From Candidatus Thalassarchaeum betae (lineage in GTDB: Archaea; Thermoplasmatota; Poseidoniia; Poseidoniales; Thalassarchaeaceae): a stretch of 64,000 nucleotides of DNA. The notes beneath the pieces are model-generated. The model searched no databases. It worked only from the letters and a program-made list of their open reading frames with translations, and was not told the origin of the DNA. Made by a program: the position numbers and the translations under genes. Positions 1 to 64,000 of the stretch are shown here, one piece after another. The stretch is taken from contig PSPG01000003.1 in assembly GCA_003193925.1 (NCBI GenBank), forward strand, positions 1 to 64,000, written 5' to 3'. Each line of letters opens with the position of its first letter. Positions within the stretch are counted from its first letter, which is position 1.

Positions 1-375
1 GGGCGAGGATCGATCGTTCTGATTGGCTCGACCGCAGGTATCTACGGTGAATCCGGACATGCTGATTACGCTGCGGCGAAGGGCGCCATCACATCAGGTC
101 TGCTGATGTCACTGAAGAACGACGTCTCGCAAATCGGCGGTGTCCGTGTCAATGCGGTCGCTCCAGGATGGACAGTCACGCCAAAGAAGATCGAACAGGG
201 AGTCGACGAGGAGCTAGTCGAGCGTGCAACTGCGACGATGGCGCTGAAGAAGCTCGCGACCCCTGAGGATGTGGCTAGCGCTGTGGTCATGCTAGCTTCA
301 GACGAGATATCAGGACACATCACGGGTCAGGTGATCGAGGTCGCTGGCGGAATGGAAGGACGTTTGATTCCCTGA
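1..375 (+). CDS. SDR-family NAD(P)-dependent oxidoreductase, 5' truncated
   Basis: The C-terminal part of a short-chain dehydrogenase/reductase whose start lies before the window. The frame is open from base 1. It shows the IGSTAG strand with the catalytic Ser, the Y-A-A-A-K catalytic Tyr/Lys pair at about bases 70-85, the VNAVAPGW segment after the active site, and the C-terminal GHITGQVIEVAGG substrate/tetramer region. This is the layout of FabG-like classical SDRs. Substrate cannot be told: 3-oxoacyl-ACP reductase-like annotations are usual, but in archaea such proteins often act on other alcohols or ketones. The stop is followed by about 320 bases without a gene. Confidence 0.85.
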   Translation, partial: GRGSIVLIGSTAGIYGESGHADYAAAKGAITSGLLMSLKNDVSQIGGVRVNAVAPGWTVTPKKIEQGVDEELVERATATMALKKLATPEDVASAVVMLASDEISGHITGQVIEVAGGMEGRLIP

Positions 376-403
376 ATCAATGAGTAGCGAATGAGTCGCC
401 CCT

Positions 404-459
404 CAGTCAATCGGTATGAATGAGTCATGTCCGAGTCATAGGGTTCTTCAGTAGAACCC
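404..459. repeat. Dispersed repeat copy 1 with hairpin
   Basis: Starts with a 13-base motif (bases 404-416, cagtcaatcggta) that recurs at 4829-4841. It ends in a perfect hairpin: stem 441-447 pairs with 453-459 around a 5-base loop. A second imperfect hairpin (gggttgca / tgcaccc) follows near 484-502. The rest of the gap 376-695 shows no coding signal. The hairpin may terminate the SDR transcript, but its pairing with the distant copy suggests a mobile or regulatory repeat. Confidence 0.5.
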
Positions 460-695
460 ACTGAAACACTGCCTGTTGCATAGGGTTGCACTCATGCACC
501 CTTTGAGCCGTGGACGAGTCAATGTGGTTTCAATGGGTCCAAAGAGCTCATCACTTCGGCCTGTGCTTGTAGCAGTAATCGCTTCCTTTCTGACTCTTCG
601 ATTTGTTGCACCGTTCCCCACCCGAATCTACATGCCGACTCTGTCCTGATTGCCGTCACGAAGGTTTGTAATGGCGAAGGGTGGGGGAGCGAAAC

Positions 696-1433
696 ATGGC
701 AGATGAGGGTGCGGGTGTCCAAGAGGCGAAGGTGCCTGAGCGAGTGGTCGACGGGAAGCCGACTCTCTACTGTTTCGAGACCTGTCCGTTCTGCTGGAAG
801 GTCCGTTCACTGCTCTCCTGGAAGGGCGTCGATTTCTCGAAGGTCGAGGTCGATCCGATGAAGAAGAAGGAACTCAAATGGTCAGATTGGTCGGCGGTGC
901 CGGTCTATGTGGAGGCCGACGGCACACAGGTCAACGACTCCAACCCCATCCTCCACTGGGTCAACTCCAACCACACTGGGGGAACACCCTTCCCACGGGC
1001 GGGCGAGGATGAGAGCCAAGACAAGTGGATGGACTTCAGTGGTGATGTTCTCGGAAAGTCAATCGTTGCCGTCATCTACAGCTCATATGGTGACAGTCGC
1101 AAGGCGCTCGCCTACGTATCAGAGGTTGAGTCGTTCAGCCGTTGGCAGGCGTTTCAGGCGAAATGGCTCGGCGGGTTCATCATGCGGATGGTCGGCAAGA
1201 GCCGAGCCAAGATGTTCGAACTTCCTCCCGAAGAGAACCTCGAATTCCAACTAGATCACCTCTCAAGCGCGCTCGCAGGCGATTTCATGGGCGGCGATGT
1301 GCCCAACGGGGCGGACTTCGCCAACTACGGGATTCTGCGAGCTATGCAGGGGCTGCGCGGCTTCCCCATCGTCGAGGCTCACGGCTCGATTGGACCGTGG
1401 TTCCAACGGATGAAGTCGACTTCTGGCGTCTGA
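696..1433 (+). CDS. Glutaredoxin/GST N-terminal domain protein
   Basis: A soluble thiol-redox or transferase protein of 245 residues. The N-terminal thioredoxin fold carries a C-P-F-C glutaredoxin motif (TCPFCWKVR, about residues 29-37), then VPVYVEADGT with the cis-Pro and a DSNPIL motif, as in glutathione S-transferase N-domains. The rest is helical like a GST C-domain. The architecture resembles prostaglandin E synthase 2-type GSTs. An in-frame GTG at 681 exists, but the ATG at 696 has a GGGGAG ribosome-binding site in front, so it is preferred. Archaea generally lack glutathione, so the partner thiol is unknown. Confidence 0.7.
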   Translation: MADEGAGVQEAKVPERVVDGKPTLYCFETCPFCWKVRSLLSWKGVDFSKVEVDPMKKKELKWSDWSAVPVYVEADGTQVNDSNPILHWVNSNHTGGTPFPRAGEDESQDKWMDFSGDVLGKSIVAVIYSSYGDSRKALAYVSEVESFSRWQAFQAKWLGGFIMRMVGKSRAKMFELPPEENLEFQLDHLSSALAGDFMGGDVPNGADFANYGILRAMQGLRGFPIVEAHGSIGPWFQRMKSTSGV

Positions 1434-1475
1434 TTAGTCGATGCGGGGCTTTGTCAGCGCGAGGATGCTGTAGAA

Positions 1476-1772
1476 TCACTCACAGAACACCCTGACAGTG
1501 TCACCGTCACTGCTGACGATGTTCACGTCGAATTCCTTGACAGCTTCCAGCAACTCCTCCGTAGGGACTTCGTCTATGAATCGGTCTAGATCGAAACCCT
1601 CGTTCTCCATGGCTTTCCTAGCGCTTCTGGGGATGAAGTGGTGGAATTTCATGGACAAATTGATGAGGATTAGTGGGATGCGAATATTCACGTCATCGCC
1701 GTCGTTGCTCTGCACCATTATGTAGAGAAATCGTGGGTTCTTAGTGGTGGTTTTTAGTTTGTCTTTGGCCAT
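1476..1772 (-). CDS. Small SHOCT-like / anti-repression type conserved protein
   Basis: A 98-residue acidic protein without membrane segments. The pattern of a VNIRIPL strand, a FIP segment, an LDRFIDE helix, and an ending in VSSDGDTVRVFCE resembles the C-terminal domain found in bacterial SHOCT-like/YvlB-type proteins. That is a pattern match by eye only. A TATA-like element lies 26 nt upstream of the ATG on this strand, so the mRNA is probably leaderless. It is divergent from the ammonium transporter, with about 100 bases between the starts. Function unknown. Confidence 0.6.
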   Translation of the reverse strand: MAKDKLKTTTKNPRFLYIMVQSNDGDDVNIRIPLILINLSMKFHHFIPRSARKAMENEGFDLDRFIDEVPTEELLEAVKEFDVNIVSSDGDTVRVFCE

Positions 1773-1794
1773 GTATTCTGGTTGAAGACCGCGC

Positions 1795-1802
1795 CTAATA
1801 AG
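1795..1802 (-). promoter_or_regulatory. TATA box for the small protein at 1476-1772
   Basis: An AT-rich octamer reading cttattag on the minus strand. Its centre (about 1798) lies 26 nt from the ATG at 1772, the standard archaeal TATA-to-start spacing, so transcription would begin at the start codon. Confidence 0.5.
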
Positions 1803-1870
1803 CCTGTCATTTCAATGGGTACCGCTACATCAGTCCCAACGACTAAGTGTAGATTATCAATGCACGAATC

Positions 1871-3076
1871 ATGTCTTTAGACACTGGCGATACTAGCTTC
1901 ATGCTCGTAGCCACCGCTTTGGTAATGATAATGACACCCGGATTGGCCTTCTTCTATGGCGGCCTGGTGAGCAGGAAGAACGTCCTCGCAATCATGATGC
2001 AGTCCTATGTATCAATGGGTGTCTCGACGATACTCTGGGTCGCAGTGGGGTATTCATTATGTTTCAGCGGTGATGTAGGGGGAATAATCGGAAATCTGGA
2101 TATGGCTTTCTTGAGAGGCATCGAAGTCACTGACCTTGGGGGCCTCAACGACACCATCCCGCTATTGTTATTCGTCGTCTACCAGATGATGTTCGCCATC
2201 ATTACGCCGGCCCTGATAACCGGGGCCTTTGCCAACCGAATCACCTTCAAGGCCTACCTGATCTTCCTGGTGGCTTGGCAGATTCTCGTCTACTACCCCT
2301 TCGTCCACATGATCTGGGGTGGAGGCATGTTGGCTGATTGGGGAGTGCTCGATTTCGCCGGCGGCATCGTGGTGCACGCTCTGGCGGGCATGGCGGCCTT
2401 GGCCAGCGTCATTTATGTGGGGAAAAGAGGGGTCGAGGATGCTGGCGCCCACAACGTTCCCTTTGTCGCCATAGGCGCTGCGCTCCTCTGGTTCGGCTGG
2501 TTCGGTTTCAATGCCGGCAGCGAGTTGGCTGTTGACGGAGTCACAGCGGTCGCCTTCATCAACACTCAGATAGCGGCTGCGTTCGCAGCCATAACCTGGC
2601 TGCTTCTGGCTTGGTACTATGACGGGAAACCCTCGTTTGTGGAGATGCTCATCGGCATGATTGCTGGACTGGCCACCATAACTCCCGCCGCAGGTTTTGT
2701 CAGCCCCCAGAGTGCGATGCTCATCGGAGTGGCTGCTGGAGCGGCGTGTTACTTCGCCGTGGTATTTCGGAAGAAAAAGGGATTGGACGATGCTCTCGAC
2801 GTCTGGGGTGTTCACGGCGTTGGTGGTGCTCTTGGAATCATTATGTTGGGTGTTCTGGCCTCTGAGAGCATCGGTGGGCAAAACGGTCTCTATCATGGTA
2901 ATCAGGACTTCTTCATGGTGCAGTTGGCCGGATTGGCTCTGGCCTGCGTCTGGGCCTTCGCGTTCACCTACGGGATGCTGATGATGATTGACAAGGTCAC
3001 ACCGGTGAGAGTGAGTGAGGAAGCTGAGGCTGCACTGGACGTGACTCTCCACGGTGAAAGCGCATACACCGATTAG
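1871..3076 (+). CDS. amt: Ammonium transporter Amt
   Basis: An integral membrane ammonium/ammonia channel of the Amt/Mep/Rh family (401 aa, normal length, about 11 TM segments). It shows the TPGLAFFYGGLVSRKN signature near the N-terminus. It also has the two conserved pore histidines, in FVHMIWGGG (residue 146) and GVHGVGGALG (residue 315). The start ATG at 1871 directly precedes the first TM helix. No GlnB/GlnK gene lies beside it, unlike the usual amt-glnK pair, so regulation must come from elsewhere. It would allow scavenging of ammonium in nutrient-poor water. Confidence 0.93.
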   Translation: MSLDTGDTSFMLVATALVMIMTPGLAFFYGGLVSRKNVLAIMMQSYVSMGVSTILWVAVGYSLCFSGDVGGIIGNLDMAFLRGIEVTDLGGLNDTIPLLLFVVYQMMFAIITPALITGAFANRITFKAYLIFLVAWQILVYYPFVHMIWGGGMLADWGVLDFAGGIVVHALAGMAALASVIYVGKRGVEDAGAHNVPFVAIGAALLWFGWFGFNAGSELAVDGVTAVAFINTQIAAAFAAITWLLLAWYYDGKPSFVEMLIGMIAGLATITPAAGFVSPQSAMLIGVAAGAACYFAVVFRKKKGLDDALDVWGVHGVGGALGIIMLGVLASESIGGQNGLYHGNQDFFMVQLAGLALACVWAFAFTYGMLMMIDKVTPVRVSEEAEAALDVTLHGESAYTD

Positions 3077-3150
3077 AACCACGAGAATCCAGCCTGACTC
3101 AATGGTAGGGTCGGTTCGAGAATTTTCTGGGTTTCCTAATTTCTGCTTAG

Positions 3151-3158
3151 TTAAAAAG
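3151..3158 (+). promoter_or_regulatory. TATA-like box upstream of the gene at 3201
   Basis: ttaaaaag, centred about 46 nt before the ATG at 3201. It predicts a short leader of about 20 nt that contains a GGAG ribosome-binding site. Confidence 0.35.
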
Positions 3159-3200
3159 AAATATCTTCCCTGTGTCCGATGCTTGAAACGGAGTGACATT

Positions 3201-3953
3201 ATGGATGATGAGGAACACTTCGAATTCGAAAAGATTGGGCGTTTAATTGGCCCACACCACTTCCTCTGGGTCTTCATCCTCTTCTTCCCCATCGCTCATT
3301 CCTACAGCGACCCTAACCACCTCCCCGGTTATTACCTGGGAGACCGCTGGATGCGTTGTTGGAATTTCCCCGACTTCATCTATGGGGGGGAATACTGTCA
3401 CAATCCCCAAACGGATACAGCTTTTCTCTTCGCTTCATTATTCGAGTCAGTCGTGATTGTATTGACCCTTGCTGTAATATTCAGAATCCTACGAGGTTCG
3501 TCGGAGCCCGAGCCGGAACCTGAGCCAGAGGAACCTGTGTGCGAGTTGGAGGGCTTCTGTGAGTTTGACTATCCTGAAGCATCTAACAACTACGAGGCCG
3601 AAGGGCGGTGCTGGCATTGTGGGAAGATAGAGTCGCCAGAATTTGTGGGACTGATGATGGTGGGTCAAGATCGCTTTCAGATTCTCAGGGACATGGAAGA
3701 CGACCTTGACGACGCAACTTACGATAGGCTCCAGCAGATGTTCCAAGCCATTCACGACAGCGAAATCGACTTCGCGAACAGTGGGGAAGGGACCCCCGAG
3801 TCCCGGCTTGAGGAGCTCAAGGCGATGGACGATTGCGAGCAGATACTCGCGGCGATGGCCCCCCATCTGGACGAGGCAACTTACGAGAAGTTCGGACGGG
3901 AGTTGGACGCGCACAGAGAACGGTTCCGGGCCTGGGAACCCAAAGCAAACTAG
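3201..3953 (+). CDS. Two-TM unknown protein with Cys-rich cytosolic segment
   Basis: A 250-residue protein with no recognised family. A TM segment sits near residues 17-33 and a second near 75-95, separated by an external loop with Cys residues. A proline-glutamate linker (repeated EP pairs) follows, then a segment with C-x5-C and C-x2-C (GRCWHCGK) that may bind a metal, and a charged helical C-terminus. The longer open frame back to 3054 overlaps amt. The ATG at 3201 with GGAG in front is the better start. Base composition is more AT-rich than in the housekeeping genes, in keeping with an accessory gene. Confidence 0.6.
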   Translation: MDDEEHFEFEKIGRLIGPHHFLWVFILFFPIAHSYSDPNHLPGYYLGDRWMRCWNFPDFIYGGEYCHNPQTDTAFLFASLFESVVIVLTLAVIFRILRGSSEPEPEPEPEEPVCELEGFCEFDYPEASNNYEAEGRCWHCGKIESPEFVGLMMVGQDRFQILRDMEDDLDDATYDRLQQMFQAIHDSEIDFANSGEGTPESRLEELKAMDDCEQILAAMAPHLDEATYEKFGRELDAHRERFRAWEPKAN

Positions 3954-4028
3954 TCGGAAGCGAGGTCGGCGTCGATTACACCTGAGTCGGCTCGTTCCAC
4001 TCGAGCGAACCTTCTGGTGCCGTATCGT

Positions 4029-4115
4029 TCAGCCGTACACTAGGTACACGACGAGCGCCAGGGTTGCCATACAACCGTACAGGAGTCCCCACGGAAGGCG
4101 GTCCGTGTCGCTCAT
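4029..4115 (-). CDS. Possible 28-residue single-TM microprotein
   Basis: A tiny frame starting MSDTDRLPWG and continuing into a hydrophobic helix that ends VVYLVYG. It begins only 3 bases after the stop of the zinc-motif gene at 4119-4373, so the two could be translated together. It is too short for composition statistics. The call rests on the clean soluble-head plus membrane-tail pattern and the coupling. Confidence 0.35.
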   Translation of the reverse strand: MSDTDRLPWGLLYGCMATLALVVYLVYG

Positions 4116-4118
4116 GCG

Positions 4119-4373
4119 TCACCACTTCCGCCTGTACCCGAGTTTCCGGCGCGTCATGTGGTAGGCGCAGACGTGCTCCCCGGGCTTCGCTGGATGCTTG
4201 CACCTGCCGCCGTCGCCGGTCATCGCCTCGCATCGGGGCTCCGCCTTCTTCTTCGCCTTCTTCGGCCCCTTCACGAACGCCTGAGTGCGGTCCCTGAGGT
4301 TCGCCTGCCGCCCCGACGTCCGGGGCCTGCGTGTTCGGGAGTGGCCCGGGGCCGTTCCACGGGCGCGGGCCAT
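4119..4373 (-). CDS. Small Cys/His zinc-motif protein
   Basis: An 84-residue basic protein. Its C-terminal third has the spaced pattern C-x8-C-x9-C-x3-H (CEAMTGDGGRC ... HVCAYH), seen in small zinc-binding domains often encoded by phages and mobile regions. The N-terminal half is Arg-rich and low in complexity. The ATG at 4373 is chosen over an upstream in-frame start at 4418, which would overlap the next gene. Function unknown; DNA or RNA binding is a guess from charge. Confidence 0.55.
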   Translation of the reverse strand: MARARGTAPGHSRTRRPRTSGRQANLRDRTQAFVKGPKKAKKKAEPRCEAMTGDGGRCKHPAKPGEHVCAYHMTRRKLGYRRKW

Positions 4374-4414
4374 GAAGGGCGGAGCACAGGGGAGGCAATT
4401 AACCCTACAAGTCG

Positions 4415-4690
4415 TCATTCATCGCGTGACATCATGTAACTGATGACCGATGCACTGAACCCGGAGCCAAACCCAATTCCCATGGAACCGACTAAGTCCA
4501 TCGGGGGCATTCCAAACCATCCATAGTAGTACGTGAAAAAAAAGACGAAACCCACTACTGCACCTATTCCAGCATGTCGAGCATATTTTTTCATGAACTT
4601 GGCAGGGGAGGGTCCCTCTATGATGTATGCGAAATATTCGCTACCCTCTGACTCGTATCTACGAGAGAGGGTTAGCAACAAATCGTTCAA
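4415..4690 (-). CDS. Small membrane protein, unknown
   Basis: 91 residues: a soluble N-terminal head of about 38 residues (MNDLLLTLSRRYESEGSEY...), then two hydrophobic helices (about residues 40-58 and 66-85) with Gly-rich packing, and a short charged end. No family recognised. It lies in AT-richer accessory DNA just upstream of the zinc-motif gene on the same strand. Confidence 0.55.
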   Translation of the reverse strand: MNDLLLTLSRRYESEGSEYFAYIIEGPSPAKFMKKYARHAGIGAVVGFVFFFTYYYGWFGMPPMDLVGSMGIGFGSGFSASVISYMMSRDE

Positions 4691-4828
4691 GTCCAGCGCC
4701 CCTTTCGGAACATGCCATTGGACTTGACAAGCAAGAGGTCCATCCTGATAATGCTCATTGTAGCATGGCTCGTCATCCAGTTCAGGAAGTGGATCTACAC
4801 AGTATAGGGTAGGGAATCCACTACCGAG

Positions 4829-4924
4829 CAGTCAATCGGTAGGAATGCAACAGGATTGGTTGGTTGGGCTTACCGAGGCACCCATGAAACTAGCAATCAG
4901 TGGATAGGGTTCACTTAGGAACCC
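4829..4924. repeat. Dispersed repeat copy 2 with hairpin
   Basis: Carries the same 13-base motif (4829-4841) as bases 404-416, then a perfect hairpin with stem 4907-4912 / 4919-4924. Its stem sequence gggttc/gaaccc, preceded by atag, matches copy 1. The distance between motif and hairpin is longer than in copy 1. It occupies the 250-base gap between the small membrane protein and the MORN gene; nothing else is visible there. Confidence 0.5.
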
Positions 4925-4940
4925 ACACAACCACTGGTGG

Positions 4941-5684
4941 TTAGTTGGGTTCAGAATCCTCTTCTTGGTCGAATATACTCAGTTGGTTGACCCTTTCTCT
5001 GAGTTTCAATACCTCCAATGTCAACTCATCTCTTGACATTGATTGCAAGTCCTCGGTTAAGACGAGTTTTCCATTTTCCCAAAGCGTAGTGAAACCGCTT
5101 CCATCAGACCTTGTTGTGAACAAGCGACCGTGAAACATATTGTCCTTGAACTGGCCTTCGTAGCGATCACCGTCCGCGTATTCGTAGGCCCCCTGGCCGT
5201 GCTGCTTACCGTCCTTCCAGTGGCCGTCGTAGCGATTACCGGCAAGATCACCGCTCGCGTGTTCGTAGACCCCTTGGCCGTGCTTCTTACCGTCCTTCCA
5301 GTGGCCGTCGTAGCAATCGCCGTTCGGGTATTCGTAGACCCCTTGGTCGTTCCTCTTGTCGTCCTTGTACTGGCCGTCGTAGCGACCACCGGCATAATCA
5401 CCGCTCGCGTATTCGTAGACCCCTTGGCCGTGCTTCTTGCCGTCCTTCCACTGGCCCTCGAAGAGATTACCGTTCACGAATTCGAGGACCCCTTGGCCGT
5501 GCTGCTTGCCGTCCTTCCACTGGCCGTCGTAGCGAGCACCGTTCACGAATTCGTAGACCCCTTGGCCGTTCCTCTTGTCGTCCTTCCAGTGGCCGTCGTA
5601 GCGATCGCCGTTCACGAATTCGTAGACCCCTTGGCCGTGACGCTCCCCCAGCTCGTTGGTATCGCCAGTGTAGGTATTAGTCAC
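4941..5684 (-). CDS. MORN-repeat protein
   Basis: A 247-residue protein built from about seven MORN repeats of 23 or more residues (core RYDGHWKDGKKHGQGVYE), from about residue 10 to 190. It ends in a charged, partly coiled tail (LTLEVLKLRERVNQL). MORN repeats form extended beta sheets that bind lipids or proteins. No catalytic domain is attached. The repeats are nearly identical at the DNA level, which suggests recent duplication or gene conversion, and some units have 3-5 residue insertions. The start is GTG at 5684. Such proteins are common in bacteria and eukaryotes and unusual in archaea, so transfer is likely. Confidence 0.85.
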   Translation of the reverse strand: MTNTYTGDTNELGERHGQGVYEFVNGDRYDGHWKDDKRNGQGVYEFVNGARYDGQWKDGKQHGQGVLEFVNGNLFEGQWKDGKKHGQGVYEYASGDYAGGRYDGQYKDDKRNDQGVYEYPNGDCYDGHWKDGKKHGQGVYEHASGDLAGNRYDGHWKDGKQHGQGAYEYADGDRYEGQFKDNMFHGRLFTTRSDGSGFTTLWENGKLVLTEDLQSMSRDELTLEVLKLRERVNQLSIFDQEEDSEPN

Positions 5685-5745
5685 AAATTCGGATAAGGGT
5701 CATTGATTTCAATGATACTACATTCAAGTCTATAGACGAATGACC

Positions 5746-5783
5746 CTCGTGAGTCCGGAAGCTCAGGGGTTTAGATCCACGAG
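5746..5783 (-). repeat. Cassette-boundary repeat, copy A
   Basis: Bases 5746-5783 share a 27-base core (ggaagctcagggg...) with copy B at 6161-6195 in the same orientation, and with copy C at 8380-8418 in the opposite orientation. Copy A is itself bounded by ctcgtg and its complement cacgag. The three copies enclose the small-ORF stretch and the transferred cassette. Confidence 0.6.
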
Positions 5784-6160
5784 GATTAGAACTGCCTGCC
5801 CGGATTTATCCCAGGGTCTATTGCCCCTCTCGAGTCCATCGTCGCAGGCCTCGCCCGCGAGCTCCGCGAGTGCCTGGCGCGAGGCGCGTCCGAGCGCGTC
5901 GGCGTGCTGCTGACTCTGCTCGAGGCCCTGGGGGGTCCGCCATGAGGCTAGAAAATCCCCGTGTCCGCCCACCAAAGCACGTAGACTATGACCATGAGGG
6001 CAACGAACTCCTGCCAGCCGGGCTCCCAGTTACCGTCAGGGTCAAGCGGCACGATACCGACAGGAGGTGCCAGCCTTGAACGCCTCGCCCCGCATGATGG
6101 AGGAATGCCCCGACTCGTGGCGCGGCTCAACTGCCTCGCCCTGGCTCGGGTACGCCTTCG
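5784..6160. other. GC-rich stretch of small overlapping frames, no confident gene
   Basis: Between repeat copies A and B. Several short frames are open on both strands. The most credible is a 34-codon membrane frame, listed separately. A minus-strand frame ending at 5763 (ALAELAGEACDDGLERGN) looks helical, but has only a TTG start inside another frame. The stretch may be remnants of small phage-like genes. I cannot choose among these frames from the sequence alone. Confidence 0.3.
5948..6052 (-). CDS. Possible 34-residue single-TM microprotein
   Basis: A GTG-started frame with a polar head (PLDPDGNWEPGW) and one strong hydrophobic helix (FVALMVIVYVLWW). It resembles in design the 28-residue frame at 4029-4115. 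No clear ribosome-binding site. Supported only by the amphipathic head-tail pattern. Confidence 0.25.
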   Translation of the reverse strand: MPLDPDGNWEPGWQEFVALMVIVYVLWWADTGIF

Positions 6161-6195
6161 ACGTGCCAGGAAGCTCAGGGATTTAGATCCACGAG
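6161..6195 (-). repeat. Cassette-boundary repeat, copy B
   Basis: The 27-base core ggaagctcaggg.tttagatcc differs from copy A at one position. It stands 83 bases upstream of the TauE/SafE start, in the same orientation as copy A and inverted relative to copy C. Confidence 0.6.
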
Positions 6196-6278
6196 CGTCC
6201 ACGGCCACATCGAAATTTCGGCTATCGGTGATCAAGGAATCCAAGATAGCCTTACATGAACACAAGCACGGGCGAGAG

Positions 6279-7028
6279 ATGGTGGATTGGATATTACTAC
6301 TGCTGATGGTGACATTTGCAGCCGCTATGGTTCAATCGGCGACGGGATTTGGCTTTGGGCTAATCTCCGTACCCGCCTTCCTGATCGTGATGAATTCGGT
6401 GGTCGCGATTCAACTGGTAATCATCATCACCTTGGGGATGTCCTGTGTTCATTGGCCGACATTAAGGGGCGTGGCGCCGGGGCACCTGCTGAAGTGGCTG
6501 TCGCTAGGCTGCACCTTTGGGTTTCCACTGGGTATCGTGGTCTATGCCAAGTTCGATATCGATACCATCAAAATGACGGTAGCGTTGTTAATCATCCTGA
6601 TATCCGTAATAAACGGTTGGCACCTGTTGAGCAAAGAAACAGGTCGTCGCCAGCCAGATCGACAACCCCATGGTCCCGGTACGCTGATGGGTGTCGGTGT
6701 TGCCTCCGGCCTGATGGCCAGCAGTCTGGCAATGCCTGGACCTGCGGTAATGCTCTATCTCTCTCGGACCGGACTCGATAAAAACGAGATTCGGGCCACC
6801 ATTTTGACATTCTTCCTGTTCTCCTATGGCGGGGCGCTGCTGTTACAGGCGACCTTGATCGGTATCGGGACCCAAACCTGGATTAACGCCTTGGTACTCA
6901 CGCCCGCAGCCCTTGGGGGGGTGGTTGTCGGTCACCTGCTATCGAAAAAGATTAATCAACAACTGTTCGAGGGGCTGGTGCTGTTGATATTGCTGCTAAC
7001 TGGCTTTTTCATGCTGGTCAGCCTCTAG
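6279..7028 (+). CDS. TauE/SafE family permease
   Basis: A 249-residue membrane protein with about 8 TM helices. An N-terminal helix carries the QSATGFGFGLISVPAFL motif and is echoed in the second half by SGLMASSLAMPGPAVMLYL. This internal duplication is typical of TauE/SafE (TSUP) exporters of sulfite, sulfoacetate or other organosulfur anions. The open frame extends upstream to 5988, but the hydrophobic start at ATG 6279 fits the family. It is followed 42 bases later by D-cysteine desulfhydrase, so the pair may release and export reduced sulfur. Codon use and the lack of a TATA box near the start suggest bacterial origin. Confidence 0.85.
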   Translation: MVDWILLLLMVTFAAAMVQSATGFGFGLISVPAFLIVMNSVVAIQLVIIITLGMSCVHWPTLRGVAPGHLLKWLSLGCTFGFPLGIVVYAKFDIDTIKMTVALLIILISVINGWHLLSKETGRRQPDRQPHGPGTLMGVGVASGLMASSLAMPGPAVMLYLSRTGLDKNEIRATILTFFLFSYGGALLLQATLIGIGTQTWINALVLTPAALGGVVVGHLLSKKINQQLFEGLVLLILLLTGFFMLVSL

Positions 7029-7070
7029 CCCCCCGCCAACAACCTAACGTAATACCAAAGAGAGAAAAAC

Positions 7071-8084
7071 ATGCTAACCGACCAGTATCCCCGAGTCGAC
7101 CTGTCACATACACCGACGCCCCTGGACAGTCTGAACAATCTGAGCGAGGAGCTTGACGGGCCGCGCATCTGGGCGAAACGGGACGACTGTACCGGTCTTG
7201 CCATGGGCGGAAATAAGGCTCGCCAGTTGGAGTTCTACCTAGGCGATGCCGTCGCCAAAGGGGCCGACACCATCCTGACCACGGGGGCCGTGCAGTCCAA
7301 TCATGTGCGTATGACCATCGCCGCGACGAGAAAGTTGGGTCTCGAAGTCGAGGTGCAACTGGAGGAGCGAGTCGCAGGCCGACGACAAGAGTACTATGAC
7401 TCCGGCAATCCCTTCTTGATGAAAATGATGGATGCCAAGATCCACCGCTACCCGATAGGTGAGGATGAAGAGGGCGCAGATCGAGCCCTCTATGATAGGG
7501 CTGAAGAAATTCGAAAGGAGGGTGGCAACCCCTACGTCATCCCCCTGTCGGGTAACCACGTGCCCTACGGCGCTCTTGGTTATGTGAAATGTGCCGAAGA
7601 GTTACTGGAACAGTTCCCGCAACTTTCCTTGCGCGTCGACGCCATCGTACTGGCAACCGGTAGTGGTATGACCCAAGCCGGACTACTGGCCGGCTTGAGA
7701 GCCCTTGGCAGCGGCATCCCCGTCTACGGTTTTTGTGTTCGGCGCGACCAAACCGCTCAGGCCGGCCGTGTGTTTGACAAAGCGCAGAAAGTTGCGGAGA
7801 TGATCGACTGCCAAGGCGTGGTCACTCAGGGTGACGTCTGGGTCGACGACCGCATGCTGGGTCCAGGTTATGGCCAGTTGAATGCGGAGCTGCTGGAGGC
7901 GATACGCCTGACTGCCCGATACGAAGGCATGTTGCTCGACCCCACCTACAGTGGAAAGTCGATGGCCGGACTGATTCATCTGGTGGCCAGCGGGCACTTT
8001 CGGCGCGACCAAACTGTGGTGTTCCTGCATACCGGCGGCACGCCGGCGCTTTTCGGTTACCCTGAAATCTTGGAACTACAGTAA
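7071..8084 (+). CDS. dcyD: D-cysteine desulfhydrase / ACC deaminase family PLP enzyme
   Basis: 337 residues, full length for the tryptophan-synthase-beta-like (fold type II) family. The PLP lysine is in GGNKARQLEF (K49), followed by TTGAVQSNHVR and the phosphate loop ATGSGMTQAGLLAGL, ending in FLHTGGTPALFGY. D-cysteine desulfhydrase would turn D-cysteine into pyruvate, ammonia and sulfide; ACC deaminase activity is the alternative in this family. An AGAGAG ribosome-binding site precedes the ATG. It is paired with a TauE/SafE permease inside inverted repeats, and the composition suggests acquisition from a proteobacterium. Confidence 0.85.
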   Translation: MLTDQYPRVDLSHTPTPLDSLNNLSEELDGPRIWAKRDDCTGLAMGGNKARQLEFYLGDAVAKGADTILTTGAVQSNHVRMTIAATRKLGLEVEVQLEERVAGRRQEYYDSGNPFLMKMMDAKIHRYPIGEDEEGADRALYDRAEEIRKEGGNPYVIPLSGNHVPYGALGYVKCAEELLEQFPQLSLRVDAIVLATGSGMTQAGLLAGLRALGSGIPVYGFCVRRDQTAQAGRVFDKAQKVAEMIDCQGVVTQGDVWVDDRMLGPGYGQLNAELLEAIRLTARYEGMLLDPTYSGKSMAGLIHLVASGHFRRDQTVVFLHTGGTPALFGYPEILELQ

Positions 8085-8130
8085 ACCCCCGAAGGTGAAT
8101 ATAATGGGGGCCTCCGGCCTCCGAATAGCG

Positions 8131-8343
8131 ATGGACGAATGGGACAACGAAGGAGGCACGATTCCCACGCAGGACCGGGATCTCCCCGTCACCGGTAAAC
8201 GGTGCTGCTGCTGTTGCTGCTGCTGTTGCACGGCCATCGAGGGGGATAACCCGCGTCGGCTTCGACTGGTCATCAAGGGCGGTTGGCTGGTCGTGCTCGT
8301 CCTAGCTGCCATCGTCGGGGCCTATTGGCTGGGCGGGCAGTGA
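8131..8343 (+). CDS. Small membrane protein with nine consecutive cysteines
   Basis: A 70-residue protein if started at the ATG 8131 (alternatives: ATG 8104 or GTG 8095). It has an acidic N-terminus, then nine Cys in a row encoded by alternating TGC/TGT (bases about 8203-8229), a polar stretch, and a C-terminal TM helix (GGWLVVLVLAAIVGAYWLG). Poly-Cys runs next to a membrane anchor recall eukaryotic CYSTM modules, but there is no clear homology. The run could bind metal or be modified, or could come from triplet expansion. It lies 11 or more bases after dcyD and may share its transcript. Confidence 0.55.
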   Translation: MDEWDNEGGTIPTQDRDLPVTGKRCCCCCCCCCTAIEGDNPRRLRLVIKGGWLVVLVLAAIVGAYWLGGQ

Positions 8344-8379
8344 ACTCAGGGGGGGGACTGAGAGGTGAGATTCTTGACG

Positions 8380-8418
8380 CTCATGGATCCTAACCCCTGA
8401 GCTTCCGGACTCTCTGAG
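8380..8418 (+). repeat. Cassette-boundary repeat, copy C (inverted)
   Basis: Reads ggatcctaacccctgagcttccgg, the reverse complement of copies A and B with a few changes, and closes the cassette downstream of the Cys9 gene. Its position at the end of the foreign-looking genes suggests an insertion boundary or a recognition site for the enzyme that moved them. Confidence 0.6.
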
Positions 8419-8439
8419 TCACAGAAGATTCACTCTGCA

Positions 8440-8535
8440 TTAGACAGTCCCGCACTCGAGCACCGGTAAGACGTCGTCAGCGTAGCCATCGTTCATCCCG
8501 TAAGTCAGGTGGGCGTCGAGAGTGGGTTGGATCAT
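8440..8535 (-). CDS. Possible 31-residue microORF or gene remnant
   Basis: A frame beginning MIQPTLDAHLTYGMNDGYAD and ending LECGTV. It has balanced, protein-like composition but no recognisable family. It could be the tail of a gene truncated by the nearby cassette. Weak support. Confidence 0.2.
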   Translation of the reverse strand: MIQPTLDAHLTYGMNDGYADDVLPVLECGTV

Positions 8536-8576
8536 TGTGAGTTCAGACGCACGGGTTGACTTCTTTAGGAATGTTT

Positions 8577-8592
8577 CTTAATAATTATTAAG
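8577..8592. promoter_or_regulatory. Perfect 16-bp AT-rich palindrome
   Basis: cttaataattattaag is perfectly self-complementary. It sits just downstream of the nadE stop and upstream of the microORF at 8440-8535. It could be an operator, a bidirectional TATA element or part of a terminator; the sequence does not decide. Confidence 0.35.
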
Positions 8593-8612
8593 CGAAGCGT
8601 GCAAGCCTGATG

Positions 8613-10337
8613 TCACCTCTTCACGGCCAGCGGTTGGCGCCAGCCCTGACCGAAGGCGCGCTCGCTGACGCGAGGTGCGGGCGGCATCTGCCAGCGCTTG
8701 TGCTCACTGGTGTTGAGCTTGTCCTCGACCCACGCCACCGTAGCCTCGTCGTAGCCCTCAGCGGCGATGCTCTCGGGCGAGGCCATGTCTTCGATGAGAG
8801 CGTGTAGAATGGCGTCGAGCGTCGCGTAGGGGGGCAGGCTGTCCTGATCGACCTGGTCTGGGGCGAGTTCGGCTGAGGGTGCCTTAGTCAGGGTAGACTC
8901 GGTGAGTGGGGGCGGGTTGCCCATGGACTCCGCGTCCGTGTTGATGGCGCGGGCCAGATCGTAGACTTGGGTCTTGTAGAGGTCGCCGAGGGGCGCGTAT
9001 CCGCCGTTCATGTCGCCGTAGAGGGTACAGTAGCCGACCGCTAGCTCGGATTTGTTCCCCGTGGCCACCGCCATCGAGCCGCGCGCGTTAGCCGCGCCCA
9101 TCACCAGCATGCCCCGTATGCGCGCCTGCAGATTCTCCGCCGCCACCGGGTCGCCCGAATCGAGCTCCTCTGCCAGAGCCTCCTCCGCCTCGTTGTGAAG
9201 CTCGTTGATCGGTATCGAGAGCATCTCGATGCCAAGAGCCTCCGCGGTTGCCACCGCGTCGTCGATTGAGTGCTGGCTCGAGTGCCTGCTCGGCATCGAC
9301 AGGCCCAACACGTTTGCCGGCCCGACGGCGCGCGCGGCGATCACCGTACACACCGCCGAGTCTATGCCTCCGGACATCCCGAGCACGAGGCTCGTGATGC
9401 CCGATTTGCGGCAGTAGTCACCCAGTCCCGTAGTCACTGCGCTGAGTAGGTCCGTGCCGCTGTCCGGAGCGGCAGGCTCGTCGCCCGGTGCCACCATTTG
9501 GACAGCGCAGCGGCAGTCCGGGTCGCACTCGCCCTCGGGCCACGGCAGCCAACCGGCAGAACTCGGGTCCTCGAGGTCAACCAGCATCACGCCCATGCAC
9601 CAGCCGGGACCCTGCACCACAGTGCCATCGGGCCAAGCGACCAGCGAGCGGCCGTCGAAAATCAGGTCGTCGTTGCCGCCGACCTGGTTGCACAGCGCGA
9701 AGGGGTGGCCGAGCGTGGCTGCGGCGGCTCTGACCAGCGCGGCTCGCTCGCCCTCCTTGGCAAGGTGGTAGGGGCTCGCAGATAGGTTGACGGTAAGCCC
9801 GAGTGGGCCGCCGCCCTGCTGCCAGTCGGCCAGTTGCTCGATTGGGTCGGTGCGGTAGTCGTTAGGCACGTCGCCCACGTGCTGCCAAGCGTCCTCGCAG
9901 ATGGTCACTCCGAGGTGCATCCCGGATGCGCTTGCAAGGCCGGCATCGAGATTCGGCTCGAAGTAGCGGGCCTCGTCGAACACATCGTAGGTCGGCAGCA
10001 GCTGCTTGCGGCAGACGATTTCGCCGCTGCCGCCGGGCCCGACGCGCACCGCGCCGTTGGCCGGTTTGGTGCGCTCGCTGCCCGAGTCAATTGGCGTACC
10101 GACCAGAAGTGGGATAGGAGACTGGACTGCGCTCGCGGCAGCCTGACACCGCTCGACGAAGCCGTCCTCGAGCAGCAGGTCACGGGGCGGATACCCGCAT
10201 ATTGCGAGCTCGCAGGTGCACGCTATCGAAGCCCCGTTGCTGGCCGCCAGAGCGGCTGCGCGCTCTATCTCAGCGGCGTTGGATTCAATGTCCCCAATTG
10301 TGGGGTTGAGTTGCAGCAGCGCCACGATCTCGCCCAT
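8613..10337 (-). CDS. nadE: Glutamine-dependent NAD+ synthetase
   Basis: The last step of NAD synthesis: deamido-NAD, ATP and glutamine give NAD. The N-terminal nitrilase domain (about residues 1-265) has CELAICGYPPRDLL and the nucleophile Cys in ICEDAW, and makes ammonia from glutamine. The C-terminal NadE domain starts near 290, with the ATP pyrophosphatase loop GMSGGIDSA and the GNKSELAVGYCTLYGD segment. 574 aa is the usual two-domain length. Start is the ATG at 10337. Downstream lies the cassette repeat region; upstream is the HMA-DUF4396 gene on the same strand. Confidence 0.95.
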   Translation of the reverse strand: MGEIVALLQLNPTIGDIESNAAEIERAAALAASNGASIACTCELAICGYPPRDLLLEDGFVERCQAAASAVQSPIPLLVGTPIDSGSERTKPANGAVRVGPGGSGEIVCRKQLLPTYDVFDEARYFEPNLDAGLASASGMHLGVTICEDAWQHVGDVPNDYRTDPIEQLADWQQGGGPLGLTVNLSASPYHLAKEGERAALVRAAAATLGHPFALCNQVGGNDDLIFDGRSLVAWPDGTVVQGPGWCMGVMLVDLEDPSSAGWLPWPEGECDPDCRCAVQMVAPGDEPAAPDSGTDLLSAVTTGLGDYCRKSGITSLVLGMSGGIDSAVCTVIAARAVGPANVLGLSMPSRHSSQHSIDDAVATAEALGIEMLSIPINELHNEAEEALAEELDSGDPVAAENLQARIRGMLVMGAANARGSMAVATGNKSELAVGYCTLYGDMNGGYAPLGDLYKTQVYDLARAINTDAESMGNPPPLTESTLTKAPSAELAPDQVDQDSLPPYATLDAILHALIEDMASPESIAAEGYDEATVAWVEDKLNTSEHKRWQMPPAPRVSERAFGQGWRQPLAVKR

Positions 10338-10382
10338 CAGTACTCAGGGGGGAAGGGGGGCATTCAAGGTTGCCGGATGGTT

Positions 10383-11024
10383 TCAGTGGCACGCCGCATC
10401 GTACTTCTTCAGCCGCCAGTAGTTGTAGGGCCAGGGCGTCAGGAAGCCGACGATGAGCATCGGCGGGATGACCCACCATACCAGTTGGGCCCCTCCCATC
10501 AATACAAGGTCGACGCTATTCATCGCCGCTTCCATCGAGAGCATGGAAATCAATGACATTCCGATTGCCACCCGGAATGCCTCATTCAGTGCCATCTGAG
10601 CCGATAGGATGACGGTCTCAAGGGCGATTGAGGTCATGATTCCATTGAACATCGCCAGCCACATAATCATCATCGTGCTCCATCCCGAGTCAGTGAATAC
10701 AAACTGGAAAGCTGCTATGGTTCCGATATCGCCGATGGAGCAGCCGATCAGGCACCATTTGGTGTTGTTCGCAGACTTCCTCCAGACATCGCCGTCGCTC
10801 CAGTTAAAGTCGACGCCTGCGCCGTCGGCGGTGTAGCCAGCGCCGGTGATAGCAGCGACCATCGCGTCTCGGCCCACCCCTGAATGGGATACCACTGCCT
10901 GACCGATCTCGTGGGATACTTCAGCGCTGAGCACCCCGGTCAGCCCCTCAAGAGCGTTCCGGACATTGCCTGAGCATCCCGTGCAGGTCATCCCTCCGAC
11001 CGGGATTGTGACCGTCTCAGACAC
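10383..11024 (-). CDS. HMA-domain / DUF4396 membrane protein
   Basis: 213 residues, GTG start. An N-terminal heavy-metal-associated domain (about 1-70) has the Cu-binding loop GGMTCTGCSGN (C14, C17). Then comes a four-helix membrane domain starting WRKSANNTKWCLIGCSIGD, which matches the DUF4396 pattern, and a His-ended tail (YDAACH). A role in copper handling or delivery is inferred from the HMA domain. A long open frame upstream of the GTG runs antisense through ileS and is not real. It is divergent from ileS with about 100 bases between starts. Confidence 0.75.
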   Translation of the reverse strand: MSETVTIPVGGMTCTGCSGNVRNALEGLTGVLSAEVSHEIGQAVVSHSGVGRDAMVAAITGAGYTADGAGVDFNWSDGDVWRKSANNTKWCLIGCSIGDIGTIAAFQFVFTDSGWSTMMIMWLAMFNGIMTSIALETVILSAQMALNEAFRVAIGMSLISMLSMEAAMNSVDLVLMGGAQLVWWVIPPMLIVGFLTPWPYNYWRLKKYDAACH

Positions 11025-11126
11025 GCCCGGCCGTCCCGACGGGCACTCTTGAATCCTACTAAACGACGAATTCGCCCTGTGGGCGAACGAGGCATCTTCA
11101 ATACAGCGCCGTGGGTCGCCGGCCCG

Positions 11127-14100
11127 ATGGGCGTACCCAAGCCAGCCGGCAGCCTCGACCCGGTCGCCCTTGAGACTGCCTTGATGGAGACATGGGGCGA
11201 AGAGGGGACCTTCGAGGCGACTATCGAGGCGCGCCGAGACGTCGCCAGTCCCTTCACCTTCCTCGAGGGACCGCCCACTGCCAACGGCCGGCCTGGCATC
11301 CACCACGTCATCTCGAGGCTGTTCAAGGACATGGTGTGCCGGTGGAAGACCATGGAGGGGCACGTCGTCGAGCGCATGGGGGGCTGGGACACCCACGGCC
11401 TTCCCGTCGAGATAGAGGTGCAGAAGAAACTCGATCTGATGTCCAACGAGGCCATCGAGGCCTATGGCATGGAGGCGTTCAACGAGAGGTGCAAGGAGAG
11501 CGTCTGGACCTACGAAAAGGCGTGGCGCGAGATGACCGAACGCATGGGCTTCTGGATAGACATGGACGAGCCCTACGTCACGCTGCACGACGAGTACATA
11601 GAATCCGCATGGTGGTCACTCAAGCGGATGTTCGACAAGGGCCTGCTGTTCCGCGGTCACAAGGTCCTGCCCTACTGCCCCCAGACGGGCACCAGCTACT
11701 CCACCCACGAGGTCTCCCTGGGCTACAAGGAGGTGTCCGAGCCGGCCGTCTACATCAAGTTCAGGCTCGTCGATGACGATGCCTCGGTGCTGGCGTGGAC
11801 GACCACGCCGTGGACCCTGCCGGGCAACGTGGGGCTGGCCGTCGGCCCCGATGTCACCTACTGCCGCATCCGCATCGCCGAGCCGCCCGCCGGTGCGTGG
11901 GACGGGCGCGGTGGAGCGGAGGTCGGAGAGGAGTTAATCCTCGCCAAGGACCTGCTCACAGACGTCCTGCGCCACCAGATCGAGGTCATCGGCGAGTTTC
12001 CGGGCTCGCAACTCATCGGCAAGGCCTATCACCCCCTTTTCCCCGACGCGGTCGAGCGAGGCGACTCCGAGAGCGCCTGGACAGTCGTCGCTGCCGACTT
12101 CGTGACCACCACTGACGGGACGGGCGTGGTCCATACCGCAGTGATGTACGGCGAGGAGGACTACAACCTCGGAATGGAGGTCGGCTTCCCGGCTCAGCAC
12201 ACCGTCGGCATCGACGGCGCCTTCGTCGCCGGGACCCATCACCTGCTCGACGGTCGCTACGTCAAGGACTGCGATTCCGACATCATCGACCACCTCGCCG
12301 ACGAGGGCCTGCTCTACCGCGAGCACACCTACACCCATGACTACCCGCACTGCTGGCGCACCGATCACCCGCTGCTGTACTACGCGATGGACAGCTGGTT
12401 CGTCCGCATGACCGCGGTCCGCGATGAGATACTCCAGTACAACTCTGAGGTCGAATGGGCCCCCGAGTGGACCGGTACCAAGCGCATGGGAGAGTGGCTC
12501 TCGAACATCAAGGACTGGGCAATCAGCCGCGAGCGCTACTGGGGCACCCCTATCCCCGTGTGGATCTGTCCGGACTGCGGCCACGAGCACTGCATCGGCA
12601 GCATCGAGGAGATGGTTTCGATGAAGACTGCGGACTCACCGGTGCCGCCCGAACTGCACCGACCTTACGTGGACGACGTCAAGCTGCACTGCCCCTCGAG
12701 CGGCTGCTCGGGCGAGATGGTGCGCGAGCCCTACGTCATGGACTGCTGGTTCGACTCTGGCTGCGCCTCGTTCGCCCAGTGGCACTACCCGTTCGAGAAC
12801 GAGGACAAGTTCGACGGCTCGTTCCCGGTCGACTACATCTGCGAGGCCGTCGACCAGACGCGAGGCTGGTTCTACTCGCTGCTCGCCGTCTCGACAGCGG
12901 TGTTCGACAGCACCTGCTACCACCGCTGCCTCTCACTTGGCCACATCCTAGACAAGGAAGGAAAGAAGATGAGCAAGTCGAAGGGCAACGTCGTCGACTC
13001 GTGGGACCACTTCAACAAGGAGGGCGCTGATTCGATTCGCTGGTACATGACCACGCAGAGCGCGCCGTGGTCTCCCACCAATTTCGACCCCAATGGGGTT
13101 CGACGGTCCTACGCCTCGATGTTCCTCACGCTGTGGAACATCTACCGCTTCCACGCCGACTACGCCGCGCTCGACGGGTTCGATCCCGATGACCAGTCGG
13201 GCTACGTGGCTGTCACAGAGCGCAGCCCGCTCGACCGCTGGGTACTGTCGAGGGCGAGTGCGATGGCCGACGCGTACCACGAGCACTTCGAGTCTTGGGA
13301 CTTCCACAAGGCCGGGCGCGAACTCGAGGACTTCGTCGTCAACGACCTCTCGAACTGGTATGTGCGGCGCTCGCGGCGTCGACTCTGGGACGAGGCGGAC
13401 AGCAGCGACAAGCGGGCCTGCCAGCACACTCTGCACGAGGCCTTGCTGCTGGTCTGCCGGCTGATGGCGCCGATTGCGCCGTTCATGCCTGACAGGATCC
13501 ATCGCGATCTCGTCGGCTCGTCTGTCCATCTGGCCGATTGGCCCGCCGGATCGTCGCTGCTCGAGCGTACCCTACCGCCGCGTGACTACGGACTGGAGCA
13601 GCAGATGGCGCTCGTTCGCACGCTCGCCGAGACCGGGCGTCGGATTCGCGTCGAGGGGGGGCGCCGGCAGAGGCTGCCGTGCCGCTACGGGTGGATCATC
13701 GGAGGGCCTGAGCTTGCCGGCTTCCACGACATCCTCGCAGAGGAGCTGAATGTGGAGAGCCTGATGACAGAGAAGGATCTGGACCGCTTCCAGAGGACTG
13801 CGCTCAAGCCGAACAGGAAGTCGCTGGGCGCCAAGTGCAGATCCGACCTGCCGGCTGTGCTGGCCAAGTTGGGCACCGCCGATCCCGACTCGCTCCTGCT
13901 CGAGATAGAGGCCGGCATCGCGGCGCTCGCAGGCTATCAGATCACGATGGACGACATCGAGGTGCGCCGAGTCGAGAAGGAGGGCTACTCAGCAGCCACT
14001 CTGTCCGACGAAGACTTCGGTGACGTATCCCTGGTGCTCGACATGAGCATCGACGATGAGCTGCAGTCGCGCGGGCTCGCGCGTGACGTCATACGCAGAA

Positions 14101-14315
14101 TCCAGTCGAAGCGTAAGGAGCTCGACCTCGCCGTCGAGGGCACCATCCGGCTGTCTGTCTGGATAGACGGAGGCGAGTTGGCCGAAGACGACTGGGCGCA
14201 CGTGCAGAGCGAGACTAGGGCCGGCACTGCGGTTCTCAACGAAGGTGATGCACCCTCCGAGGCCGACTCGTTCGAGGTCGACGGCATCGAAGTCGCGTTC
14301 ACAATCGCTTCCTGA
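11127..14315 (+). CDS. ileS: Isoleucyl-tRNA synthetase
   Basis: A class I synthetase that charges tRNA-Ile, cytosolic, 1062 aa. The HIGH-type motif is at residues 57-60 (GRPGIHH). The CP1 editing domain includes the threonine-rich TTPWTLPGN and the GTGVVHTAVMYGEEDY segment. KMSKS is near residue 614 (KKMSKSKGN), followed by the helical anticodon-binding domain. A zinc-type Cys set (CPDCGHEHC) lies within CP1. The TTG at 11049 would add 26 residues not seen in the family; the ATG at 11127 is preferred. The A-T-P motif region and the length agree with the archaeal/eukaryotic-like type. Confidence 0.96.
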   Translation: MGVPKPAGSLDPVALETALMETWGEEGTFEATIEARRDVASPFTFLEGPPTANGRPGIHHVISRLFKDMVCRWKTMEGHVVERMGGWDTHGLPVEIEVQKKLDLMSNEAIEAYGMEAFNERCKESVWTYEKAWREMTERMGFWIDMDEPYVTLHDEYIESAWWSLKRMFDKGLLFRGHKVLPYCPQTGTSYSTHEVSLGYKEVSEPAVYIKFRLVDDDASVLAWTTTPWTLPGNVGLAVGPDVTYCRIRIAEPPAGAWDGRGGAEVGEELILAKDLLTDVLRHQIEVIGEFPGSQLIGKAYHPLFPDAVERGDSESAWTVVAADFVTTTDGTGVVHTAVMYGEEDYNLGMEVGFPAQHTVGIDGAFVAGTHHLLDGRYVKDCDSDIIDHLADEGLLYREHTYTHDYPHCWRTDHPLLYYAMDSWFVRMTAVRDEILQYNSEVEWAPEWTGTKRMGEWLSNIKDWAISRERYWGTPIPVWICPDCGHEHCIGSIEEMVSMKTADSPVPPELHRPYVDDVKLHCPSSGCSGEMVREPYVMDCWFDSGCASFAQWHYPFENEDKFDGSFPVDYICEAVDQTRGWFYSLLAVSTAVFDSTCYHRCLSLGHILDKEGKKMSKSKGNVVDSWDHFNKEGADSIRWYMTTQSAPWSPTNFDPNGVRRSYASMFLTLWNIYRFHADYAALDGFDPDDQSGYVAVTERSPLDRWVLSRASAMADAYHEHFESWDFHKAGRELEDFVVNDLSNWYVRRSRRRLWDEADSSDKRACQHTLHEALLLVCRLMAPIAPFMPDRIHRDLVGSSVHLADWPAGSSLLERTLPPRDYGLEQQMALVRTLAETGRRIRVEGGRRQRLPCRYGWIIGGPELAGFHDILAEELNVESLMTEKDLDRFQRTALKPNRKSLGAKCRSDLPAVLAKLGTADPDSLLLEIEAGIAALAGYQITMDDIEVRRVEKEGYSAATLSDEDFGDVSLVLDMSIDDELQSRGLARDVIRRIQSKRKELDLAVEGTIRLSVWIDGGELAEDDWAHVQSETRAGTAVLNEGDAPSEADSFEVDGIEVAFTIAS

Positions 14316-14316
14316 T

Positions 14317-15750
14317 TCAGGCGACGGCGGGGCCGTACCTGACCGGAAGCAGCATCTCGACCCCGAACAGCGGGTCGGGGTCGGTCGAGTCGTGGTAGGC
14401 GATGAACGCCCCGCCGTCAGGCAGGATGCCCATGCTGGCGAAGTCGAACCTGATGTCGTTGCCAGCACCGGAGGTCGAATCGAGGTCGCCCAGCCCGAGG
14501 TGCGTCTTCATGTCGGGCACGAGGCTCTCCGAGTACTCCCTGACGTGCCAGGCGACATCGACGTCGGGGCCCTCAGCGCTCTGGTAGCGCACGTTCAGGA
14601 CGAACAGGTCCTGGGCCCCGTTGGCGTGGAACTCCCACTCCTCGAGCTCGGTCGCGACCGAGGACAGGTTGTAGGTCTGGTTCGTCCAGGTCTCGCCCCC
14701 GTCCCATGAGAGCATGTGCTGGAGCACGGTGCCTGCGGCGGTGACGCAGTGGAGCGCTGTGGAGGAGTCGAAAGAGCAGTACTGCGAAGGCAGGCTGCTG
14801 CCGTTGGCATTGGTCGCAGCCCACCAGCTGAGCGAGGTGTCGAGGTATGCATCCACATCGCCGTCGAAGTAGTCGGGGAAGTACAGGCCGCCCGATGGCA
14901 CCGGGAAGGAGCGCATCTCCTTGTGCGGCTTGGTGTAGTCCCACTCGACGCCGAGCTCGTCGAAGTCGAGGTCGACCTCCATGACGTCAAGGTTCGCGTC
15001 TCGGTCGGGGAAGTCGAAGTTCTGGTAGTTCAGACCGTCAGTGCTGATCTGCCCGCCGCGGTTGGCCACCTGGTGCCAGAAGTTACTGATCACGAGGCTG
15101 GCCCAAGGCCCGCTGCCGTAGATGCTGCTGATCGGTCCGGTCACCTCAACCTGCCAGGACCTGTCGTAGAAGGCCTCCGGGGGCCGGTTGTAGCACCAGC
15201 TCCAGTCCTCGTCCTCGGAGTCGTAGAAGAAGGCGTAGAACTGGTCGGCTCCGCTGGTGCTCGGATACGGGAACCAGCCCATCGCGATGAGGTCCCCGTT
15301 GGTAGCCTGCACAATGCTGCCCTCGCCCAGGCCCTCCTGGCCCGGGAGCGTGGGCTTGGGGAGATAGCAGCCGAACTGCGAGAGGATGGTCGGTCGCCAT
15401 TCCTGCCACGTCATGCCCCTGTCCTCGCTCCAAGTCGGGTACTCGCCGCCGAAGTTGAGGATCCAGCCCTCCTTGGTGGCGGCTAGGTAGTGCTCGCAGC
15501 AGTTGCCGCCGTGCTCGTTGCCGTAGACGGTCCAAGTCGAATTGCCCCAGGTGTCGTTGCTGAACGGATCGCCTACGGTGAAGTTTCGGGGGTCTTCGTA
15601 GGACGATGGTACGTCGATGTAGTGGTATCCGGTATCCCACGGCGTCAGATCCTTGTCTTCGACCTCGCCTCCGCCGAAGCAGCCTGCGAGCGTCATGCTG
15701 CAGACCATCATCACCGCTAGCACTGCCCGCGACGCTCGCGTCGTTGCCAT
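14317..15750 (-). CDS. Secreted lipoprotein with BNR/sialidase-like repeats
   Basis: 477 residues from ATG 15750. The signal peptide ends in a lipobox MTLAGC, so the protein is probably lipid-anchored outside. The mature part has Asp-box-like turns (WSEDRGMTWQEW, SWDGGETWTNQT) spaced as in beta-propellers of the sialidase/BNR group. No catalytic Arg triad is obvious, so it may be a binding protein, not an enzyme. An earlier in-frame start at 15783 adds 11 residues. Convergent with ileS, with a 1-base gap. Confidence 0.6.
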   Translation of the reverse strand: MATTRASRAVLAVMMVCSMTLAGCFGGGEVEDKDLTPWDTGYHYIDVPSSYEDPRNFTVGDPFSNDTWGNSTWTVYGNEHGGNCCEHYLAATKEGWILNFGGEYPTWSEDRGMTWQEWRPTILSQFGCYLPKPTLPGQEGLGEGSIVQATNGDLIAMGWFPYPSTSGADQFYAFFYDSEDEDWSWCYNRPPEAFYDRSWQVEVTGPISSIYGSGPWASLVISNFWHQVANRGGQISTDGLNYQNFDFPDRDANLDVMEVDLDFDELGVEWDYTKPHKEMRSFPVPSGGLYFPDYFDGDVDAYLDTSLSWWAATNANGSSLPSQYCSFDSSTALHCVTAAGTVLQHMLSWDGGETWTNQTYNLSSVATELEEWEFHANGAQDLFVLNVRYQSAEGPDVDVAWHVREYSESLVPDMKTHLGLGDLDSTSGAGNDIRFDFASMGILPDGGAFIAYHDSTDPDPLFGVEMLLPVRYGPAVA

Positions 15751-15852
15751 CACTGGACCCCGTGGCAGGGCCGTATTTCGCACTTCGCACGCGATGCGCC
15801 CTGCGGCGCAGGGCGGTGAGGTTCAAGGCGAGAAGCGCCGCGTGGCGGGGCC

Positions 15853-18438
15853 ATGCGCAGAGCCGTTGTGCCCGCAATCCTGCTGATGCTGATGGCCAGT
15901 CTGTGGCCCTTGGCAGTGACTTCTGCCCAGTCTGCGCCCACTGACGCGGTCTACATCAACGAGATACTGGTGTCCCCGAACAACGAGAACTACGGCGGCA
16001 CCGACTGGAACGGCGACGGCTCGATAGGAATCTACAGCGACCAGTACCTCGAACTGCACAACCCCGCCTCCGAGGCAATAGACATCGGCGGCTGGTGGCT
16101 CGACGACATCGCCGACGGCGGCTCCCCAGCCTGCAGCATCGGCTGGGACACGGTCCTCGAGCCGGGAGCCTACGTCGTCTTCTACCGATCCTGGACGGGA
16201 ATCGAGTTCGACTACTGGGACGGCGACACGATTCGTCTTCTCGACGGCTCGGGGACCGAGGTCGACTCTGTGAGCTATGAAGGCGAGGACTCTGACTGGG
16301 ACATCCCCTACGGATACGACTCGACTGGCAACTGGGTCAAGCTGTCCGACGGCAGTCCGACCCCGGGAGGCGCCAACGACCAGGAGTGGGGTGGCACCAA
16401 CCACTTGCAGGGCAACTGCTACGCGCCACGCGACCACATCCACTCCGGCCAGTACGTGCTCAAAGGCGAGATCGTCACTATGGCCTCAGAGAACGCGGTG
16501 ATTCCGAACGGGAACGTGCTCGTCATCGACGGGACTATCGAGGCGGTTTGGTCTGATGCCGACCCCGAGCCACAGGCGGCTGAGGGAGTGATGACGATTG
16601 ACACCAGCGGCACCATCTACCCGGGACTGATCGATACCCACAACCACGCTCACTACAATTACATCCCGCTGTGGGACCACGGCACCAACGGCTGGCAGAA
16701 CAGGTACCAGTGGCAGGCCGAGGAGGCCTACAAGGACGCGGTATCCCGAGTGAAGAGCCATGTCACGAGCGGGGGCAGCGCCGGCTGCGACCTCAACCCG
16801 GAGGGCATGAAATTCGCCGAGCTGCGCTCGCTGGCCGGTGGCACCACCGCCATCCAGGGGAGCTCCACCTCAGACACCGACACCTTCGACTCGATTCTGG
16901 CTCGCAACGTCGAGCTGTACAACTTCGGCAGGGACTACGTATGGACCAAGGTCAGCCAAATCACCTCCGACTACGAGGGCAACCACATCAAGGAGGGTAA
17001 CTCCTCGGGCAGCCTCGACGGCTGGTTCCTGCACCTCGCAGAGGGCGTGGACGAGGCCTCTCGAGCCGAGTTCGACGTCCTAGTCGGCAACGACCTGCTG
17101 GTGGGCGAGCTCATCGTGATCCACGGCACCGCGCTCACCTCCGCGGAGTTCGAGCAGATGGCCGCGGTCGGCGCGAGCCTAGTGTGGTCGCCGACCTCGA
17201 ACCTGCTGCTGTACGGCGACACCGCTGACATCGCAGCTGCTGACGCGGCGGGGGTGAACATCGCCCTGGCTCCCGACTGGGCGCCCTCTGGGATGAAGAA
17301 CCCGCTCGGCGAACTCAAGGTAGCGGACTGGTGGGACAGCAACGTGCTCGGTGACATCTTCACCGACTACGAGATGGTTCAGATGGTCACCACCAATTCC
17401 GCTCGTGCGACCAACTGGGAGGACGAAACCGGCATCATCGCAGCCGGTATGGCCGCCGACCTGCTGGTACTCGACCGCTTCCACGACGACCCCTACAGGA
17501 ACCTCATCAACGCCATCGACCCCGATGTCCGACTGGTGACTGTCGGCGGCCTGCCGGTGTTCGGGGACGTCGACATCATGCAGGCCCTCGACGACGAGAT
17601 CGAGGTCATCCAGGGAGACGGCTTCCAGAAGGCGACCGACGTGACCTACGACGGGGTCGAGATGGCGAGCAAGTCCTACGCGCAGATAGTCACGGACCTC
17701 GCTGCTTGCATGGCCGAGAAGACGACAAACCCGATGGAGGAGCTTTTCACCTACGGTGATGACCGCTTCTTCGACGTGCTGAACCGCTCCGCTACCTTCC
17801 AGGACGGGCGCACCATCGACCTGTGGGGTGACTACTACGACATCGAGTTGGACGACTCCGGGCACCGGCTCGACGGCACGGTGGGCGGCAGTGGGCCCAT
17901 CCAGACCAACAACTCCAGCAACGGCAGCAACGGGGAGATCGTGCCGGAGCCTGACCTGCCGGTGCTGTGGCCTACCTACGGTCCGCGAGGAGGCACGATT
18001 CCACACCTGACCACCATCGAGGAGGGCATCCACCTCGAGGAGTGCGAATCCACCGAAGCGACTCTCTCCGGGGCCAATGTGCCTACGACTCCGGCCAGCA
18101 AGGTCCTGCTGTGCGGCGCGATATTGATCGTGATGCAGCCGACCGCCGATTGCATCGAGGCAGGAGGCTCCTTCTGCGACCTCGAAGTCGCTGATGCAGT
18201 GGCTGTACCGGCCCACCTGTGCTCCGATTCGGGGACCTACCCCTACGAGGTGACCTGTCGGTATGGCTACGCTTTCATAGATGCAGAGGATGAGCCTGAG
18301 CCTGAGCCGGAACCTGAGCCGGAGGAGGAGACTTGGATGGACGGCGCGCTCTACTGGGTGGCTATCTTCGTCGCTCTGGCCGTGATTGCGGGCTCAATCG
18401 GGATAATCAACTCCAACCTGCGCGAGCGCGCGAAGTGA
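15853..18438 (+). CDS. Secreted lamin-tail domain / amidohydrolase fusion, membrane anchored
   Basis: 861 residues. A Sec signal peptide (1-27) is followed by a lamin-tail-like immunoglobulin fold (about 30-170: VYINEILVSP ... YLELHNPASEAIDIGGW). Then comes an amidohydrolase domain (about 200-590) with the metal motif DTHNHAHYN near 261, HGTALT near 420 and the late APDWAPSG Asp. An acidic linker with EP repeats leads to a C-terminal TM helix (about 835-857). Amidohydrolases of this type deaminate or hydrolyse rings, but are normally cytosolic. An exported, membrane-bound one suggests an extracellular hydrolase for scavenging. Substrate unknown. Confidence 0.8.
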   Translation: MRRAVVPAILLMLMASLWPLAVTSAQSAPTDAVYINEILVSPNNENYGGTDWNGDGSIGIYSDQYLELHNPASEAIDIGGWWLDDIADGGSPACSIGWDTVLEPGAYVVFYRSWTGIEFDYWDGDTIRLLDGSGTEVDSVSYEGEDSDWDIPYGYDSTGNWVKLSDGSPTPGGANDQEWGGTNHLQGNCYAPRDHIHSGQYVLKGEIVTMASENAVIPNGNVLVIDGTIEAVWSDADPEPQAAEGVMTIDTSGTIYPGLIDTHNHAHYNYIPLWDHGTNGWQNRYQWQAEEAYKDAVSRVKSHVTSGGSAGCDLNPEGMKFAELRSLAGGTTAIQGSSTSDTDTFDSILARNVELYNFGRDYVWTKVSQITSDYEGNHIKEGNSSGSLDGWFLHLAEGVDEASRAEFDVLVGNDLLVGELIVIHGTALTSAEFEQMAAVGASLVWSPTSNLLLYGDTADIAAADAAGVNIALAPDWAPSGMKNPLGELKVADWWDSNVLGDIFTDYEMVQMVTTNSARATNWEDETGIIAAGMAADLLVLDRFHDDPYRNLINAIDPDVRLVTVGGLPVFGDVDIMQALDDEIEVIQGDGFQKATDVTYDGVEMASKSYAQIVTDLAACMAEKTTNPMEELFTYGDDRFFDVLNRSATFQDGRTIDLWGDYYDIELDDSGHRLDGTVGGSGPIQTNNSSNGSNGEIVPEPDLPVLWPTYGPRGGTIPHLTTIEEGIHLEECESTEATLSGANVPTTPASKVLLCGAILIVMQPTADCIEAGGSFCDLEVADAVAVPAHLCSDSGTYPYEVTCRYGYAFIDAEDEPEPEPEPEPEEETWMDGALYWVAIFVALAVIAGSIGIINSNLRERAK

Positions 18439-19827
18439 TCATCCCAGGTGCCAGACCGGCCCGTCCGGCCCGTCCTCGACGACGACGCCCATCGCAGCGA
18501 GCTCGTCACGAATCTGGTCAGCGCGCGCCCAGTCACTGCCTTCGCGCGCGGCCTCGCGCTCGGCCAACAGCGACTCGACCTTGCCTGCGACCTCGGACTT
18601 CGCCGAGTCGGCTTCGGCTAGAGACGACATGACCTCGTCGCGAGACGGGAGCAGCCCGAGTGCATCGCCCGCGTGGCTCTCCAGCCATGCTGCGACATCT
18701 GCGCCCGCGCCCGAGGCGACGACGCCTTGGACCTCTATGATAGCCGCTCGCGTGTTGAAGTCGTCGTCCATTGCGGCGGCGAAGCACTCGCTGGCGCCTG
18801 CGAGATCGGCGCCCGACTCGCCGTCCGCGCCCAAGGAGGCGCCGTAGACGGAGACCAGCCGCTCGTAGTGGGAGTCCGCATCGGCGAGGAACTCGGGAGT
18901 CAGGTCGATCGGGTTTCGGTAGGGCACGCTCAGCAAGGCGTAGCGCAGCGCCAGCGGGTGGTGAAGCTCGAAGGCGTCGCTGACAGTCCAGAAGTTACCG
19001 AGGCTCTTGCTCATCTTCTCGCCGTCGACGTTGACGAAGCCGTTGTGCATCCAGTAGCCGACCACGGGCTCGCGGCCCGTGCAGCATTCGGACTGGAAAA
19101 TCTCGGCCTCGTGGTGCGGGAAGCGCAGGTCATGGCCGCCACCGTGGACGTCGAACTGCTCGCCGAAGTGCTTGAGCGACATCGCAGAGCACTCGATGTG
19201 CCATCCTGGCCTACCCGCCCCCCAAGGACTGTCCCACGACGGCTCGGCGGGCTTGGCGAGCTTCCACAGTGCGAAGTCGCGGTGGTCGCGCTTGCCCGAG
19301 CCGGTATCCTCGACGCGCCCGCCAGCTCCGGCTCGCACCATCTCGAGCGTCTGTCCTGTCAGTTGGCCGTATTTCTCGGGAGCGGTGTCGATTTCGAAGT
19401 AGACGCCGTCGTCACCGATGTACGCGTGGCCCTTATCGATGAGCGTGGACACCATGTCGATGATCTCGGGGATGGTCTCGGTCACACGGGGATAGGAATC
19501 CGCCCTCAGGACGTTCATCGCGTCCATCGCCTCGTAGTAATCGGCGATGTTGCGGTTGGCGACTTCGGAGAAGTCGACCCCCTCTGCTTCCGAGATGTCC
19601 AGGATCTTGTCGTCAATGTCGGTGAAGTTCTGCACGTAGTCGACATCGTAGCCGCTGGCCTCCAGCCACCTGTGAACCACGTCGAAAGCGAGGTAGCAGC
19701 GAGCGTGTCCCAGATGGCTTGGCGTGTACGGCGTGATGCCGCAGACGTACATGCGTACCCTGCCATTCTCAAGAGTCGAGAAAGCCCGCTTGTCGCGCGA
19801 GCGTGTGTCATAGACCCTGAGTGTCAT
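18439..19827 (-). CDS. cysS: Cysteinyl-tRNA synthetase
   Basis: A class I synthetase for tRNA-Cys, 462 residues from ATG 19827 (the frame continues to 19860). It has the zinc/Cys-binding C29 in MYVCGITP and the HIGH-type HLGH (38-41). It also has the RPGWHIECSAM zinc ligand, GGGHDLRFPHHEAE, and KMSKSLGN near residue 270. The TPYTPSHLGHA wording is closer to MshC-like enzymes than to typical CysRS, but the full DALR-type C-terminus and GWHIECSAM support CysRS. Its stop abuts the amidohydrolase gene, and its start abuts the amidotransferase pair. Confidence 0.93.
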   Translation of the reverse strand: MTLRVYDTRSRDKRAFSTLENGRVRMYVCGITPYTPSHLGHARCYLAFDVVHRWLEASGYDVDYVQNFTDIDDKILDISEAEGVDFSEVANRNIADYYEAMDAMNVLRADSYPRVTETIPEIIDMVSTLIDKGHAYIGDDGVYFEIDTAPEKYGQLTGQTLEMVRAGAGGRVEDTGSGKRDHRDFALWKLAKPAEPSWDSPWGAGRPGWHIECSAMSLKHFGEQFDVHGGGHDLRFPHHEAEIFQSECCTGREPVVGYWMHNGFVNVDGEKMSKSLGNFWTVSDAFELHHPLALRYALLSVPYRNPIDLTPEFLADADSHYERLVSVYGASLGADGESGADLAGASECFAAAMDDDFNTRAAIIEVQGVVASGAGADVAAWLESHAGDALGLLPSRDEVMSSLAEADSAKSEVAGKVESLLAEREAAREGSDWARADQIRDELAAMGVVVEDGPDGPVWHLG

Positions 19828-19856
19828 TCTGGCCTGACTGCGTGGCTTACCCGTCA

Positions 19857-20555
19857 TCAACCCCGCGCCGCATCGACGAGGGCGGAGTACAGTACGTCAT
19901 GCCCAATGCGCTCCGGGTGCCACTGCACGCCGATGCAAAACCTCAGGTCGGGGCGTTCGACGGCCTCGATGAGCCCATCGTGCTCGGCGAGTGCTGTGAT
20001 GGTGAGTTCACCGGCGTCTGCGACACCTTGGTGATGAGTCGAGTTCGCCATGATCTGCGTGCCCATCATAGCGGCGATCATCGAGCCCTCCTTGGCAACC
20101 ACTCCGTGCTCGGTCGCAACGCCGCTGTAGCCGCCGTGGCCCTCGTGCCCGGGGGTAGTGTCGAGATGCTGGTGCAGACTGCCGCCGTGGAGAACGCAGA
20201 GCAGTTGCATGCCTCGGCACACGCACAGCATCGGCATGTCGCGCTCGAGCGCGCCTTCGAGCAGGGCAATCTCCGAGGCGTCCTGCTCGGCGTAGTACTC
20301 CTTGGTCATCGGGTCCGGCTCCTGGTAGTAAGTCGCCGGGTCGAGGTCCGGGCCCCCAGCGATGACGAGGCCGTCGATCCTGTCCAGCAGCGGGCCGGGA
20401 TCCTCGCTGGGAGGTATGATGACCGGCGTGCCCGCAGCACACCGGATTGCGGTAGTGTAAGTCGAGGGGAGTATTGCCGAATTCATCGACCAGCCGGCGT
20501 AGCTGGCATCGCGCACGAAGCAGGTCACTCCGATGACGGGTCTCGCTCCATCAGC
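19857..20555 (-). CDS. Class I glutamine amidotransferase-like peptidase C26 (PuuD-like), copy 1
   Basis: 232 residues from ATG 20555. It has the full Cys-His-Glu triad of the gamma-glutamyl hydrolase group: nucleophile in LCVCRGMQLL, His in VQWHPER with the following acid, and IAGGPDLDPATY in the oxyanion region. PuuD-like enzymes hydrolyse gamma-glutamyl-GABA and similar amides; the actual substrate is unknown. A similar protein is encoded immediately upstream on the same strand (20584-21276), so this is a tandem duplication that has diverged. Confidence 0.85.
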   Translation of the reverse strand, partial: ADGARPVIGVTCFVRDASYAGWSMNSAILPSTYTTAIRCAAGTPVIIPPSEDPGPLLDRIDGLVIAGGPDLDPATYYQEPDPMTKEYYAEQDASEIALLEGALERDMPMLCVCRGMQLLCVLHGGSLHQHLDTTPGHEGHGGYSGVATEHGVVAKEGSMIAAMMGTQIMANSTHHQGVADAGELTITALAEHDGLIEAVERPDLRFCIGVQWHPERIGHDVLYSALVDAARG

Positions 20556-20583
20556 CATACGCGCTCGAGACAAGACTGGAACT

Positions 20584-21270
20584 TCAACTTCGCGCTGCTT
20601 CAATGAGAGCGGCGAATATCTCGTGCTGCCCGGTCATCTCGGGGTGCCACTGGACCGAGATGCAGAACCTCTTGTCGGGGTCCTCGACGGCCTCTATCAG
20701 GCCGTCCTCGGTCCTGCCCACCACCTTCAGGTCCCCGGCGTCGGCGACTCCCTGATGGTGTCCCGAGTTGCCCACTATCCGAGTCCCGACTATCGAGGCG
20801 AGCCTCGAGCCCTCCTCGATACGGACCGCGTGCTCGGACCACTCGCCACCTGTGGCGCCATGCTGCTCGAAGCCCGTAGTCTCCGGCAGGTGCTGGTGCA
20901 GCCTGCCCCCGTTGTCCACGCAAAACAGCTGGTGCCCCCTGCAGACCCCGAGGAACGGCAGGTCGCGCTCCAGAGCGGCTCGCATCAACGACAGTTCCGA
21001 GGCGTCTTGCTCGGGCCGGACGTCGTTCGTGCGCTCGTGCGGTTCCTCGCCGTACAGCGCCGGGCTGATGTCGCGCCCTCCGGAGATGATGATGCCGTCG
21101 AGCGAGTCCAGTAGCGAGCCGTCCACCTCCCCCTCGGTGATGAGAAGCGGAGTGCCGCCAGCGCGGCGGATCGCCTCTGGGTAGTTGTGAGGCAGCATCA
21201 CGACCTCTTGGTCGGGCGTCTCGTAATCACGCGTGTTGACCGAGGTGGTGATCCCGATCAGAGGTCGCAT
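20584..21270 (-). CDS. Class I glutamine amidotransferase-like peptidase C26 (PuuD-like), copy 2
   Basis: 228 residues from ATG 21270 (another ATG at 21276 adds two residues). It has ISGGRDISPALYGEEPHERT, nucleophile Cys in LGVCRGHQLF, GGRLHQHL and VQWHPEMTG. The layout is the same as in the gene downstream, with matched segments such as HHQGVADAGDL. Both halves keep the catalytic residues, so two enzymes with different amide substrates are likely, not one dead copy. Confidence 0.85.
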   Translation of the reverse strand: MRPLIGITTSVNTRDYETPDQEVVMLPHNYPEAIRRAGGTPLLITEGEVDGSLLDSLDGIIISGGRDISPALYGEEPHERTNDVRPEQDASELSLMRAALERDLPFLGVCRGHQLFCVDNGGRLHQHLPETTGFEQHGATGGEWSEHAVRIEEGSRLASIVGTRIVGNSGHHQGVADAGDLKVVGRTEDGLIEAVEDPDKRFCISVQWHPEMTGQHEIFAALIEAARS

Positions 21271-21272
21271 GC

Positions 21273-21674
21273 TCACTCCTCTTCTTCCTCTCGCATCTTC
21301 CTAGCGTGCCTGAACGACATGATGCCAGCGGTCATGAAGCAGGCGCCCACGACGATGAGCATGAGGTGCGAGGCCAGAGCGAGGTTCGACATCCCGTCGC
21401 CGTCGGTGAAGACGCGGGCACCACCGGCGACCATCGCCAGAGCCACCACCATAGCAACGTGCATGTAGTGGTGCAGGTTGGCCTCGTTCCTCTCGGAAAG
21501 AACGCCGAGGACCAGGAGCGGGGCACCCATGAATGAGGGGATCATGGCAGTAATCGAAGGCGGATCGGCGCTTTGCATGAAGTAGGCCGCTATGCCCCAG
21601 ATTACTAAGAGGCCCCCCTCGATAATCGCCAGCCTTGGTACGCTCATCCCGAGAAATCTGAACTCGTCGCTCAT
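21273..21674 (-). CDS. Four-TM membrane protein, unknown
   Basis: 133 residues from ATG 21674. Four hydrophobic helices are separated by short loops (LAIIEGGLLVIWGIAAYF, MGAPLLVLGVL, MHVAMVVALAMVAGGA, HLMLIVVGACFMTAGI), with an acidic EEEEE end that overlaps the start region of the amidotransferase by four bases. It lies just downstream of the Fe-S oxidoreductase on the same strand, so it may belong to that transcript. No family recognised. Confidence 0.55.
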   Translation of the reverse strand: MSDEFRFLGMSVPRLAIIEGGLLVIWGIAAYFMQSADPPSITAMIPSFMGAPLLVLGVLSERNEANLHHYMHVAMVVALAMVAGGARVFTDGDGMSNLALASHLMLIVVGACFMTAGIMSFRHARKMREEEEE

Positions 21675-21706
21675 GGCACCCGCCATAGGCGGGTGGTATA
21701 TGACCG

Positions 21707-23710
21707 TCACGATTGGGCGATCTGCTCTTGGATCTCCTTGTCCTTGGCCACGATCTGCTCCCACAGCAGCTCGGCCACGTCCATGACCTCCATCTCCGCA
21801 CCGACTGCGTTCAGCCCGTCGTTGACCATGATGGAGCAGAACGGGCAGCCCACTGCTACGGTGTCGCAGCCGGTCTCGGCCAGCTCGGCGGCGCGGATGA
21901 CGTTGACACGCTTGTCGGGGTCCTCCTCCATCCACATCCGCGCCCCGCCGGCACCGCAGCAGAACGAGTCGCGGCCGTGGTTCTCTGTCTCGACGTCGAC
22001 GCCGCCGATTACGCTCCTCGGCTCATCGATGACGCCACCGATGCGCCCGAGGTAGCACGGGTCGTGGAAGGTCACGCTGCGTCCGTTCTTCTCCTTCTCG
22101 ATCTGCGGCAGCTTGCCCTCCTCCTGCAGCTTCGCGAGTATCTCGGAGTGGTGGAAGACCTCGAGATCGCCGCCACCGTAGTCGCCGTACTCCTTGCCCA
22201 AGGTGTGGAAGCAGTGCGGGCAGGAGGCGATGATTCGCTTGACTCCGAGCTCTTGGAAGGTCTTGATGTTGGTCTCGGCTAGCATCTGGAAGAGGTACTC
22301 GTTGCCCGCTCTGCGGGCCGGGTCCCCCGAGCAGCCCTCCTGCATCCCGAGGATGCCGACGTCGAGGCCGGCCTGCTTGAGCAGGGAGATGGTCGAGCGG
22401 GCCACCTTCTGGTTGCGCGCATCGAAACTCGCAGCGCAGCCTACGAAGTAGATGTACTCGGCAGGCTCGCCGACCTTCACATCGAGGTCGGCCGCCCAGT
22501 CGGCGCGCTCGTGGGCGCCGAAGCCGTACGGATTCGAGGCGGACTCCATGTTGCCCATCGCCGTGTTCAGCTCCTCAGGGTACTCCATCGTCTCCATCAT
22601 CGCGTTGCGGCGCAGGTCGGTCAGTTTGGGCACGTGCTCGATGTACAGCGGGCAGACGTCGACGCAGGCGTTGCAGGTGGTGCAGGCCCAGACCGCCTCG
22701 TCGGTGATTCGCTGCATCATGGTCTCCCCGGGCTGCTCGCCCGCCAGCAGCAGCGGAGCGTGCTCGTTTGCGTAGTCGCGGACGTCGAGGATGACCTGCA
22801 TGGGGTTCAGGCCCTTGCCTGAGGCGTAGGCCGGGCAGACGTCTTGACAGCGCCCGCACGAGGTGCACGACCAGCCGTCGATGAGCTGCCTCCAAGTGTA
22901 CTGCGTGTAGGTGCTGACTCCGAAGGTATCGATGTCGAGATCCTTGAGCGGGACCGCCTTACCGTCGTCGCCGACAGCGAGCGGGCGCATCTTTCCCTTC
23001 GCCTCGATGTCGTGGAAGAACACGTTTGGCACAGCCATCACCAAGTGCATGTGCTTGGACAGCGGTATGAGAACCAAGAAGACGCAGATCGAGAGAATGT
23101 GAATCCAATAGGCGGCGATGACCGTGCCTTCTGTCGGGCCCATGCTGGCGACCCAGTGCCCGATAGGCTCCCACTTGCTGGATGGGTCCTGAGACGCCTC
23201 GACGATGAACGAGGTCGTCGTGATGAAGATTATCAGGAGCAGGATGACGTTGCCCTCGAGTTGCGACGCGTTCTTGAGTTTCTCAGGGGCGAACGCCACC
23301 CTGCGCACGAGGGCGGGCACGCACCCGATGAACGCCATCGTGTAGCCGAGTTCGACCATCCCGTTCCAAGGTCCGAACAGCGCATCGGGGAGGATCCTGT
23401 CGGAGAAGGCGTTCGCGGTGGCGAGGTCGAACATGTCGGAGGCCAGCATAAGGAAGCCCCAGAACATCAGGACGTGCATAGTCCCGACGACCCGTTCTCT
23501 GAGGACGTGCTTCTGCCCCAGCCAGCCGATAATGAACTCCCGCAGGCGGGCGCCCCATGAGCCGAAACGGTCGTCGGGAGCGCCAATCATCACTAGGCGC
23601 GTGGCCTTCCGAACCTGATAGAGGAAGAAGCCTATCGACAGGCCACCGATGACCAGCAGGATGTGCCAGCCGTCGAGGGGGCCGTATGACTGCAGCAACG
23701 GGTGCTCCAT
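21707..23710 (-). CDS. Membrane-bound HdrD/FadF-like Fe-S oxidoreductase
   Basis: 667 residues from ATG 23710. The N-terminal half (about 1-250) has 5-6 TM helices with histidines, like the cytochrome b (NarI-like) subunit. Then come two 4Fe-4S ferredoxin motifs (CTSCGRCQDVCP and CTTCNACVDVCP) and two CCG cysteine-rich domains (HDPCYLG ... FCCGAGG and SCPHCF/CPFC). This is the fused arrangement of HdrDE-like/FadF proteins, which pass electrons from flavoproteins (e.g. ETF) to quinones. In an aerobic heterotroph it would link fatty-acid or amino-acid oxidation to respiration. Divergent from mevalonate kinase. Confidence 0.88.
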   Translation of the reverse strand: MEHPLLQSYGPLDGWHILLVIGGLSIGFFLYQVRKATRLVMIGAPDDRFGSWGARLREFIIGWLGQKHVLRERVVGTMHVLMFWGFLMLASDMFDLATANAFSDRILPDALFGPWNGMVELGYTMAFIGCVPALVRRVAFAPEKLKNASQLEGNVILLLIIFITTTSFIVEASQDPSSKWEPIGHWVASMGPTEGTVIAAYWIHILSICVFLVLIPLSKHMHLVMAVPNVFFHDIEAKGKMRPLAVGDDGKAVPLKDLDIDTFGVSTYTQYTWRQLIDGWSCTSCGRCQDVCPAYASGKGLNPMQVILDVRDYANEHAPLLLAGEQPGETMMQRITDEAVWACTTCNACVDVCPLYIEHVPKLTDLRRNAMMETMEYPEELNTAMGNMESASNPYGFGAHERADWAADLDVKVGEPAEYIYFVGCAASFDARNQKVARSTISLLKQAGLDVGILGMQEGCSGDPARRAGNEYLFQMLAETNIKTFQELGVKRIIASCPHCFHTLGKEYGDYGGGDLEVFHHSEILAKLQEEGKLPQIEKEKNGRSVTFHDPCYLGRIGGVIDEPRSVIGGVDVETENHGRDSFCCGAGGARMWMEEDPDKRVNVIRAAELAETGCDTVAVGCPFCSIMVNDGLNAVGAEMEVMDVAELLWEQIVAKDKEIQEQIAQS

Positions 23711-23823
23711 TGCGTCTGCCTCTTGCCAGACTCGCCTGACAGTGGTCGCAGTCGTGACATGCCCTTGAAACAACCGCCGACAGACAACCCAACCCTCATG
23801 GCTCAAGGGCCCAACCAACAGAC

Positions 23824-24801
23824 ATGGCGCGCGCCTTCGCACCGGGGAAGTGTATCCTGTTCGGTGAGCACGCCGTGGTGTACGGCCACCCCGCGGTGGC
23901 CGTGGCCATAGACGGCGGAGTCGAAGTCAGCATAGAGGAGTCCGACCGATGGACCCTAGAGGGGCTTCCCTTCGACTCATCCCGGCACCCTCACATCTCC
24001 TATATCCTCCAGGAGGTGTTCCAGTACGACGGGCCATCGCTGAGGATGCAGGTCAAGAGCAGCCTGTTCTCATCCGCCGGCCTCGGCTCCTCGGCAGCCC
24101 TGTCCAATGCTATGGGTGCCGCCCTTCACTCCCACCTGAATCCGGGCCAGCCCCTCGATCCGGTCGCGCTGGCCCGGATGGGGCACTCGGCCGAGGCGCG
24201 GGCTCAGCAGGGCCGTGCCAGCCCGACCGACACCGCTACCAGCGCGCTGGGAGGCTGCGTAGTGGTCTCTGGAGAGTGGGTCGAGGGCACTCGTCACGTT
24301 TTCGACGCCAGCCTGTCTACGCCCGAGGGTGAGAGAGAGTGGGCAATCAACGCGGTCGACCTGCCGGACAACCTCGAGGAGGCTTGGCTTGTGATCGGCT
24401 ACACCGGGGACATTTCGCCTACCGGCAGGATGGTCGCCGGGGTGGCGAGCCTGCTCGAGGAGAAGCCGGAGCTCGAGGGCGAGATGGACGCCATAGCGAG
24501 GATCACCCGAGCCGGGCTGACCGCTCTGTCCGCCGGCAACCTCGAGGCGGTCGGCATGGCGATGGACGCGTGCCATGAGAGGCTGCAGCGCTTGCAGGTC
24601 AGCAGCCCCGCCCTCGAGGCACTTGTCGAGGCCGCCAGACCGCACGCTCTGGGAGCCAAGCTCACCGGCGCCGGCGGGGGCGGCTGCATGGTGGCTCTGG
24701 CGAGAGAGCCGAGGAGGGTCGCTGAGTCGATCGAGATAGCCGGTGGGAAGCCTCTGATATCGAGGGTTGGGGCACCCGGAGTGCATCTGCTCGAAAATTA
24801 A
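23824..24801 (+). CDS. mvk: Mevalonate kinase
   Basis: A GHMP kinase of 325 residues that phosphorylates mevalonate for archaeal isoprenoid lipids. It shows the N-terminal APGKCILFGEHAVVYGHPA motif, the phosphate loop SSAGLGSSAAL (about 85-95), the catalytic Asp in DTATSALGG, and the C-terminal LTGAGGGGCMVAL motif. ATG 23824 gives a family-typical N-terminus (MARAFAPGK). About 70 bases separate its stop from the TATA box of the tbp gene. Confidence 0.95.
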   Translation: MARAFAPGKCILFGEHAVVYGHPAVAVAIDGGVEVSIEESDRWTLEGLPFDSSRHPHISYILQEVFQYDGPSLRMQVKSSLFSSAGLGSSAALSNAMGAALHSHLNPGQPLDPVALARMGHSAEARAQQGRASPTDTATSALGGCVVVSGEWVEGTRHVFDASLSTPEGEREWAINAVDLPDNLEEAWLVIGYTGDISPTGRMVAGVASLLEEKPELEGEMDAIARITRAGLTALSAGNLEAVGMAMDACHERLQRLQVSSPALEALVEAARPHALGAKLTGAGGGGCMVALAREPRRVAESIEIAGGKPLISRVGAPGVHLLEN

Positions 24802-24856
24802 GGCTCAGATTCGGCTCAGTCAATCGAAAATTCAGGTTCGTTGATACCGACCACCC

Positions 24857-24864
24857 TTTATAAG
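24857..24864 (+). promoter_or_regulatory. TATA box of the tbp gene
   Basis: tttataag, centred near 24860, is 26 nt from the ATG at 24886 and 10 nt from an earlier ATG at 24871. The spacing favours a leaderless mRNA starting at 24886. Confidence 0.7.
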
Positions 24865-24885
24865 TAGCATATGGTCCGGGGCCTC

Positions 24886-25614
24886 ATGCTAAGCGACGAG
24901 GAGCGCCTTACTGTCGTCAACGTGGTCGCCTCCACAAGAGTGGCGGAGGAACTCGACCTTCCGGACATAGCCATACAGCTGAACTGCGAGTACGAGCCCG
25001 AACAGTTCCCGGGCGTCGTATACAGGGTGAAAGAGCCCAAGCTCGCCATCCTGATGTTCCGTTCTGGGAGGGCTGTCTGCACGGGCGGCAAGAACAGGGC
25101 CAACATCCATACCGGCATCGAGATGATGACCAAAGACCTGAACGCCGCGGGAATCGAGACCTGGGATCTCAAGGACGTCGAAATCGAGGTCCAGAACATG
25201 GTCGCCACCTACTCCCTGTTCTACCCCGAGGATTACGCCGGCGTCGCGAAGATGGATGACAACAACACCCGTGTCATCGACACGGCTGATGGCATCCGCG
25301 CCGCCACCGACGAGGAGGTAAAGGCCATGGGTAGCGACGACGAGGACCCTCGCATCCGAGGCATCCGCGAGGGAGAGCCTCTAGCAGCGCTGCCTCGCAA
25401 GCTGAATCTAAACATGCTCACCTTCCACCTACCCTTCGACAAGGTCGAGTACGAGCCCGAGCAGTTCCCGGGCCTGATCTACAGGCTCGACTACCCGAAA
25501 GTCGTCTGCCTGATCTTCGGCAGCGGCAAGATGGTGATCACCGGTGCTCGCCACAAGGACGAGATCCTGGAGGCGGTTCAATTCATCCAGGACGAGTTGG
25601 CGGACCTGCTGTGA
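24886..25614 (+). CDS. tbp: TATA-box-binding protein with an insertion in repeat 2
   Basis: The general archaeal transcription factor that binds the TATA box and recruits TFB and RNA polymerase. Repeat 1 (residues 6-98) has EYEPEQFPGVVYRVKEPK and MFRSGRAVCTGGK. Repeat 2 starts EVQNMVATYSL (101-111), is broken by about 55-60 acidic residues (112-171), and resumes LNLNMLTFHLP ... EYEPEQFPGLIYRLDYPK with FGSGKMVITGA. Usual archaeal TBP is about 180-190 residues; this is 242. The start ATG 24886 matches the TATA-box spacing; ATG 24871 would add five residues. Confidence 0.95.
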   Translation: MLSDEERLTVVNVVASTRVAEELDLPDIAIQLNCEYEPEQFPGVVYRVKEPKLAILMFRSGRAVCTGGKNRANIHTGIEMMTKDLNAAGIETWDLKDVEIEVQNMVATYSLFYPEDYAGVAKMDDNNTRVIDTADGIRAATDEEVKAMGSDDEDPRIRGIREGEPLAALPRKLNLNMLTFHLPFDKVEYEPEQFPGLIYRLDYPKVVCLIFGSGKMVITGARHKDEILEAVQFIQDELADLL

Positions 25615-25642
25615 TAGCCTGAGGCTTCCAAGGGTGAGATTG

Positions 25643-28600
25643 ATGCGTCCCTCGCCGTTCCGGCGAGGCATGCGCTCGCATGCGAGTCTCGCTCTTGGGC
25701 TCGCAATGCTGATGCTGATGTCGGCTCAGTCCGGCGTTTTAATGGCTCAGGATGCCAAGTCTGAGGAACTCTACGACTTCCGTGTGATGGAATCCTCCGT
25801 CAGAACCACCAATCTGGTCGATGTCCCCTCTTGGAAGATAAACGACATATGGAACTACGACGGAGCACTGGACGTCAGGGACTTCGTGGCGGCCGCGGAC
25901 GTCAGCACGAACGTCCAGTTCCTCGATGGGACCATGACTCAGAGGGTCGCGAGCATCAGCATGATGGACGTCGCTGGCGTGGACACCCTAGTCTATAGGG
26001 TGGAGTCTGATGGCTACTACGAAGCCGAGGGCATCAACCTCGATGGTTACAGCGGCGACCTGGTCGTCCAGATGGATACCGAGGAGTATTTTCGTGTCTC
26101 AGACCTTGCATCAATTCAGTATGAAGCTACTTTCGACATCGACTTCCTCTACCAGATATTGTGGTGGACATACACCATTCATGTAGCCGACCTAGTCGTC
26201 GACACCAGTTACTCCCCTCCTCTCGAGGGGTATGACTTCCCAATCAGCGTCGGAGAGGAATGGGAGACTGACTACTACCAGGAGACTGACTACAGCGGCT
26301 CGAGCGATTACGTCGATATCCCATCAGACAGCGCCAGTAGCAACACGACCAGTTGGGAGACCGTCAGCCAAGGCTACCCGGGAGTCTTCTACAGCGGCTG
26401 CGCGCAGTCGTACAACATCACCAACTACGACCACATCAATTCGATCAAACACCAGACGGGCTACAAGTGGTACTGCCCCGCCATTCGAGGCGACATTCGC
26501 TCCTCTCTGACCATTTCAGGAATAGGTATCCTCGCCGAGCACGAGCTCACGTCCTATCAGCCGTCAGGGCGCTGCAAGCAGATCTCTGTCGAAGTCGCCC
26601 ACCCCCTCTCACCGGTGGACTTCGAGATGTCGGCTTGGCTCAATGCAACCAACTGCGGCGGCGGCACCAACAGTCCACTAGCAGGGCAGAGCCTAGAATT
26701 TCGGTACGAGATTGGCGGAGATATCCGGAACGTGACCACAGCCGACAACGGCTCGGCCTTCATCACCTTCGACACGGGCCACAGTGCCGATGACACCGTG
26801 AGCGAGACAGATCTCGGCAGTCACGGTGTGGTGGCCTGGATACCCGGAGAGAAAATCATAGGTGCTGCCACGATTACCATCGATTCGGATGTTCACCAAG
26901 TGGACTTGGTGGCTCGCTCTGAAGGCGTCACTGTGGAGAGGACGCGGGGCAACAGGACGGTGACGCTCGATTCGAACATAGGATTCAACGCGATTTCCAG
27001 CGACGAGTTGATATTCAGTGTACCAGTCCTCAATAGAGGGATTATCGACTCCCCTGGAACCACTCTGGTAGTCGAGGCCCCTGATGGCTCGACCTCCTCG
27101 ACCTCCGTGCCTAGCCTGTCGAGTCTCGAGGAGTCGAGGGTGAACGTGAGTTGGACGGTTCCCGAGAACCACCCCCACGGCGACATCAGCCTCTCCTTCG
27201 TCGTCGACCCCGAGCAGCAGATTACTACCGACGGCAACCGCTCGAACAACGAAGGTTCGTTCTCCCTGTTCATCGGGAGTTTGCCGACCGCGTCACTGTC
27301 GATTGTGACCGAGGCGCTCACACTTGCCGAGGTCACGTTCAACGGGCTTTCCTCGTACGACCCCGATGGGGGTGCCGTTACATGCGAATTCAGTGTTGAA
27401 GAATTGAATGGAGATACCTCGACCTCATCCGAGGAGGACTGCATCCACGAGTACACCTGGGACGACGACGGCACCTTCCTCGTGACTTTGACCATCACCG
27501 ACAACGAGAACGACCGGGATTACGCAGAGGCGCTCATCACCATCCTGAACCGGCCACCCGAGGTCGCTATCGGCTCCAATCTCGACTCCGTCCCAGTACT
27601 GTCCCCGGTGACCTTCGACGTCACCGAGAGCGGCGACCTCGACACTCAGAATCCCGAAGCCCCCATCGACATACAGTGGCACTCGCCCTGTGAAGAGGGC
27701 CAGGTCGGCGTGCGCTGCACCATCACACCCAATGCCGAAGGGACCTACACTGTCGAGGTCACGGTGATGGACGACGACGGGGCGACGACCGATGACTCAC
27801 TCATTATCAGTGTGACCAACATCGACCCGACGAACCCCCAGGCCGAGATTTGGCTCGGTCCGAACAGACTGATTCCGGACAGCGTCGGCAGGTACTTCGT
27901 CAACGAAGGCGATGCCTTGCTGTTGCGAGGCTGGGCGGAGGACTCGGAGAACGATCTTGACGGACACCAGCACCACTGGTCGCCTGATGCGGAGCTGAAT
28001 CCCGAGTTGGTGATCAGCAGCGTCGGCTACTACAGCACCATCGAGCACGTCTACCACATTTCAGGCCAGCATCTGGCTACTTTGCAGATAGTCGATGACG
28101 ACGGGGCCAGCACGGAGACGCTGATCGTGCCGATCATCGTCAACAACGTGGCCCCGTCGATCGGCCCGATAGCGCCACTGCTTCCCGTCGCCGAGGACCA
28201 GCCGGTCCAACTGTCAGTCGAAGTCACCGACACGATGGGCGACCTGCCGAACCTCATCCACTGCTTTGACCTCGACCCGTACACCAATTCGGACTCTGAG
28301 GGCAACGAGAGCGATGACTGCGACGTGGAGTCGCGGCACCTCGCTCATTCCTGGGCCGATGCGACCACCGCTCCCGACTACATCGTGTTCCACGTCACCG
28401 ACGACGACGGTGCGCGAGACTACATCGCCATCTCGATAGACGTCAACAACCTCGACCCAGTGGCACGCGCTACCGCCAGCGATTACAAGCCGACAGAGGG
28501 CGATGTGATTATCTTCTCTGCCAACGGGACCACGGACTCCGAATACGACATGGGGAACATGGTCTACATCTGGGATCTCGATATCTACGAAGACAGCAAT

Positions 28601-29239
28601 GGTGACGGGGACCCCGCTAACGACCTCGACAGGCAGGGCGTGTGGATAACGGTCAGTTTCGAAGGCGAGGGCACCCGGACGGTGCAGATGACCGCCTTCG
28701 ACGAGGGCGAAGGAGCTTCGATCACTCTGGTCATCGAGGTCCAGAAGGCCCCCTTCAGCCTTGGCGGCTTAGTCGCCGCCTACGGACTCTACATCGTACT
28801 GTTTGGCATGATAGTGGTTCTCGGTGTGGTTCTGATGCAGAGACTACGCCCCTCTGAAGTCGTCGTCAAGGCCCCTGAGGTCAGAGGCAAGCCGCGACGC
28901 CGGGGCAAGCGCATCTCGATGGACGACGCCTTCGACGACCCGGAGTACGACCCTTTCGATTCCGAGAAGAGGAAGTCAGGGCCGAAGAAGTCCCCGGGAG
29001 AGACCGAGTGGTGGTCCGATGCGGAGACACCTACGGTGGAGGAGACCGGGCCGGTCATCCCGGAGCCCCTTGACCCGGAGGAGCCGCAGAAGATGGAGGA
29101 CCTCGCCAGTGCATTCGATAAATTGACAGGCGAGGCACCGCACGAAGACGAACCGGAAGAGGAGGATCCGGAGTCAGTCGCGGCGTCAGTAGATGAGGCC
29201 CTGGACGATGATGACATCGAAGCACTCTTTGATGATTAG
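25643..29239 (+). CDS. Giant PKD/CARDB-domain surface protein
   Basis: 1198 residues from ATG 25643, with a GGTGAG ribosome-binding site. The signal peptide (about 1-33) is followed by a unique N-terminal region, a CARDB-type domain (about 460-550: FSVPVLNRGIIDSPGTTLVVEAP), and several PKD-like repeats with the DPDGG and YTWDDDGTFLVTLTITDNEN signature. A TM helix lies near residues 1042-1065, then a basic and then highly acidic cytosolic tail of about 130 residues ending in DDDDIEALFDD. Probably a cell-surface adhesion or sensing protein; the acidic tail may contact a cytosolic partner. It lies directly upstream of sepF. Confidence 0.8.
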   Translation: MRPSPFRRGMRSHASLALGLAMLMLMSAQSGVLMAQDAKSEELYDFRVMESSVRTTNLVDVPSWKINDIWNYDGALDVRDFVAAADVSTNVQFLDGTMTQRVASISMMDVAGVDTLVYRVESDGYYEAEGINLDGYSGDLVVQMDTEEYFRVSDLASIQYEATFDIDFLYQILWWTYTIHVADLVVDTSYSPPLEGYDFPISVGEEWETDYYQETDYSGSSDYVDIPSDSASSNTTSWETVSQGYPGVFYSGCAQSYNITNYDHINSIKHQTGYKWYCPAIRGDIRSSLTISGIGILAEHELTSYQPSGRCKQISVEVAHPLSPVDFEMSAWLNATNCGGGTNSPLAGQSLEFRYEIGGDIRNVTTADNGSAFITFDTGHSADDTVSETDLGSHGVVAWIPGEKIIGAATITIDSDVHQVDLVARSEGVTVERTRGNRTVTLDSNIGFNAISSDELIFSVPVLNRGIIDSPGTTLVVEAPDGSTSSTSVPSLSSLEESRVNVSWTVPENHPHGDISLSFVVDPEQQITTDGNRSNNEGSFSLFIGSLPTASLSIVTEALTLAEVTFNGLSSYDPDGGAVTCEFSVEELNGDTSTSSEEDCIHEYTWDDDGTFLVTLTITDNENDRDYAEALITILNRPPEVAIGSNLDSVPVLSPVTFDVTESGDLDTQNPEAPIDIQWHSPCEEGQVGVRCTITPNAEGTYTVEVTVMDDDGATTDDSLIISVTNIDPTNPQAEIWLGPNRLIPDSVGRYFVNEGDALLLRGWAEDSENDLDGHQHHWSPDAELNPELVISSVGYYSTIEHVYHISGQHLATLQIVDDDGASTETLIVPIIVNNVAPSIGPIAPLLPVAEDQPVQLSVEVTDTMGDLPNLIHCFDLDPYTNSDSEGNESDDCDVESRHLAHSWADATTAPDYIVFHVTDDDGARDYIAISIDVNNLDPVARATASDYKPTEGDVIIFSANGTTDSEYDMGNMVYIWDLDIYEDSNGDGDPANDLDRQGVWITVSFEGEGTRTVQMTAFDEGEGASITLVIEVQKAPFSLGGLVAAYGLYIVLFGMIVVLGVVLMQRLRPSEVVVKAPEVRGKPRRRGKRISMDDAFDDPEYDPFDSEKRKSGPKKSPGETEWWSDAETPTVEETGPVIPEPLDPEEPQKMEDLASAFDKLTGEAPHEDEPEEEDPESVAASVDEALDDDDIEALFDD

Positions 29240-29253
29240 GTGCAGCCGGGCCC

Positions 29254-29730
29254 ATGGTAAACCTGTTCAGGCTGCTGGGATTGCCCGATCCGTCCAAGAT
29301 CCAGCAGGGCTCGGCGAAGGCCGGGGGGGTGTCCGTGGACCCCGGGCCCCAGGCCGATGACAAGTTCCACGACCTCGGGGAGGCTATGTGGTCCGAGCGG
29401 ACCAGCAGGATTACTCCTCGGCCCAATCGCCAGGTCGTATACATGAGGCCTGACGACCTACACCGGCTCCCCTTGCACGGAGTCGAGCAGAACCTTGCCG
29501 AGGGCGACATGCTACTAGTCGACTTGGGCTCGCTCACTCACATGCCGAGTCAGCAGGACGTCTGCAAGAAGCGTGTCCGGGACATGGGCGAGAGAATCGG
29601 GCTCCCGGTATTCTCGCTGAACGAGTCGGACACGCTGCTCATGGTGCCCGGAGCCCGGATGAGGGTCGACACGGTCAGGCACAAACTCGGCATGGCCATC
29701 TGGAGTCAATTACCAGAGTCCGAATTCTGA
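29254..29730 (+). CDS. sepF: Cell division protein SepF
   Basis: 158 residues. The C-terminal domain (about 65-150) has the SepF core pattern: YMRPDDLHRL, NLAEGDMLLVDLGSL, a CKKRVRDMGERIGLPVFSLNESDTLLMVPGA helix-strand region. SepF anchors FtsZ rings to the membrane in archaea without FtsA. The N-terminus starts with a short amphipathic helix (MVNLFRLLGL), the usual membrane-targeting part. It follows the PKD gene by 14 bases, so co-transcription is likely. Its end overlaps the convergent gene by 25 bases. Confidence 0.85.
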   Translation: MVNLFRLLGLPDPSKIQQGSAKAGGVSVDPGPQADDKFHDLGEAMWSERTSRITPRPNRQVVYMRPDDLHRLPLHGVEQNLAEGDMLLVDLGSLTHMPSQQDVCKKRVRDMGERIGLPVFSLNESDTLLMVPGARMRVDTVRHKLGMAIWSQLPESEF

Positions 29731-29954
29731 GAGTTGTCCTCGTCCGGTATGGGGCCGTCTTCCAGCCATGTGTCCAGAACGCCAGAGGCAACCTCGGAGG
29801 CGGTGTGCTCGGTGAAGTCCCGGTATGCGAGCCACTCGGCGATGATCTCGTCGTCCTCGCCGCGCTTCCTCTTGCGCTCGATGGAGGCGTCGGCATACGT
29901 CACGCAGCGCCGCAGGAACAACTCGATCAGTCTGCGGCGCTCGTCTACGTCCAT
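29706..29954 (-). CDS. Small conserved charged protein, unknown
   Basis: 82 residues from ATG 29954: a helical, basic start (MDVDERRRLIELFLRRCVTY), a DEIIAEWLAYRDF helix, and an acidic, disordered tail. No domain recognised. It ends convergently inside sepF and starts 5 bases after the bcp stop, so it is probably translated with bcp. Confidence 0.6.
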   Translation of the reverse strand: MDVDERRRLIELFLRRCVTYADASIERKRKRGEDDEIIAEWLAYRDFTEHTASEVASGVLDTWLEDGPIPDEDNSQNSDSGN

Positions 29955-29958
29955 CCTC

Positions 29959-30441
29959 TCACCACACCCCCAAGTCGGACAACAGCTGCTCCACGTGGCC
30001 TTTGGGGCTGACCTTGTAGCCAACCCAACGTAGAGCCCCATCGGAGGCGACCGCGAAGGTCGAGCGCAGGGTTCCCATGTATGTATTGCCATACATGCTC
30101 TTCTCCCTCCAAGTGCCGTAGGCCTCGTGCAGCGAGGCGTCCTCGTCCACAATCAACTCGAAGGGGAGATCGTGCTTGTCGATGAACCCCTGATGACTCT
30201 TCGCGGAGTCGGTGGAGACCCCGATGACCCTCCACCCGGAGTTGCTGAACCGCCCGAAGCTGTCGCGGAAGTCGCAGGCTTGGACGGTGCAGCCGGAGGT
30301 GTTGTCGCGCGGGTAGAAGTAGAGTATCACGCCTTGGCCTGAAGCCAGCATCTCGGAGAGTCGGATCACGGTGCCGTCAGTCACCGTGGCCTCGAAGTCG
30401 GGCGCCTCATCGCCCGCCCCCAACTCCACAGGGTTCGCCAT
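29959..30441 (-). CDS. bcp: Thioredoxin-dependent peroxiredoxin, Bcp type
   Basis: 160 residues. It removes hydroperoxides using thioredoxin. The N-terminal PDFEATVTDGTVIRLSEM is followed by YPRDNTSGCTVQACDFRD, where the peroxidatic Cys and the nearby resolving Cys are separated by four residues as in E. coli Bcp. Further on are GVSTDSAKSHQGF and the WREKSMYGN segment. ATG 30441 is chosen because the upstream frame is Arg/Pro-rich shadow. It follows nth by 44 bases and sits in a repair and redox run with polX and nth. Confidence 0.92.
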   Translation of the reverse strand: MANPVELGAGDEAPDFEATVTDGTVIRLSEMLASGQGVILYFYPRDNTSGCTVQACDFRDSFGRFSNSGWRVIGVSTDSAKSHQGFIDKHDLPFELIVDEDASLHEAYGTWREKSMYGNTYMGTLRSTFAVASDGALRWVGYKVSPKGHVEQLLSDLGVW

Positions 30442-30485
30442 GGCTCTGCGAATCCGCTCGTGGATAAAAACCGACGGCTGAGGAC

Positions 30486-31133
30486 TCAGACGCCCATCTC
30501 CTCGCGGATGCGCTTCTTCGTAGCCGCCCACGAGCATATCGGGCACTCGGTGAGGTCGTGGCGCAGGGCCGGGCAGTGCTCCCTGCCGAAGTAGATGATT
30601 TGCAGGTGACGGCGAACCCAAGTGTCCGCGGGGAACACCGTCTTCAGGTCGCGCTCGGTCTGGACCACGTTGCGCCCGTCGGACAGGCCCCAGCGCGTGG
30701 CCAGCCGGTGGATGTGCGTGTCGACGGGGAAGGCGGGCACCCCGAAGGCCTGAGCCATCAGCACGCCGGCGGTCTTGTGGCCGACGCCGGCTAGTGACTC
30801 GAGGAACTCCCAGTCCGGGCGCACGCCGCCGCCGTCCGCGACAATCTGCTCTGCCATCCGGCGGAGGTTCCTCGCCTTGGTAGGAGCTAGGCCGATTTCG
30901 CGGATGATACCATGGATCTCGCCGACCTCGAGTTCGGCCATCCGCTCAGGCGTGTCTGCAGCGGCGAACAGAGCCGGAGTGACCTCGTTGACCTTCTTGT
31001 CAGTGGTCCGCGCTGACAGCATCACCGCGACCAGCAGCGTATAGGGGTCGATGTGATCGAGCGGAATGGGCTGCTCGGGGTAGAGATCGTCGAGTATCTG
31101 GCCGGCCCTATGCGCCTTTTCAGCCCGGCGCAT
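30486..31133 (-). CDS. nth: Endonuclease III-type DNA glycosylase/AP lyase
   Basis: 215 residues from ATG 31133. The helix-hairpin-helix (LAGVGHKTAGVLMAQAFG) and the catalytic Asp in VDTHIHRLATRWGL are intact, as is the lysine at LSARTTDKKVN. The C-terminal cluster region is odd: cysteines occur as C-x9-C-x2-C (EHCPALRHDLTECPICSW) and a fourth is missing, unlike the C-x6-C-x2-C-x5-C of E. coli Nth. This looks like the variant seen in Bacteroidetes, though I judge that from memory. It excises oxidised pyrimidines. Confidence 0.92.
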   Translation of the reverse strand: MRRAEKAHRAGQILDDLYPEQPIPLDHIDPYTLLVAVMLSARTTDKKVNEVTPALFAAADTPERMAELEVGEIHGIIREIGLAPTKARNLRRMAEQIVADGGGVRPDWEFLESLAGVGHKTAGVLMAQAFGVPAFPVDTHIHRLATRWGLSDGRNVVQTERDLKTVFPADTWVRRHLQIIYFGREHCPALRHDLTECPICSWAATKKRIREEMGV

Positions 31134-31135
31134 CG

Positions 31136-31339
31136 CTATCCCTCCTGATCCTCTCTGAGGCCCAGCGTGAAGGCGGCGGCGATGCAAAGTCCCGGGATCC
31201 CGTAGCACGGGCCGTACATCCAGGTCTCCCACTCGGAGGATTGGGAGGGGCCGCCCAAGAGCAAGTAGGCTGCGAGAGCGATCAGGATGCTGGGGATGAC
31301 TGCGACCGCGGCGAAGATGGTGGCGCGCATCAGTCGCAT
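31136..31339 (-). CDS. Small two-TM protein, unknown
   Basis: 67 residues from ATG 31339 (ATG 31360 possible). Two hydrophobic helices flank a polar loop with WETWMYGPCYG. It ends two bases before the nth start, inside the polX-nth-bcp run. No family recognised. Confidence 0.5.
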   Translation of the reverse strand: MRLMRATIFAAVAVIPSILIALAAYLLLGGPSQSSEWETWMYGPCYGIPGLCIAAAFTLGLREDQEG

Positions 31340-31374
31340 GCACCATCCTCCCCTACTCATCTGATGAAGGTTCG

Positions 31375-33315
31375 TCACAGGCCGAACAGCCGTTCGATCT
31401 CGGCTCCGCTGCGGGTGTTGAGCACGTCTGCGGCCCCCAGCCAGCCCTTGCGGGCGATCTGCACGCCGAACCACACGTCCCGCAGCCCGTCGGTGTCGTG
31501 GGCGTCTGGGTTGATGCATACGGGAACCCCCTGCTCCTTAGCGTACTTGCACAACCTCCAGTCGAGGTCGAGCCGGTAGGGCGAGGCGTTGATCTCGACA
31601 GCCTTCAGCTCGCCCTCGGCGTTTAGCTCGCCCATCCTGCGGAGTACGGCGTGCATATCGACGGGGAAGCCCTCCCTGCCCTGCAGGATGCGTCCCGTCG
31701 GGTGACCGAGGATGGTGAACGTCGGGTTCTCTACAGCCTTGATTAGCGCCTCGGTGTTGGCTATCTCGTCCCGGCTGCGCCAGCTTCCCAGCGCGTGGAC
31801 GCTGCCGACCACGTGGGTCAGGGACCGGCGGACCTCGTCGGTGTAGTCTAGGCTGCCATCGACGAGAATATCGCACTCGCTGCCGTGCAGCAGCCGGAAG
31901 TCGGTGCCCTCGTCGCGCCACTGCTCGTTCAGGGTGCGGATTGCATCCGACTGAGCTGCCACCTCGGCGCCGGGTACTCCTATCTGCCGGCCTCCGATGT
32001 TCAGGACCTCGGAATGGTCGGCTATTCCGAGGTACTCCCAGCCTAGGTTCATCGCGGCGGCTGCCATCTCCTCCAGTGTCGCCGTGCCGTCTGATGCCAC
32101 TGTGTGATTGTGGAGTGCGCCCCTGATGTCGTCTGGCTCGATTAGCCCCGGCAGGCCAGCGCCTCCAGTGCTGGCTGCCTCTATCTCGCCCATGTCCTCA
32201 CGCATCTCGGGCGGGACCCAAGCCATTCCGAGATGGCGGTAGATATCCGACTCGTCGGCACACTCGAGAGTGTGCTTGGCAGCCTCCATACCGGTGCTGT
32301 CGCCAGCGGCCTCCTCGGGGAAGAGACCGAACTCATTGAGACGCAGTCCGCGGTCGATGGCAATCTGCCTCATCCGAATGTTGTGCTCCTTCGAGCCGGT
32401 GAAGTACGCGAGGGTGAACGGGAAGGTGGCGGGGGCGACGATCCTCACCTGGGCGTCGATTGTCGCATCACTACTGCGCTCCTTCAAAGTCTCAGCCAGT
32501 TGGACATCGACGCTGCCGCCTCCAACAGCTCCCCCCAGCATGTCGGCCTCTAGGATGAGGCTGATTTTCGACTCGCCGTGGCCCTTGACCTCGGCTATGC
32601 CTGGGAAGGCCAGAATCGCCTCGATGACCGAGTCATGGTCATCCGTCTCGGCCCCGACGACGATGTCGAGGTCGCCGATGGTCTCCCTGCGTCTGCGGGT
32701 GCTGCCGGCCAACTCGGCCCTGATTACACCGGGTATGGCAGAGATGCGCTCCTCGAACGCTTGGCCGTAGAGCAGTCCCACATCCATCCTGCTGCGCCCC
32801 TGATAGCGGCGTAGTAACTCGATTCCCTCGAGATACTTCTGCTGGCTCTTCTCGCCGAACCCGGACAGCGGGGCGATGTGGCCCATCTCACAGGCCGCCT
32901 TCAGCGACTCGACTGAGTCGACACCCAGCTCCTCGTGCAGGATGCGGGCTCGCTTAGGGCCGAGCCCGGGGATTCCTATTATCTCCATGAGGCCAGGTGG
33001 GATGCGCTCGTACAGACTCGTCAAATCTCCCCATGTTCCCTCGAGCACGGCTCTCGTAATCAGTCCACCCAGGCCCTTGCCGATTCCTTTGACGTCGGTG
33101 ATCCTCTCCTCCTGAACCACGGTGAGCAGGTCCTCCTCGAGCGAGGCAAGGGCGCGGCTGGCGTTCTGGTAGGCGATGACGCGGAAGCGGTTGGCCCCGT
33201 CGAGCTCCAGCAGGACGCCGACCTGCTCGAGAACGGCCACTATCTGCGACTTGGTGATGAACGGTGGGCCCTCTGACCTCGCCTTAGGCAGACTCCAGCC
33301 GGATACCTTGACCAC
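31375..33315 (-). CDS. polX: DNA polymerase X / PHP-domain protein
   Basis: 646 residues, GTG start at 33315. The N-terminal helix-hairpin-helix (about 20-150) and X-family nucleotidyltransferase palm (GDLDIVVGAE, with the catalytic Asp pair) are followed by a C-terminal PHP domain (HNHTVASDG, DHSEVL, GSECDILVDG, INPDAHDTDG) with the metal ligands present. This is the bacterial/archaeal PolX arrangement for gap-filling repair, in which PHP gives 3'-5' exonuclease or AP endonuclease activity. Neighbouring nth supports base-excision repair. Confidence 0.93.
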   Translation of the reverse strand: MVKVSGWSLPKARSEGPPFITKSQIVAVLEQVGVLLELDGANRFRVIAYQNASRALASLEEDLLTVVQEERITDVKGIGKGLGGLITRAVLEGTWGDLTSLYERIPPGLMEIIGIPGLGPKRARILHEELGVDSVESLKAACEMGHIAPLSGFGEKSQQKYLEGIELLRRYQGRSRMDVGLLYGQAFEERISAIPGVIRAELAGSTRRRRETIGDLDIVVGAETDDHDSVIEAILAFPGIAEVKGHGESKISLILEADMLGGAVGGGSVDVQLAETLKERSSDATIDAQVRIVAPATFPFTLAYFTGSKEHNIRMRQIAIDRGLRLNEFGLFPEEAAGDSTGMEAAKHTLECADESDIYRHLGMAWVPPEMREDMGEIEAASTGGAGLPGLIEPDDIRGALHNHTVASDGTATLEEMAAAAMNLGWEYLGIADHSEVLNIGGRQIGVPGAEVAAQSDAIRTLNEQWRDEGTDFRLLHGSECDILVDGSLDYTDEVRRSLTHVVGSVHALGSWRSRDEIANTEALIKAVENPTFTILGHPTGRILQGREGFPVDMHAVLRRMGELNAEGELKAVEINASPYRLDLDWRLCKYAKEQGVPVCINPDAHDTDGLRDVWFGVQIARKGWLGAADVLNTRSGAEIERLFGL

Positions 33316-33408
33316 GGCTCCAACCAGTGGTCACCCGCCTTGATTCTGTCCCTCGGGGGCCGAGGCCTCCTCCCCAACTTACTCAAGCGGGTTCGCTTAC
33401 GAAGGGGC

Positions 33409-33750
33409 ATGGACCCAGTCGGCTTAGCGGAGACGGTCTCGGTGAGTCTTTGCAGTCTGGCAGTGCTGCTCTGGATGTCGATAGGGACCTTCTCCCGGAC
33501 CGAGGCTGCAGAGCTGCTTGCACAGCGGGTCATAGCCGCGCTCTGCATAATCTCCGCAATCCTACTGTTCGCCCTCCACCATATGGGAGGCGAGCTCTGG
33601 GGCTCGAGGAACGTGGCACGTCCCCTAGCGGTCGTAGCCGTCATCGTGGCCTTGGCAGGGATGCTGAACATCAAGGGAAAGGACATCCGGGGAGAGACCA
33701 ATCCGCACAATATCGCGAAGATTCGCCAAGAGAAGAAGCCTAAGGACTAG
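33409..33750 (+). CDS. Small three-TM protein, unknown
   Basis: 113 residues from ATG 33409 with AAGGGG in front. Three hydrophobic helices (TVSVSLCSLAVLLWMSIG, VIAALCIISAILLFALHHMG, VARPLAVVAVIVALAGML) and a basic tail. Divergent from polX and convergent with the NifU-like gene (4-base overlap). No family recognised. Confidence 0.5.
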   Translation: MDPVGLAETVSVSLCSLAVLLWMSIGTFSRTEAAELLAQRVIAALCIISAILLFALHHMGGELWGSRNVARPLAVVAVIVALAGMLNIKGKDIRGETNPHNIAKIRQEKKPKD

Positions 33751-34022
33751 TCGTTCGCGATCTTGTCATCGATGAAGGCGCGCATGTACGCGGGCAACTC
33801 GCCATTGACGAAGACGACGTCGTTGACATCGTGGAGTTTCATCAGAGAGTAGTAGATCTGCATCGCGGTCATCGGGGTGGCGCTGCACCCGGTGCAACCT
33901 CCCTCTAGAGAGATCATGATCACCCCATCAGTGGTATCCATCACGTTGACGACGCCGTCATGGGCGTCGAGGACCGCCTGAACGGGGCCCACAGAGTCGA
34001 GAATCGTCTGCTTGTCGACCAT
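33747..34022 (-). CDS. NifU C-terminal domain protein (Fe-S scaffold/carrier)
   Basis: 91 residues from ATG 34022, with a strong GGAGGAGG ribosome-binding site 7 nt upstream. It has the NifU/Nfu motif GGCTGCSATPMTAMQI with the C-x-x-C pair that carries an Fe-S cluster. The C-terminus is helical. A single Nfu domain, probably delivering clusters to apo-proteins such as the Fe-S oxidoreductase nearby. The other ATG, at 34052, would give a Gly-rich extension without family support. Confidence 0.85.
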   Translation of the reverse strand: MVDKQTILDSVGPVQAVLDAHDGVVNVMDTTDGVIMISLEGGCTGCSATPMTAMQIYYSLMKLHDVNDVVFVNGELPAYMRAFIDDKIAND

Positions 34023-34088
34023 CCGGTACCCTCCTCCGGCGGTCCAGTCCATGCGGGGGGCTTTCAACCAATTGCCGCTACGGAGGCC

Positions 34089-34988
34089 ATGGGCGCGCAC
34101 ACGCGGGTGGTGCTGCTTGACCTGCTGGTCGAGCTCTCCGAGTTCGGACACGGCGGCAATCAGGAGATGGTACGGCCACTCGCGGACAGCGGGAGCGTCG
34201 AGGTTCTGCTCCTCACTCCGCAGATGCAATCGCACGAAGCGGGGGAGCGGGCTCAGTCCGAAGGGGAGACGCTTCTGACCGAGGACGACGTTCCGCACTG
34301 GGACGACGATTTCGGCTTCTGGCAGGAGTGCGAGCTGCAGATGGGGGGCAATCCGGTGACGTTCCGCCGCATCGCGATGCCACTGCACGGTGACGATGAG
34401 TTGACTGCACAGTGGTTCAACGGGCTAGGCGTCGATGCGCTCTACTGCGGCGGCTCTCGCCGCAACGTCTCGATATGGGAGGACTGGATGGAGGGCTGCG
34501 CCGCCCTCATGCGAGCCTCGGTGAGCTCTGGCACGCCCACGCTAGGGATCTGCTTCGGCCACCAACTGCTGTGCAAGGCGCTCGGTGCGACCATCACCCG
34601 AGCCGACTCCCTGTCGAACGGGGTCTGGGACCTCGATTTGACAGCCGAGGGCAGAAGCGACCGTCTCTTCCAAGCCAGGCGCACTGGCGCTGACGACTCG
34701 CCCGTAGTCCTGTTCACCCACAAGGACCACGTGGTCACAGTTCCCGACTGCTGCACCCTGCTCGGTAGCACCGAGCACAATCCAGTCACCGCCGTGCGCG
34801 TTTACGACGGGGGGGGCAACGCCCTGCCGTCGTGGGGAGTGCAATTCCACCCAGAGGCTGCGAAGACTCGCGTCGAGCGCGCCTTCGAGTGGGGGCACAT
34901 CACCGAAGAGGAGATGGACTCGTTCCAGCGCGAGCACGACGGAGCCGGCATCCTCGCTTCATTCGCCTCGGTCGTGCTCGAAAACTGA
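34089..34988 (+). CDS. Class I glutamine amidotransferase (GuaA-like domain protein)
   Basis: 299 residues from ATG 34089. It has the nucleophile Cys in LGICFGHQLLCKALGA, FTHKDHV, and the His/Glu pair in VQFHPE, as in stand-alone GATase1 proteins similar to the GMP synthase subunit. The N-terminal 100 residues (LVELSEFGHGGNQ ... GFWQECELQ) are larger than in GuaA's small subunit. Reaction likely glutamine or gamma-glutamyl amide hydrolysis; acceptor unknown. A GC-rich hairpin just downstream could end the transcript. Confidence 0.75.
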   Translation: MGAHTRVVLLDLLVELSEFGHGGNQEMVRPLADSGSVEVLLLTPQMQSHEAGERAQSEGETLLTEDDVPHWDDDFGFWQECELQMGGNPVTFRRIAMPLHGDDELTAQWFNGLGVDALYCGGSRRNVSIWEDWMEGCAALMRASVSSGTPTLGICFGHQLLCKALGATITRADSLSNGVWDLDLTAEGRSDRLFQARRTGADDSPVVLFTHKDHVVTVPDCCTLLGSTEHNPVTAVRVYDGGGNALPSWGVQFHPEAAKTRVERAFEWGHITEEEMDSFQREHDGAGILASFASVVLEN

Positions 34989-34995
34989 AAGCGGT

Positions 34996-35012
34996 CCGCC
35001 CCGTAGGGGCGG
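34996..35012. terminator. GC-rich hairpin between the GATase and pyrophosphatase genes
   Basis: A perfect 7-bp stem (34996-35002 with 35006-35012) around a 3-base loop, 8 bases after the upstream stop. No long T-run follows, so termination is plausible but unproven. Confidence 0.4.
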
Positions 35013-35027
35013 GGCCATTGGATTTGG

Positions 35028-35035
35028 ATTATAAG
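35028..35035 (+). promoter_or_regulatory. TATA box of the pyrophosphatase gene
   Basis: attataag, centred about 30 nt upstream of the GTG start at 35062, so the predicted leader is only a few bases. Confidence 0.55.
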
Positions 35036-35061
35036 CGGGCCTTTGGTCGACGGGGCGACAG

Positions 35062-37125
35062 GTGAGTAGTGTGATTGAGAACATCCAGGAGATTGGAGTG
35101 GGCACAGCATTAGTCGGACTGCTGATTGCATTCGTGCTGTACAAGAAAATCAACAAGACCGAAATCAGCAATCCGATCGTCGCAGACATCACTCAGCAGA
35201 TTCAGGACGGAGCTATGACCTTCCTGAGGGCCGAATACAGGTACCTAGCCATCTTCATCGCAATTGTGGCTGCGGCGCTTTACGCCAACCCGAGCACCGA
35301 GCCGGAGACCGCTGTCGCGTTCCTCGCTGGCGCCGCGGCCAGCGTTGCCGCTGGATTCAGCGGTATGCGCGCGGCTACCAGCGCCAATGGGCGCACCGCG
35401 ATGGCCGCAGCCGAAGGCGGGCAGCCTGCCGCGCTGGCCGTGGCCTACAACGGTGGGGCTGTGATGGGCCTGTCCGTCGGTGGCCTCGGACTGCTAGGAA
35501 TCTCCGTGATGGCGATGTGGCTGGGCACCGGAGACGCCATCCAGAACGTCGCTGGCTTCGGGATGGGGGCTTCGTCCATCGCGCTGTTCGCGCGCGTGGG
35601 CGGGGGTATCTTCACCAAGGCGGCCGACGTCGGTGCCGACCTAGTTGGCAAGGTCGAGGTTGGAATCCCTGAGGATGATCCCCGCAACCCCGGTGTCATC
35701 GCCGACAACGTCGGTGACAACGTCGGTGACGTCGCAGGAATGGGCGCTGACATCTTCGAGTCCTTCGTCGGCTCGATCATCGCCGCTATGATCATCGCGC
35801 AGGCCTCGGGCATGCACGAGCACTACGTCCTCCTGCCGATCTTCCTCGGCTTCGTCGGGTACGCTGCGAGCATCATCGGCATCTTCAGCATGGAGCTGAT
35901 GAAGGGCGGCGATGCCGCTGCGGCCCTACGAAACACCACCTTCATCGGCGCTGGACTGTTCTGGGTCGCTGGCTGGTTCGGAATCGGTGAAATCGGGCTA
36001 GAGACCGGCACTGACCCGATGATTGCCGTGATTATCGGCAGCATAGTCGGTATCCTGATTGGACTCGTGACCGAGTACTACACGGGAATCGAGGACGTCC
36101 TCGGTGTCTCGACCAGGGCAATCCCGCACATCGCCGAGATGTCCAAGACCGGTCCTGCTACCAACGCCATAGCCGGCCTCTCGGTCGGGATGCAGTCGAC
36201 CTTCATCCCCATCCTCCTCATCTCCCTCGGCATCTTCGGCGCCAACCACTACATGGGTGGCGGCGATCCCGGCCTCTATGGAATCGCAATGGCCGCCATG
36301 GGCATGCTCGCGACCGTCGGCGTCACGATGACTGTAGACGCCTACGGGCCCGTGGCAGACAACGCCGGAGGGATCTCGGAGATGAGCAAGCTCGGCTCGG
36401 ACGTCCGCGAAATCACCGACGGACTCGACAGCATCGGCAACACCACTGCCGCCATCGGCAAGGGATTCGCAATCGGCTCGGCCGCTCTGACCGCTCTGGC
36501 CCTGTTCGCCGCCTTCAAGACCTCGAGCGGCCTCACGGCCGCTGACCTCAGCCTGACCGAGCCGATAGTTGTAATCGGGCTACTGATCGGTGGCTCGCTG
36601 CCGTTCGTCATCGCAGCGATGACGATGACCAGCGTCGGAAAGGCAGCCGGTGAGATGGTCAACGAGATTCGTCGCCAGTTCCGCGAGATCGACGGCCTGC
36701 TGGAGGGCAGAGAGGGCGTCAAACCGGACAGCGCCCGGTGCGTCGAGATCTCGACCCAGGCCGCGCTCCGCGAGATGGTGGCCCCGGGACTGACAGCGAT
36801 TGCTGCTCCTGTAATCGTCGGAACAGTACTAGGCGCAGCAGCCCTAGGCGGGCTTCTGGCTGGGGCCCTCGTGACCGGTGTACTGATGGCGCTCTTCATG
36901 GCCAACGCCGGCGGCGCTTGGGACAACGCGAAGAAGGCCATCGAACAGGGTCGCATCGAGGGTGCCGCGAAGGGCGATGCTTCTCACGATGCGGCGATCA
37001 TCGGCGACACTATCGGCGACCCGTTCAAGGACACCAGCGGGCCTTCGCTGAACATCCTGATCAAGCTGATGTCGATCGTCGCGGTCGTGATAGCCCCAGG
37101 GCTGACCCTCACAGGAATGCTCTGA
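35062..37125 (+). CDS. hppA: Membrane-bound ion-translocating pyrophosphatase
   Basis: 687 residues, about 16 TM helices. It hydrolyses pyrophosphate and pumps H+ or Na+. The substrate loop [28 protein letters not shown] is present with acidic clusters, as are GADLVGK and [13 protein letters not shown] near the end. Residues [14 protein letters not shown] carry Ala and Gly where K+-independent enzymes have Lys and Thr, which points to the K+-dependent class; this rests on known signature rules. A GTG start close to the TATA box suggests near-leaderless transcription. It may save energy from biosynthetic pyrophosphate. Confidence 0.95.
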
Positions 37126-37180
37126 GAGCGCCATACCTGTCTGCGTCAGTCTCATGACTGACGGCAGGGACGGCTTACTC

Positions 37181-38134
37181 ATGCGCGCGGCGCTGAGTAT
37201 GGCCCTGTCGGTCCTGCTGATGGCCACCGCGCTATCCGGCTGCACGAGCATCAGCGGTATCGTCGGGGGCTCTGATTCCGTCGAAGTCCCAGTTTGGGAG
37301 GTCGGCGATTGGTGGCTGTACACCTTCTCGACTCCAGACTACACCGACGACACGGCCCGACTGGTCGTCGCCTCCGTCAGCGAGGAGGACAACTCCTCCT
37401 ACATGCTTGCCATCTCGAGTCTGAGCGAGGCTCGCAGGCACGCGGTGCTGAATCACAACCCGTTCCTCGGCAGGATGACCCATGAGGACCTGAGCGCGTA
37501 CGAGAACGGCGTTGCCCGGACTGTGATGGACTTCCCATTGGATGAGGACAAGACATGGGAATTCACGCTGTTCTCCACCGAATGGAGCTCCAGTGTCAGG
37601 GGCGTCTCCGGGAACTCGGTGACCATCGGCGCTTTCGCGGATGACGGCTCCCAACTCGAATACGTCTACGACGGGGACGTCGGCTTCTTCTCGGCCTTCT
37701 TCTGGACCGACGCCTCCGGTGTCGAGCAGATGCGGATGATGCTCGCCGACAGCGGCGAAGGGCATACTGGCGACGTCTACTTCGTCCGCGGCGGCGACCT
37801 GTACTCTGACGAGTGGGAGGACACCGGGCCGGATATCGAGATCCGTGACACCTTCTTCGTCGGTGACCATCCCTCAGACGGCGAGTGGGACGAGATGATC
37901 TACTTCCTCGACGCCGAGTGCGGCGGGGGCTCCTCCAGCATCACCCTGACACTGCGGGACCATGCCTCGCTCTCCGCCCTCGAGAGGATCTGGGGACCGG
38001 GCGCCAGCGAGAGCGGCACTCTCGGCACCATCCCCTACCCCAGTGAGGAGTACACGCTGACTCTGACTTTCACCGGAAACACGTACCTGCGGCTCATGAT
38101 AGCAGGCGGGATAACCAGTTCTTGGAGCCTCTAG
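37181..38134 (+). CDS. Lipoprotein, unknown
   Basis: 317 residues from ATG 37181 (ATG 37154 adds nine). The signal peptide ends in ATALSGC, a lipobox, so the protein is probably surface-anchored. The mature part is rich in acidic residues and beta-strand-like segments (VPVWEVGDWWLYTFSTPD, ENGVARTVMDFPLDEDKTWEF) with no recognisable catalytic motif. Similar architecture is common for surface lipoproteins of this group. Short intergenic distance to hppA. Confidence 0.6.
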   Translation: MRAALSMALSVLLMATALSGCTSISGIVGGSDSVEVPVWEVGDWWLYTFSTPDYTDDTARLVVASVSEEDNSSYMLAISSLSEARRHAVLNHNPFLGRMTHEDLSAYENGVARTVMDFPLDEDKTWEFTLFSTEWSSSVRGVSGNSVTIGAFADDGSQLEYVYDGDVGFFSAFFWTDASGVEQMRMMLADSGEGHTGDVYFVRGGDLYSDEWEDTGPDIEIRDTFFVGDHPSDGEWDEMIYFLDAECGGGSSSITLTLRDHASLSALERIWGPGASESGTLGTIPYPSEEYTLTLTFTGNTYLRLMIAGGITSSWSL

Positions 38135-38397
38135 AGGTAATCGAGCAGGTGGTCCGAGCCACCGACGAACACGGGCTCCTCGCCCCTGAGGTCGAACAAG
38201 ATCGGAACCGTGCGGTGCTTGGTCTCAGCGACTACGGCCTCCCTCAGACCCTCGTGACGATCGAGGTTGACCTCCGTGTAACTGAGGCCGTGCGCCTCCA
38301 GCGTCCTCGTAGCGAGAGTGCAGTACGGGCAGACAGTCTGACTGAAGAACAGGAAGTCCGTATCTGCGGACTCAAGGTACTCACGTACTCGTGACAA
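38131..38397 (-). CDS. Glutaredoxin-like protein
   Basis: 88 residues. It has the thioredoxin-fold redox motif QTVCPYCTLATRTL, followed by VPILFDLRGEEPVFVGGSDHLLDYL with the cis-Pro and Gly-Gly-Ser-Asp of glutaredoxins. The start is unclear; TTG at 38397 is the only in-frame candidate close to the domain edge. It overlaps the stop of the protease-MFS gene by 17 bases, so it is probably translated after it. Confidence 0.8.
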   Translation of the reverse strand: MSRVREYLESADTDFLFFSQTVCPYCTLATRTLEAHGLSYTEVNLDRHEGLREAVVAETKHRTVPILFDLRGEEPVFVGGSDHLLDYL

Positions 38398-41300
38398 CGG
38401 CCTCGTCCTCCTCGTACCATGCCTCCGGCCGCTCTCCGAAGTCGCCATCGAACTCGTCCTCGCCATCACCGAAGCGGCCCTCGAGGACCCTGTCGACCTC
38501 ATCGGGATCGATGAACCATAGCAGTATCACCGTGAACAGGGTTAGCGCTGCTCCTATGTACAGCGAGGTGGTGTAGTCGAACCTCTGTATCATCTCGCCT
38601 GCGAACAGGTAGGCGAACACCGCCGAGAGGTTGAACATCGACATGTAGGCGGTGAACTGGGTCCCGCCGGCCTTGCTGAAGGTCAGCCTCATCGCGACAG
38701 CTATGATGCAGATCCAAGCGATGCCGTTGACGATGGAGCGGGCGCAAAGGTACGTGGTCATCACCGCAGTATTCGTCCAGTAGTCCGAGAGAAGCGCCAT
38801 TCCGGCGTTTGCCAAGGCTAGGAATGTGAAGCCGACCATAGCGACCTCCCTGACGCCAAACTTGTCCCCGATTATGCCTCCGATGATCTGTCCGAGCATC
38901 ATGAAGGCGATGACGATGCCACCCATGGTGACGTTGTACTTCGTCTGCGACCAGCTGGCCTCGTTGATGAAGATGTCAACCACTATCGGGTCGGTGAAGA
39001 GGTATAGTTCGGCCAGCAGGCACAGGAAGATGAGCAGGAAGGAAGAGCGGGTGGAGAAACCCTGGACGATGTAGTAGGCGGTACTGGAGACGTTCCTCTT
39101 CGACGATCTCGACATGAAGAAGAACGGATTGGGGACATCCGGTAGGGATACACCGAGCCACTCTGCGATGAGGAGTAGGGCGGTCAGGGCGAAACTGACC
39201 TTAGTGAACAGGAGGAACGGGCCTCCGATTGCGCCGTACGTCGCGTTGGTCGAAACTAGGTGGAGGATAGCGAACGCACCGCCGATGAGCAGGGCCACTA
39301 TGCTCACCCAAAGCAGTGCCGCGGGGAGGCTGACATTGTCCCGATACAGGTTGGTGGCTACCCATCTCGCCCTGTTGAAACGGGGGTCCTCGTCCCCATC
39401 CCAAGGCAGTGCGATCTCGGCCTCTGGATCTTCCTCCGACTCCTCCTCCTGGGTCCACCAGAGGTCCTCCTGGCCTTCCTCTGGCTTGCTCCAAGGGAAC
39501 AGCCTGTCCCCGGGCCTCTCGCGCAGGAACAGCGGCATCAACATGATGAGAAGCAGCACAGGCAGTTGGACCATGATCGCTGACTTGATGCCGAAGGGGA
39601 CGACCAGCATCCCGAGGACCGCCCCTCCGAATATGATGCCGCCGCGCTTGGCGGCGAACATGAAGCCGTTCGCCTTGGCGACCTCGTGGGGCTCTAGCAC
39701 ATCGACGGCGAGAGCGTCTACGCTGACGTCCTGCAAGGACGAGAACAGGTTGTGGACGAACAGCAGTATGGTAACGAGTCCGATTGAGGCGTTGAGGTCG
39801 GGCACGAAGAGCAGGGTGGATAGGGAGACCACCATCCCGGTCTGGGCGAATAGGATCCACGGGCGCCTGATTCCGTATGCTGGGAATCGAATTAGGTCAA
39901 TCATGGGGCCCCAGATGAACTTGAACGTCCAAGGCAGGGCGATAGTCGCGAACAGTATGGCGATCTGCTCGGGCGAGGCCCCGTTGTCGACGAGGTAGGC
40001 GACGAAGGCCACGTAGGTGAACCCGGACGGCAGTCCCTGGGCGACGTACAGCACGCACAGAGAGACGAAGCGCCTCATCGTGCTCTCTGTGAGCGAATTG
40101 CCTTCTTTCCATGATCGCCGGCCTGCTCTGAGAACTTCCGGGATGCGTGCCGGGCTGTAGGCCCTGATGTCGAACTCTCCGTCTTCGCCGTCTGAGGATG
40201 AGAGGGCGGAGAGGAACTTCCGGTCCCAGCGCTCATTGATCATGATGTAACCAAGCAAGGCCAAGATCATCACGAATGGAATGAAGAAGACGTAGGAGCC
40301 AATAGAAACCAAGCCGACTGCGGCGCCAACGGCCGACATCTCATCGATGAGGATGACCCTGCGGGCATCTACCGGGGAGATGCTGTCATCGGACATGACC
40401 AGCCTGGCGTAGATGGTGGTGTTGCCCGACTGCTCGTGCGGGTCGAGCTTGATGCGCCAACTTGCCCAGTCCCCGTTCTTGGACAGGTCGGCAGCCCCCT
40501 GCCACTCCCCCCCTCCAACCTTTACCTCAACGAGGCCGGTTCCGGGTGCGGCACCTGATGCAGTCCCGGCGATGTAGCTCTCGTTGCCGATCTCCTGCAG
40601 CGTGACGACGTCCATCGAGACGTTTAGCGAGCGGTCTATGCTGCCAGCCGCCTCGACGAAGGCCACCGGGTCGGCCTGACCGTAACCGAACTCGTTGTCA
40701 GGTCGAGATTCGAGCAGGCTGCAGTCGTTGAATCCGGGGTCGTCCAGCAATGCGATCTCCCGCTCTATCGAGTGGGCCCCGATGATGTCCTTGAACTCGG
40801 TCGGGGTCATGTCCGGATTGGCCTGCATCATCAGCGCGGCTATTCCTGCCATCAGCGGTGTGGCCATGCTGGTGCCGGACTTGCTGGTGTAGCCGTCCTT
40901 AGTGGCTGCATCGGGGGCCATGATGTTCGAGCCTATCGTGGCGACATCTGGCTTCACTCGCAAATCGGAGGTGTAGCCCCTGCTGCTGTAAATGGCGAGG
41001 CTGAGGTCCTTGTCCAGGCTAGCCACCGTAACGGGCAGTCGGGCGTCGCCCGGGCTGTCGATGGTGTTGCAGCCTGCGAGGGTGGCACCGCCGAACTCGT
41101 TGCCCGCGGACAGCGTGGTGATGATGCCGGCCTCGACCACCATGTCCATCTGGCGGCTCCAGGCAGAGTTGCCGTCGTTGTCGACGTGGATCTCGAACTG
41201 CTGCTCGCCGAGCGAGGAGGTGAGGATGTCGATGCCATGACCACCATCCCACTGACGATCCTTGTTGTCGATAGCCCACTGGGCACCCTGCATGATGTCC

Positions 41301-42205
41301 TCGATGTCGCCGTCGCAGCACGACAGGATGTTGATCAGGAATGCTCCCGGTGCTGCTCCGATGTAGCGTAGCCCGGTGCTGGGGTCGGTCTGACCTCCTC
41401 CCGTTCCAGCAGCGATGCCGGCAACATGGCTGCCATGGTCACTGGAGTCGTAGGACTCAGCCGGATCTTGCTCCGCGTCGGTTATCACGGCGTCGAAGAA
41501 GGCGATGATCTTCGGGTCACAGTCGGCTGGTATTGGGTCGGGGTTGGGGTCTAGTGGATCAGGTGGGTCATCGAGGCAGGTGAACGGGTCGTCGTCCATG
41601 TCGTTGAGGCCCTCATGGTCACCGCGAATCCCGGTGTCTAGGATCGCGATCACCGAGCCGGTGCCATCGAGGCCGAGTTCGGTCCAGACCTGGTCGACCC
41701 CTAGGGTCGGGACGGCTTCGTGCATGTTCGGCTCGGCCAGGCCGAGGTCCTCGACCATCACGACCCCGGGAAGGGCGCGGACGCCTTTGGGGTCGAGGAG
41801 CGCTGCGAAGGGGACCGTGGCAGCGAACAGGTCGAGGTACTTGGCCCGGAACGTGACCTCGGCGCCAAGCCGCTCGAGGACCCTGACGTCGGCGTCGGTA
41901 GGATGGTGGTCGTAGTCGACGAACACCCTGGCGCTCCCGGCCGGTGCTCGGCGCCACCAGTCCTGCTGGACGTCAGCCGGCTGCTCGAGCAGCCACTCGA
42001 GCCTGTCATCCAGTTGGTTGGCGTCCTTGTCGCGGCTCCAGTAGAGCCACCAGTAGGCATGGATGTCGGATTCCACCGAGGCACTCCAGTTGCCGTCTGC
42101 GTCGAATCCGCCGCGCCCGTCCTCGGCCATTATGGTCGATGAGGCGAGTGGCAGCAGGAACAGCAGGACGACTGCTGAGGCCAACGCTGCACGCCGTCCT
42201 GCCAT
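38381..42205 (-). CDS. Subtilisin-like protease fused to an MFS permease
   Basis: One continuous 1274-residue frame from ATG 42205. Residues 1-27 are a signal peptide. A subtilase domain follows with Asp190 (AILDTGIRGD), His257 (SDHGSHVAG), Asn369 (SAGNE) and Ser446 (SGTSMATPL). After a beta-rich segment comes a TM helix (about 632-656) and a linker. From about 710 to 1245 there are twelve TM helices of an AmpG-like MFS permease (LYVAQGLPSGFTYVAFV, RRPWILFAQTG), with a long acidic cytosolic loop (DLWWTQEEESEEDPEAEIA) between helices 6 and 7. The protease would face outside, so this could cut extracellular protein and import the products. No stop or good internal start is seen at the junction. 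Two separate genes joined by a lost stop is the alternative. Confidence 0.8.
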   Translation of the reverse strand: MAGRRAALASAVVLLFLLPLASSTIMAEDGRGGFDADGNWSASVESDIHAYWWLYWSRDKDANQLDDRLEWLLEQPADVQQDWWRRAPAGSARVFVDYDHHPTDADVRVLERLGAEVTFRAKYLDLFAATVPFAALLDPKGVRALPGVVMVEDLGLAEPNMHEAVPTLGVDQVWTELGLDGTGSVIAILDTGIRGDHEGLNDMDDDPFTCLDDPPDPLDPNPDPIPADCDPKIIAFFDAVITDAEQDPAESYDSSDHGSHVAGIAAGTGGGQTDPSTGLRYIGAAPGAFLINILSCCDGDIEDIMQGAQWAIDNKDRQWDGGHGIDILTSSLGEQQFEIHVDNDGNSAWSRQMDMVVEAGIITTLSAGNEFGGATLAGCNTIDSPGDARLPVTVASLDKDLSLAIYSSRGYTSDLRVKPDVATIGSNIMAPDAATKDGYTSKSGTSMATPLMAGIAALMMQANPDMTPTEFKDIIGAHSIEREIALLDDPGFNDCSLLESRPDNEFGYGQADPVAFVEAAGSIDRSLNVSMDVVTLQEIGNESYIAGTASGAAPGTGLVEVKVGGGEWQGAADLSKNGDWASWRIKLDPHEQSGNTTIYARLVMSDDSISPVDARRVILIDEMSAVGAAVGLVSIGSYVFFIPFVMILALLGYIMINERWDRKFLSALSSSDGEDGEFDIRAYSPARIPEVLRAGRRSWKEGNSLTESTMRRFVSLCVLYVAQGLPSGFTYVAFVAYLVDNGASPEQIAILFATIALPWTFKFIWGPMIDLIRFPAYGIRRPWILFAQTGMVVSLSTLLFVPDLNASIGLVTILLFVHNLFSSLQDVSVDALAVDVLEPHEVAKANGFMFAAKRGGIIFGGAVLGMLVVPFGIKSAIMVQLPVLLLIMLMPLFLRERPGDRLFPWSKPEEGQEDLWWTQEEESEEDPEAEIALPWDGDEDPRFNRARWVATNLYRDNVSLPAALLWVSIVALLIGGAFAILHLVSTNATYGAIGGPFLLFTKVSFALTALLLIAEWLGVSLPDVPNPFFFMSRSSKRNVSSTAYYIVQGFSTRSSFLLIFLCLLAELYLFTDPIVVDIFINEASWSQTKYNVTMGGIVIAFMMLGQIIGGIIGDKFGVREVAMVGFTFLALANAGMALLSDYWTNTAVMTTYLCARSIVNGIAWICIIAVAMRLTFSKAGGTQFTAYMSMFNLSAVFAYLFAGEMIQRFDYTTSLYIGAALTLFTVILLWFIDPDEVDRVLEGRFGDGEDEFDGDFGERPEAWYEEDEAVVTST

Positions 42206-42255
42206 GGGCAGGACGAAAGTGGGGTGGTGTTTGAGACTTAGGTCGTCATCAGTCG

Positions 42256-43125
42256 TCAACTGACCTTCATTCCCTGATTGTCGTAGTCCCACTCGATGAC
42301 TTCCCAGCCGGCCTCCTCGACCGCGGAAACCGCTGTACTGACGCCCGTCGGGGAGCATAGCAGGCCCACTGAGCCACCGCCGCCTGCGCCCAAAGCCTTC
42401 CAAGCCACCGCCGAGCCCGCCTCCAGAAGGGGGTCAATCACGCCTCGAAACGGGTCGTGGATCGCCGGATCCAGCATGTCGACTCCCTTGCAGACCTCAT
42501 TGAGGGCATGGACCACGAGTTCGCGCCGATCGCGTTGAAGCCCCTCGGCCATGGTTCGTGCGGCCCCTCTGATGAGATGCAGGCCGCCGATCACCGACTC
42601 GTCGCCCTGATCGTAGCGCTCCCAGACCCCGGAGTGCATGTCTCCTGAGGTGTGCTCGATTCCCGTATAGGCGATGACGAAGTGCTTGCGCAGCCAGTTC
42701 CTCGCCGAGCGCATCGGCTCGAACGGCATCTCCTCGACCTCGTCGCCGAGGAAGAGCAGGTGGTTGAATCCACCATGTGCGGCGGCCCACTGGTCCTGCC
42801 TGCCGCCGCGGTTCTCGAGCAGGGCCTCGAACTGGAAGGCGAGCTCGGCGATGTCCTCAGGGCTCTTGTCGCCACCGGCGATGGTCGCAATCAGTCCGAC
42901 GTTCATCGCCCCGCTCGTCCCGAGGCCCGATCCCGTCGGCATGTCGCTGCTGTACTCGACCCGTATCCGCCCGTCCGCGTCCTTCTCCATGATGCTCCGG
43001 ATGTATCGATTGATGGCGAAGTTGACGACCTCGCCCCCGAAATCGCCGCTGTACGGCTGGACGTCGGTCCAGCCTCCTGCGAGGTCGACGCGTACGGGAA
43101 CCACCACTTCCACGCGTTCCGCCAT
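42256..43125 (-). CDS. GHMP sugar kinase (HddA-like)
   Basis: 289 residues from ATG 43125. It has VPVRVDLAGGWTDVQPYS, typical of D-glycero-D-manno-heptose 7-phosphate kinase and fucokinase C-domains, then the phosphate loop PTGSGLGTSGAMNVG, NRGGRQDQWAAAHGG, and the C-terminal ALGAGGGGSVGLL. It phosphorylates a sugar or sugar phosphate, perhaps for glycan or nucleotide-sugar synthesis; the exact substrate is uncertain. Divergent from ribB. Confidence 0.82.
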   Translation of the reverse strand: MAERVEVVVPVRVDLAGGWTDVQPYSGDFGGEVVNFAINRYIRSIMEKDADGRIRVEYSSDMPTGSGLGTSGAMNVGLIATIAGGDKSPEDIAELAFQFEALLENRGGRQDQWAAAHGGFNHLLFLGDEVEEMPFEPMRSARNWLRKHFVIAYTGIEHTSGDMHSGVWERYDQGDESVIGGLHLIRGAARTMAEGLQRDRRELVVHALNEVCKGVDMLDPAIHDPFRGVIDPLLEAGSAVAWKALGAGGGGSVGLLCSPTGVSTAVSAVEEAGWEVIEWDYDNQGMKVS

Positions 43126-43173
43126 CGAACACAGCAAATCTCCGACCCATGAGAAGGATTCGGTCTGCGACCG

Positions 43174-43181
43174 AAAATAAC
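43174..43181 (+). promoter_or_regulatory. TATA box of the riboflavin operon
   Basis: aaaataac, centred about 30 nt before the ribB ATG at 43208, giving a leader of about four bases. It probably drives ribB and the three genes after it. Confidence 0.5.
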
Positions 43182-43207
43182 GGGTAGGTAAGGCCCCTCC
43201 GCCCTAC

Positions 43208-43921
43208 ATGGCCTCCGGTGTGGATCGAGCCATCGCCGCATTCGTCGCCGGTGAGCCAGTCATGGTGTTCGACTCAGCCTTCAGGGAGCGGGAGACCGAC
43301 CTGCTGTGGCCCGCGGACGCCGCGACGCCGGAGGTCATGCGGACTCTGCGCAAAGACTGCGGCGGCCTGCTGTTCCTCGCTATCGGAAACGAGATCGGCG
43401 AGCTCTTCGGGCTGCCATGGCTGCAGGACATCCATTCGCACCCTGCGCTGGTCAAGGAGAACCCGGTGCTCGCCGATCTCGTGACCAACGACCTGCAGTA
43501 CGACACGCGCTCTGCATTCACAGTCTCACTGAACCACAGGGACACGTACACCGGAATCACCGACCGCGACCGCGCCCTGACCACCCGCAGATTCGGCGAA
43601 CTGACCGGTGAACTGCTCGCCAGTGGGGCGGACGGTGAGGCTGCGCGAGCCGCACTCGGCGCCGAGTTTCGCACCCCCGGGCACATCCCAGTGTGCCGAG
43701 AGTCCCGGCAGGGGCTCAGGACGCGACAGGGGCACACCGAGCTGGCCGTCTCGATAGCGCGGCTCTCCGGGCACTCGCCGTGCACCATCGGCGCCGAAAT
43801 GCTGCAGCCGGACGGCGACGGCGCTCTGGCTGTCGAGGATGCCCGCGAATACGCCCGCAAGCGTGGCATACCGATGATCACCGGGGCAGACATACTCGAG
43901 GCGCTTGGGATAGACGAATGA
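43208..43921 (+). CDS. ribB: 3,4-dihydroxy-2-butanone 4-phosphate synthase
   Basis: 237 residues. It converts ribulose 5-phosphate to 3,4-dihydroxy-2-butanone 4-phosphate and formate, the four-carbon piece of riboflavin. It has VMVFDSAFRERETDLL (the acidic loop), DLQYDTRSAFTVSLNHRDTYTGITDRDRALT, FRTPGHIPVCRE and GHTELAVSIARLSG, as in archaeal RibB. It is the first gene of a riboflavin/FAD set; ribL follows 43 bases later. Confidence 0.93.
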   Translation: MASGVDRAIAAFVAGEPVMVFDSAFRERETDLLWPADAATPEVMRTLRKDCGGLLFLAIGNEIGELFGLPWLQDIHSHPALVKENPVLADLVTNDLQYDTRSAFTVSLNHRDTYTGITDRDRALTTRRFGELTGELLASGADGEAARAALGAEFRTPGHIPVCRESRQGLRTRQGHTELAVSIARLSGHSPCTIGAEMLQPDGDGALAVEDAREYARKRGIPMITGADILEALGIDE

Positions 43922-43964
43922 GGCGAAGGATTGAGGCAGGTCTGCGTTTCGGGGGTGTGAGAGC

Positions 43965-44423
43965 ATGGTGCGCGTGATGGCCGTCGGCATTTTCGATCTC
44001 CTTCACGCCGGGCACCTGCACTACCTCGAGCAGGCCAAGTCGCTGGGCGACGAACTGGTCGTCGTGGTTGCTCACGATGACACGGTCCGCAATCAGAAGC
44101 ACGAGCCCATAACGGGCCAGGAGTTGCGACGCAGGATGGTTGCCGGGCTGAAGCCGGTGGACGAGGCCATCGTGGGTAACCCCCCTTCAGTCCCGATCTT
44201 CGACATCCTCGATGTCGTCAAGCCCGACAAAATCGCTCTGGGCTACGACCAGAAGCACTCGATCGAAGCCGTCCGGGCAGGTCTGGAGAGACAGGGCCAT
44301 GGCCACATCGAGGTCGTAAGGGTAGAAGGGCTCTCGGACGACTTGGACGGGACTCGCAAGATCATCTCAAAGATCCTTGACCTCTGGACCGGGACCGAAG
44401 ACGGCCCCTACGAGGAGGATTGA
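43965..44423 (+). CDS. ribL: FAD synthase (archaeal RibL type)
   Basis: 152 residues. A nucleotidyltransferase that adenylates FMN to FAD. It carries the HxGH motif in GIFDLLHAGHLHYL, the DTVRNQKH segment and the GYDQKHS substrate motif expected of RibL; the fifth residue of the first motif is Ile where Thr is common. Unlike bacterial RibF there is no kinase domain. Start ATG 43965. It is followed by the riboflavin synthase ATG two bases after its stop. Confidence 0.88.
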   Translation: MVRVMAVGIFDLLHAGHLHYLEQAKSLGDELVVVVAHDDTVRNQKHEPITGQELRRRMVAGLKPVDEAIVGNPPSVPIFDILDVVKPDKIALGYDQKHSIEAVRAGLERQGHGHIEVVRVEGLSDDLDGTRKIISKILDLWTGTEDGPYEED

Positions 44424-44424
44424 G

Positions 44425-45030
44425 ATGTTCACCGGTATCGTACAGGGCACCGGAGAGGTGACTTCGATCTCGGATGGCGGCACAGTGCGTCGGTTCTCCA
44501 TTGAGATGAGTGGTCTGAGCGATGAGCTCGGGATGGGTGCGAGCGTATCCGTCGATGGCGTCTGCCTGACTGTATCCGGAATGGAAGGGAGCGTCGTCGA
44601 CTTCGATGCGATTCCCGAGACGCTGGAGCGCTCGACTCTCGGGGGCCTGTGTGTCGGTGATGCGGTGAACCTCGAGCGCGCCCTGCGCATGGGCGATGAG
44701 CTGGGAGGGCACGTCCTGTCCGGGCATGTAATGGCCACAGCGGAGGTGCTCGGCCGTAGCGAGGTCGGCGAGGGCGTCGACATGGAGATCTCCGTCTCGT
44801 CGGACATCAGGCCGTTTGTCATGGAGAAGGGCTACATCGCCGTCGACGGTATCAGCCTCACCGTCGGCCGGGTCAGGGCCGAGTCGTTCGACGTCCACCT
44901 GATTCCCGAGACCCTCGAGAGGACGACCATCGGCAGCAAGTCTGAGAGCAGCCTTGTAAACATCGAGGTCGACCCAATGACCCAAGCTGTGGTCGAGACC
45001 ATCTCACGGATGATGGAGGCACGCCAGTGA
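44425..45030 (+). CDS. ribE: Riboflavin synthase, bacterial (trimeric) type
   Basis: 201 residues. It makes riboflavin from two lumazines. Two tandem lumazine-binding barrels: MFTGIVQGTGEV ... VSVDGVCLTVSG with FDAIPETLERSTLG, and the second with GHVLSGHVMAT, YIAVDGISLTVGRV and HLIPETLERTTIG. Most archaea use a different, pentameric synthase, so the bacterial-type enzyme here suggests transfer. GGAGGATTGAG precedes the ATG. Its stop overlaps the ribH start. Confidence 0.93.
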   Translation: MFTGIVQGTGEVTSISDGGTVRRFSIEMSGLSDELGMGASVSVDGVCLTVSGMEGSVVDFDAIPETLERSTLGGLCVGDAVNLERALRMGDELGGHVLSGHVMATAEVLGRSEVGEGVDMEISVSSDIRPFVMEKGYIAVDGISLTVGRVRAESFDVHLIPETLERTTIGSKSESSLVNIEVDPMTQAVVETISRMMEARQ

Positions 45031-45422
45031 ACCTCGGCATCGTCTGCGGAGCCTTCCACCGCGAGCACGTCGAGAGTATGCTGGAGTACGCCCGCGACGA
45101 GGCCGCATCGAAGAACTGGGAGGTCGCTGATGTGGTCTGGGTTCCCGGCTCGATGGAGGCTCCTCTAGCACTGGAGAGGATGCTCCAGCGAGAGGACATC
45201 GATGGCGCTGTCGCGCTCGGCATCATCGAGCGGGGCCAGACCGATCACGGTCTGGTCATGGGACAGTCCGTGACGAGGGCGATCATCGAGTTGCAGATTG
45301 CACACAATAAGCCCATCGGGCTCGGGATAATCGGTCCTGGCGCCGAGCCAGAGCACATCGTGGCGCGGTTGGAACCGCATGCCCGCGCTGCTGTCGGCGC
45401 GGTCGCGGCCATGGTAGAGTGA
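45027..45422 (+). CDS. ribH: 6,7-dimethyl-8-ribityllumazine synthase
   Basis: 131 residues. It condenses the RibB product with the pyrimidine precursor to give lumazine. It has VCGAFHREHVESML at the N-terminus, WVPGSMEAPLALERM, and VALGIIERGQTDHG with the His that binds phosphate. Its GTG start overlaps the ribE stop (GTGA), so the two are coupled. It is somewhat shorter than the 150-residue bacterial enzyme, like archaeal forms. A GTP cyclohydrolase and reductase for the other branch are not in the window. Confidence 0.93.
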   Translation: MNLGIVCGAFHREHVESMLEYARDEAASKNWEVADVVWVPGSMEAPLALERMLQREDIDGAVALGIIERGQTDHGLVMGQSVTRAIIELQIAHNKPIGLGIIGPGAEPEHIVARLEPHARAAVGAVAAMVE

Positions 45423-46283
45423 TCACAGGCGCGTCGCCTTGAGGGTGAATGACAGAGGAATCGGCACGTGCCCTTCCTTGAGTCGCCAGTGGTTCGGGCG
45501 CGTCGGCTCGAACAGGTCAGGCCAAGGTGCGAAGAAGTGCTCGTCGCGCTCGTTGAGGAAATCTATGCGGAAGCCGTTCTCGAGAAGCGCGTTGATGATC
45601 GTATCGTACCTGTACTCCCAGCAGTGCGTGGTGCGCTCTATGTCAGCCTCCGCGGTAGCGTAGCTGCCCTCGCCGACCTCTGAAATCGGACCCTCGTTGA
45701 AGAGATCGTACTTCGGAACCAGCCGAGGGCCGTCAGGCCCCTCCTCCACATCGAGGATGTTGACCATCGGGGTGCTCTCCTCCAGATACAGAACACCACC
45801 CTGCTTGAGCAGAGCGGAGCACACTCGGGCCCACTCGCCTAGGTCCGGCAACCAGCACAAGGCTCCTCGGCCCGTGTAGAGGATGTCGAACTGCTCGCCG
45901 TTCAGCGCCTCGACAGCATCCCTGACCCTGCTGACGACGAACCTCGCGTCGTCGATTCTGAGGATCCTGGCGAACCTCTCGGCCTCGGCGATTGCGTTCG
46001 GCGAGAAGTCGAGGCCGGTCACCCTCGCGCCCTCGCGCGCCCAGGAGAGCGTGTCAGTGCCGATGTGGCACTGCATGTGGAGCAGCGACTTTCCCCCGAC
46101 TCGGCCGATCTCCTCGATCTCCCAGGGCGATAGCTTGGACTCGCCGGCGAGCCACTGCTCGATGCGGTAGAACTCGGCACCGCTGCCCTGCGCGTGGAGG
46201 TGAGCCATCGCGTCCCACGACTCTAGGTTCTCCCGGATCGCCTCTTCGTCGTCGGCTGGAGGCGGTGCTGGTCTCCAGGCCAT
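45423..46283 (-). CDS. SAM-dependent methyltransferase
   Basis: 286 residues. A class I methyltransferase with the SAM-binding segment SLLHMQCHIGTDTLSWAREGARVTGLDFSPNAIAEAERFA (motifs I and II: CHIGTDT, LDFSP) and a post-I region with ILYTGRGALCWLPDLGEW. The C-terminal part (YDTIINALLENGF) is a variable substrate domain. No sign of the target; similar proteins are annotated only as class I methyltransferases. Convergent with ribH (stops are one base apart). Confidence 0.8.
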   Translation of the reverse strand: MAWRPAPPPADDEEAIRENLESWDAMAHLHAQGSGAEFYRIEQWLAGESKLSPWEIEEIGRVGGKSLLHMQCHIGTDTLSWAREGARVTGLDFSPNAIAEAERFARILRIDDARFVVSRVRDAVEALNGEQFDILYTGRGALCWLPDLGEWARVCSALLKQGGVLYLEESTPMVNILDVEEGPDGPRLVPKYDLFNEGPISEVGEGSYATAEADIERTTHCWEYRYDTIINALLENGFRIDFLNERDEHFFAPWPDLFEPTRPNHWRLKEGHVPIPLSFTLKATRL

Positions 46284-46438
46284 GCGAGTTCGTCGGGCGA
46301 CTCCGATGAAACCCTATCGGCAACAAGGAGTGCCGTCATTCCTCGATTTCGATGCCTTGCGCCATCATCATCTCGGCCCCAGATTCGTACCATAACCACG
46401 GAGCAGGGTTGAAGGACGTCCCACCGTTGCCGATGCCC

Positions 46439-47368
46439 ATGGGCGGTGAAGTCCGCAATGTGATAATCATCGGCTCCGGGCCTGCGGGCTACACTGCCGG
46501 CCTATACGCCGCCCGCGCTCTGCTCGAGCCTCTGATGTTCGCTGGCTACATGTCCGGCGGCCAGCTCATGCTGACCACGGACGTCGAGAACTTCCCCGGC
46601 TACCCGATGGGGGTCGGCGGCCCGGAGATGATGGTACACATGCGGGAGCAGGCCGAACACTTCGGCCTCGAGGTCCACGACAAGAACGTCGAGAGGGTAG
46701 ATTTCTCCGAGCGCCCGTTCAGGGTCTGGGTCGAGGGCGAGGAGTTCCGCGCCGAGGCTGTGATCATCTGCACCGGCGCGGAGGCCATCTGGCTCGGCGT
46801 CGAGGGCGAGGAAGAGCACAGGGGACGAGGGATCTCATCATGCGCGACCTGCGATGGCGCTTTCTTCCGCGACGAGGAGGTCATCGTGGTCGGCGGCGGC
46901 GACTCGGCGATGGAGGAGGCGACTTTTCTCACCAGATTCGCGAGCAAGGTCACCATAATCCACCGACGCGAGGGTTTCCGGGCATCGAAGATCATGTACG
47001 AACGCGCTGCCATTCACCCCAAGATCGACATCAAGACGCACAGAAGGGTCAAGAGCTGGCTCTCCGATGACAACGGCCTGACCGGAGCCGTGCTGGAGGA
47101 CCCCAGAGACGGCTCCGAGGAGGAGATCTCGTGCACTGGTGCCTTCGTCGCCATCGGGCACAAGCCGATGACGGGCTTCCTCGAAGGAGAGGTGGAGATG
47201 GATGGCTCCGGATACGTCCTGCATACCGAGCACACCATGACGAGCGTGCCTGGTGTGTTCGCCGCGGGCGACGTAGTCGACAAACGGTACAGACAGGCGG
47301 TCACCGCTGCTGGCATGGGCTGTCGAGCGGCCATGGATGCCGAGAAGTGGTTGGAAGGCCAGCATTAG
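46439..47368 (+). CDS. trxB: Thioredoxin reductase
   Basis: 309 residues from ATG 46439 (ATG 46433 two codons earlier is equally possible). It has the FAD-binding motif VIIIGSGPAGYTAGLYAARA, the redox-active SCATCDGAFF, and the NADPH-binding GGGDSAMEEATFL. FAD motif GVFAAGDVVDKRYRQAVTAAGMGC is near the C-terminus. Uses NADPH to reduce thioredoxin and so the peroxiredoxins. The upstream open frame to 46352 is not supported by the family. Confidence 0.93.
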   Translation: MGGEVRNVIIIGSGPAGYTAGLYAARALLEPLMFAGYMSGGQLMLTTDVENFPGYPMGVGGPEMMVHMREQAEHFGLEVHDKNVERVDFSERPFRVWVEGEEFRAEAVIICTGAEAIWLGVEGEEEHRGRGISSCATCDGAFFRDEEVIVVGGGDSAMEEATFLTRFASKVTIIHRREGFRASKIMYERAAIHPKIDIKTHRRVKSWLSDDNGLTGAVLEDPRDGSEEEISCTGAFVAIGHKPMTGFLEGEVEMDGSGYVLHTEHTMTSVPGVFAAGDVVDKRYRQAVTAAGMGCRAAMDAEKWLEGQH

Positions 47369-47379
47369 GGGGTCTCGGA

Positions 47380-47766
47380 TTGGAGCCCGAAGTTGACAAG
47401 GGTTGGCTCAGCAACCGGTTTGCCGACTTCTTCTATCTCCTGCACGTCTCAGTCACATTCTTCTGCGCTTTTGCGTGGCTGGGCCCCTACGAGTGGATGT
47501 GGTGGGGTGTCTTCATCCTCTACGGGGCCACCGAGGTCCTGTGGCTGTTCAGAGACGAGTATTGCATCCTCACTGACGCCGAACAGTGGTTCAGAGGCAT
47601 TCCTAAAGCGGACTCCCATCTCGATCAGAGTTTCATCCGACGACTGTTCAACCTCATACTCAGACGGGATATACAGCCTGAGAACGCGAGTACGCTCACG
47701 CGCGTGTGGGGTCGTATAGGTTGGCTGGTGGCGACGGCTCGCCTGTTCGTGCCGGGTGTGCCCTGA
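47380..47766 (+). CDS. Small membrane protein (DUF2784-like)
   Basis: 128 residues from the TTG at 47380, preceded by AGGGGG. Two or three TM helices: ADFFYLLHVSVTFFCAFAW, MWWGVFILYGATEVLWL, then DEYCILTDAEQWFRG. The last motif and helix layout resemble the CPLT-type DUF2784 family, by pattern only. It follows trxB by 11 bases and precedes the MoeB-like gene; the link is unknown. Confidence 0.5.
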   Translation: MEPEVDKGWLSNRFADFFYLLHVSVTFFCAFAWLGPYEWMWWGVFILYGATEVLWLFRDEYCILTDAEQWFRGIPKADSHLDQSFIRRLFNLILRRDIQPENASTLTRVWGRIGWLVATARLFVPGVP

Positions 47767-47789
47767 CGAGGCTTGCGACCGAAGCGCAC

Positions 47790-48962
47790 ATGTTGGATTG
47801 CCCCCCTCGGCGGAGCGTGTCCGACGAGCAGAGTGCTGGCGAGAGCGCGCGGTACGCGCGTCATCTGACGCTACCAGAGGTAGGTCCCGAGGGGCAGAAG
47901 CTGCTCAGCGAGGCCTCGGTCCTCGTGGTGGGAGCAGGCGGCCTCGGCTCGCCAGCCCTGCTGTACCTCGCAGCGGCGGGAGTTGGCAGGATAGGCGTCA
48001 TAGACGACGATTCGGTCGACATCACTAACTTGCAGAGGCAGGTGATTCACGGAACTGCGGAGCTGGGAGAGCCGAAGGTGGCGTCCGCTGAGCGCAGGCT
48101 CGCCGACCTCAATCCGGAGGTCGAAGTAGAGTCGTTGGAGTTCAGGCTGGAGGTGGACAACGCCCTGGACGTCATAGGCAGCTACGACTTGGTGATAGAC
48201 GGCTCTGACAACTTCTCCACCAGGTACCTCATTGGCGATGCGTGCGAAATCCTCGGCAAACCGTGGGTATTCGGCAGCATACACAGGTTCGAGGGGCAGG
48301 TGTCCACATTCAACCTCGACGGAGGGCCCAACTACCGCGACCTGTTTCCAGAAGCCCCTCCGGCCGAACTCGCTCCCAACTGCGCTGAGGCGGGAGTCCT
48401 CGGAGTCCTGCCCGGGATAGTCGGGTCAATCCAAGCCACCGAGGCAATCAAGGTGATCCTCGGAGTCGGCGAACCACTCAGCGGCAGGCTGCTGGTAATC
48501 GACGCGCTCAGCATGGGCATGCGCTCCCTCTCATTCTCCCACGACCCCAGCCGCCAGACAGTGACCGAGATTTCCAAGGAGGCCATAGAATGCTCAGCCA
48601 GACCGGGTTCGATGGAGGAGATGCAGGGGGGCATGCGGGAGATCAGCCCCTCCGAGTACGTCACCCGCGTAGACGGCGGATGGTCCCCGTTCCTACTCGA
48701 CGTCAGGAGGAGGGACGAGGAGATGATCGTCTCCCTCAACGGGACGGCCCTGCGAATCCAACACCTGTCGATCCCCTCGCGTACGGACGAGGTCCCCAAG
48801 GACCGAGACGTGGTCGTCTACTGCAGGACGGGGGGCAGGTCCGCTACCGTTGCGCGCTTCCTAGTAGCCATGGCAGGCTGGTCTGAGGAGCGCGTCTACA
48901 ACCTCTCCGGAGGGATTCACGAGTGGTCGGATACTGTTGACTCTTCCGTCCCAAAATACTAA
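47790..48962 (+). CDS. moeB: MoeB/ThiF-type E1-like enzyme with rhodanese domain
   Basis: 390 residues from ATG 47790. The adenylation domain (about 18-275) has the nucleotide motif VVGAGGLGSPALLYLAAAGVGRIGVIDDD, DNFSTRYL and active Cys198 (NCAEAGVLGVLPG). A rhodanese domain follows (about 285-390) with active Cys345 (YCRTGGRSA). It activates a small ubiquitin-like sulfur carrier (MoaD or SAMP type) for molybdopterin, tRNA thiolation or protein tagging. Both zinc C-x-x-C pairs seen in MoeB are replaced (NYRD at 181-184, HDPSRQ later), so the zinc is likely absent. Confidence 0.88.
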   Translation: MLDCPPRRSVSDEQSAGESARYARHLTLPEVGPEGQKLLSEASVLVVGAGGLGSPALLYLAAAGVGRIGVIDDDSVDITNLQRQVIHGTAELGEPKVASAERRLADLNPEVEVESLEFRLEVDNALDVIGSYDLVIDGSDNFSTRYLIGDACEILGKPWVFGSIHRFEGQVSTFNLDGGPNYRDLFPEAPPAELAPNCAEAGVLGVLPGIVGSIQATEAIKVILGVGEPLSGRLLVIDALSMGMRSLSFSHDPSRQTVTEISKEAIECSARPGSMEEMQGGMREISPSEYVTRVDGGWSPFLLDVRRRDEEMIVSLNGTALRIQHLSIPSRTDEVPKDRDVVVYCRTGGRSATVARFLVAMAGWSEERVYNLSGGIHEWSDTVDSSVPKY

Positions 48963-48975
48963 TTGTGGTGACTAT

Positions 48976-49017
48976 TAGTTAAGACTAACTATTATTTGCG
49001 GTATTTTCTATCTTTTT
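48976..49017. terminator. Possible terminator after the moeB-like gene
   Basis: A 5-bp stem (48976-48980 with 48987-48991, loop of six) followed by T-rich runs up to about 49017. It lies in the AT-rich gap before the E1 gene. The stem is weak, but the T-tract alone can end archaeal transcripts. Confidence 0.35.
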
Positions 49018-49092
49018 CGATTTGAGAATACCTAGAGTATACGTATTTTCACTATTTGTGGGGATAACTGGTGCAGTGAGTCGAAGAATTGT

Positions 49093-49100
49093 TGTATAAG
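49093..49100 (+). promoter_or_regulatory. TATA box of the E1 gene
   Basis: tgtataag ends 18 bases before the ATG at 49118, a little closer than the usual 26-nt centre distance. It implies little or no leader. Confidence 0.5.
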
Positions 49101-49117
49101 CAGACCTTCGGGATACC

Positions 49118-51994
49118 ATGGCGATTACCCGGCAGGGAGTCTGGAGATGCCCCTCCTGTGAGCATCATCAGACATGGAGGACGAAAGAATCGATCGAGAG
49201 AATTGACAGGAGGTGCAAGCACTGCGGCAAGCGGGTCCGGGCGATCCTCGACCGTTCTTCGAGCGGACAGGGTAGGCAGCGGGCGGTGCAGATCTGGGAG
49301 CGTGATACCACCTTGGACCTGGATGAGCTCAAGGATGAGGCCCTTCGCAGAGACCAGGAGTCAGAGCGAAGGGTCGAGCGGGCGGACTCGATCCGCTCTT
49401 ATGCTTCCGGGACTGCTTCCCAGAGCGACCTGCCTACGATATGGGGGGCGGGCTGGGAGCCTAGCTCCGCCCTCGACTTCCCGACCCCGCTGAGCTCCTC
49501 GTCAGCCCGGGCCGAACTGCTCAGATTCGTCGTCGAGAGACATGACGGTCACCTCGGCGCTGCAGCCTCAAGTTGGGACGAGCTAGGGGCTCCGGAGTCA
49601 TTCGGAGGAGAGGCTTTCCACGAGTTCTCGAAGCGTTATGTGAGTGCCCTTGAAGAGTCCCTGCACGAGCGTCTACTGACTCCTGCGCTATCCTCGTTGG
49701 GAGATGCCGAGGTCATACCCAGAAGGTCGGGTGAACTGCATCTGGAACGGCGTGCTGCGAGGCTATTGCTCGACATCGTACTATGCTTGAGGCGAATCGC
49801 CCACTACGCTTCAATCACCCTCGAGCAACGCATGGAGTGGCAGAGGATGATGACTAGGACGAGAGCAGTAGACGAGCACCTCAAGGACCTCTTCGCGAAC
49901 GGCCTGCCCACGCCCGATGGCGGAACCTTCGGAGGAAAGGGATTCCGTTCGACCTGGCAGGAGGGAGTGGTCGCGTGCGCGGGCGCGATGCGAAGGGGCA
50001 TCGATATCCCAGAGGAGGAACGCGCTCGAGCCGACATCGTAGCCCCGATGATCCGGGACGTCGGACTCGCACTGGCCATGGGACAGACTGCGACCGAGGT
50101 CTTCGCCGCCCAGATAGGCAAGTCCGGCTCGTACATGGACGGCGGGCAGGAGGGCTCGGGCGGAAGGGACCTGCACATCGGCAACTGGGAGAAGGGGATC
50201 CTGCCCCCGACCGCTCCCCTGCCGATAGCGAGCGCCACCACCACCGGAGTTGCTCTCGCGGCGTCTAGGCTCGGAGTGGACCGTTTTCACCTCGCGCCAG
50301 TCGGTGAGGGCTGCAGCAGCAGCGGCGAGTTCTGGGAGGCGATGAACCTCGCAGGAGCCCGCGGACTACCGATATCTTTCATGATCCAGAACAACCAGAT
50401 CGCCCTAGACACCTTCGTGACCGGCCAGTCCGGAGTCGAGACCTTCGGCGACAAGGGGCATGCCATGGGGATGCCGGCCTGGACGATGGACGGCTCGGAC
50501 CCGGGGCTGTTCTACGCCTCCACCGCCGTCGCGAGGGAGTTCGCGACCGGTGGAGGGGGGCCGACCCTGATACACGTCGAGACGATGCGGGGCTGCGGGC
50601 ACGCGCACCACCATGACGACCTGTACCTCGGTGCAGCCTCGGGGAACCCGCCCGGCTACGTCGACCGAGAGCTGCTCACCTACTGGGCGGAGAAGGACCC
50701 AGTCCCGAACCACCGGGAACTGATGATCCAGCTCGGTGCGGACGAGAGGGAGATCGAGTCGATGGAGGCTCTAGAGCAGGCGTTGGTGGATGCCTCCCGG
50801 GAGGAGATGGAGGAGATGCCGTGGCCCGAGGGCCACACCGTGACAAAGGGCGTGACGAGCCTACATGACGCTACCGGACACGCCGAGCAGTACGAGAGGT
50901 TCGGGCGCGAGGTGGCTGTGGTCGATTCGCCTCTGGCTCCGGGTGAGAGCTCTCTAGAGTTCTCTGACGCCTCCAACTCCTGGACCTTCAGTCGAGCCAT
51001 CCAAAGAGGGATGGTCTCGATCGCCGAGAAGCACGGCGACAAGGTCGTGTTCATGGGGCAGGACATGGAAGTCGCCGGTGCCTTCGGCATGACTATTCCA
51101 CTGATTGCCAAGGGGCATTCGGACAAACTCCTCGACATGCCACTGTCCGAGTCCGTCATCGTCCACTCCGCTATTGGCGCGGCCTTAGGCGGGATGCGCC
51201 CGGTAGCAGAGATCCAATTCGGCGGCTTCGCTGCTCTGGCGATGAACGCACTCGTCAACAACGCGGCCCAACTGCGCTGGCGCTGGGGTGCGAATGTTCC
51301 GGTCACCGTCCGGATACCCCTCGGTGGGAAGACGCGTAGTGGGCCGTTCCATGCAAACATGATCGAGTCTTGGTTCCTCAACGACCCGGGCTTGGTGATA
51401 GTCTTCCCGAGCACTCCGCAAGACGCCTACGACCTGCTCATCGAGTCTCACGAACTCGCTGACCCGGTCGTCTTCCTCGAGCACCTCGGGCTGTATGGAT
51501 TGAAGGGGGGCTTGACCGGCTGGGGGGAGTTGATCAACCAGCTCGTGGACACCGAGTCAGTCCACCAGCGACTTGCCGCTGGAGAGAACTCATTGGGAGA
51601 GGCCCGCGTCGTCCGGGGTGGCAAGGACCTGACCATCGTCACCTGGGGTGCGATGGTCCATGTCGCGATGAAAGCGGCCTCCGAGGCGGCCAAGAAGGGG
51701 ATCGAAGTCGAAGTGGTCGACCTTCGGACCATACTGCCCTTCGACGCCCGGACCTGCATCGAATCGGTGCGACGGACCGGACGCCTCGTAGTCCTGCAGG
51801 AAGCGCAGTGGACTGGGGGCTTGGGCAACACCGTGAGCAGTCGCATCCTCGAGGAGGCGTTCTGGTGCCTCGAGTCCCCTCCCGTGGTCATAGGCGCGCT
51901 CGACACCCCTGTCCCCTTCGCCCCCACTCTGGAGGACTACACCATACCCACAGCCGAACTGGTGTCCCGTCACATCGAGAGGATGTGCGCCTGA
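49118..51994 (+). CDS. 2-oxoacid dehydrogenase E1, alpha-beta fusion with N-terminal zinc ribbon
   Basis: 958 residues, ATG 49118. N-terminal zinc ribbon (C11, C14, C33, C36), then a charged linker. The alpha part (about 220-580) has the thiamine diphosphate site GEGCSSSGEFWEAMN (G-E-G in place of the usual G-D-G) and the GHAHHHDD loop. The beta part (about 615-958) has VVFMGQDMEVAGAFGMT, VIVHSAIGAALGGMRPVAEIQF, and GALDTPVPFAP at the end. Fused alpha and beta subunits resemble branched-chain or acetoin-type E1. E2 and E3 are not in the window. The zinc ribbon may recruit a partner; function uncertain. Confidence 0.88.
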   Translation: MAITRQGVWRCPSCEHHQTWRTKESIERIDRRCKHCGKRVRAILDRSSSGQGRQRAVQIWERDTTLDLDELKDEALRRDQESERRVERADSIRSYASGTASQSDLPTIWGAGWEPSSALDFPTPLSSSSARAELLRFVVERHDGHLGAAASSWDELGAPESFGGEAFHEFSKRYVSALEESLHERLLTPALSSLGDAEVIPRRSGELHLERRAARLLLDIVLCLRRIAHYASITLEQRMEWQRMMTRTRAVDEHLKDLFANGLPTPDGGTFGGKGFRSTWQEGVVACAGAMRRGIDIPEEERARADIVAPMIRDVGLALAMGQTATEVFAAQIGKSGSYMDGGQEGSGGRDLHIGNWEKGILPPTAPLPIASATTTGVALAASRLGVDRFHLAPVGEGCSSSGEFWEAMNLAGARGLPISFMIQNNQIALDTFVTGQSGVETFGDKGHAMGMPAWTMDGSDPGLFYASTAVAREFATGGGGPTLIHVETMRGCGHAHHHDDLYLGAASGNPPGYVDRELLTYWAEKDPVPNHRELMIQLGADEREIESMEALEQALVDASREEMEEMPWPEGHTVTKGVTSLHDATGHAEQYERFGREVAVVDSPLAPGESSLEFSDASNSWTFSRAIQRGMVSIAEKHGDKVVFMGQDMEVAGAFGMTIPLIAKGHSDKLLDMPLSESVIVHSAIGAALGGMRPVAEIQFGGFAALAMNALVNNAAQLRWRWGANVPVTVRIPLGGKTRSGPFHANMIESWFLNDPGLVIVFPSTPQDAYDLLIESHELADPVVFLEHLGLYGLKGGLTGWGELINQLVDTESVHQRLAAGENSLGEARVVRGGKDLTIVTWGAMVHVAMKAASEAAKKGIEVEVVDLRTILPFDARTCIESVRRTGRLVVLQEAQWTGGLGNTVSSRILEEAFWCLESPPVVIGALDTPVPFAPTLEDYTIPTAELVSRHIERMCA

Positions 51995-52055
51995 GTACCC
52001 CGGTCGCCCAACCAAATGGTCATGAGCGTAGTGCCGTCTCCCGAGAGCGAGTCGC

Positions 52056-53000
52056 ATGGCCTTGGCAGAGACTGACGGGATGCTTGTCATTGCCGGGTTC
52101 GTCCTCCTGATGCTGGGGGGCGAGTTCGTCGTCCAAGGAGCCATCACCATAGCCAACAGGCTGAAGGTCCCGCCGCTCCTGATCGGATTCACCGTCGTCG
52201 CCATCGGGACATCGCTGCCGGAGTTGGCAGTTGTCTTGGAGGCAGTCAGCGAAGGCACCCACGAGATCGCCGTCGGAGCTGTTCTCGGCTCCAACGTGGC
52301 CAATGTGATGCTGGTTCTGGGAACCGCGGCCCTGCTTGGCGCGGCATCGGACCCCGGGCCCGGCATCCGTCGCGACGCGATAGCCGTCGCCGTCGCCACC
52401 GTGATCCTGCTGGCTGCCGTGCTGATCGGGGAGATCGCGTCGCAGTTCGGCGTCCTCATGCTGCTGGGCCTCGCCGCCTACTACACCTACTCCTACCGTG
52501 CCTCCAAGGCAGATGGGAACGATGTCGAGGACAGCAAGTCCTGGTTGCCTGACAACGTGAAACTGGCAATCCCGACCACCGTCGCGGGTGGCTACATGAT
52601 CTGGACTGGCGCTCAGATGCTGGTCGAGGGGGCCACTGGACTAGCGACCGACTACGGCATCTCCGAGTCCGTCATAGGCCTCTCGATAGTGGCGCTGGGA
52701 ACCTCCCTCCCCGAGTTAGCGGTGACTCTGGTCGCTGGGCTCAGGGGGCAGGGGGGCGTTGCCCTGGGCAACGTGCTTGGCTCCAACGTCATCAACATCC
52801 TCGGCATCCTGGGTGTGGCCTCTACATACGCGGGAGGGCTAATCGTAGCTCCGGAATTCGCTGTGCGGGACATCTGGGTCGTCGTCCTCACATCGGGCTT
52901 CATCGTAGCCATGCTGCTGGACGAGCGTCACATCGGCAGGCGGGTGGGAGCGACGATGGTCGCCGGTTACCTGGCGTACATGGTGTTCCTGTACCTCTAG
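52056..53000 (+). CDS. CaCA-family cation/calcium exchanger (YrbG-like)
   Basis: 314 residues, about ten TM helices in two halves with duplicated alpha-repeats: GFTVVAIGTSLPELAVVLEAV ... GAVLGSNVANVM and LSIVALGTSLPELAVTLVAG ... GNVLGSNVINILG. Each holds the acidic ion-binding residue (LPEL). Exchanges Na+ or H+ for Ca2+ across the membrane. Start ATG 52056; 61 bases after the E1 gene. Its stop is about 60 bases before the acyl-CoA dehydrogenase. Confidence 0.88.
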   Translation: MALAETDGMLVIAGFVLLMLGGEFVVQGAITIANRLKVPPLLIGFTVVAIGTSLPELAVVLEAVSEGTHEIAVGAVLGSNVANVMLVLGTAALLGAASDPGPGIRRDAIAVAVATVILLAAVLIGEIASQFGVLMLLGLAAYYTYSYRASKADGNDVEDSKSWLPDNVKLAIPTTVAGGYMIWTGAQMLVEGATGLATDYGISESVIGLSIVALGTSLPELAVTLVAGLRGQGGVALGNVLGSNVINILGILGVASTYAGGLIVAPEFAVRDIWVVVLTSGFIVAMLLDERHIGRRVGATMVAGYLAYMVFLYL

Positions 53001-53059
53001 GTCCGGTTAGCGCTATCCGGGGTGCGAACCGCTAAGACCGAGGCCTCGCCCCTAGGGCC

Positions 53060-54205
53060 ATGGTCGACTTCAGCCTGTCAGAGGAGCAGCGTATGCTCCA
53101 GGAGGCGGCGCGCGAGTTTGCTGCTGCGGAAGTCCAGCCGCACGCTGAGAAGTGGGACCGTGAGAGCACCTTCCCGCGAGAGGCGATACGCAAGGCCAAC
53201 GAACTCGGTCTGCTCACCGTCAAGATTCCCGAGGAGTACGGCGGCTACGGCATGGGCTCCTTCGAGGAGGTTCTGATATGCGAGGAAATCGGATGGGGCG
53301 ACCCTGGGTTCGCCACCGCATCTGGCAGCACGATGCTGGCTTCCTACCCACTCATCACAGGCGGCACTGAGGACCAGAAGCAGCGCTACCTGTCCAAGGT
53401 CGCCGATGGCTGCATCGCAGCCTACTGTGTGACGGAACCCGGTGCCGGTAGCGATGTGCAGTCGATTCGGACGCAAGCCGTCAGGGACGGTGACGACTAT
53501 GTCGTCACCGGCAGCAAGATGTGGATCACCGGAGCCGGTCACGCTGACTGGTTCTTCGTTCTGGCATACACCGACAGGGAAGCTGGGTACAGGGGAATGA
53601 GCGGTTTCATCGTCGACGCCGACAGCGCCGGCGTCGTGCTCGGCAAGAAGGAGGAGAACATGGGCCAGCGCTGCTCCGACACGCGCGCGGTCGACTTCAA
53701 CGACGTTCGCGTGCCGGCGGAGAACCTCATCGGCGGCGAGGAGAACGGCGGCTGGATGAATGCGATGAGGGCGTTCGACCTCTCGAGGCCCACGATATCC
53801 GCGCACGCCGTCGGCAATGCCAGGGGCGCCATGGAAGAGGCCCTGAGGTACGCCAATGAGCGCAGCACCTTCGGAAAGCCGATCTACAGGCACCAAGCGA
53901 TCTCGTTCATGATCGCTGACATGGCGACCAAGATCGAAGCTGCCAGGCTTCTGACGTGGTGCGCGGCGAAGAAGGCCGACGCCGGCGAGCGCAACACACT
54001 CGAAGCCGCCCACGCCAAGCGCTTCTCCGCCGACATGGCGATGGAGGTGACCACCGACGCGGTGCAGGTGTTCGGCGGATACGGCTACTCCGAGGAGTAT
54101 CCCGTGGCCCGCCGCATGCGAGGTGCCAAGGTGGTTCAGATCTTCGAGGGTTCGAGCCAGATTCAGAGGATGATCATCGGGCGAGAGCTGCTCCGGGGCA
54201 TGTGA
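53060..54205 (+). CDS. acd: Acyl-CoA dehydrogenase
   Basis: 381 residues, normal length. FAD enzyme that makes the 2,3-double bond of an acyl-CoA. N-terminal helical domain (VDFSLSEEQRMLQEAAREFA), middle beta domain with CVTEPGAGSDVQSIRT and KMWITGAGHADWFFV, C-terminal helices with RSTFGKPIYRHQAISFMIADMAT and GGYGYSEEYPVARRMRGAKVVQIFEG. The Glu in IFEGSSQIQR is in the usual position. Electrons would go to ETF and then the HdrD-like oxidoreductase. It lies 10 bases upstream of the MocA gene and may share its transcript. Confidence 0.93.
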   Translation: MVDFSLSEEQRMLQEAAREFAAAEVQPHAEKWDRESTFPREAIRKANELGLLTVKIPEEYGGYGMGSFEEVLICEEIGWGDPGFATASGSTMLASYPLITGGTEDQKQRYLSKVADGCIAAYCVTEPGAGSDVQSIRTQAVRDGDDYVVTGSKMWITGAGHADWFFVLAYTDREAGYRGMSGFIVDADSAGVVLGKKEENMGQRCSDTRAVDFNDVRVPAENLIGGEENGGWMNAMRAFDLSRPTISAHAVGNARGAMEEALRYANERSTFGKPIYRHQAISFMIADMATKIEAARLLTWCAAKKADAGERNTLEAAHAKRFSADMAMEVTTDAVQVFGGYGYSEEYPVARRMRGAKVVQIFEGSSQIQRMIIGRELLRGM

Positions 54206-54215
54206 TGGTGGTGAG

Positions 54216-54797
54216 ATGGCCGAAGACGCCGTTGCTATCGGCTGCGTCGTCCTAGCGGCGGGTGGCAGCGGGCGCCTCGGGCAGCCCAAGGCGCTGATCG
54301 AGGTGGGTCAAGGCACCCTGATCCAATGGCTGGTCGGAAGGCTCGAGAGCCACGGCCTAGCGCCAGTGGTCGTGACGCGGGGGGAGTTGCTGGAGGATGT
54401 GGCGGCATCCGTCGCTTGCCGGGTAATCGTCAACCCTCGTCCGGAGGATGGGCGGACCGGGACCCTCCAAGTGGGCATCGCCCACCTCGATAGAGAGATC
54501 GGTCCCGGGTACGGCCTGCTGGTGGTGCCCGTAGACCGCCCGGGCTTCTCGGACTCGACTCTCCGGAGTCTCATCTCCTCGGAGCGCACCGCCTGCCCGA
54601 CGAAGGACGGGAGGGGAGCGCATCCGATCGTCATTTTAGCCGCCGAAGTCGGGAGGATTCGAAGCGCTGCGCCCGACGCTCCGCTACGCGAACTGATAGA
54701 ACCTTTCCGACTAGAGGTCGAGGACCCCCACCTGCACCTCAACGTAGATCTGCCAGGAGATTTGATCGGTCTGGATGATTCGTTGGTGAATCTGTGA
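54216..54797 (+). CDS. mocA: MobA/MocA-type nucleotidyltransferase (molybdopterin cytidylyltransferase-like)
   Basis: 193 residues. N-terminal loop CVVLAAGGSGRLGQPKALIEVG with the nucleotide-binding Gly motif and Lys, then VVPVDRPGFSDSTL with the metal-binding Asp. MocA adds CMP to molybdopterin for xanthine-dehydrogenase-family enzymes. The XdhC and Mo-hydroxylase genes downstream make that role likely. It starts 10 bases after acd. Simple MobA-like nucleotidyltransferase of other function remains possible. Confidence 0.82.
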   Translation: MAEDAVAIGCVVLAAGGSGRLGQPKALIEVGQGTLIQWLVGRLESHGLAPVVVTRGELLEDVAASVACRVIVNPRPEDGRTGTLQVGIAHLDREIGPGYGLLVVPVDRPGFSDSTLRSLISSERTACPTKDGRGAHPIVILAAEVGRIRSAAPDAPLRELIEPFRLEVEDPHLHLNVDLPGDLIGLDDSLVNL

Positions 54798-54861
54798 TAC
54801 AGAGTGCTTTGGAATAGGAAGCATATTCTTTTCAGTCAATCCACTTTCGGGAGTCCGTAAC

Positions 54862-55680
54862 ATGGGCATCGTAGCATTCATGGAAGGTTTCGACCCCATT
54901 CAACAGGCCTTGATCGCGGGCCTCTTCACATGGTTCTTGACAGCGGCGGGAGCCGCTATTGTGATATTCTTCAAGGAAATAGATAGGAAGGTACTGGATG
55001 GTATGCTGGGATTCGCAGCTGGTGTCATGATAGCAGCCAGTTTCTGGTCACTTCTCTCTCCGGCTCTAGAATTATCGGAAGGCAAGGATCTGCCAGTCTG
55101 GTTCCCTGCGCTCGTGGGATTCCTACTTGGAGGATTCTGCATGAGACTAATCGACATGTTCCTTCCGCATCTTCACCCAGGAGCGCCTCCCGAAGAGGTA
55201 GAGGGAGTCGATAGCTCCTGGCACAGAAGCATGTTGCTCGTCTCGGCGATCACCCTCCACAATATCCCAGAGGGGCTCGCAATCGGAGTGGCATTCGGGG
55301 CCGCAGCCTCAGGATTCGAGGGTGCGACCACGGGCGGAGCGATAGCACTGGCAATAGGAATCGGTATCCAGAACTTCCCCGAGGGGGCGGCGGTCTCGCT
55401 GCCCCTCAGACGTGAGGGGCTCTCGAGGAGGGGCAGCTTCCTGTGGGGGCAATTATCCGCTAGCGTCGAGCCTGTGGCAGCCGTGTTGGGGGCTGCACTG
55501 GTGATCGTTGCGACACCCATTCTTCCCTATGCCTTGGCTTTCGCGGCGGGTGCGATGATCTTCGTAGTGGTCGAGGAACTGATACCAGAGGCCCACAGGG
55601 GCGGGAACGGCGATATCGCCACCATGGGCGCGATGTTAGGATTCGCCGTCATGATGGTTCTCGACGTCGCCTTCGCATGA
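54862..55680 (+). CDS. ZIP-family divalent metal transporter
   Basis: 272 residues, eight TM helices. Metal motifs in helices 4 and 5: SAITLHNIPEGLAIGVAFG and GIGIQNFPEGAAVSLPL, with the conserved His/Glu pairs. A cytosolic His-containing loop (DMFLPHLHPGAPPEEVEGVDSSWHR) precedes helix 4. GufA-like ZIPs import Zn2+ or Fe2+. ATG 54862; a TATA-like tattctt lies about 35 bases upstream, so it may have its own promoter. It interrupts the acd-mocA-xdhC run in position, not in strand. Confidence 0.9.
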   Translation: MGIVAFMEGFDPIQQALIAGLFTWFLTAAGAAIVIFFKEIDRKVLDGMLGFAAGVMIAASFWSLLSPALELSEGKDLPVWFPALVGFLLGGFCMRLIDMFLPHLHPGAPPEEVEGVDSSWHRSMLLVSAITLHNIPEGLAIGVAFGAAASGFEGATTGGAIALAIGIGIQNFPEGAAVSLPLRREGLSRRGSFLWGQLSASVEPVAAVLGAALVIVATPILPYALAFAAGAMIFVVVEELIPEAHRGGNGDIATMGAMLGFAVMMVLDVAFA

Positions 55681-55725
55681 TTCCGGTTGCGCAACCACAA
55701 AGGCACACTACCTGCTCTCAGGGAC

Positions 55726-56556
55726 GTGACTCGCGCTGTCCTGACATGGGTGCTAGAGAGGCTCGAGGGCGGCGAGCGCGTCGCCATGGCCTCGGTAATC
55801 GAGGCCAGCGGCAGTGTGCCGGGCAAGCCTGGAGCGAGGCTCGCGATGACATCAGGGGGGGCAAAGTTCGGCACCGTCGGTGGAGCCGGGCTCGAGTTGA
55901 AGGTCGAGAACGCTCTGAAAGAGTTGCTCAACGGGAGCCGGGAGCCTGCCCGCAGCAAGGGGGGGAAGGTGGAGACCTTCCTGCTCTACAAGGATGCGAA
56001 GGGAGAAGAAGTGACGTCCCTTGACAGCCTATGCGGCGGCCGCGTTACCGTCGCCATGGAGGTCATCGAGCCCATGCCGCACATACTCATCGCAGGTGGC
56101 GGGCACGTCGGCCGCTCGGTCGCTATCGTATGCGACACGCTCGGCTGGTCGCACAGCGTTTTCGACGTTCGCCCCGAGTACGCCGACTCTGAGCGCTACC
56201 CCTTCGCAACCGAGTTGCACGCCAAGGCGGTCTCGGAGTTCCTGGACTCTGAGGACGCCGTCTCCCTGAGCAGATTCTCCGACGTTCTGCTGCTGGGCCA
56301 CGACTGGGTCGTAGACCAGCAGATGCTGCTGGGGATGCTGAGCGAGTTCGACGGGGGCTCGCGGCCGAGGATTGGCGTCATCGGCTCGACCGTGAAGTGG
56401 AACGCTTTCCGTGAGGCCGCCGTCGAAGAGGGCATCTCACAGGCCGCAGTCGACTCGGTGAGATGCCCCATCGGACTCGACATCGGCGCGGACTCGCCGG
56501 AGGAGATCGCCGTAGCGGTCTGCGCCGAGATCATGGCTCTGGAGAAGCGGGATTAG
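55726..56556 (+). CDS. xdhC: XdhC-family molybdenum enzyme maturation factor
   Basis: 276 residues from GTG 55726. It inserts sulfurated molybdenum cofactor into xanthine-dehydrogenase-type enzymes. N-terminal domain has VAMASVIEASGSVPGKPGARLAM and the Gly-rich FGTVGGAGLE; C-terminal Rossmann fold starts HILIAGGGHVGRSVAIV with the DVRPEYAD acid and ends PIGLDIGADSPEEIAVAVCAEIM. A TTG at 55687 would add 13 residues and is not needed by the family. The Mo-enzyme genes it would serve are at 58376-62701. Confidence 0.88.
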   Translation: MTRAVLTWVLERLEGGERVAMASVIEASGSVPGKPGARLAMTSGGAKFGTVGGAGLELKVENALKELLNGSREPARSKGGKVETFLLYKDAKGEEVTSLDSLCGGRVTVAMEVIEPMPHILIAGGGHVGRSVAIVCDTLGWSHSVFDVRPEYADSERYPFATELHAKAVSEFLDSEDAVSLSRFSDVLLLGHDWVVDQQMLLGMLSEFDGGSRPRIGVIGSTVKWNAFREAAVEEGISQAAVDSVRCPIGLDIGADSPEEIAVAVCAEIMALEKRD

Positions 56557-56559
56557 AAA

Positions 56560-56958
56560 TCACTCGACGAGTTCCGTCTCGTCCTCATCCGCTGCTCCCC
56601 TAGGTTCTATTTCGACGATATGGACATCCTGGCTCTCGGTGACATGAACTATTTCGGGTTGCCTTTCCAGACTTGGGATGAAAGTGGCTATTGACACCCA
56701 TATCAACACTATAATCAGAATAACAGTTAACGAATTCTGAACAGCATTTGTCAAGTCTTCCTGTTCAAAGGATGCTATCCATGCCCATACGAAACCAGTT
56801 GCGAATGCTATTGTTAGCAATATTGAGCCTACAATCGCTAGGCCCACTCTGACAGGCATCTTCCCGAAAGCGCCGAAAACAAGATTGATGATTTTTGAAA
56901 TGTTACTAGTAGTGAACCTGAAAACGCTTGAGAATAGTTTCCTGCCTATGAATCCCAC
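56560..56958 (-). CDS. Small two-TM protein, unknown
   Basis: 132 residues. Two hydrophobic helices (about 36-62 and 78-95), short basic head, and a long acidic C-terminal tail (VHVTESQDVHIVEIEPRG ... DETELVE). Composition is AT-richer than neighbours. Its stop is three bases after the xdhC stop on the other strand. No family recognised. Confidence 0.55.
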   Translation of the reverse strand: MGFIGRKLFSSVFRFTTSNISKIINLVFGAFGKMPVRVGLAIVGSILLTIAFATGFVWAWIASFEQEDLTNAVQNSLTVILIIVLIWVSIATFIPSLERQPEIVHVTESQDVHIVEIEPRGAADEDETELVE

Positions 56959-57062
56959 TGTATCACCCTCGGATATGTTACGGTGAGTTCCTACATGAAT
57001 ATGCCTGCAATTGCACTACAAATCCGACGAAGGCTGAAATCTCCCCAACGCCGCGGGAGAGC

Positions 57063-58283
57063 GTGCGCAACCTTGCCCTGATGCTCGCGCTTCTGGTTAT
57101 CACGGCTCCGCTCAGCGGCTGCCTGTTCTGGGGGGACGACGAGGAACCCGAGGTACAGCCCGAGGAGGAGGTCGGTTTCGGTGCCTTCAGCGTGGTCGCC
57201 CCCATCGACACCGGAATCAACGTCTACCATAACCACTTCCGGATGAACGAGTCCTACCCGCAGTGGCTCCTCGACGGCTTCGGTGTGACCAAGGTCTGCG
57301 ATGTGACGTTGAATGGGACCTGGCAGGAGAGGTACGAGGCCGACAAGACCACCTGCTGGGACAACATAACCTCACAGGACGTCGTCTGGTTCCGCGGCAC
57401 CCGCATCATCGGCACCACTCCCGACGACAACACTGACATTCCGATCCTCGACGATCCGCAGGACGGGCACGGCACCGCCGTCACCGGAGCCGTACTCAAC
57501 GCCAATCCGGATGCTGTCATTTTCTTCGTCGAGGGTTTCAGTGACGCTGCCGTGCTCGCAGCGGCCAACCAGCCCCTAGTGGATCTTATCACCACGAGTT
57601 TCGGCCCAATCCTCTCTGTTCCAGTGCCTGGCATCGAGGACGCCACAAAGTTCGCTGTGGTGCAGAAGAAAAAGCTCCACACGGGGGCGGCCGACAACTC
57701 GCCCTCGCCGGCAGTCCAGGACTCGACGGCTGGCCCACCGTGGAGCATCGGCGTCTCGGGTTACGCCGAGGAGGGCGATGACCAGAAGGAGACGATGAGC
57801 GGCTCCTACCCCGACGTCGCCGCGGACTGGACGCAGGTTCTGCCCAACCATGACGACATCGACGGCTACCACGAGACCTCGGGCACCTCTTTCGCCACCC
57901 CTAGGACAGCAGGCCTGCTGTCGAAGGTCCTGATGCGGCTCCGAGCGGAGTTCGGGGACGCGTCTTCGGGAGCCGATCCTGACACACGCGACGGGCTGAT
58001 GGTGAACGGGACGAACTTCACCCTGACCAACGACGACCTGCGCGACACCCTGAACCTCTCGGGATGGTATCCCTCGTTCAACACCTGGGACCCGCTCTCT
58101 GGCACCACTCCGATCTCGCCCATAGCGCCTTGCACGCAAGTAGGCTGGGGTGTGGTGAACGAGAGCAACGTCCTGCCCATAATCGGGCACTTGAACGGCA
58201 CTTCGACGATGGCTAACAGGCCCAGTGACGTGGTCATGTGCATGGAGGCCAATCAGGCTATTCGTGAGGCCTACTGGGAATAA
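57063..58283 (+). CDS. Subtilisin-like serine protease lipoprotein
   Basis: 406 residues, GTG start. Signal peptide ends in TAPLSGC (lipobox Cys20), so it is a lipid-anchored surface protease. Triad: Asp49 (APIDTGINV), His136 (DGHGTAVTG), Ser276 (SGTSFATPR); oxyanion Asn212 (AADNSPSP). Acidic stretch after the anchor (DDEEPEVQPEEE) acts as a linker. There is no obvious propeptide of normal size. A second subtilase in the window next to the fusion protein points to extracellular protein use as a lifestyle feature. Confidence 0.88.
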   Translation: MRNLALMLALLVITAPLSGCLFWGDDEEPEVQPEEEVGFGAFSVVAPIDTGINVYHNHFRMNESYPQWLLDGFGVTKVCDVTLNGTWQERYEADKTTCWDNITSQDVVWFRGTRIIGTTPDDNTDIPILDDPQDGHGTAVTGAVLNANPDAVIFFVEGFSDAAVLAAANQPLVDLITTSFGPILSVPVPGIEDATKFAVVQKKKLHTGAADNSPSPAVQDSTAGPPWSIGVSGYAEEGDDQKETMSGSYPDVAADWTQVLPNHDDIDGYHETSGTSFATPRTAGLLSKVLMRLRAEFGDASSGADPDTRDGLMVNGTNFTLTNDDLRDTLNLSGWYPSFNTWDPLSGTTPISPIAPCTQVGWGVVNESNVLPIIGHLNGTSTMANRPSDVVMCMEANQAIREAYWE

Positions 58284-58375
58284 CAGCGACCGCTGAATAC
58301 AATATCCGACTTGGATTGACCCCACAGGGGTCAAACCGAATGCTCAAAGGATGACACTGCTGGTGTGGCCACTGC

Positions 58376-58948
58376 ATGGTTCAGTTCCGACTCCCAATGC
58401 TCCCGGCACCGGACGAGGTTTCGTGGTCCCCCAGCGTGAACGGAGTCAAGCTCGCGCTGCACATCGAGAGCAATGCGATTCTGCTCGACGTCCTGCGTGA
58501 CCAGGCAGGCAGCCTGGGTACCAAGCGGGGCTGTGACATGGGAACCTGCGGGTGCTGCAGCGTACTCGTCGACGGGACTCCCAAACTGTCTTGCCTGATG
58601 CTGGCCCAGGAAGCCGACGGCTGTGAGATCACCACCATCGAAGGGCTCGCAGACGGACATCACCTACACCCCATCCAGCAAACCTTCACTGAGTACGGCG
58701 GAAGCCAGTGTGGCTTCTGCACACCCGGTTTCCTAGTGGTCATCTCAGCTCTGCTGGACGAGAACCCAATCCCGTCAGACGACGAGATCAAGACGGCTAT
58801 CGAGGGCAATCTGTGCAGATGCACCGGCTACCAGCAGATCGTCGACTCAGTGCGCGCTGCCTCTGACATCCTGGTCTCCGGCAGCGGCACGCCGAATGCG
58901 ACCGATGCGAAGAGCGATCCGGATCCGAGCTACGGCGGAGAGGCGTAG
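58376..58948 (+). CDS. Molybdenum hydroxylase, 2Fe-2S subunit
   Basis: 190 residues. N-terminal plant-type 2Fe-2S domain (RGCDMGTCGCCSVLVDG ... KLSC) and C-terminal helical 2Fe-2S domain (SQCGFCTPGFLV ... GNLCRCTGYQQI): eight Cys in the usual places. It carries electrons from the Mo-cofactor to FAD. The N-terminus is about 20 residues longer than in 4-hydroxybenzoyl-CoA reductase or CoxS, and the C-terminus ends in an Asp/Ser tail. The large subunit follows after 10 bases. Confidence 0.93.
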   Translation: MVQFRLPMLPAPDEVSWSPSVNGVKLALHIESNAILLDVLRDQAGSLGTKRGCDMGTCGCCSVLVDGTPKLSCLMLAQEADGCEITTIEGLADGHHLHPIQQTFTEYGGSQCGFCTPGFLVVISALLDENPIPSDDEIKTAIEGNLCRCTGYQQIVDSVRAASDILVSGSGTPNATDAKSDPDPSYGGEA

Positions 58949-58958
58949 GTGATTCAAG

Positions 58959-61718
58959 ATGGTCGATGAAAAGGACAGAGTGGTCGGATACCGGCAGCAG
59001 GGTGGCAAGCTACTGTTCCCCAAGCCCGGTTCCGGAGGCAGTCGCGAGTACAGCGAACCGCGTGATGAGGACAGCATCGCCAAGAGCAGGGGAGCAGGGG
59101 GCCACAAGCACGATGAGTTGCTGACCGGTTCTGCAATCGGCAAGGCCACACCGCTGATCGACGGACGCTGGAAGGTCACAGGGCAGGCCCAGTACGGGGA
59201 CGACGTTCGCCTGCCAGGCGAGCTCGTCGGCAGGATAGTCCGCTCCAAGCATCACTACGCCAGAGTCCTGTCCATCGACGCGACAGCAGCGCTGGAGCTG
59301 CCTGGCGTTCTCGCAATCGCAACAGGAGCGGATGCCAGCGGCTCCTTCGGCGTACTGCCCGTCACCAAGGACGAGCACGCCATGGCGCGGGACAAGGTAC
59401 GCCACATCGGTGACCTGGTTGCCTGTGTAGCTGCTGTCGACGAGGCGACCGCGAGGGAGGCGGTCCGTCTGATTGAGGTCGAGTACGAGGAGTTGGACGC
59501 GGTCCACGACATGCGAAAGGGGCTGGACGACGCAGACGAGCCTATTCATGACAGAGGCAAGTACCACATCGGTTCGTCGAACATCCAGAAGAGGGTGTTT
59601 CAGGAGTTCGGCGACATCGCCGGTATGACGGAGAACGCCGTCGCCAGCCACAAGTCGGACTGGCTGTTCGCCGGCGCCAACCATGGATTCACCGAGCCGC
59701 ACGCGGTCGTCGCCCACTGGGAGCCGTCGGGCCGACTGACCATGTACACCCCCCAGCAGGTCCCGCACTACGTCCACCGGGCGCTGGCCGAGGTGCTTGA
59801 GATTCCCATGCACCAGATTAACGTCTACCGCACCTTCGTCGGCGGAGGGTTCGGCGGCAAGTCCGACCCGTTCCCGCACGAGATGTGCGCCGCAATCCTG
59901 GCGCGCAAGACCGGGCGGCCGGTGCGAATAAACTTCGACCGCGAGGAGGTCTTCTTGGTCAATCGCGGTCGGCACCCCTCTAGGATAGAGATGAACCTGC
60001 ACGCCGACTCCGAGGGCAGGCTGTGCGGCATCGAGACTGACGCCCTGATCGACGGTGGCGCCTTCGCATCGTTCGGCCACGTCACCACTTACTACAACGG
60101 CGTCCTGCACACCGCCCCCTACGAAATCGGCGCCTTCCACTACACCGGCGCGAGGGTATGGACGAACAAGCCAGCGAGCGGGGCCATGCGTGGCCACGGG
60201 GCGGTAAACTCGCGCTGCGCCGTGGAGGTGGGCCTGGACGATCTGGCCGGGCAGCTCGGAGTCGACCCGATCACATTCAGGCTCGCTAACCTACTGCCTC
60301 CGCACTCGGCCACGATCACCGGATTCAGGGTCACCAGCATCGGCATGCGAGAGTGCCTCGAGAGGGTCAGGGAGGCTTCGGGCTGGGACGAGAAGTTCCG
60401 CAAGTTGCCGGATGGCCACGGAATAGGCGTCGGCTGCGGCTTCTTCATCTCCGGTAGCGGTCTTCCGATCCACTGGGATCCCAACAAATTCCCCCACGCC
60501 ACCGTCCACCTCAAGGTCGACATGGACGGTGGCGTGACCGTCCACACCGGCGCGGCCGAGATAGGGCAGGGCTCCGACACCGTCATCGCCCAGTCGGTCG
60601 CAGAGGTCCTCGGCCTGCCGTTGGAGATGATCAGGATCAGGAGCATCGAGACTGACACCGCTCCGGTGGACCTAGGCTCTTACTCGTCGCGTGTCACTTT
60701 CATGAACGCGAACGCCGCCATCACTGCAGCAATGGACATTCGGCAGAAACTGCTGGACGCGGCTGCCGAGGTCACCGGCGCGCCGGTCGAGAAACTGGTC
60801 ATCGGTGACCGGCGCATATTCCGCAAGGACAACCCCGCTGTCGGGGTCTCCTACCTCGAGGCGCTGCACAAGGCGCTGGAGGACACCGGGGCTCTGGTTT
60901 CATCCGGGGCATACCGCACCCCGCCGATGGGGCGCGTTCACAAGGGGGCGGGTGCGGGAATCGCCCCGGCCTACTCATTCTCGGCCTACATCGCCGAGGT
61001 CAAGGTCGACATCGAGACCGGACAGACCGAGGTGCTCAAGGTATGGGCTGCCCATGACTGCGGCAAAGCCCTCAATCCACTGGCGGTGAAAGGGCAGATG
61101 ATCGGTTCGTGCCACATGGGGCTGGGGCAGGTGCTCAGCGAGGAGATGCGCTACAGCAGGAACGGGCATCTGCTGAACCCGGACCTGCTCGATTACAAGA
61201 TCCCAACAGTCCACGAGATGCCGGAGATCGTGCCCATCATCGTCGAGTCGAACGACTCTGAAGGCCCCTTTGGGGCCAAGGAGGCTGGAGAGGGGCCGTT
61301 GCTGCCAATCCTCCCTGCGGTCTGCAACGCGGTCTACGACGCAGTCGGCATCCGCACAAGTGAGTTGCCGATAACCCCCGACCGGATGCACAGGATGATC
61401 GAGGCGAGATGCAAAGACGAGGGTGCCTCCAGCCCCCTAGATCTGGCTTCACCCAGGCTGCAGCACTCGGACCTCGAAGGCGTGCTGGAGGCTCGTGCTG
61501 CCGAGCACGCCGAGCGAGACCGCTCCCGTAACACCGACCCCGACCCACCCGATTACAACAACGGGGCCCTGTTCGGGTTCGACCCGGAAATCCCACCCGA
61601 CGAGCAGGACGAGCGCTGGGTCGTCAGCGTGACGCCTGGCGACGAGTACGTCGACAGCCCACGTCTGGCCGGCAGCGCGTGGAAGCACACCGAGCGACGA
61701 CACGGGGGTGGTGCCTGA
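58959..61718 (+). CDS. Molybdenum hydroxylase large subunit (4-hydroxybenzoyl-CoA reductase alpha-like)
   Basis: 919 residues. Binds molybdopterin. Motifs: GGGFGGKSDPFPHEM, AMRGHGAVNSRCAVEVG, GAAEIGQGSDTVIAQ, SYSSRVTFMNANA, and the catalytic Glu in GAKEAGEGPLLPILPA. The N-terminal about 50 residues (lysine/glycine-rich) and the C-terminal about 120 residues (PDPPDYNNGALFGFDPEIP) go beyond the family's 750-780 residues. It belongs with the FAD subunit that carries the 4Fe-4S loop, so the hydroxybenzoyl-CoA reductase group fits best; other substrates remain possible. The stop overlaps the next start. Confidence 0.92.
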   Translation: MVDEKDRVVGYRQQGGKLLFPKPGSGGSREYSEPRDEDSIAKSRGAGGHKHDELLTGSAIGKATPLIDGRWKVTGQAQYGDDVRLPGELVGRIVRSKHHYARVLSIDATAALELPGVLAIATGADASGSFGVLPVTKDEHAMARDKVRHIGDLVACVAAVDEATAREAVRLIEVEYEELDAVHDMRKGLDDADEPIHDRGKYHIGSSNIQKRVFQEFGDIAGMTENAVASHKSDWLFAGANHGFTEPHAVVAHWEPSGRLTMYTPQQVPHYVHRALAEVLEIPMHQINVYRTFVGGGFGGKSDPFPHEMCAAILARKTGRPVRINFDREEVFLVNRGRHPSRIEMNLHADSEGRLCGIETDALIDGGAFASFGHVTTYYNGVLHTAPYEIGAFHYTGARVWTNKPASGAMRGHGAVNSRCAVEVGLDDLAGQLGVDPITFRLANLLPPHSATITGFRVTSIGMRECLERVREASGWDEKFRKLPDGHGIGVGCGFFISGSGLPIHWDPNKFPHATVHLKVDMDGGVTVHTGAAEIGQGSDTVIAQSVAEVLGLPLEMIRIRSIETDTAPVDLGSYSSRVTFMNANAAITAAMDIRQKLLDAAAEVTGAPVEKLVIGDRRIFRKDNPAVGVSYLEALHKALEDTGALVSSGAYRTPPMGRVHKGAGAGIAPAYSFSAYIAEVKVDIETGQTEVLKVWAAHDCGKALNPLAVKGQMIGSCHMGLGQVLSEEMRYSRNGHLLNPDLLDYKIPTVHEMPEIVPIIVESNDSEGPFGAKEAGEGPLLPILPAVCNAVYDAVGIRTSELPITPDRMHRMIEARCKDEGASSPLDLASPRLQHSDLEGVLEARAAEHAERDRSRNTDPDPPDYNNGALFGFDPEIPPDEQDERWVVSVTPGDEYVDSPRLAGSAWKHTERRHGGGA

Positions 61719-62701
61719 TGCGCATGCCGCCGTTCACGCTGCACACTCCCGACTCTCTCGACGAGGCGCTGTCCATCGCAGGCGGGCTCGCCGACTCCGC
61801 CGAGGAGTTCGACTGGGTCGCAGGCGGCACCGACCTGCTGCCCAACTACAAGTGGCACCTGAACGTCAAGCCGCACGTCATCTCCCTAGCCAGAGTCTCG
61901 GAGCTCTCGGAACTCTCGTACACTCACATCGGAGCCATGGTCCGACTGCAGGACCTCGCCGAGTCCGACGCCGTCCACCCGCTGATCGCCAGGGTGTCGA
62001 GCATGATTGCGAGCGTGATGATACGGCGCTCCGGAACCGTCGGAGGCAACATCTGCCTGGATACGCGGTGCTTCTGGTTCAACCAGTCGGAGGAATGGCG
62101 CGAGTCCATCGAGTGGTGCTACAAGTGCGACTGCGGGAGCGGTGCCGACTGCAGGGTCATACCGAACCAGAACACGCTCTGCGTCGCCACCTACCAAGCA
62201 GACCTCGCACCGGTGCTGATGTGCCTGGGCGCGACCATCCACCTAGCCACCCCCTCGGGCAAGCGGTCGGTGCCGCTGACCGAGTTCTTTGAACTCGACG
62301 GGATCACGCGCAACGTCCTAGAGCCCGGCGAGCTGGTGACCCACCTCACCCTGCCCGAGGACATCTCGGAATGGCAGGGGGACTACCAGAGACTTCGACA
62401 GAGGCAGTCGTGGGACTTCCCGGAGGCTGGCGTCGCGGTGCTTTGGAAATCTGGCTCCAACGGAGCCCCCTCTGACCTCCGGGTCGCTACCACCGGCCTC
62501 GAGGCGATTCCGGGTTACCACTCGGAGGAGGCCGCCGCCGCCCTCGAGGGCTGGAGCGGCGTGGACAGCATCGACGAGCTGGCCGAGGCGGTCAGGAAAG
62601 CGGTCAGGCCGGTGCTAAACACCTGGTACCCTCCGTCGTACAGACGCAAGATGGTCAGAATTTTAACGAAGCGAGCGAGCAGCGGTCTCTTGGAAGTCTA
62701 G
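61718..62701 (+). CDS. Molybdenum hydroxylase FAD subunit with extra 4Fe-4S loop (HcrB-like)
   Basis: 327 residues, ATG overlapping the preceding stop (TGATG). The FAD-binding domain has DWVAGGTDLLPNYK and MIRRSGTVGGNICLD (about 102-115). A loop follows with Cys at 113, 118, 134, 137, 139, 145 and 155 (TRCFWFNQSEEWRESIEWC ... CDCG ... DCRV). Similar spacing holds the additional 4Fe-4S cluster of 4-hydroxybenzoyl-CoA reductase beta, which CoxM/XdhB lack. C-terminal CO-dehydrogenase-like domain ends MVRILTKRA. This loop is the main clue to the complex's identity. Confidence 0.9.
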   Translation: MRMPPFTLHTPDSLDEALSIAGGLADSAEEFDWVAGGTDLLPNYKWHLNVKPHVISLARVSELSELSYTHIGAMVRLQDLAESDAVHPLIARVSSMIASVMIRRSGTVGGNICLDTRCFWFNQSEEWRESIEWCYKCDCGSGADCRVIPNQNTLCVATYQADLAPVLMCLGATIHLATPSGKRSVPLTEFFELDGITRNVLEPGELVTHLTLPEDISEWQGDYQRLRQRQSWDFPEAGVAVLWKSGSNGAPSDLRVATTGLEAIPGYHSEEAAAALEGWSGVDSIDELAEAVRKAVRPVLNTWYPPSYRRKMVRILTKRASSGLLEV

Positions 62702-62702
62702 C

Positions 62703-63632
62703 ATGAAATCGAGACTGTGCATCGGCCTCGCCCTCCTGCTCCTGGCCTCCGCGACGCCAGTGCAGGGCCAGTTGGGAGCCTGGGACCTCGGGATCGAGTA
62801 CCCCGGCGACAACGAGGACATGCCCTTCAACGTCGACAAGGACGGAAGGTCCACGATCCAGTTCTTCGTGAACAACGATGAGTTTCAGGACATCGAGGTC
62901 GAGTTCGAATACGACATTCCGTTCGCCGGCGAGGCGGATGGCCCCGAGTCAGAGACCATCAGCGGTGGCTCGAACGAGACCTTCACCCTCTCGGTCTCGG
63001 GAATAGACGTCTGGAACTACGCGGCAGACTCCAAGGGGGAGTTCACGATCACCGCTAACCTGGTCTCCAGAGCCGGTCTGCCCATCGGCCTGCCTGGAGA
63101 GAGCGAGGAAGCCAGCGGTTGGCTGAAGATCCCGAGAATCTACTCGATGGAGCTCGATGTCGCCGACCCTGTCGGCCCTATGAACGCGGGCTCGGACGTC
63201 ATCCTCCGAGTTACTGTGACCAACACGGGCAACGTGCAGGACAAGGTCGGTGAGGTGGAGGTCGCAGACAACTGTCCCCTGCTGACCACCGACAACGGGC
63301 TCGACGTCCTGATGACCAGGGACATCAACGCGGGTCAGACGACCGAGGCTGATCTCAGAGCCACCGCATCAGAGAGCCATCCCCGGAGGAACTGCAAGAT
63401 CGAGGTCACCGTCTCATCCAACGGAGCGATGAACTCGGGCGGCTCGGTGCTCGCCGGCGCGGAGACCACGGTCACCGTCGAGCCACCTCTCGAAGAACCC
63501 GATGATAGCGGAGATTCCGATGATCCGGACGACCCTGTCGAGGTGATCAGCTCGAGTCTTCCGGCACCGGGTGTAGCATCGGTATTCTGTGCTCTGGCAA
63601 TGGCATTAATCGCAAGCAATCGGAGGCGTTGA
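62703..63632 (+). CDS. Surface protein with CTERM-like sorting tail
   Basis: 309 residues. Signal peptide (about 1-22, ending VQGQ), two or three beta-sandwich domains (ELDVADPVGPMNAGSDVILRVTVTN resembles a CARDB/NEW3-type fold), an acidic EP/DD-rich linker, then SLPAPGVASVFCALAMALIASNRRR split as short motif, hydrophobic helix and Arg cluster. This tripartite end resembles PGF-CTERM archaeosortase signals; the PAPG wording differs. Start ATG 62703 is one base after the upstream stop. No enzymatic motif. Confidence 0.7.
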   Translation: MKSRLCIGLALLLLASATPVQGQLGAWDLGIEYPGDNEDMPFNVDKDGRSTIQFFVNNDEFQDIEVEFEYDIPFAGEADGPESETISGGSNETFTLSVSGIDVWNYAADSKGEFTITANLVSRAGLPIGLPGESEEASGWLKIPRIYSMELDVADPVGPMNAGSDVILRVTVTNTGNVQDKVGEVEVADNCPLLTTDNGLDVLMTRDINAGQTTEADLRATASESHPRRNCKIEVTVSSNGAMNSGGSVLAGAETTVTVEPPLEEPDDSGDSDDPDDPVEVISSSLPAPGVASVFCALAMALIASNRRR

Positions 63633-63812
63633 AAATCAACGTCTGCGACGCTGATAAGGCGGTGCTGAGAAGGTGCATAAAGAACACCGAACATGCTGAA
63701 ATCGGCTCGTGCGCGCGAACTACGCTCAGCAACATATAACTGTCAAATGACGGTCGCGCGAGCACCGTAGGTGCTACCATGGTATTCAATTAGGTAAAAG
63801 GTAGGAATTATA

Positions 63813-64000
63813 ATGGCTGACGAGGGTAAGGAAGAAGTCCAGTTCACCACCTACGTGGTGGGCTCCATCGCAATTACAATCGTACTCCTCCTGCTGCTCC
63901 CGATGCTGTTCGTGATGGGCAAGTCCACCGCCTATTCGGCATACGAGGACCAAGAACTCTTCCAGCTCTCTGATATGCGCGACTCGCTCGCAGATCCTGA
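63813..64000 (+). CDS. Membrane protein, 3' truncated by window end
   Basis: The first 62 residues of a gene that runs off the window. Short charged head (MADEGKEEVQFTT), one hydrophobic helix (VGSIAITIVLLLLLPMLFVMG), then a polar region. GGTAGG lies upstream and an acatataac TATA-like element at about 63732-63740. Function cannot be told from this part. Confidence 0.6.
   Translation, partial: MADEGKEEVQFTTYVVGSIAITIVLLLLLPMLFVMGKSTAYSAYEDQELFQLSDMRDSLADP

Follow-up and report, generated by a model that had tools for sequence, protein, structure and literature searches.

A subtilisin-type protease and an AmpG-related MFS permease encoded as one conserved gene in Poseidoniia

AmpG moves muropeptides, and characterised AmpG proteins are importers. 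SLC33A1 moves oxidised glutathione (GSSG), which is a peptide (PMC12889552). Tk-SP and other S8A subtilases (PDB 3afg, subtilisin BPN') combine a propeptide, a D/H/N/S catalytic domain and a C-terminal beta domain, and are secreted or anchored alone. Marine group II (MGII) archaea, abundant degraders of protein in the ocean, have no culture reported in the literature examined. Published surveys portray them as consumers of protein whose S8 and M28 peptidases are extracellular (PMC6864105, PMC6336850), the S8 enzymes being described as extracellular in the first of these (PMC6864105), and place subtilase genes among their highly transcribed genes (PMC9723583). A protease-importer fusion would directly answer the question of how these archaea avoid losing to diffusion what they digest outside the cell.

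The window, the whole stretch of 64,000 nt analysed from contig PSPG01000003.1 of Candidatus Thalassarchaeum betae (GCA_003193925.1), contains a candidate gene of this kind, in which a permease comes after a subtilase of the Tk-SP layout. The gene runs from an ATG at 42205 to a stop at 38381 on the minus strand (38381..42205, stop included) and encodes an S8 subtilase, a beta domain, a transmembrane helix (TM0) and an MFS permease, as judged from the frame, profile matches and related genomes. The initial annotation had described a single frame of 1274 residues without a stop, which the DNA confirms; its coordinates stand, and the strand is corrected here to minus. Upstream, the frame stays open as far as a TTG at 42403, which falls within the neighbouring gene. 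We take ATG 42205 as the conserved start, because aligned relatives begin there (M-A/V-G-R-R).

The N-terminal half, like all features below, lies on the minus strand. It begins with a predicted signal peptide or hydrophobic segment (residues 1-27, 42125..42205; hydropathy peak at 8-26, aligned starts), followed by a putative propeptide region (residues 28-165, 41711..42124) suggested by fold alignment with ProN-Tk-SP at moderate model confidence. Residues 181-509 (40679..41665) belong to Pfam Peptidase_S8 (4.9e-42, 144.6 bits against a cut-off of 21.8). The codons of the catalytic Asp190 (41636..41638), His257 (41435..41437) and Ser446 (40868..40870) and of the oxyanion-hole Asn369 (41099..41101) were read directly in the DNA, and the four residues are invariant in every fused protein that covers them (n = 53 aligned, one of which is truncated at the 5' end and lacks the Asp position). 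The ectodomain thus reads as a complete S8 subtilase with intact active-site residues, in agreement with the initial annotation, and Foldseek returned Tk-SP as its best match when it was searched alone. A beta-rich domain (residues 521-637, 40295..40645) appears as strands in the AlphaFold2 model. It leads into the anchor helix TM0 (residues 638-657, 40235..40294), which is supported by hydropathy (638-656) and by the model, where a TM helix had also been annotated.

A predicted cytosolic linker (residues 658-708, 40082..40234) forms the join and is the least conserved region, yet it is coding (dN/dS of about 0.26 for residues 641-705). The permease N-half with TM1-6 spans residues 709-893 (39527..40081; profile matches, model). 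Pfam MFS_1 matches from residue 716 in two stretches (8.2e-29, 101 bits against 33.4), placing the protein in the MFS, and BT1 (PF03092) also scores above its cut-off (2e-13, 50.3 against 22 bits), covering only the first 177 of 432 model positions. An AmpG-like permease had been proposed from about residue 710; the AmpG family profile TIGR00901 (NCBIfam) does match residues 710-1231 (2.7e-38), but its 131.7 bits fall short of the curated cut-off of 350. The annotated long acidic loop after helix 6 is present at about residues 896-940 (39386..39520), with pLDDT below 50 over most of its length, whereas the annotated count of 12 helices is too low. Hydropathy and the model predict 14 permease helices in addition to TM0, arranged 6+2+6, with an extra pair between the MFS halves (residues 960-1016, 39158..39328) and six helices in the C-half (residues 1053-1230, 38516..39049; TIGR00901 match, model). 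The full-length AlphaFold2 model is of moderate confidence (pLDDT 64.9, pTM 0.50), and a model of the ectodomain alone brought no gain (pLDDT 63.1); both were used for topology and fold only, not for geometry or for the placement of the protease over the pore. The 6+6 MFS core is present in the model and MFS structures match it, with AmpG ranked first and Tk-SP second in a Foldseek search of the whole model.

We explored the same join in related genomes, as the initial annotation had proposed. The two halves are fused in one frame, without internal stops, in about 71 genomes (a hand count from the match list) of 292 of the order, all of them Ca. Thalassarchaeaceae, and full-length matches there are 59-77% identical. 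They fall in seven genera (g1, 10 genomes; g2, 11; g3, 3; g4, 20; g7, 16; g9, 2; g10, 9). The same architecture occurs in another order of the class, marine group III, where five genomes (L124-L128, 1168-1206 residues) have ectodomains about 47-51% and permeases 33-50% identical, and two further records named as marine group III euryarchaeotes (L199, L203) also carry it. These copies reject a recent one-off fusion. Titles of related records read Ca. Thalassarchaeaceae, Marine group II, Ca. Poseidoniales and the like, and almost all the genomes are MAGs; a full-length fusion is also found in AG-422-I22 (L177), whose record is not labelled MAG and whose single-cell style isolate name makes it a likely single-cell genome. 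Peptidase-transporter fusions thus exist as single genes in independent related genomes. Outside the class, permease homologues among the matches listed in the sampled phylum have short frames (277-566 residues) without a fusion. In a contig scan built on these subtilase motifs, which would miss fusions made elsewhere from other subtilases, the matches outside Poseidoniia cover only the subtilase part.

The join itself argues for one protein. Among 21 close pairs, dN/dS is 0.025 for the subtilase, 0.03 for the MFS halves, 0.18 for the loop between helices 6 and 7 and 0.26 for TM0 plus linker, so the junction is loosely constrained but coding and under purifying selection. There are no internal stops in the 53 aligned fused genes. 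A hidden internal start that would give two proteins is rejected, since 24 of the 53 junctions are without any ATG, no start-codon column is common to more than 13 of the 53 and no conserved internal start was found there. The initial annotation had deduced a functional fusion from the absence of a stop or good internal start. That deduction is now strongly supported at the level of sequence, because the gene is conserved in two orders and free of stops, its junction is under purifying selection and has no conserved internal start, and non-MAG records carry it.

Comparison of the loci places the permease in a conserved slot. In all Thalassarchaeaceae loci tested, read as far as each fetched stretch reaches, one side holds a membrane pyrophosphatase, a lipoprotein and a glutaredoxin, and the other usually a GHMP sugar kinase, then ribB, a nucleotidyltransferase, riboflavin synthase, lumazine synthase and thioredoxin reductase; neighbours other than those profile-searched are presumed from sequence motifs and general knowledge. 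In the window, these conserved neighbours include an upstream GHMP kinase (HddA/fucokinase-like, 42256..43137, minus; profile match, related loci) and a downstream glutaredoxin-like gene (38131..38502, minus; related loci). What varies within the slot is the permease ectodomain, which is the subtilase in most genomes. In most of g3 and g9, and in genome G193, the slot permease, a protein of about 900 residues (785 in G193), instead carries an unrelated beta-rich ectodomain. Where g3 and g9 have this subtilase-free permease, the orthologous subtilase is a separate gene, whose product of about 690 residues has a C-terminal TM of its own; in g3 this gene lies about 12-14 kb away, in tandem with a paralogous subtilase. 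Separate homologues therefore exist, as the initial annotation had considered, but not as a fusion gene split by a stop at the junction: the permease bears another ectodomain, and the subtilase is encoded at another locus. In genus g17, of a family (f2) that we infer to be the Poseidoniaceae, the slot permease of genome L115 carries a Peptidase_M28 ectodomain (Pfam 1.2e-17), and the slot adjoins mPPase, glutaredoxin and GHMP kinase and is thus orthologous.

The M28 ectodomain recurs on this permease family in 12 genomes in all (g15, g17, g5). The protein P0003 (L116; Pfam M28 1.6e-18) matches proteins of g15 and g5 over its full length at 64-79%, and the join is found again in g17, in frames of 976-989 residues. 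In L119 and its relatives (g6, g21), the M28 domain is 73% identical to that of P0003 and the MFS half only about 22% identical to the subtilase-fused permease; M28 has therefore been joined to two different permeases. Other members of the permease family bear a cupredoxin ectodomain (L142; PF00127, 3.4e-13), a lipobox ectodomain, or no ectodomain at all, as bare permeases of 440-460 residues. Since S8, M28, cupredoxin, lipobox, beta or no ectodomain are found on one permease family, we regard the permease, on present sequences, as a chassis with an exchanged outer domain, to which peptidases appear to have been recruited at least twice. The non-peptidase ectodomains caution against a reading in terms of peptides only.

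In the MFS tree, the marine group III fusions group with Thalassarchaeaceae (99/97) and are separate from the Poseidoniaceae set. This would fit an old S8 fusion whose ectodomain was later replaced in some lineages, or a transfer between the two orders. Three changes are required on either tree (one gain plus two losses, or more), and the MFS and ectodomain topologies conflict at some points; the fusion may have had one clean origin or several. Within Thalassarchaeaceae, G113 and G263 have an ectodomain that groups with g4 and a permease that groups with g1, while the ectodomain of G011 groups with g3 and its permease with g4. These discordant positions of the two halves point to recombination near the join.

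We propose that the fusion is a tethered digest-and-import protein that cuts proteins and imports the released peptides, a reading to which we assign a probability of roughly 55%. The signal peptide would send the N-terminus out, and the subtilase would fold with its propeptide, mature and face outward from the cell's single membrane, as its family and the topology suggest. TM0 would then bring the chain back to the cytosol, ahead of the predicted 14-helix permease of AmpG/SLC33A1 type. With both MFS ends inside, the protease active site would share a side of the membrane with the permease's outer mouth, where it may cut proteins while the permease takes in short peptides, probably driven by an ion gradient. 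The domains, the intact active site, the single gene in two orders and the replacement of ectodomains at a fixed locus are consistent with this arrangement. It is further supported because unrelated peptidases (S8, M28) have repeatedly been attached to the same permease, because the fold relatives AmpG and SLC33A1 move peptide-bearing solutes, and because MGII are pictured as protein users with highly transcribed subtilase genes. The peptidase is not essential to the permease, since cupredoxin, lipobox, other beta or no ectodomains also occur. The recombination of the halves, the sugar kinase encoded next door, the missed AmpG cut-off and the low conservation of the linker are points against digest-and-import. 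More tentatively, and at somewhat less than even odds, covalent ectopeptidase-permeases of Poseidoniia may form a novel class of secondary importers with swappable S8 and M28 outer enzymes, built at least twice independently, in which proteins are digested at the membrane and the peptides handed straight to the attached MFS pore.

The permease may instead be a convenient membrane anchor, with the halves working independently and no channelling. The swapping of ectodomains, non-peptidases included, and the recombination of the halves would be expected of a mere anchor, and in g3 and g9 the work is done by standalone subtilases anchored in the membrane. However, those standalone S8 enzymes have their own TM anchor and need no permease for anchoring, and this permease has acquired peptidases from two unrelated families. 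We consider anchoring alone unlikely.

Still less probable is an importer of glycopeptides or sugars, in which the protease would trim glycoproteins, or cell-wall material that has been scavenged, the permease would import the product and the GHMP kinase would phosphorylate the sugar. Such substrates are hinted at because the neighbouring gene encodes a sugar kinase: in most loci, fused or unfused, it is the gene immediately upstream, and it is most like heptose/fucose kinases, though below cut-off. AmpG is also the closest solved fold, and in Tannerella MurNAc uptake and kinase genes are transcribed together with an ampG operon (PMC5388701). The kinase is not obligatory, however, since g2 and some g7 retain the fusion but lack it; the neighbours in marine group III differ (a TGT gene and others), and the NCBI AmpG cut-offs are missed.

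Export of a peptide-like product matured by the outer protease is very improbable. MFS direction is not readable from sequence and peptidase-containing ABC exporters offer a precedent, but characterised AmpG is an importer, the peptidase here would be on the opposite side from the PCAT arrangement, and no precursor peptide gene was noticed adjoining the fusion gene in a non-systematic look. An assembly error, an overlooked frameshift or a false merger of two genes, to which the predominance of MAGs might lend itself, is effectively refuted by the independent assemblies, the second order, the non-MAG records with single-cell style names, the absence of internal stops and a junction that evolves in codon register.

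If digest-and-import is correct, the fusion gives a substrate clue for the MFS branch related to AmpG and SLC33A1, and it suggests that these archaea cut proteins right at the import gate. The idea is testable by expressing one gene. The initial annotation knew of no family with this domain order; likewise, we found no covalent S8- or M28-MFS peptidase-transporter protein in the open-licence literature, and prior mention elsewhere is possible. In term searches, the MGII surveys that count S8 and M28 peptidases (PMC6864105, PMC6336850, PMC9723583) gave no mention of peptidase-transporter joins. Each domain comes from a known family and ectopeptidase-importer complexes are known, so it is the covalent architecture that is apparently undescribed in the literature searched.

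Comparison with known systems sets out what is shared. The Poseidoniales M28-MFS fusions (L116, L115) have the same permease family, an N-terminal ectopeptidase and, in g17, the same slot, but a metallopeptidase replaces the subtilase and the permease, judged from its length, is probably without the extra helix pair. AmpG (TIGR00901; PDB 9c3f, 9j9z) shares the common MFS fold and the QD-x3-D region and is the best structural match, whereas the fusion permease falls below the family cut-off, adds an ectodomain and TM0 and has an archaeal host. SLC33A1 (Acatn, PF13000; PDB 9m0s, 9mun) is similar in sequence and fold in the MFS half but is a eukaryotic ER protein without a peptidase. Peptidase-containing ABC transporters (PCAT, C39) hold peptidase and transporter in one chain; unlike the fusion, they use a cytosolic cysteine peptidase and are ATP-driven exporters. 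In ACE2-B0AT1, an outer peptidase is likewise held beside an importer, an amino-acid transporter, there as a non-covalent complex of two proteins from unrelated families (PMC8194517, PMC5600382).

Fusions of an M28 peptidase to the main permease family, which comprises the MFS half of the fused subtilase-permease and its relatives, were found in stretches of related genomes at L116:4345-7002 (-), L115:4110-7037 (-) and in L152-L158. These proteins of 873-989 residues come from genera g15 and g17 of family f2, taken as Poseidoniaceae, and from g5 of the Thalassarchaeaceae. A stand-alone M28 peptidase, encoded beyond the window in the window's own genome (contig C18:81513-82586, -), is 57% identical to the ectodomain of M28-MFS fusions. 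M28 is also joined in one protein to a second, divergent MFS-like permease (L119:2258-4891, +) in genera g6 and g21, and this join is independent of the main permease family.

Within the main family, a 662-residue protein of g15 carries a cupredoxin (plastocyanin-like) ectodomain (L142:1262-3247, -). Separately, the C-terminal module of a 719-residue protein (L042:1445-3601, -) resembles the lipobox ectodomain of f2 permeases; this protein showed no match to the permease.

Two extra hydrophobic helices lie between the MFS halves of the fused protein (residues 960-1016; window 39158-39328, -). The pair is present in permeases of Thalassarchaeaceae and marine group III, and the shorter f2 permeases apparently lack it.

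A conserved lipoprotein-like protein without a Pfam match (37154-38134, +) is flanked by pyrophosphatase and glutaredoxin genes in the Thalassarchaeaceae loci. A riboflavin gene run encoding DHBP synthase, a nucleotidyltransferase, riboflavin synthase and lumazine synthase (43208-45422, +) adjoins the fused gene in every Thalassarchaeaceae genus tested.
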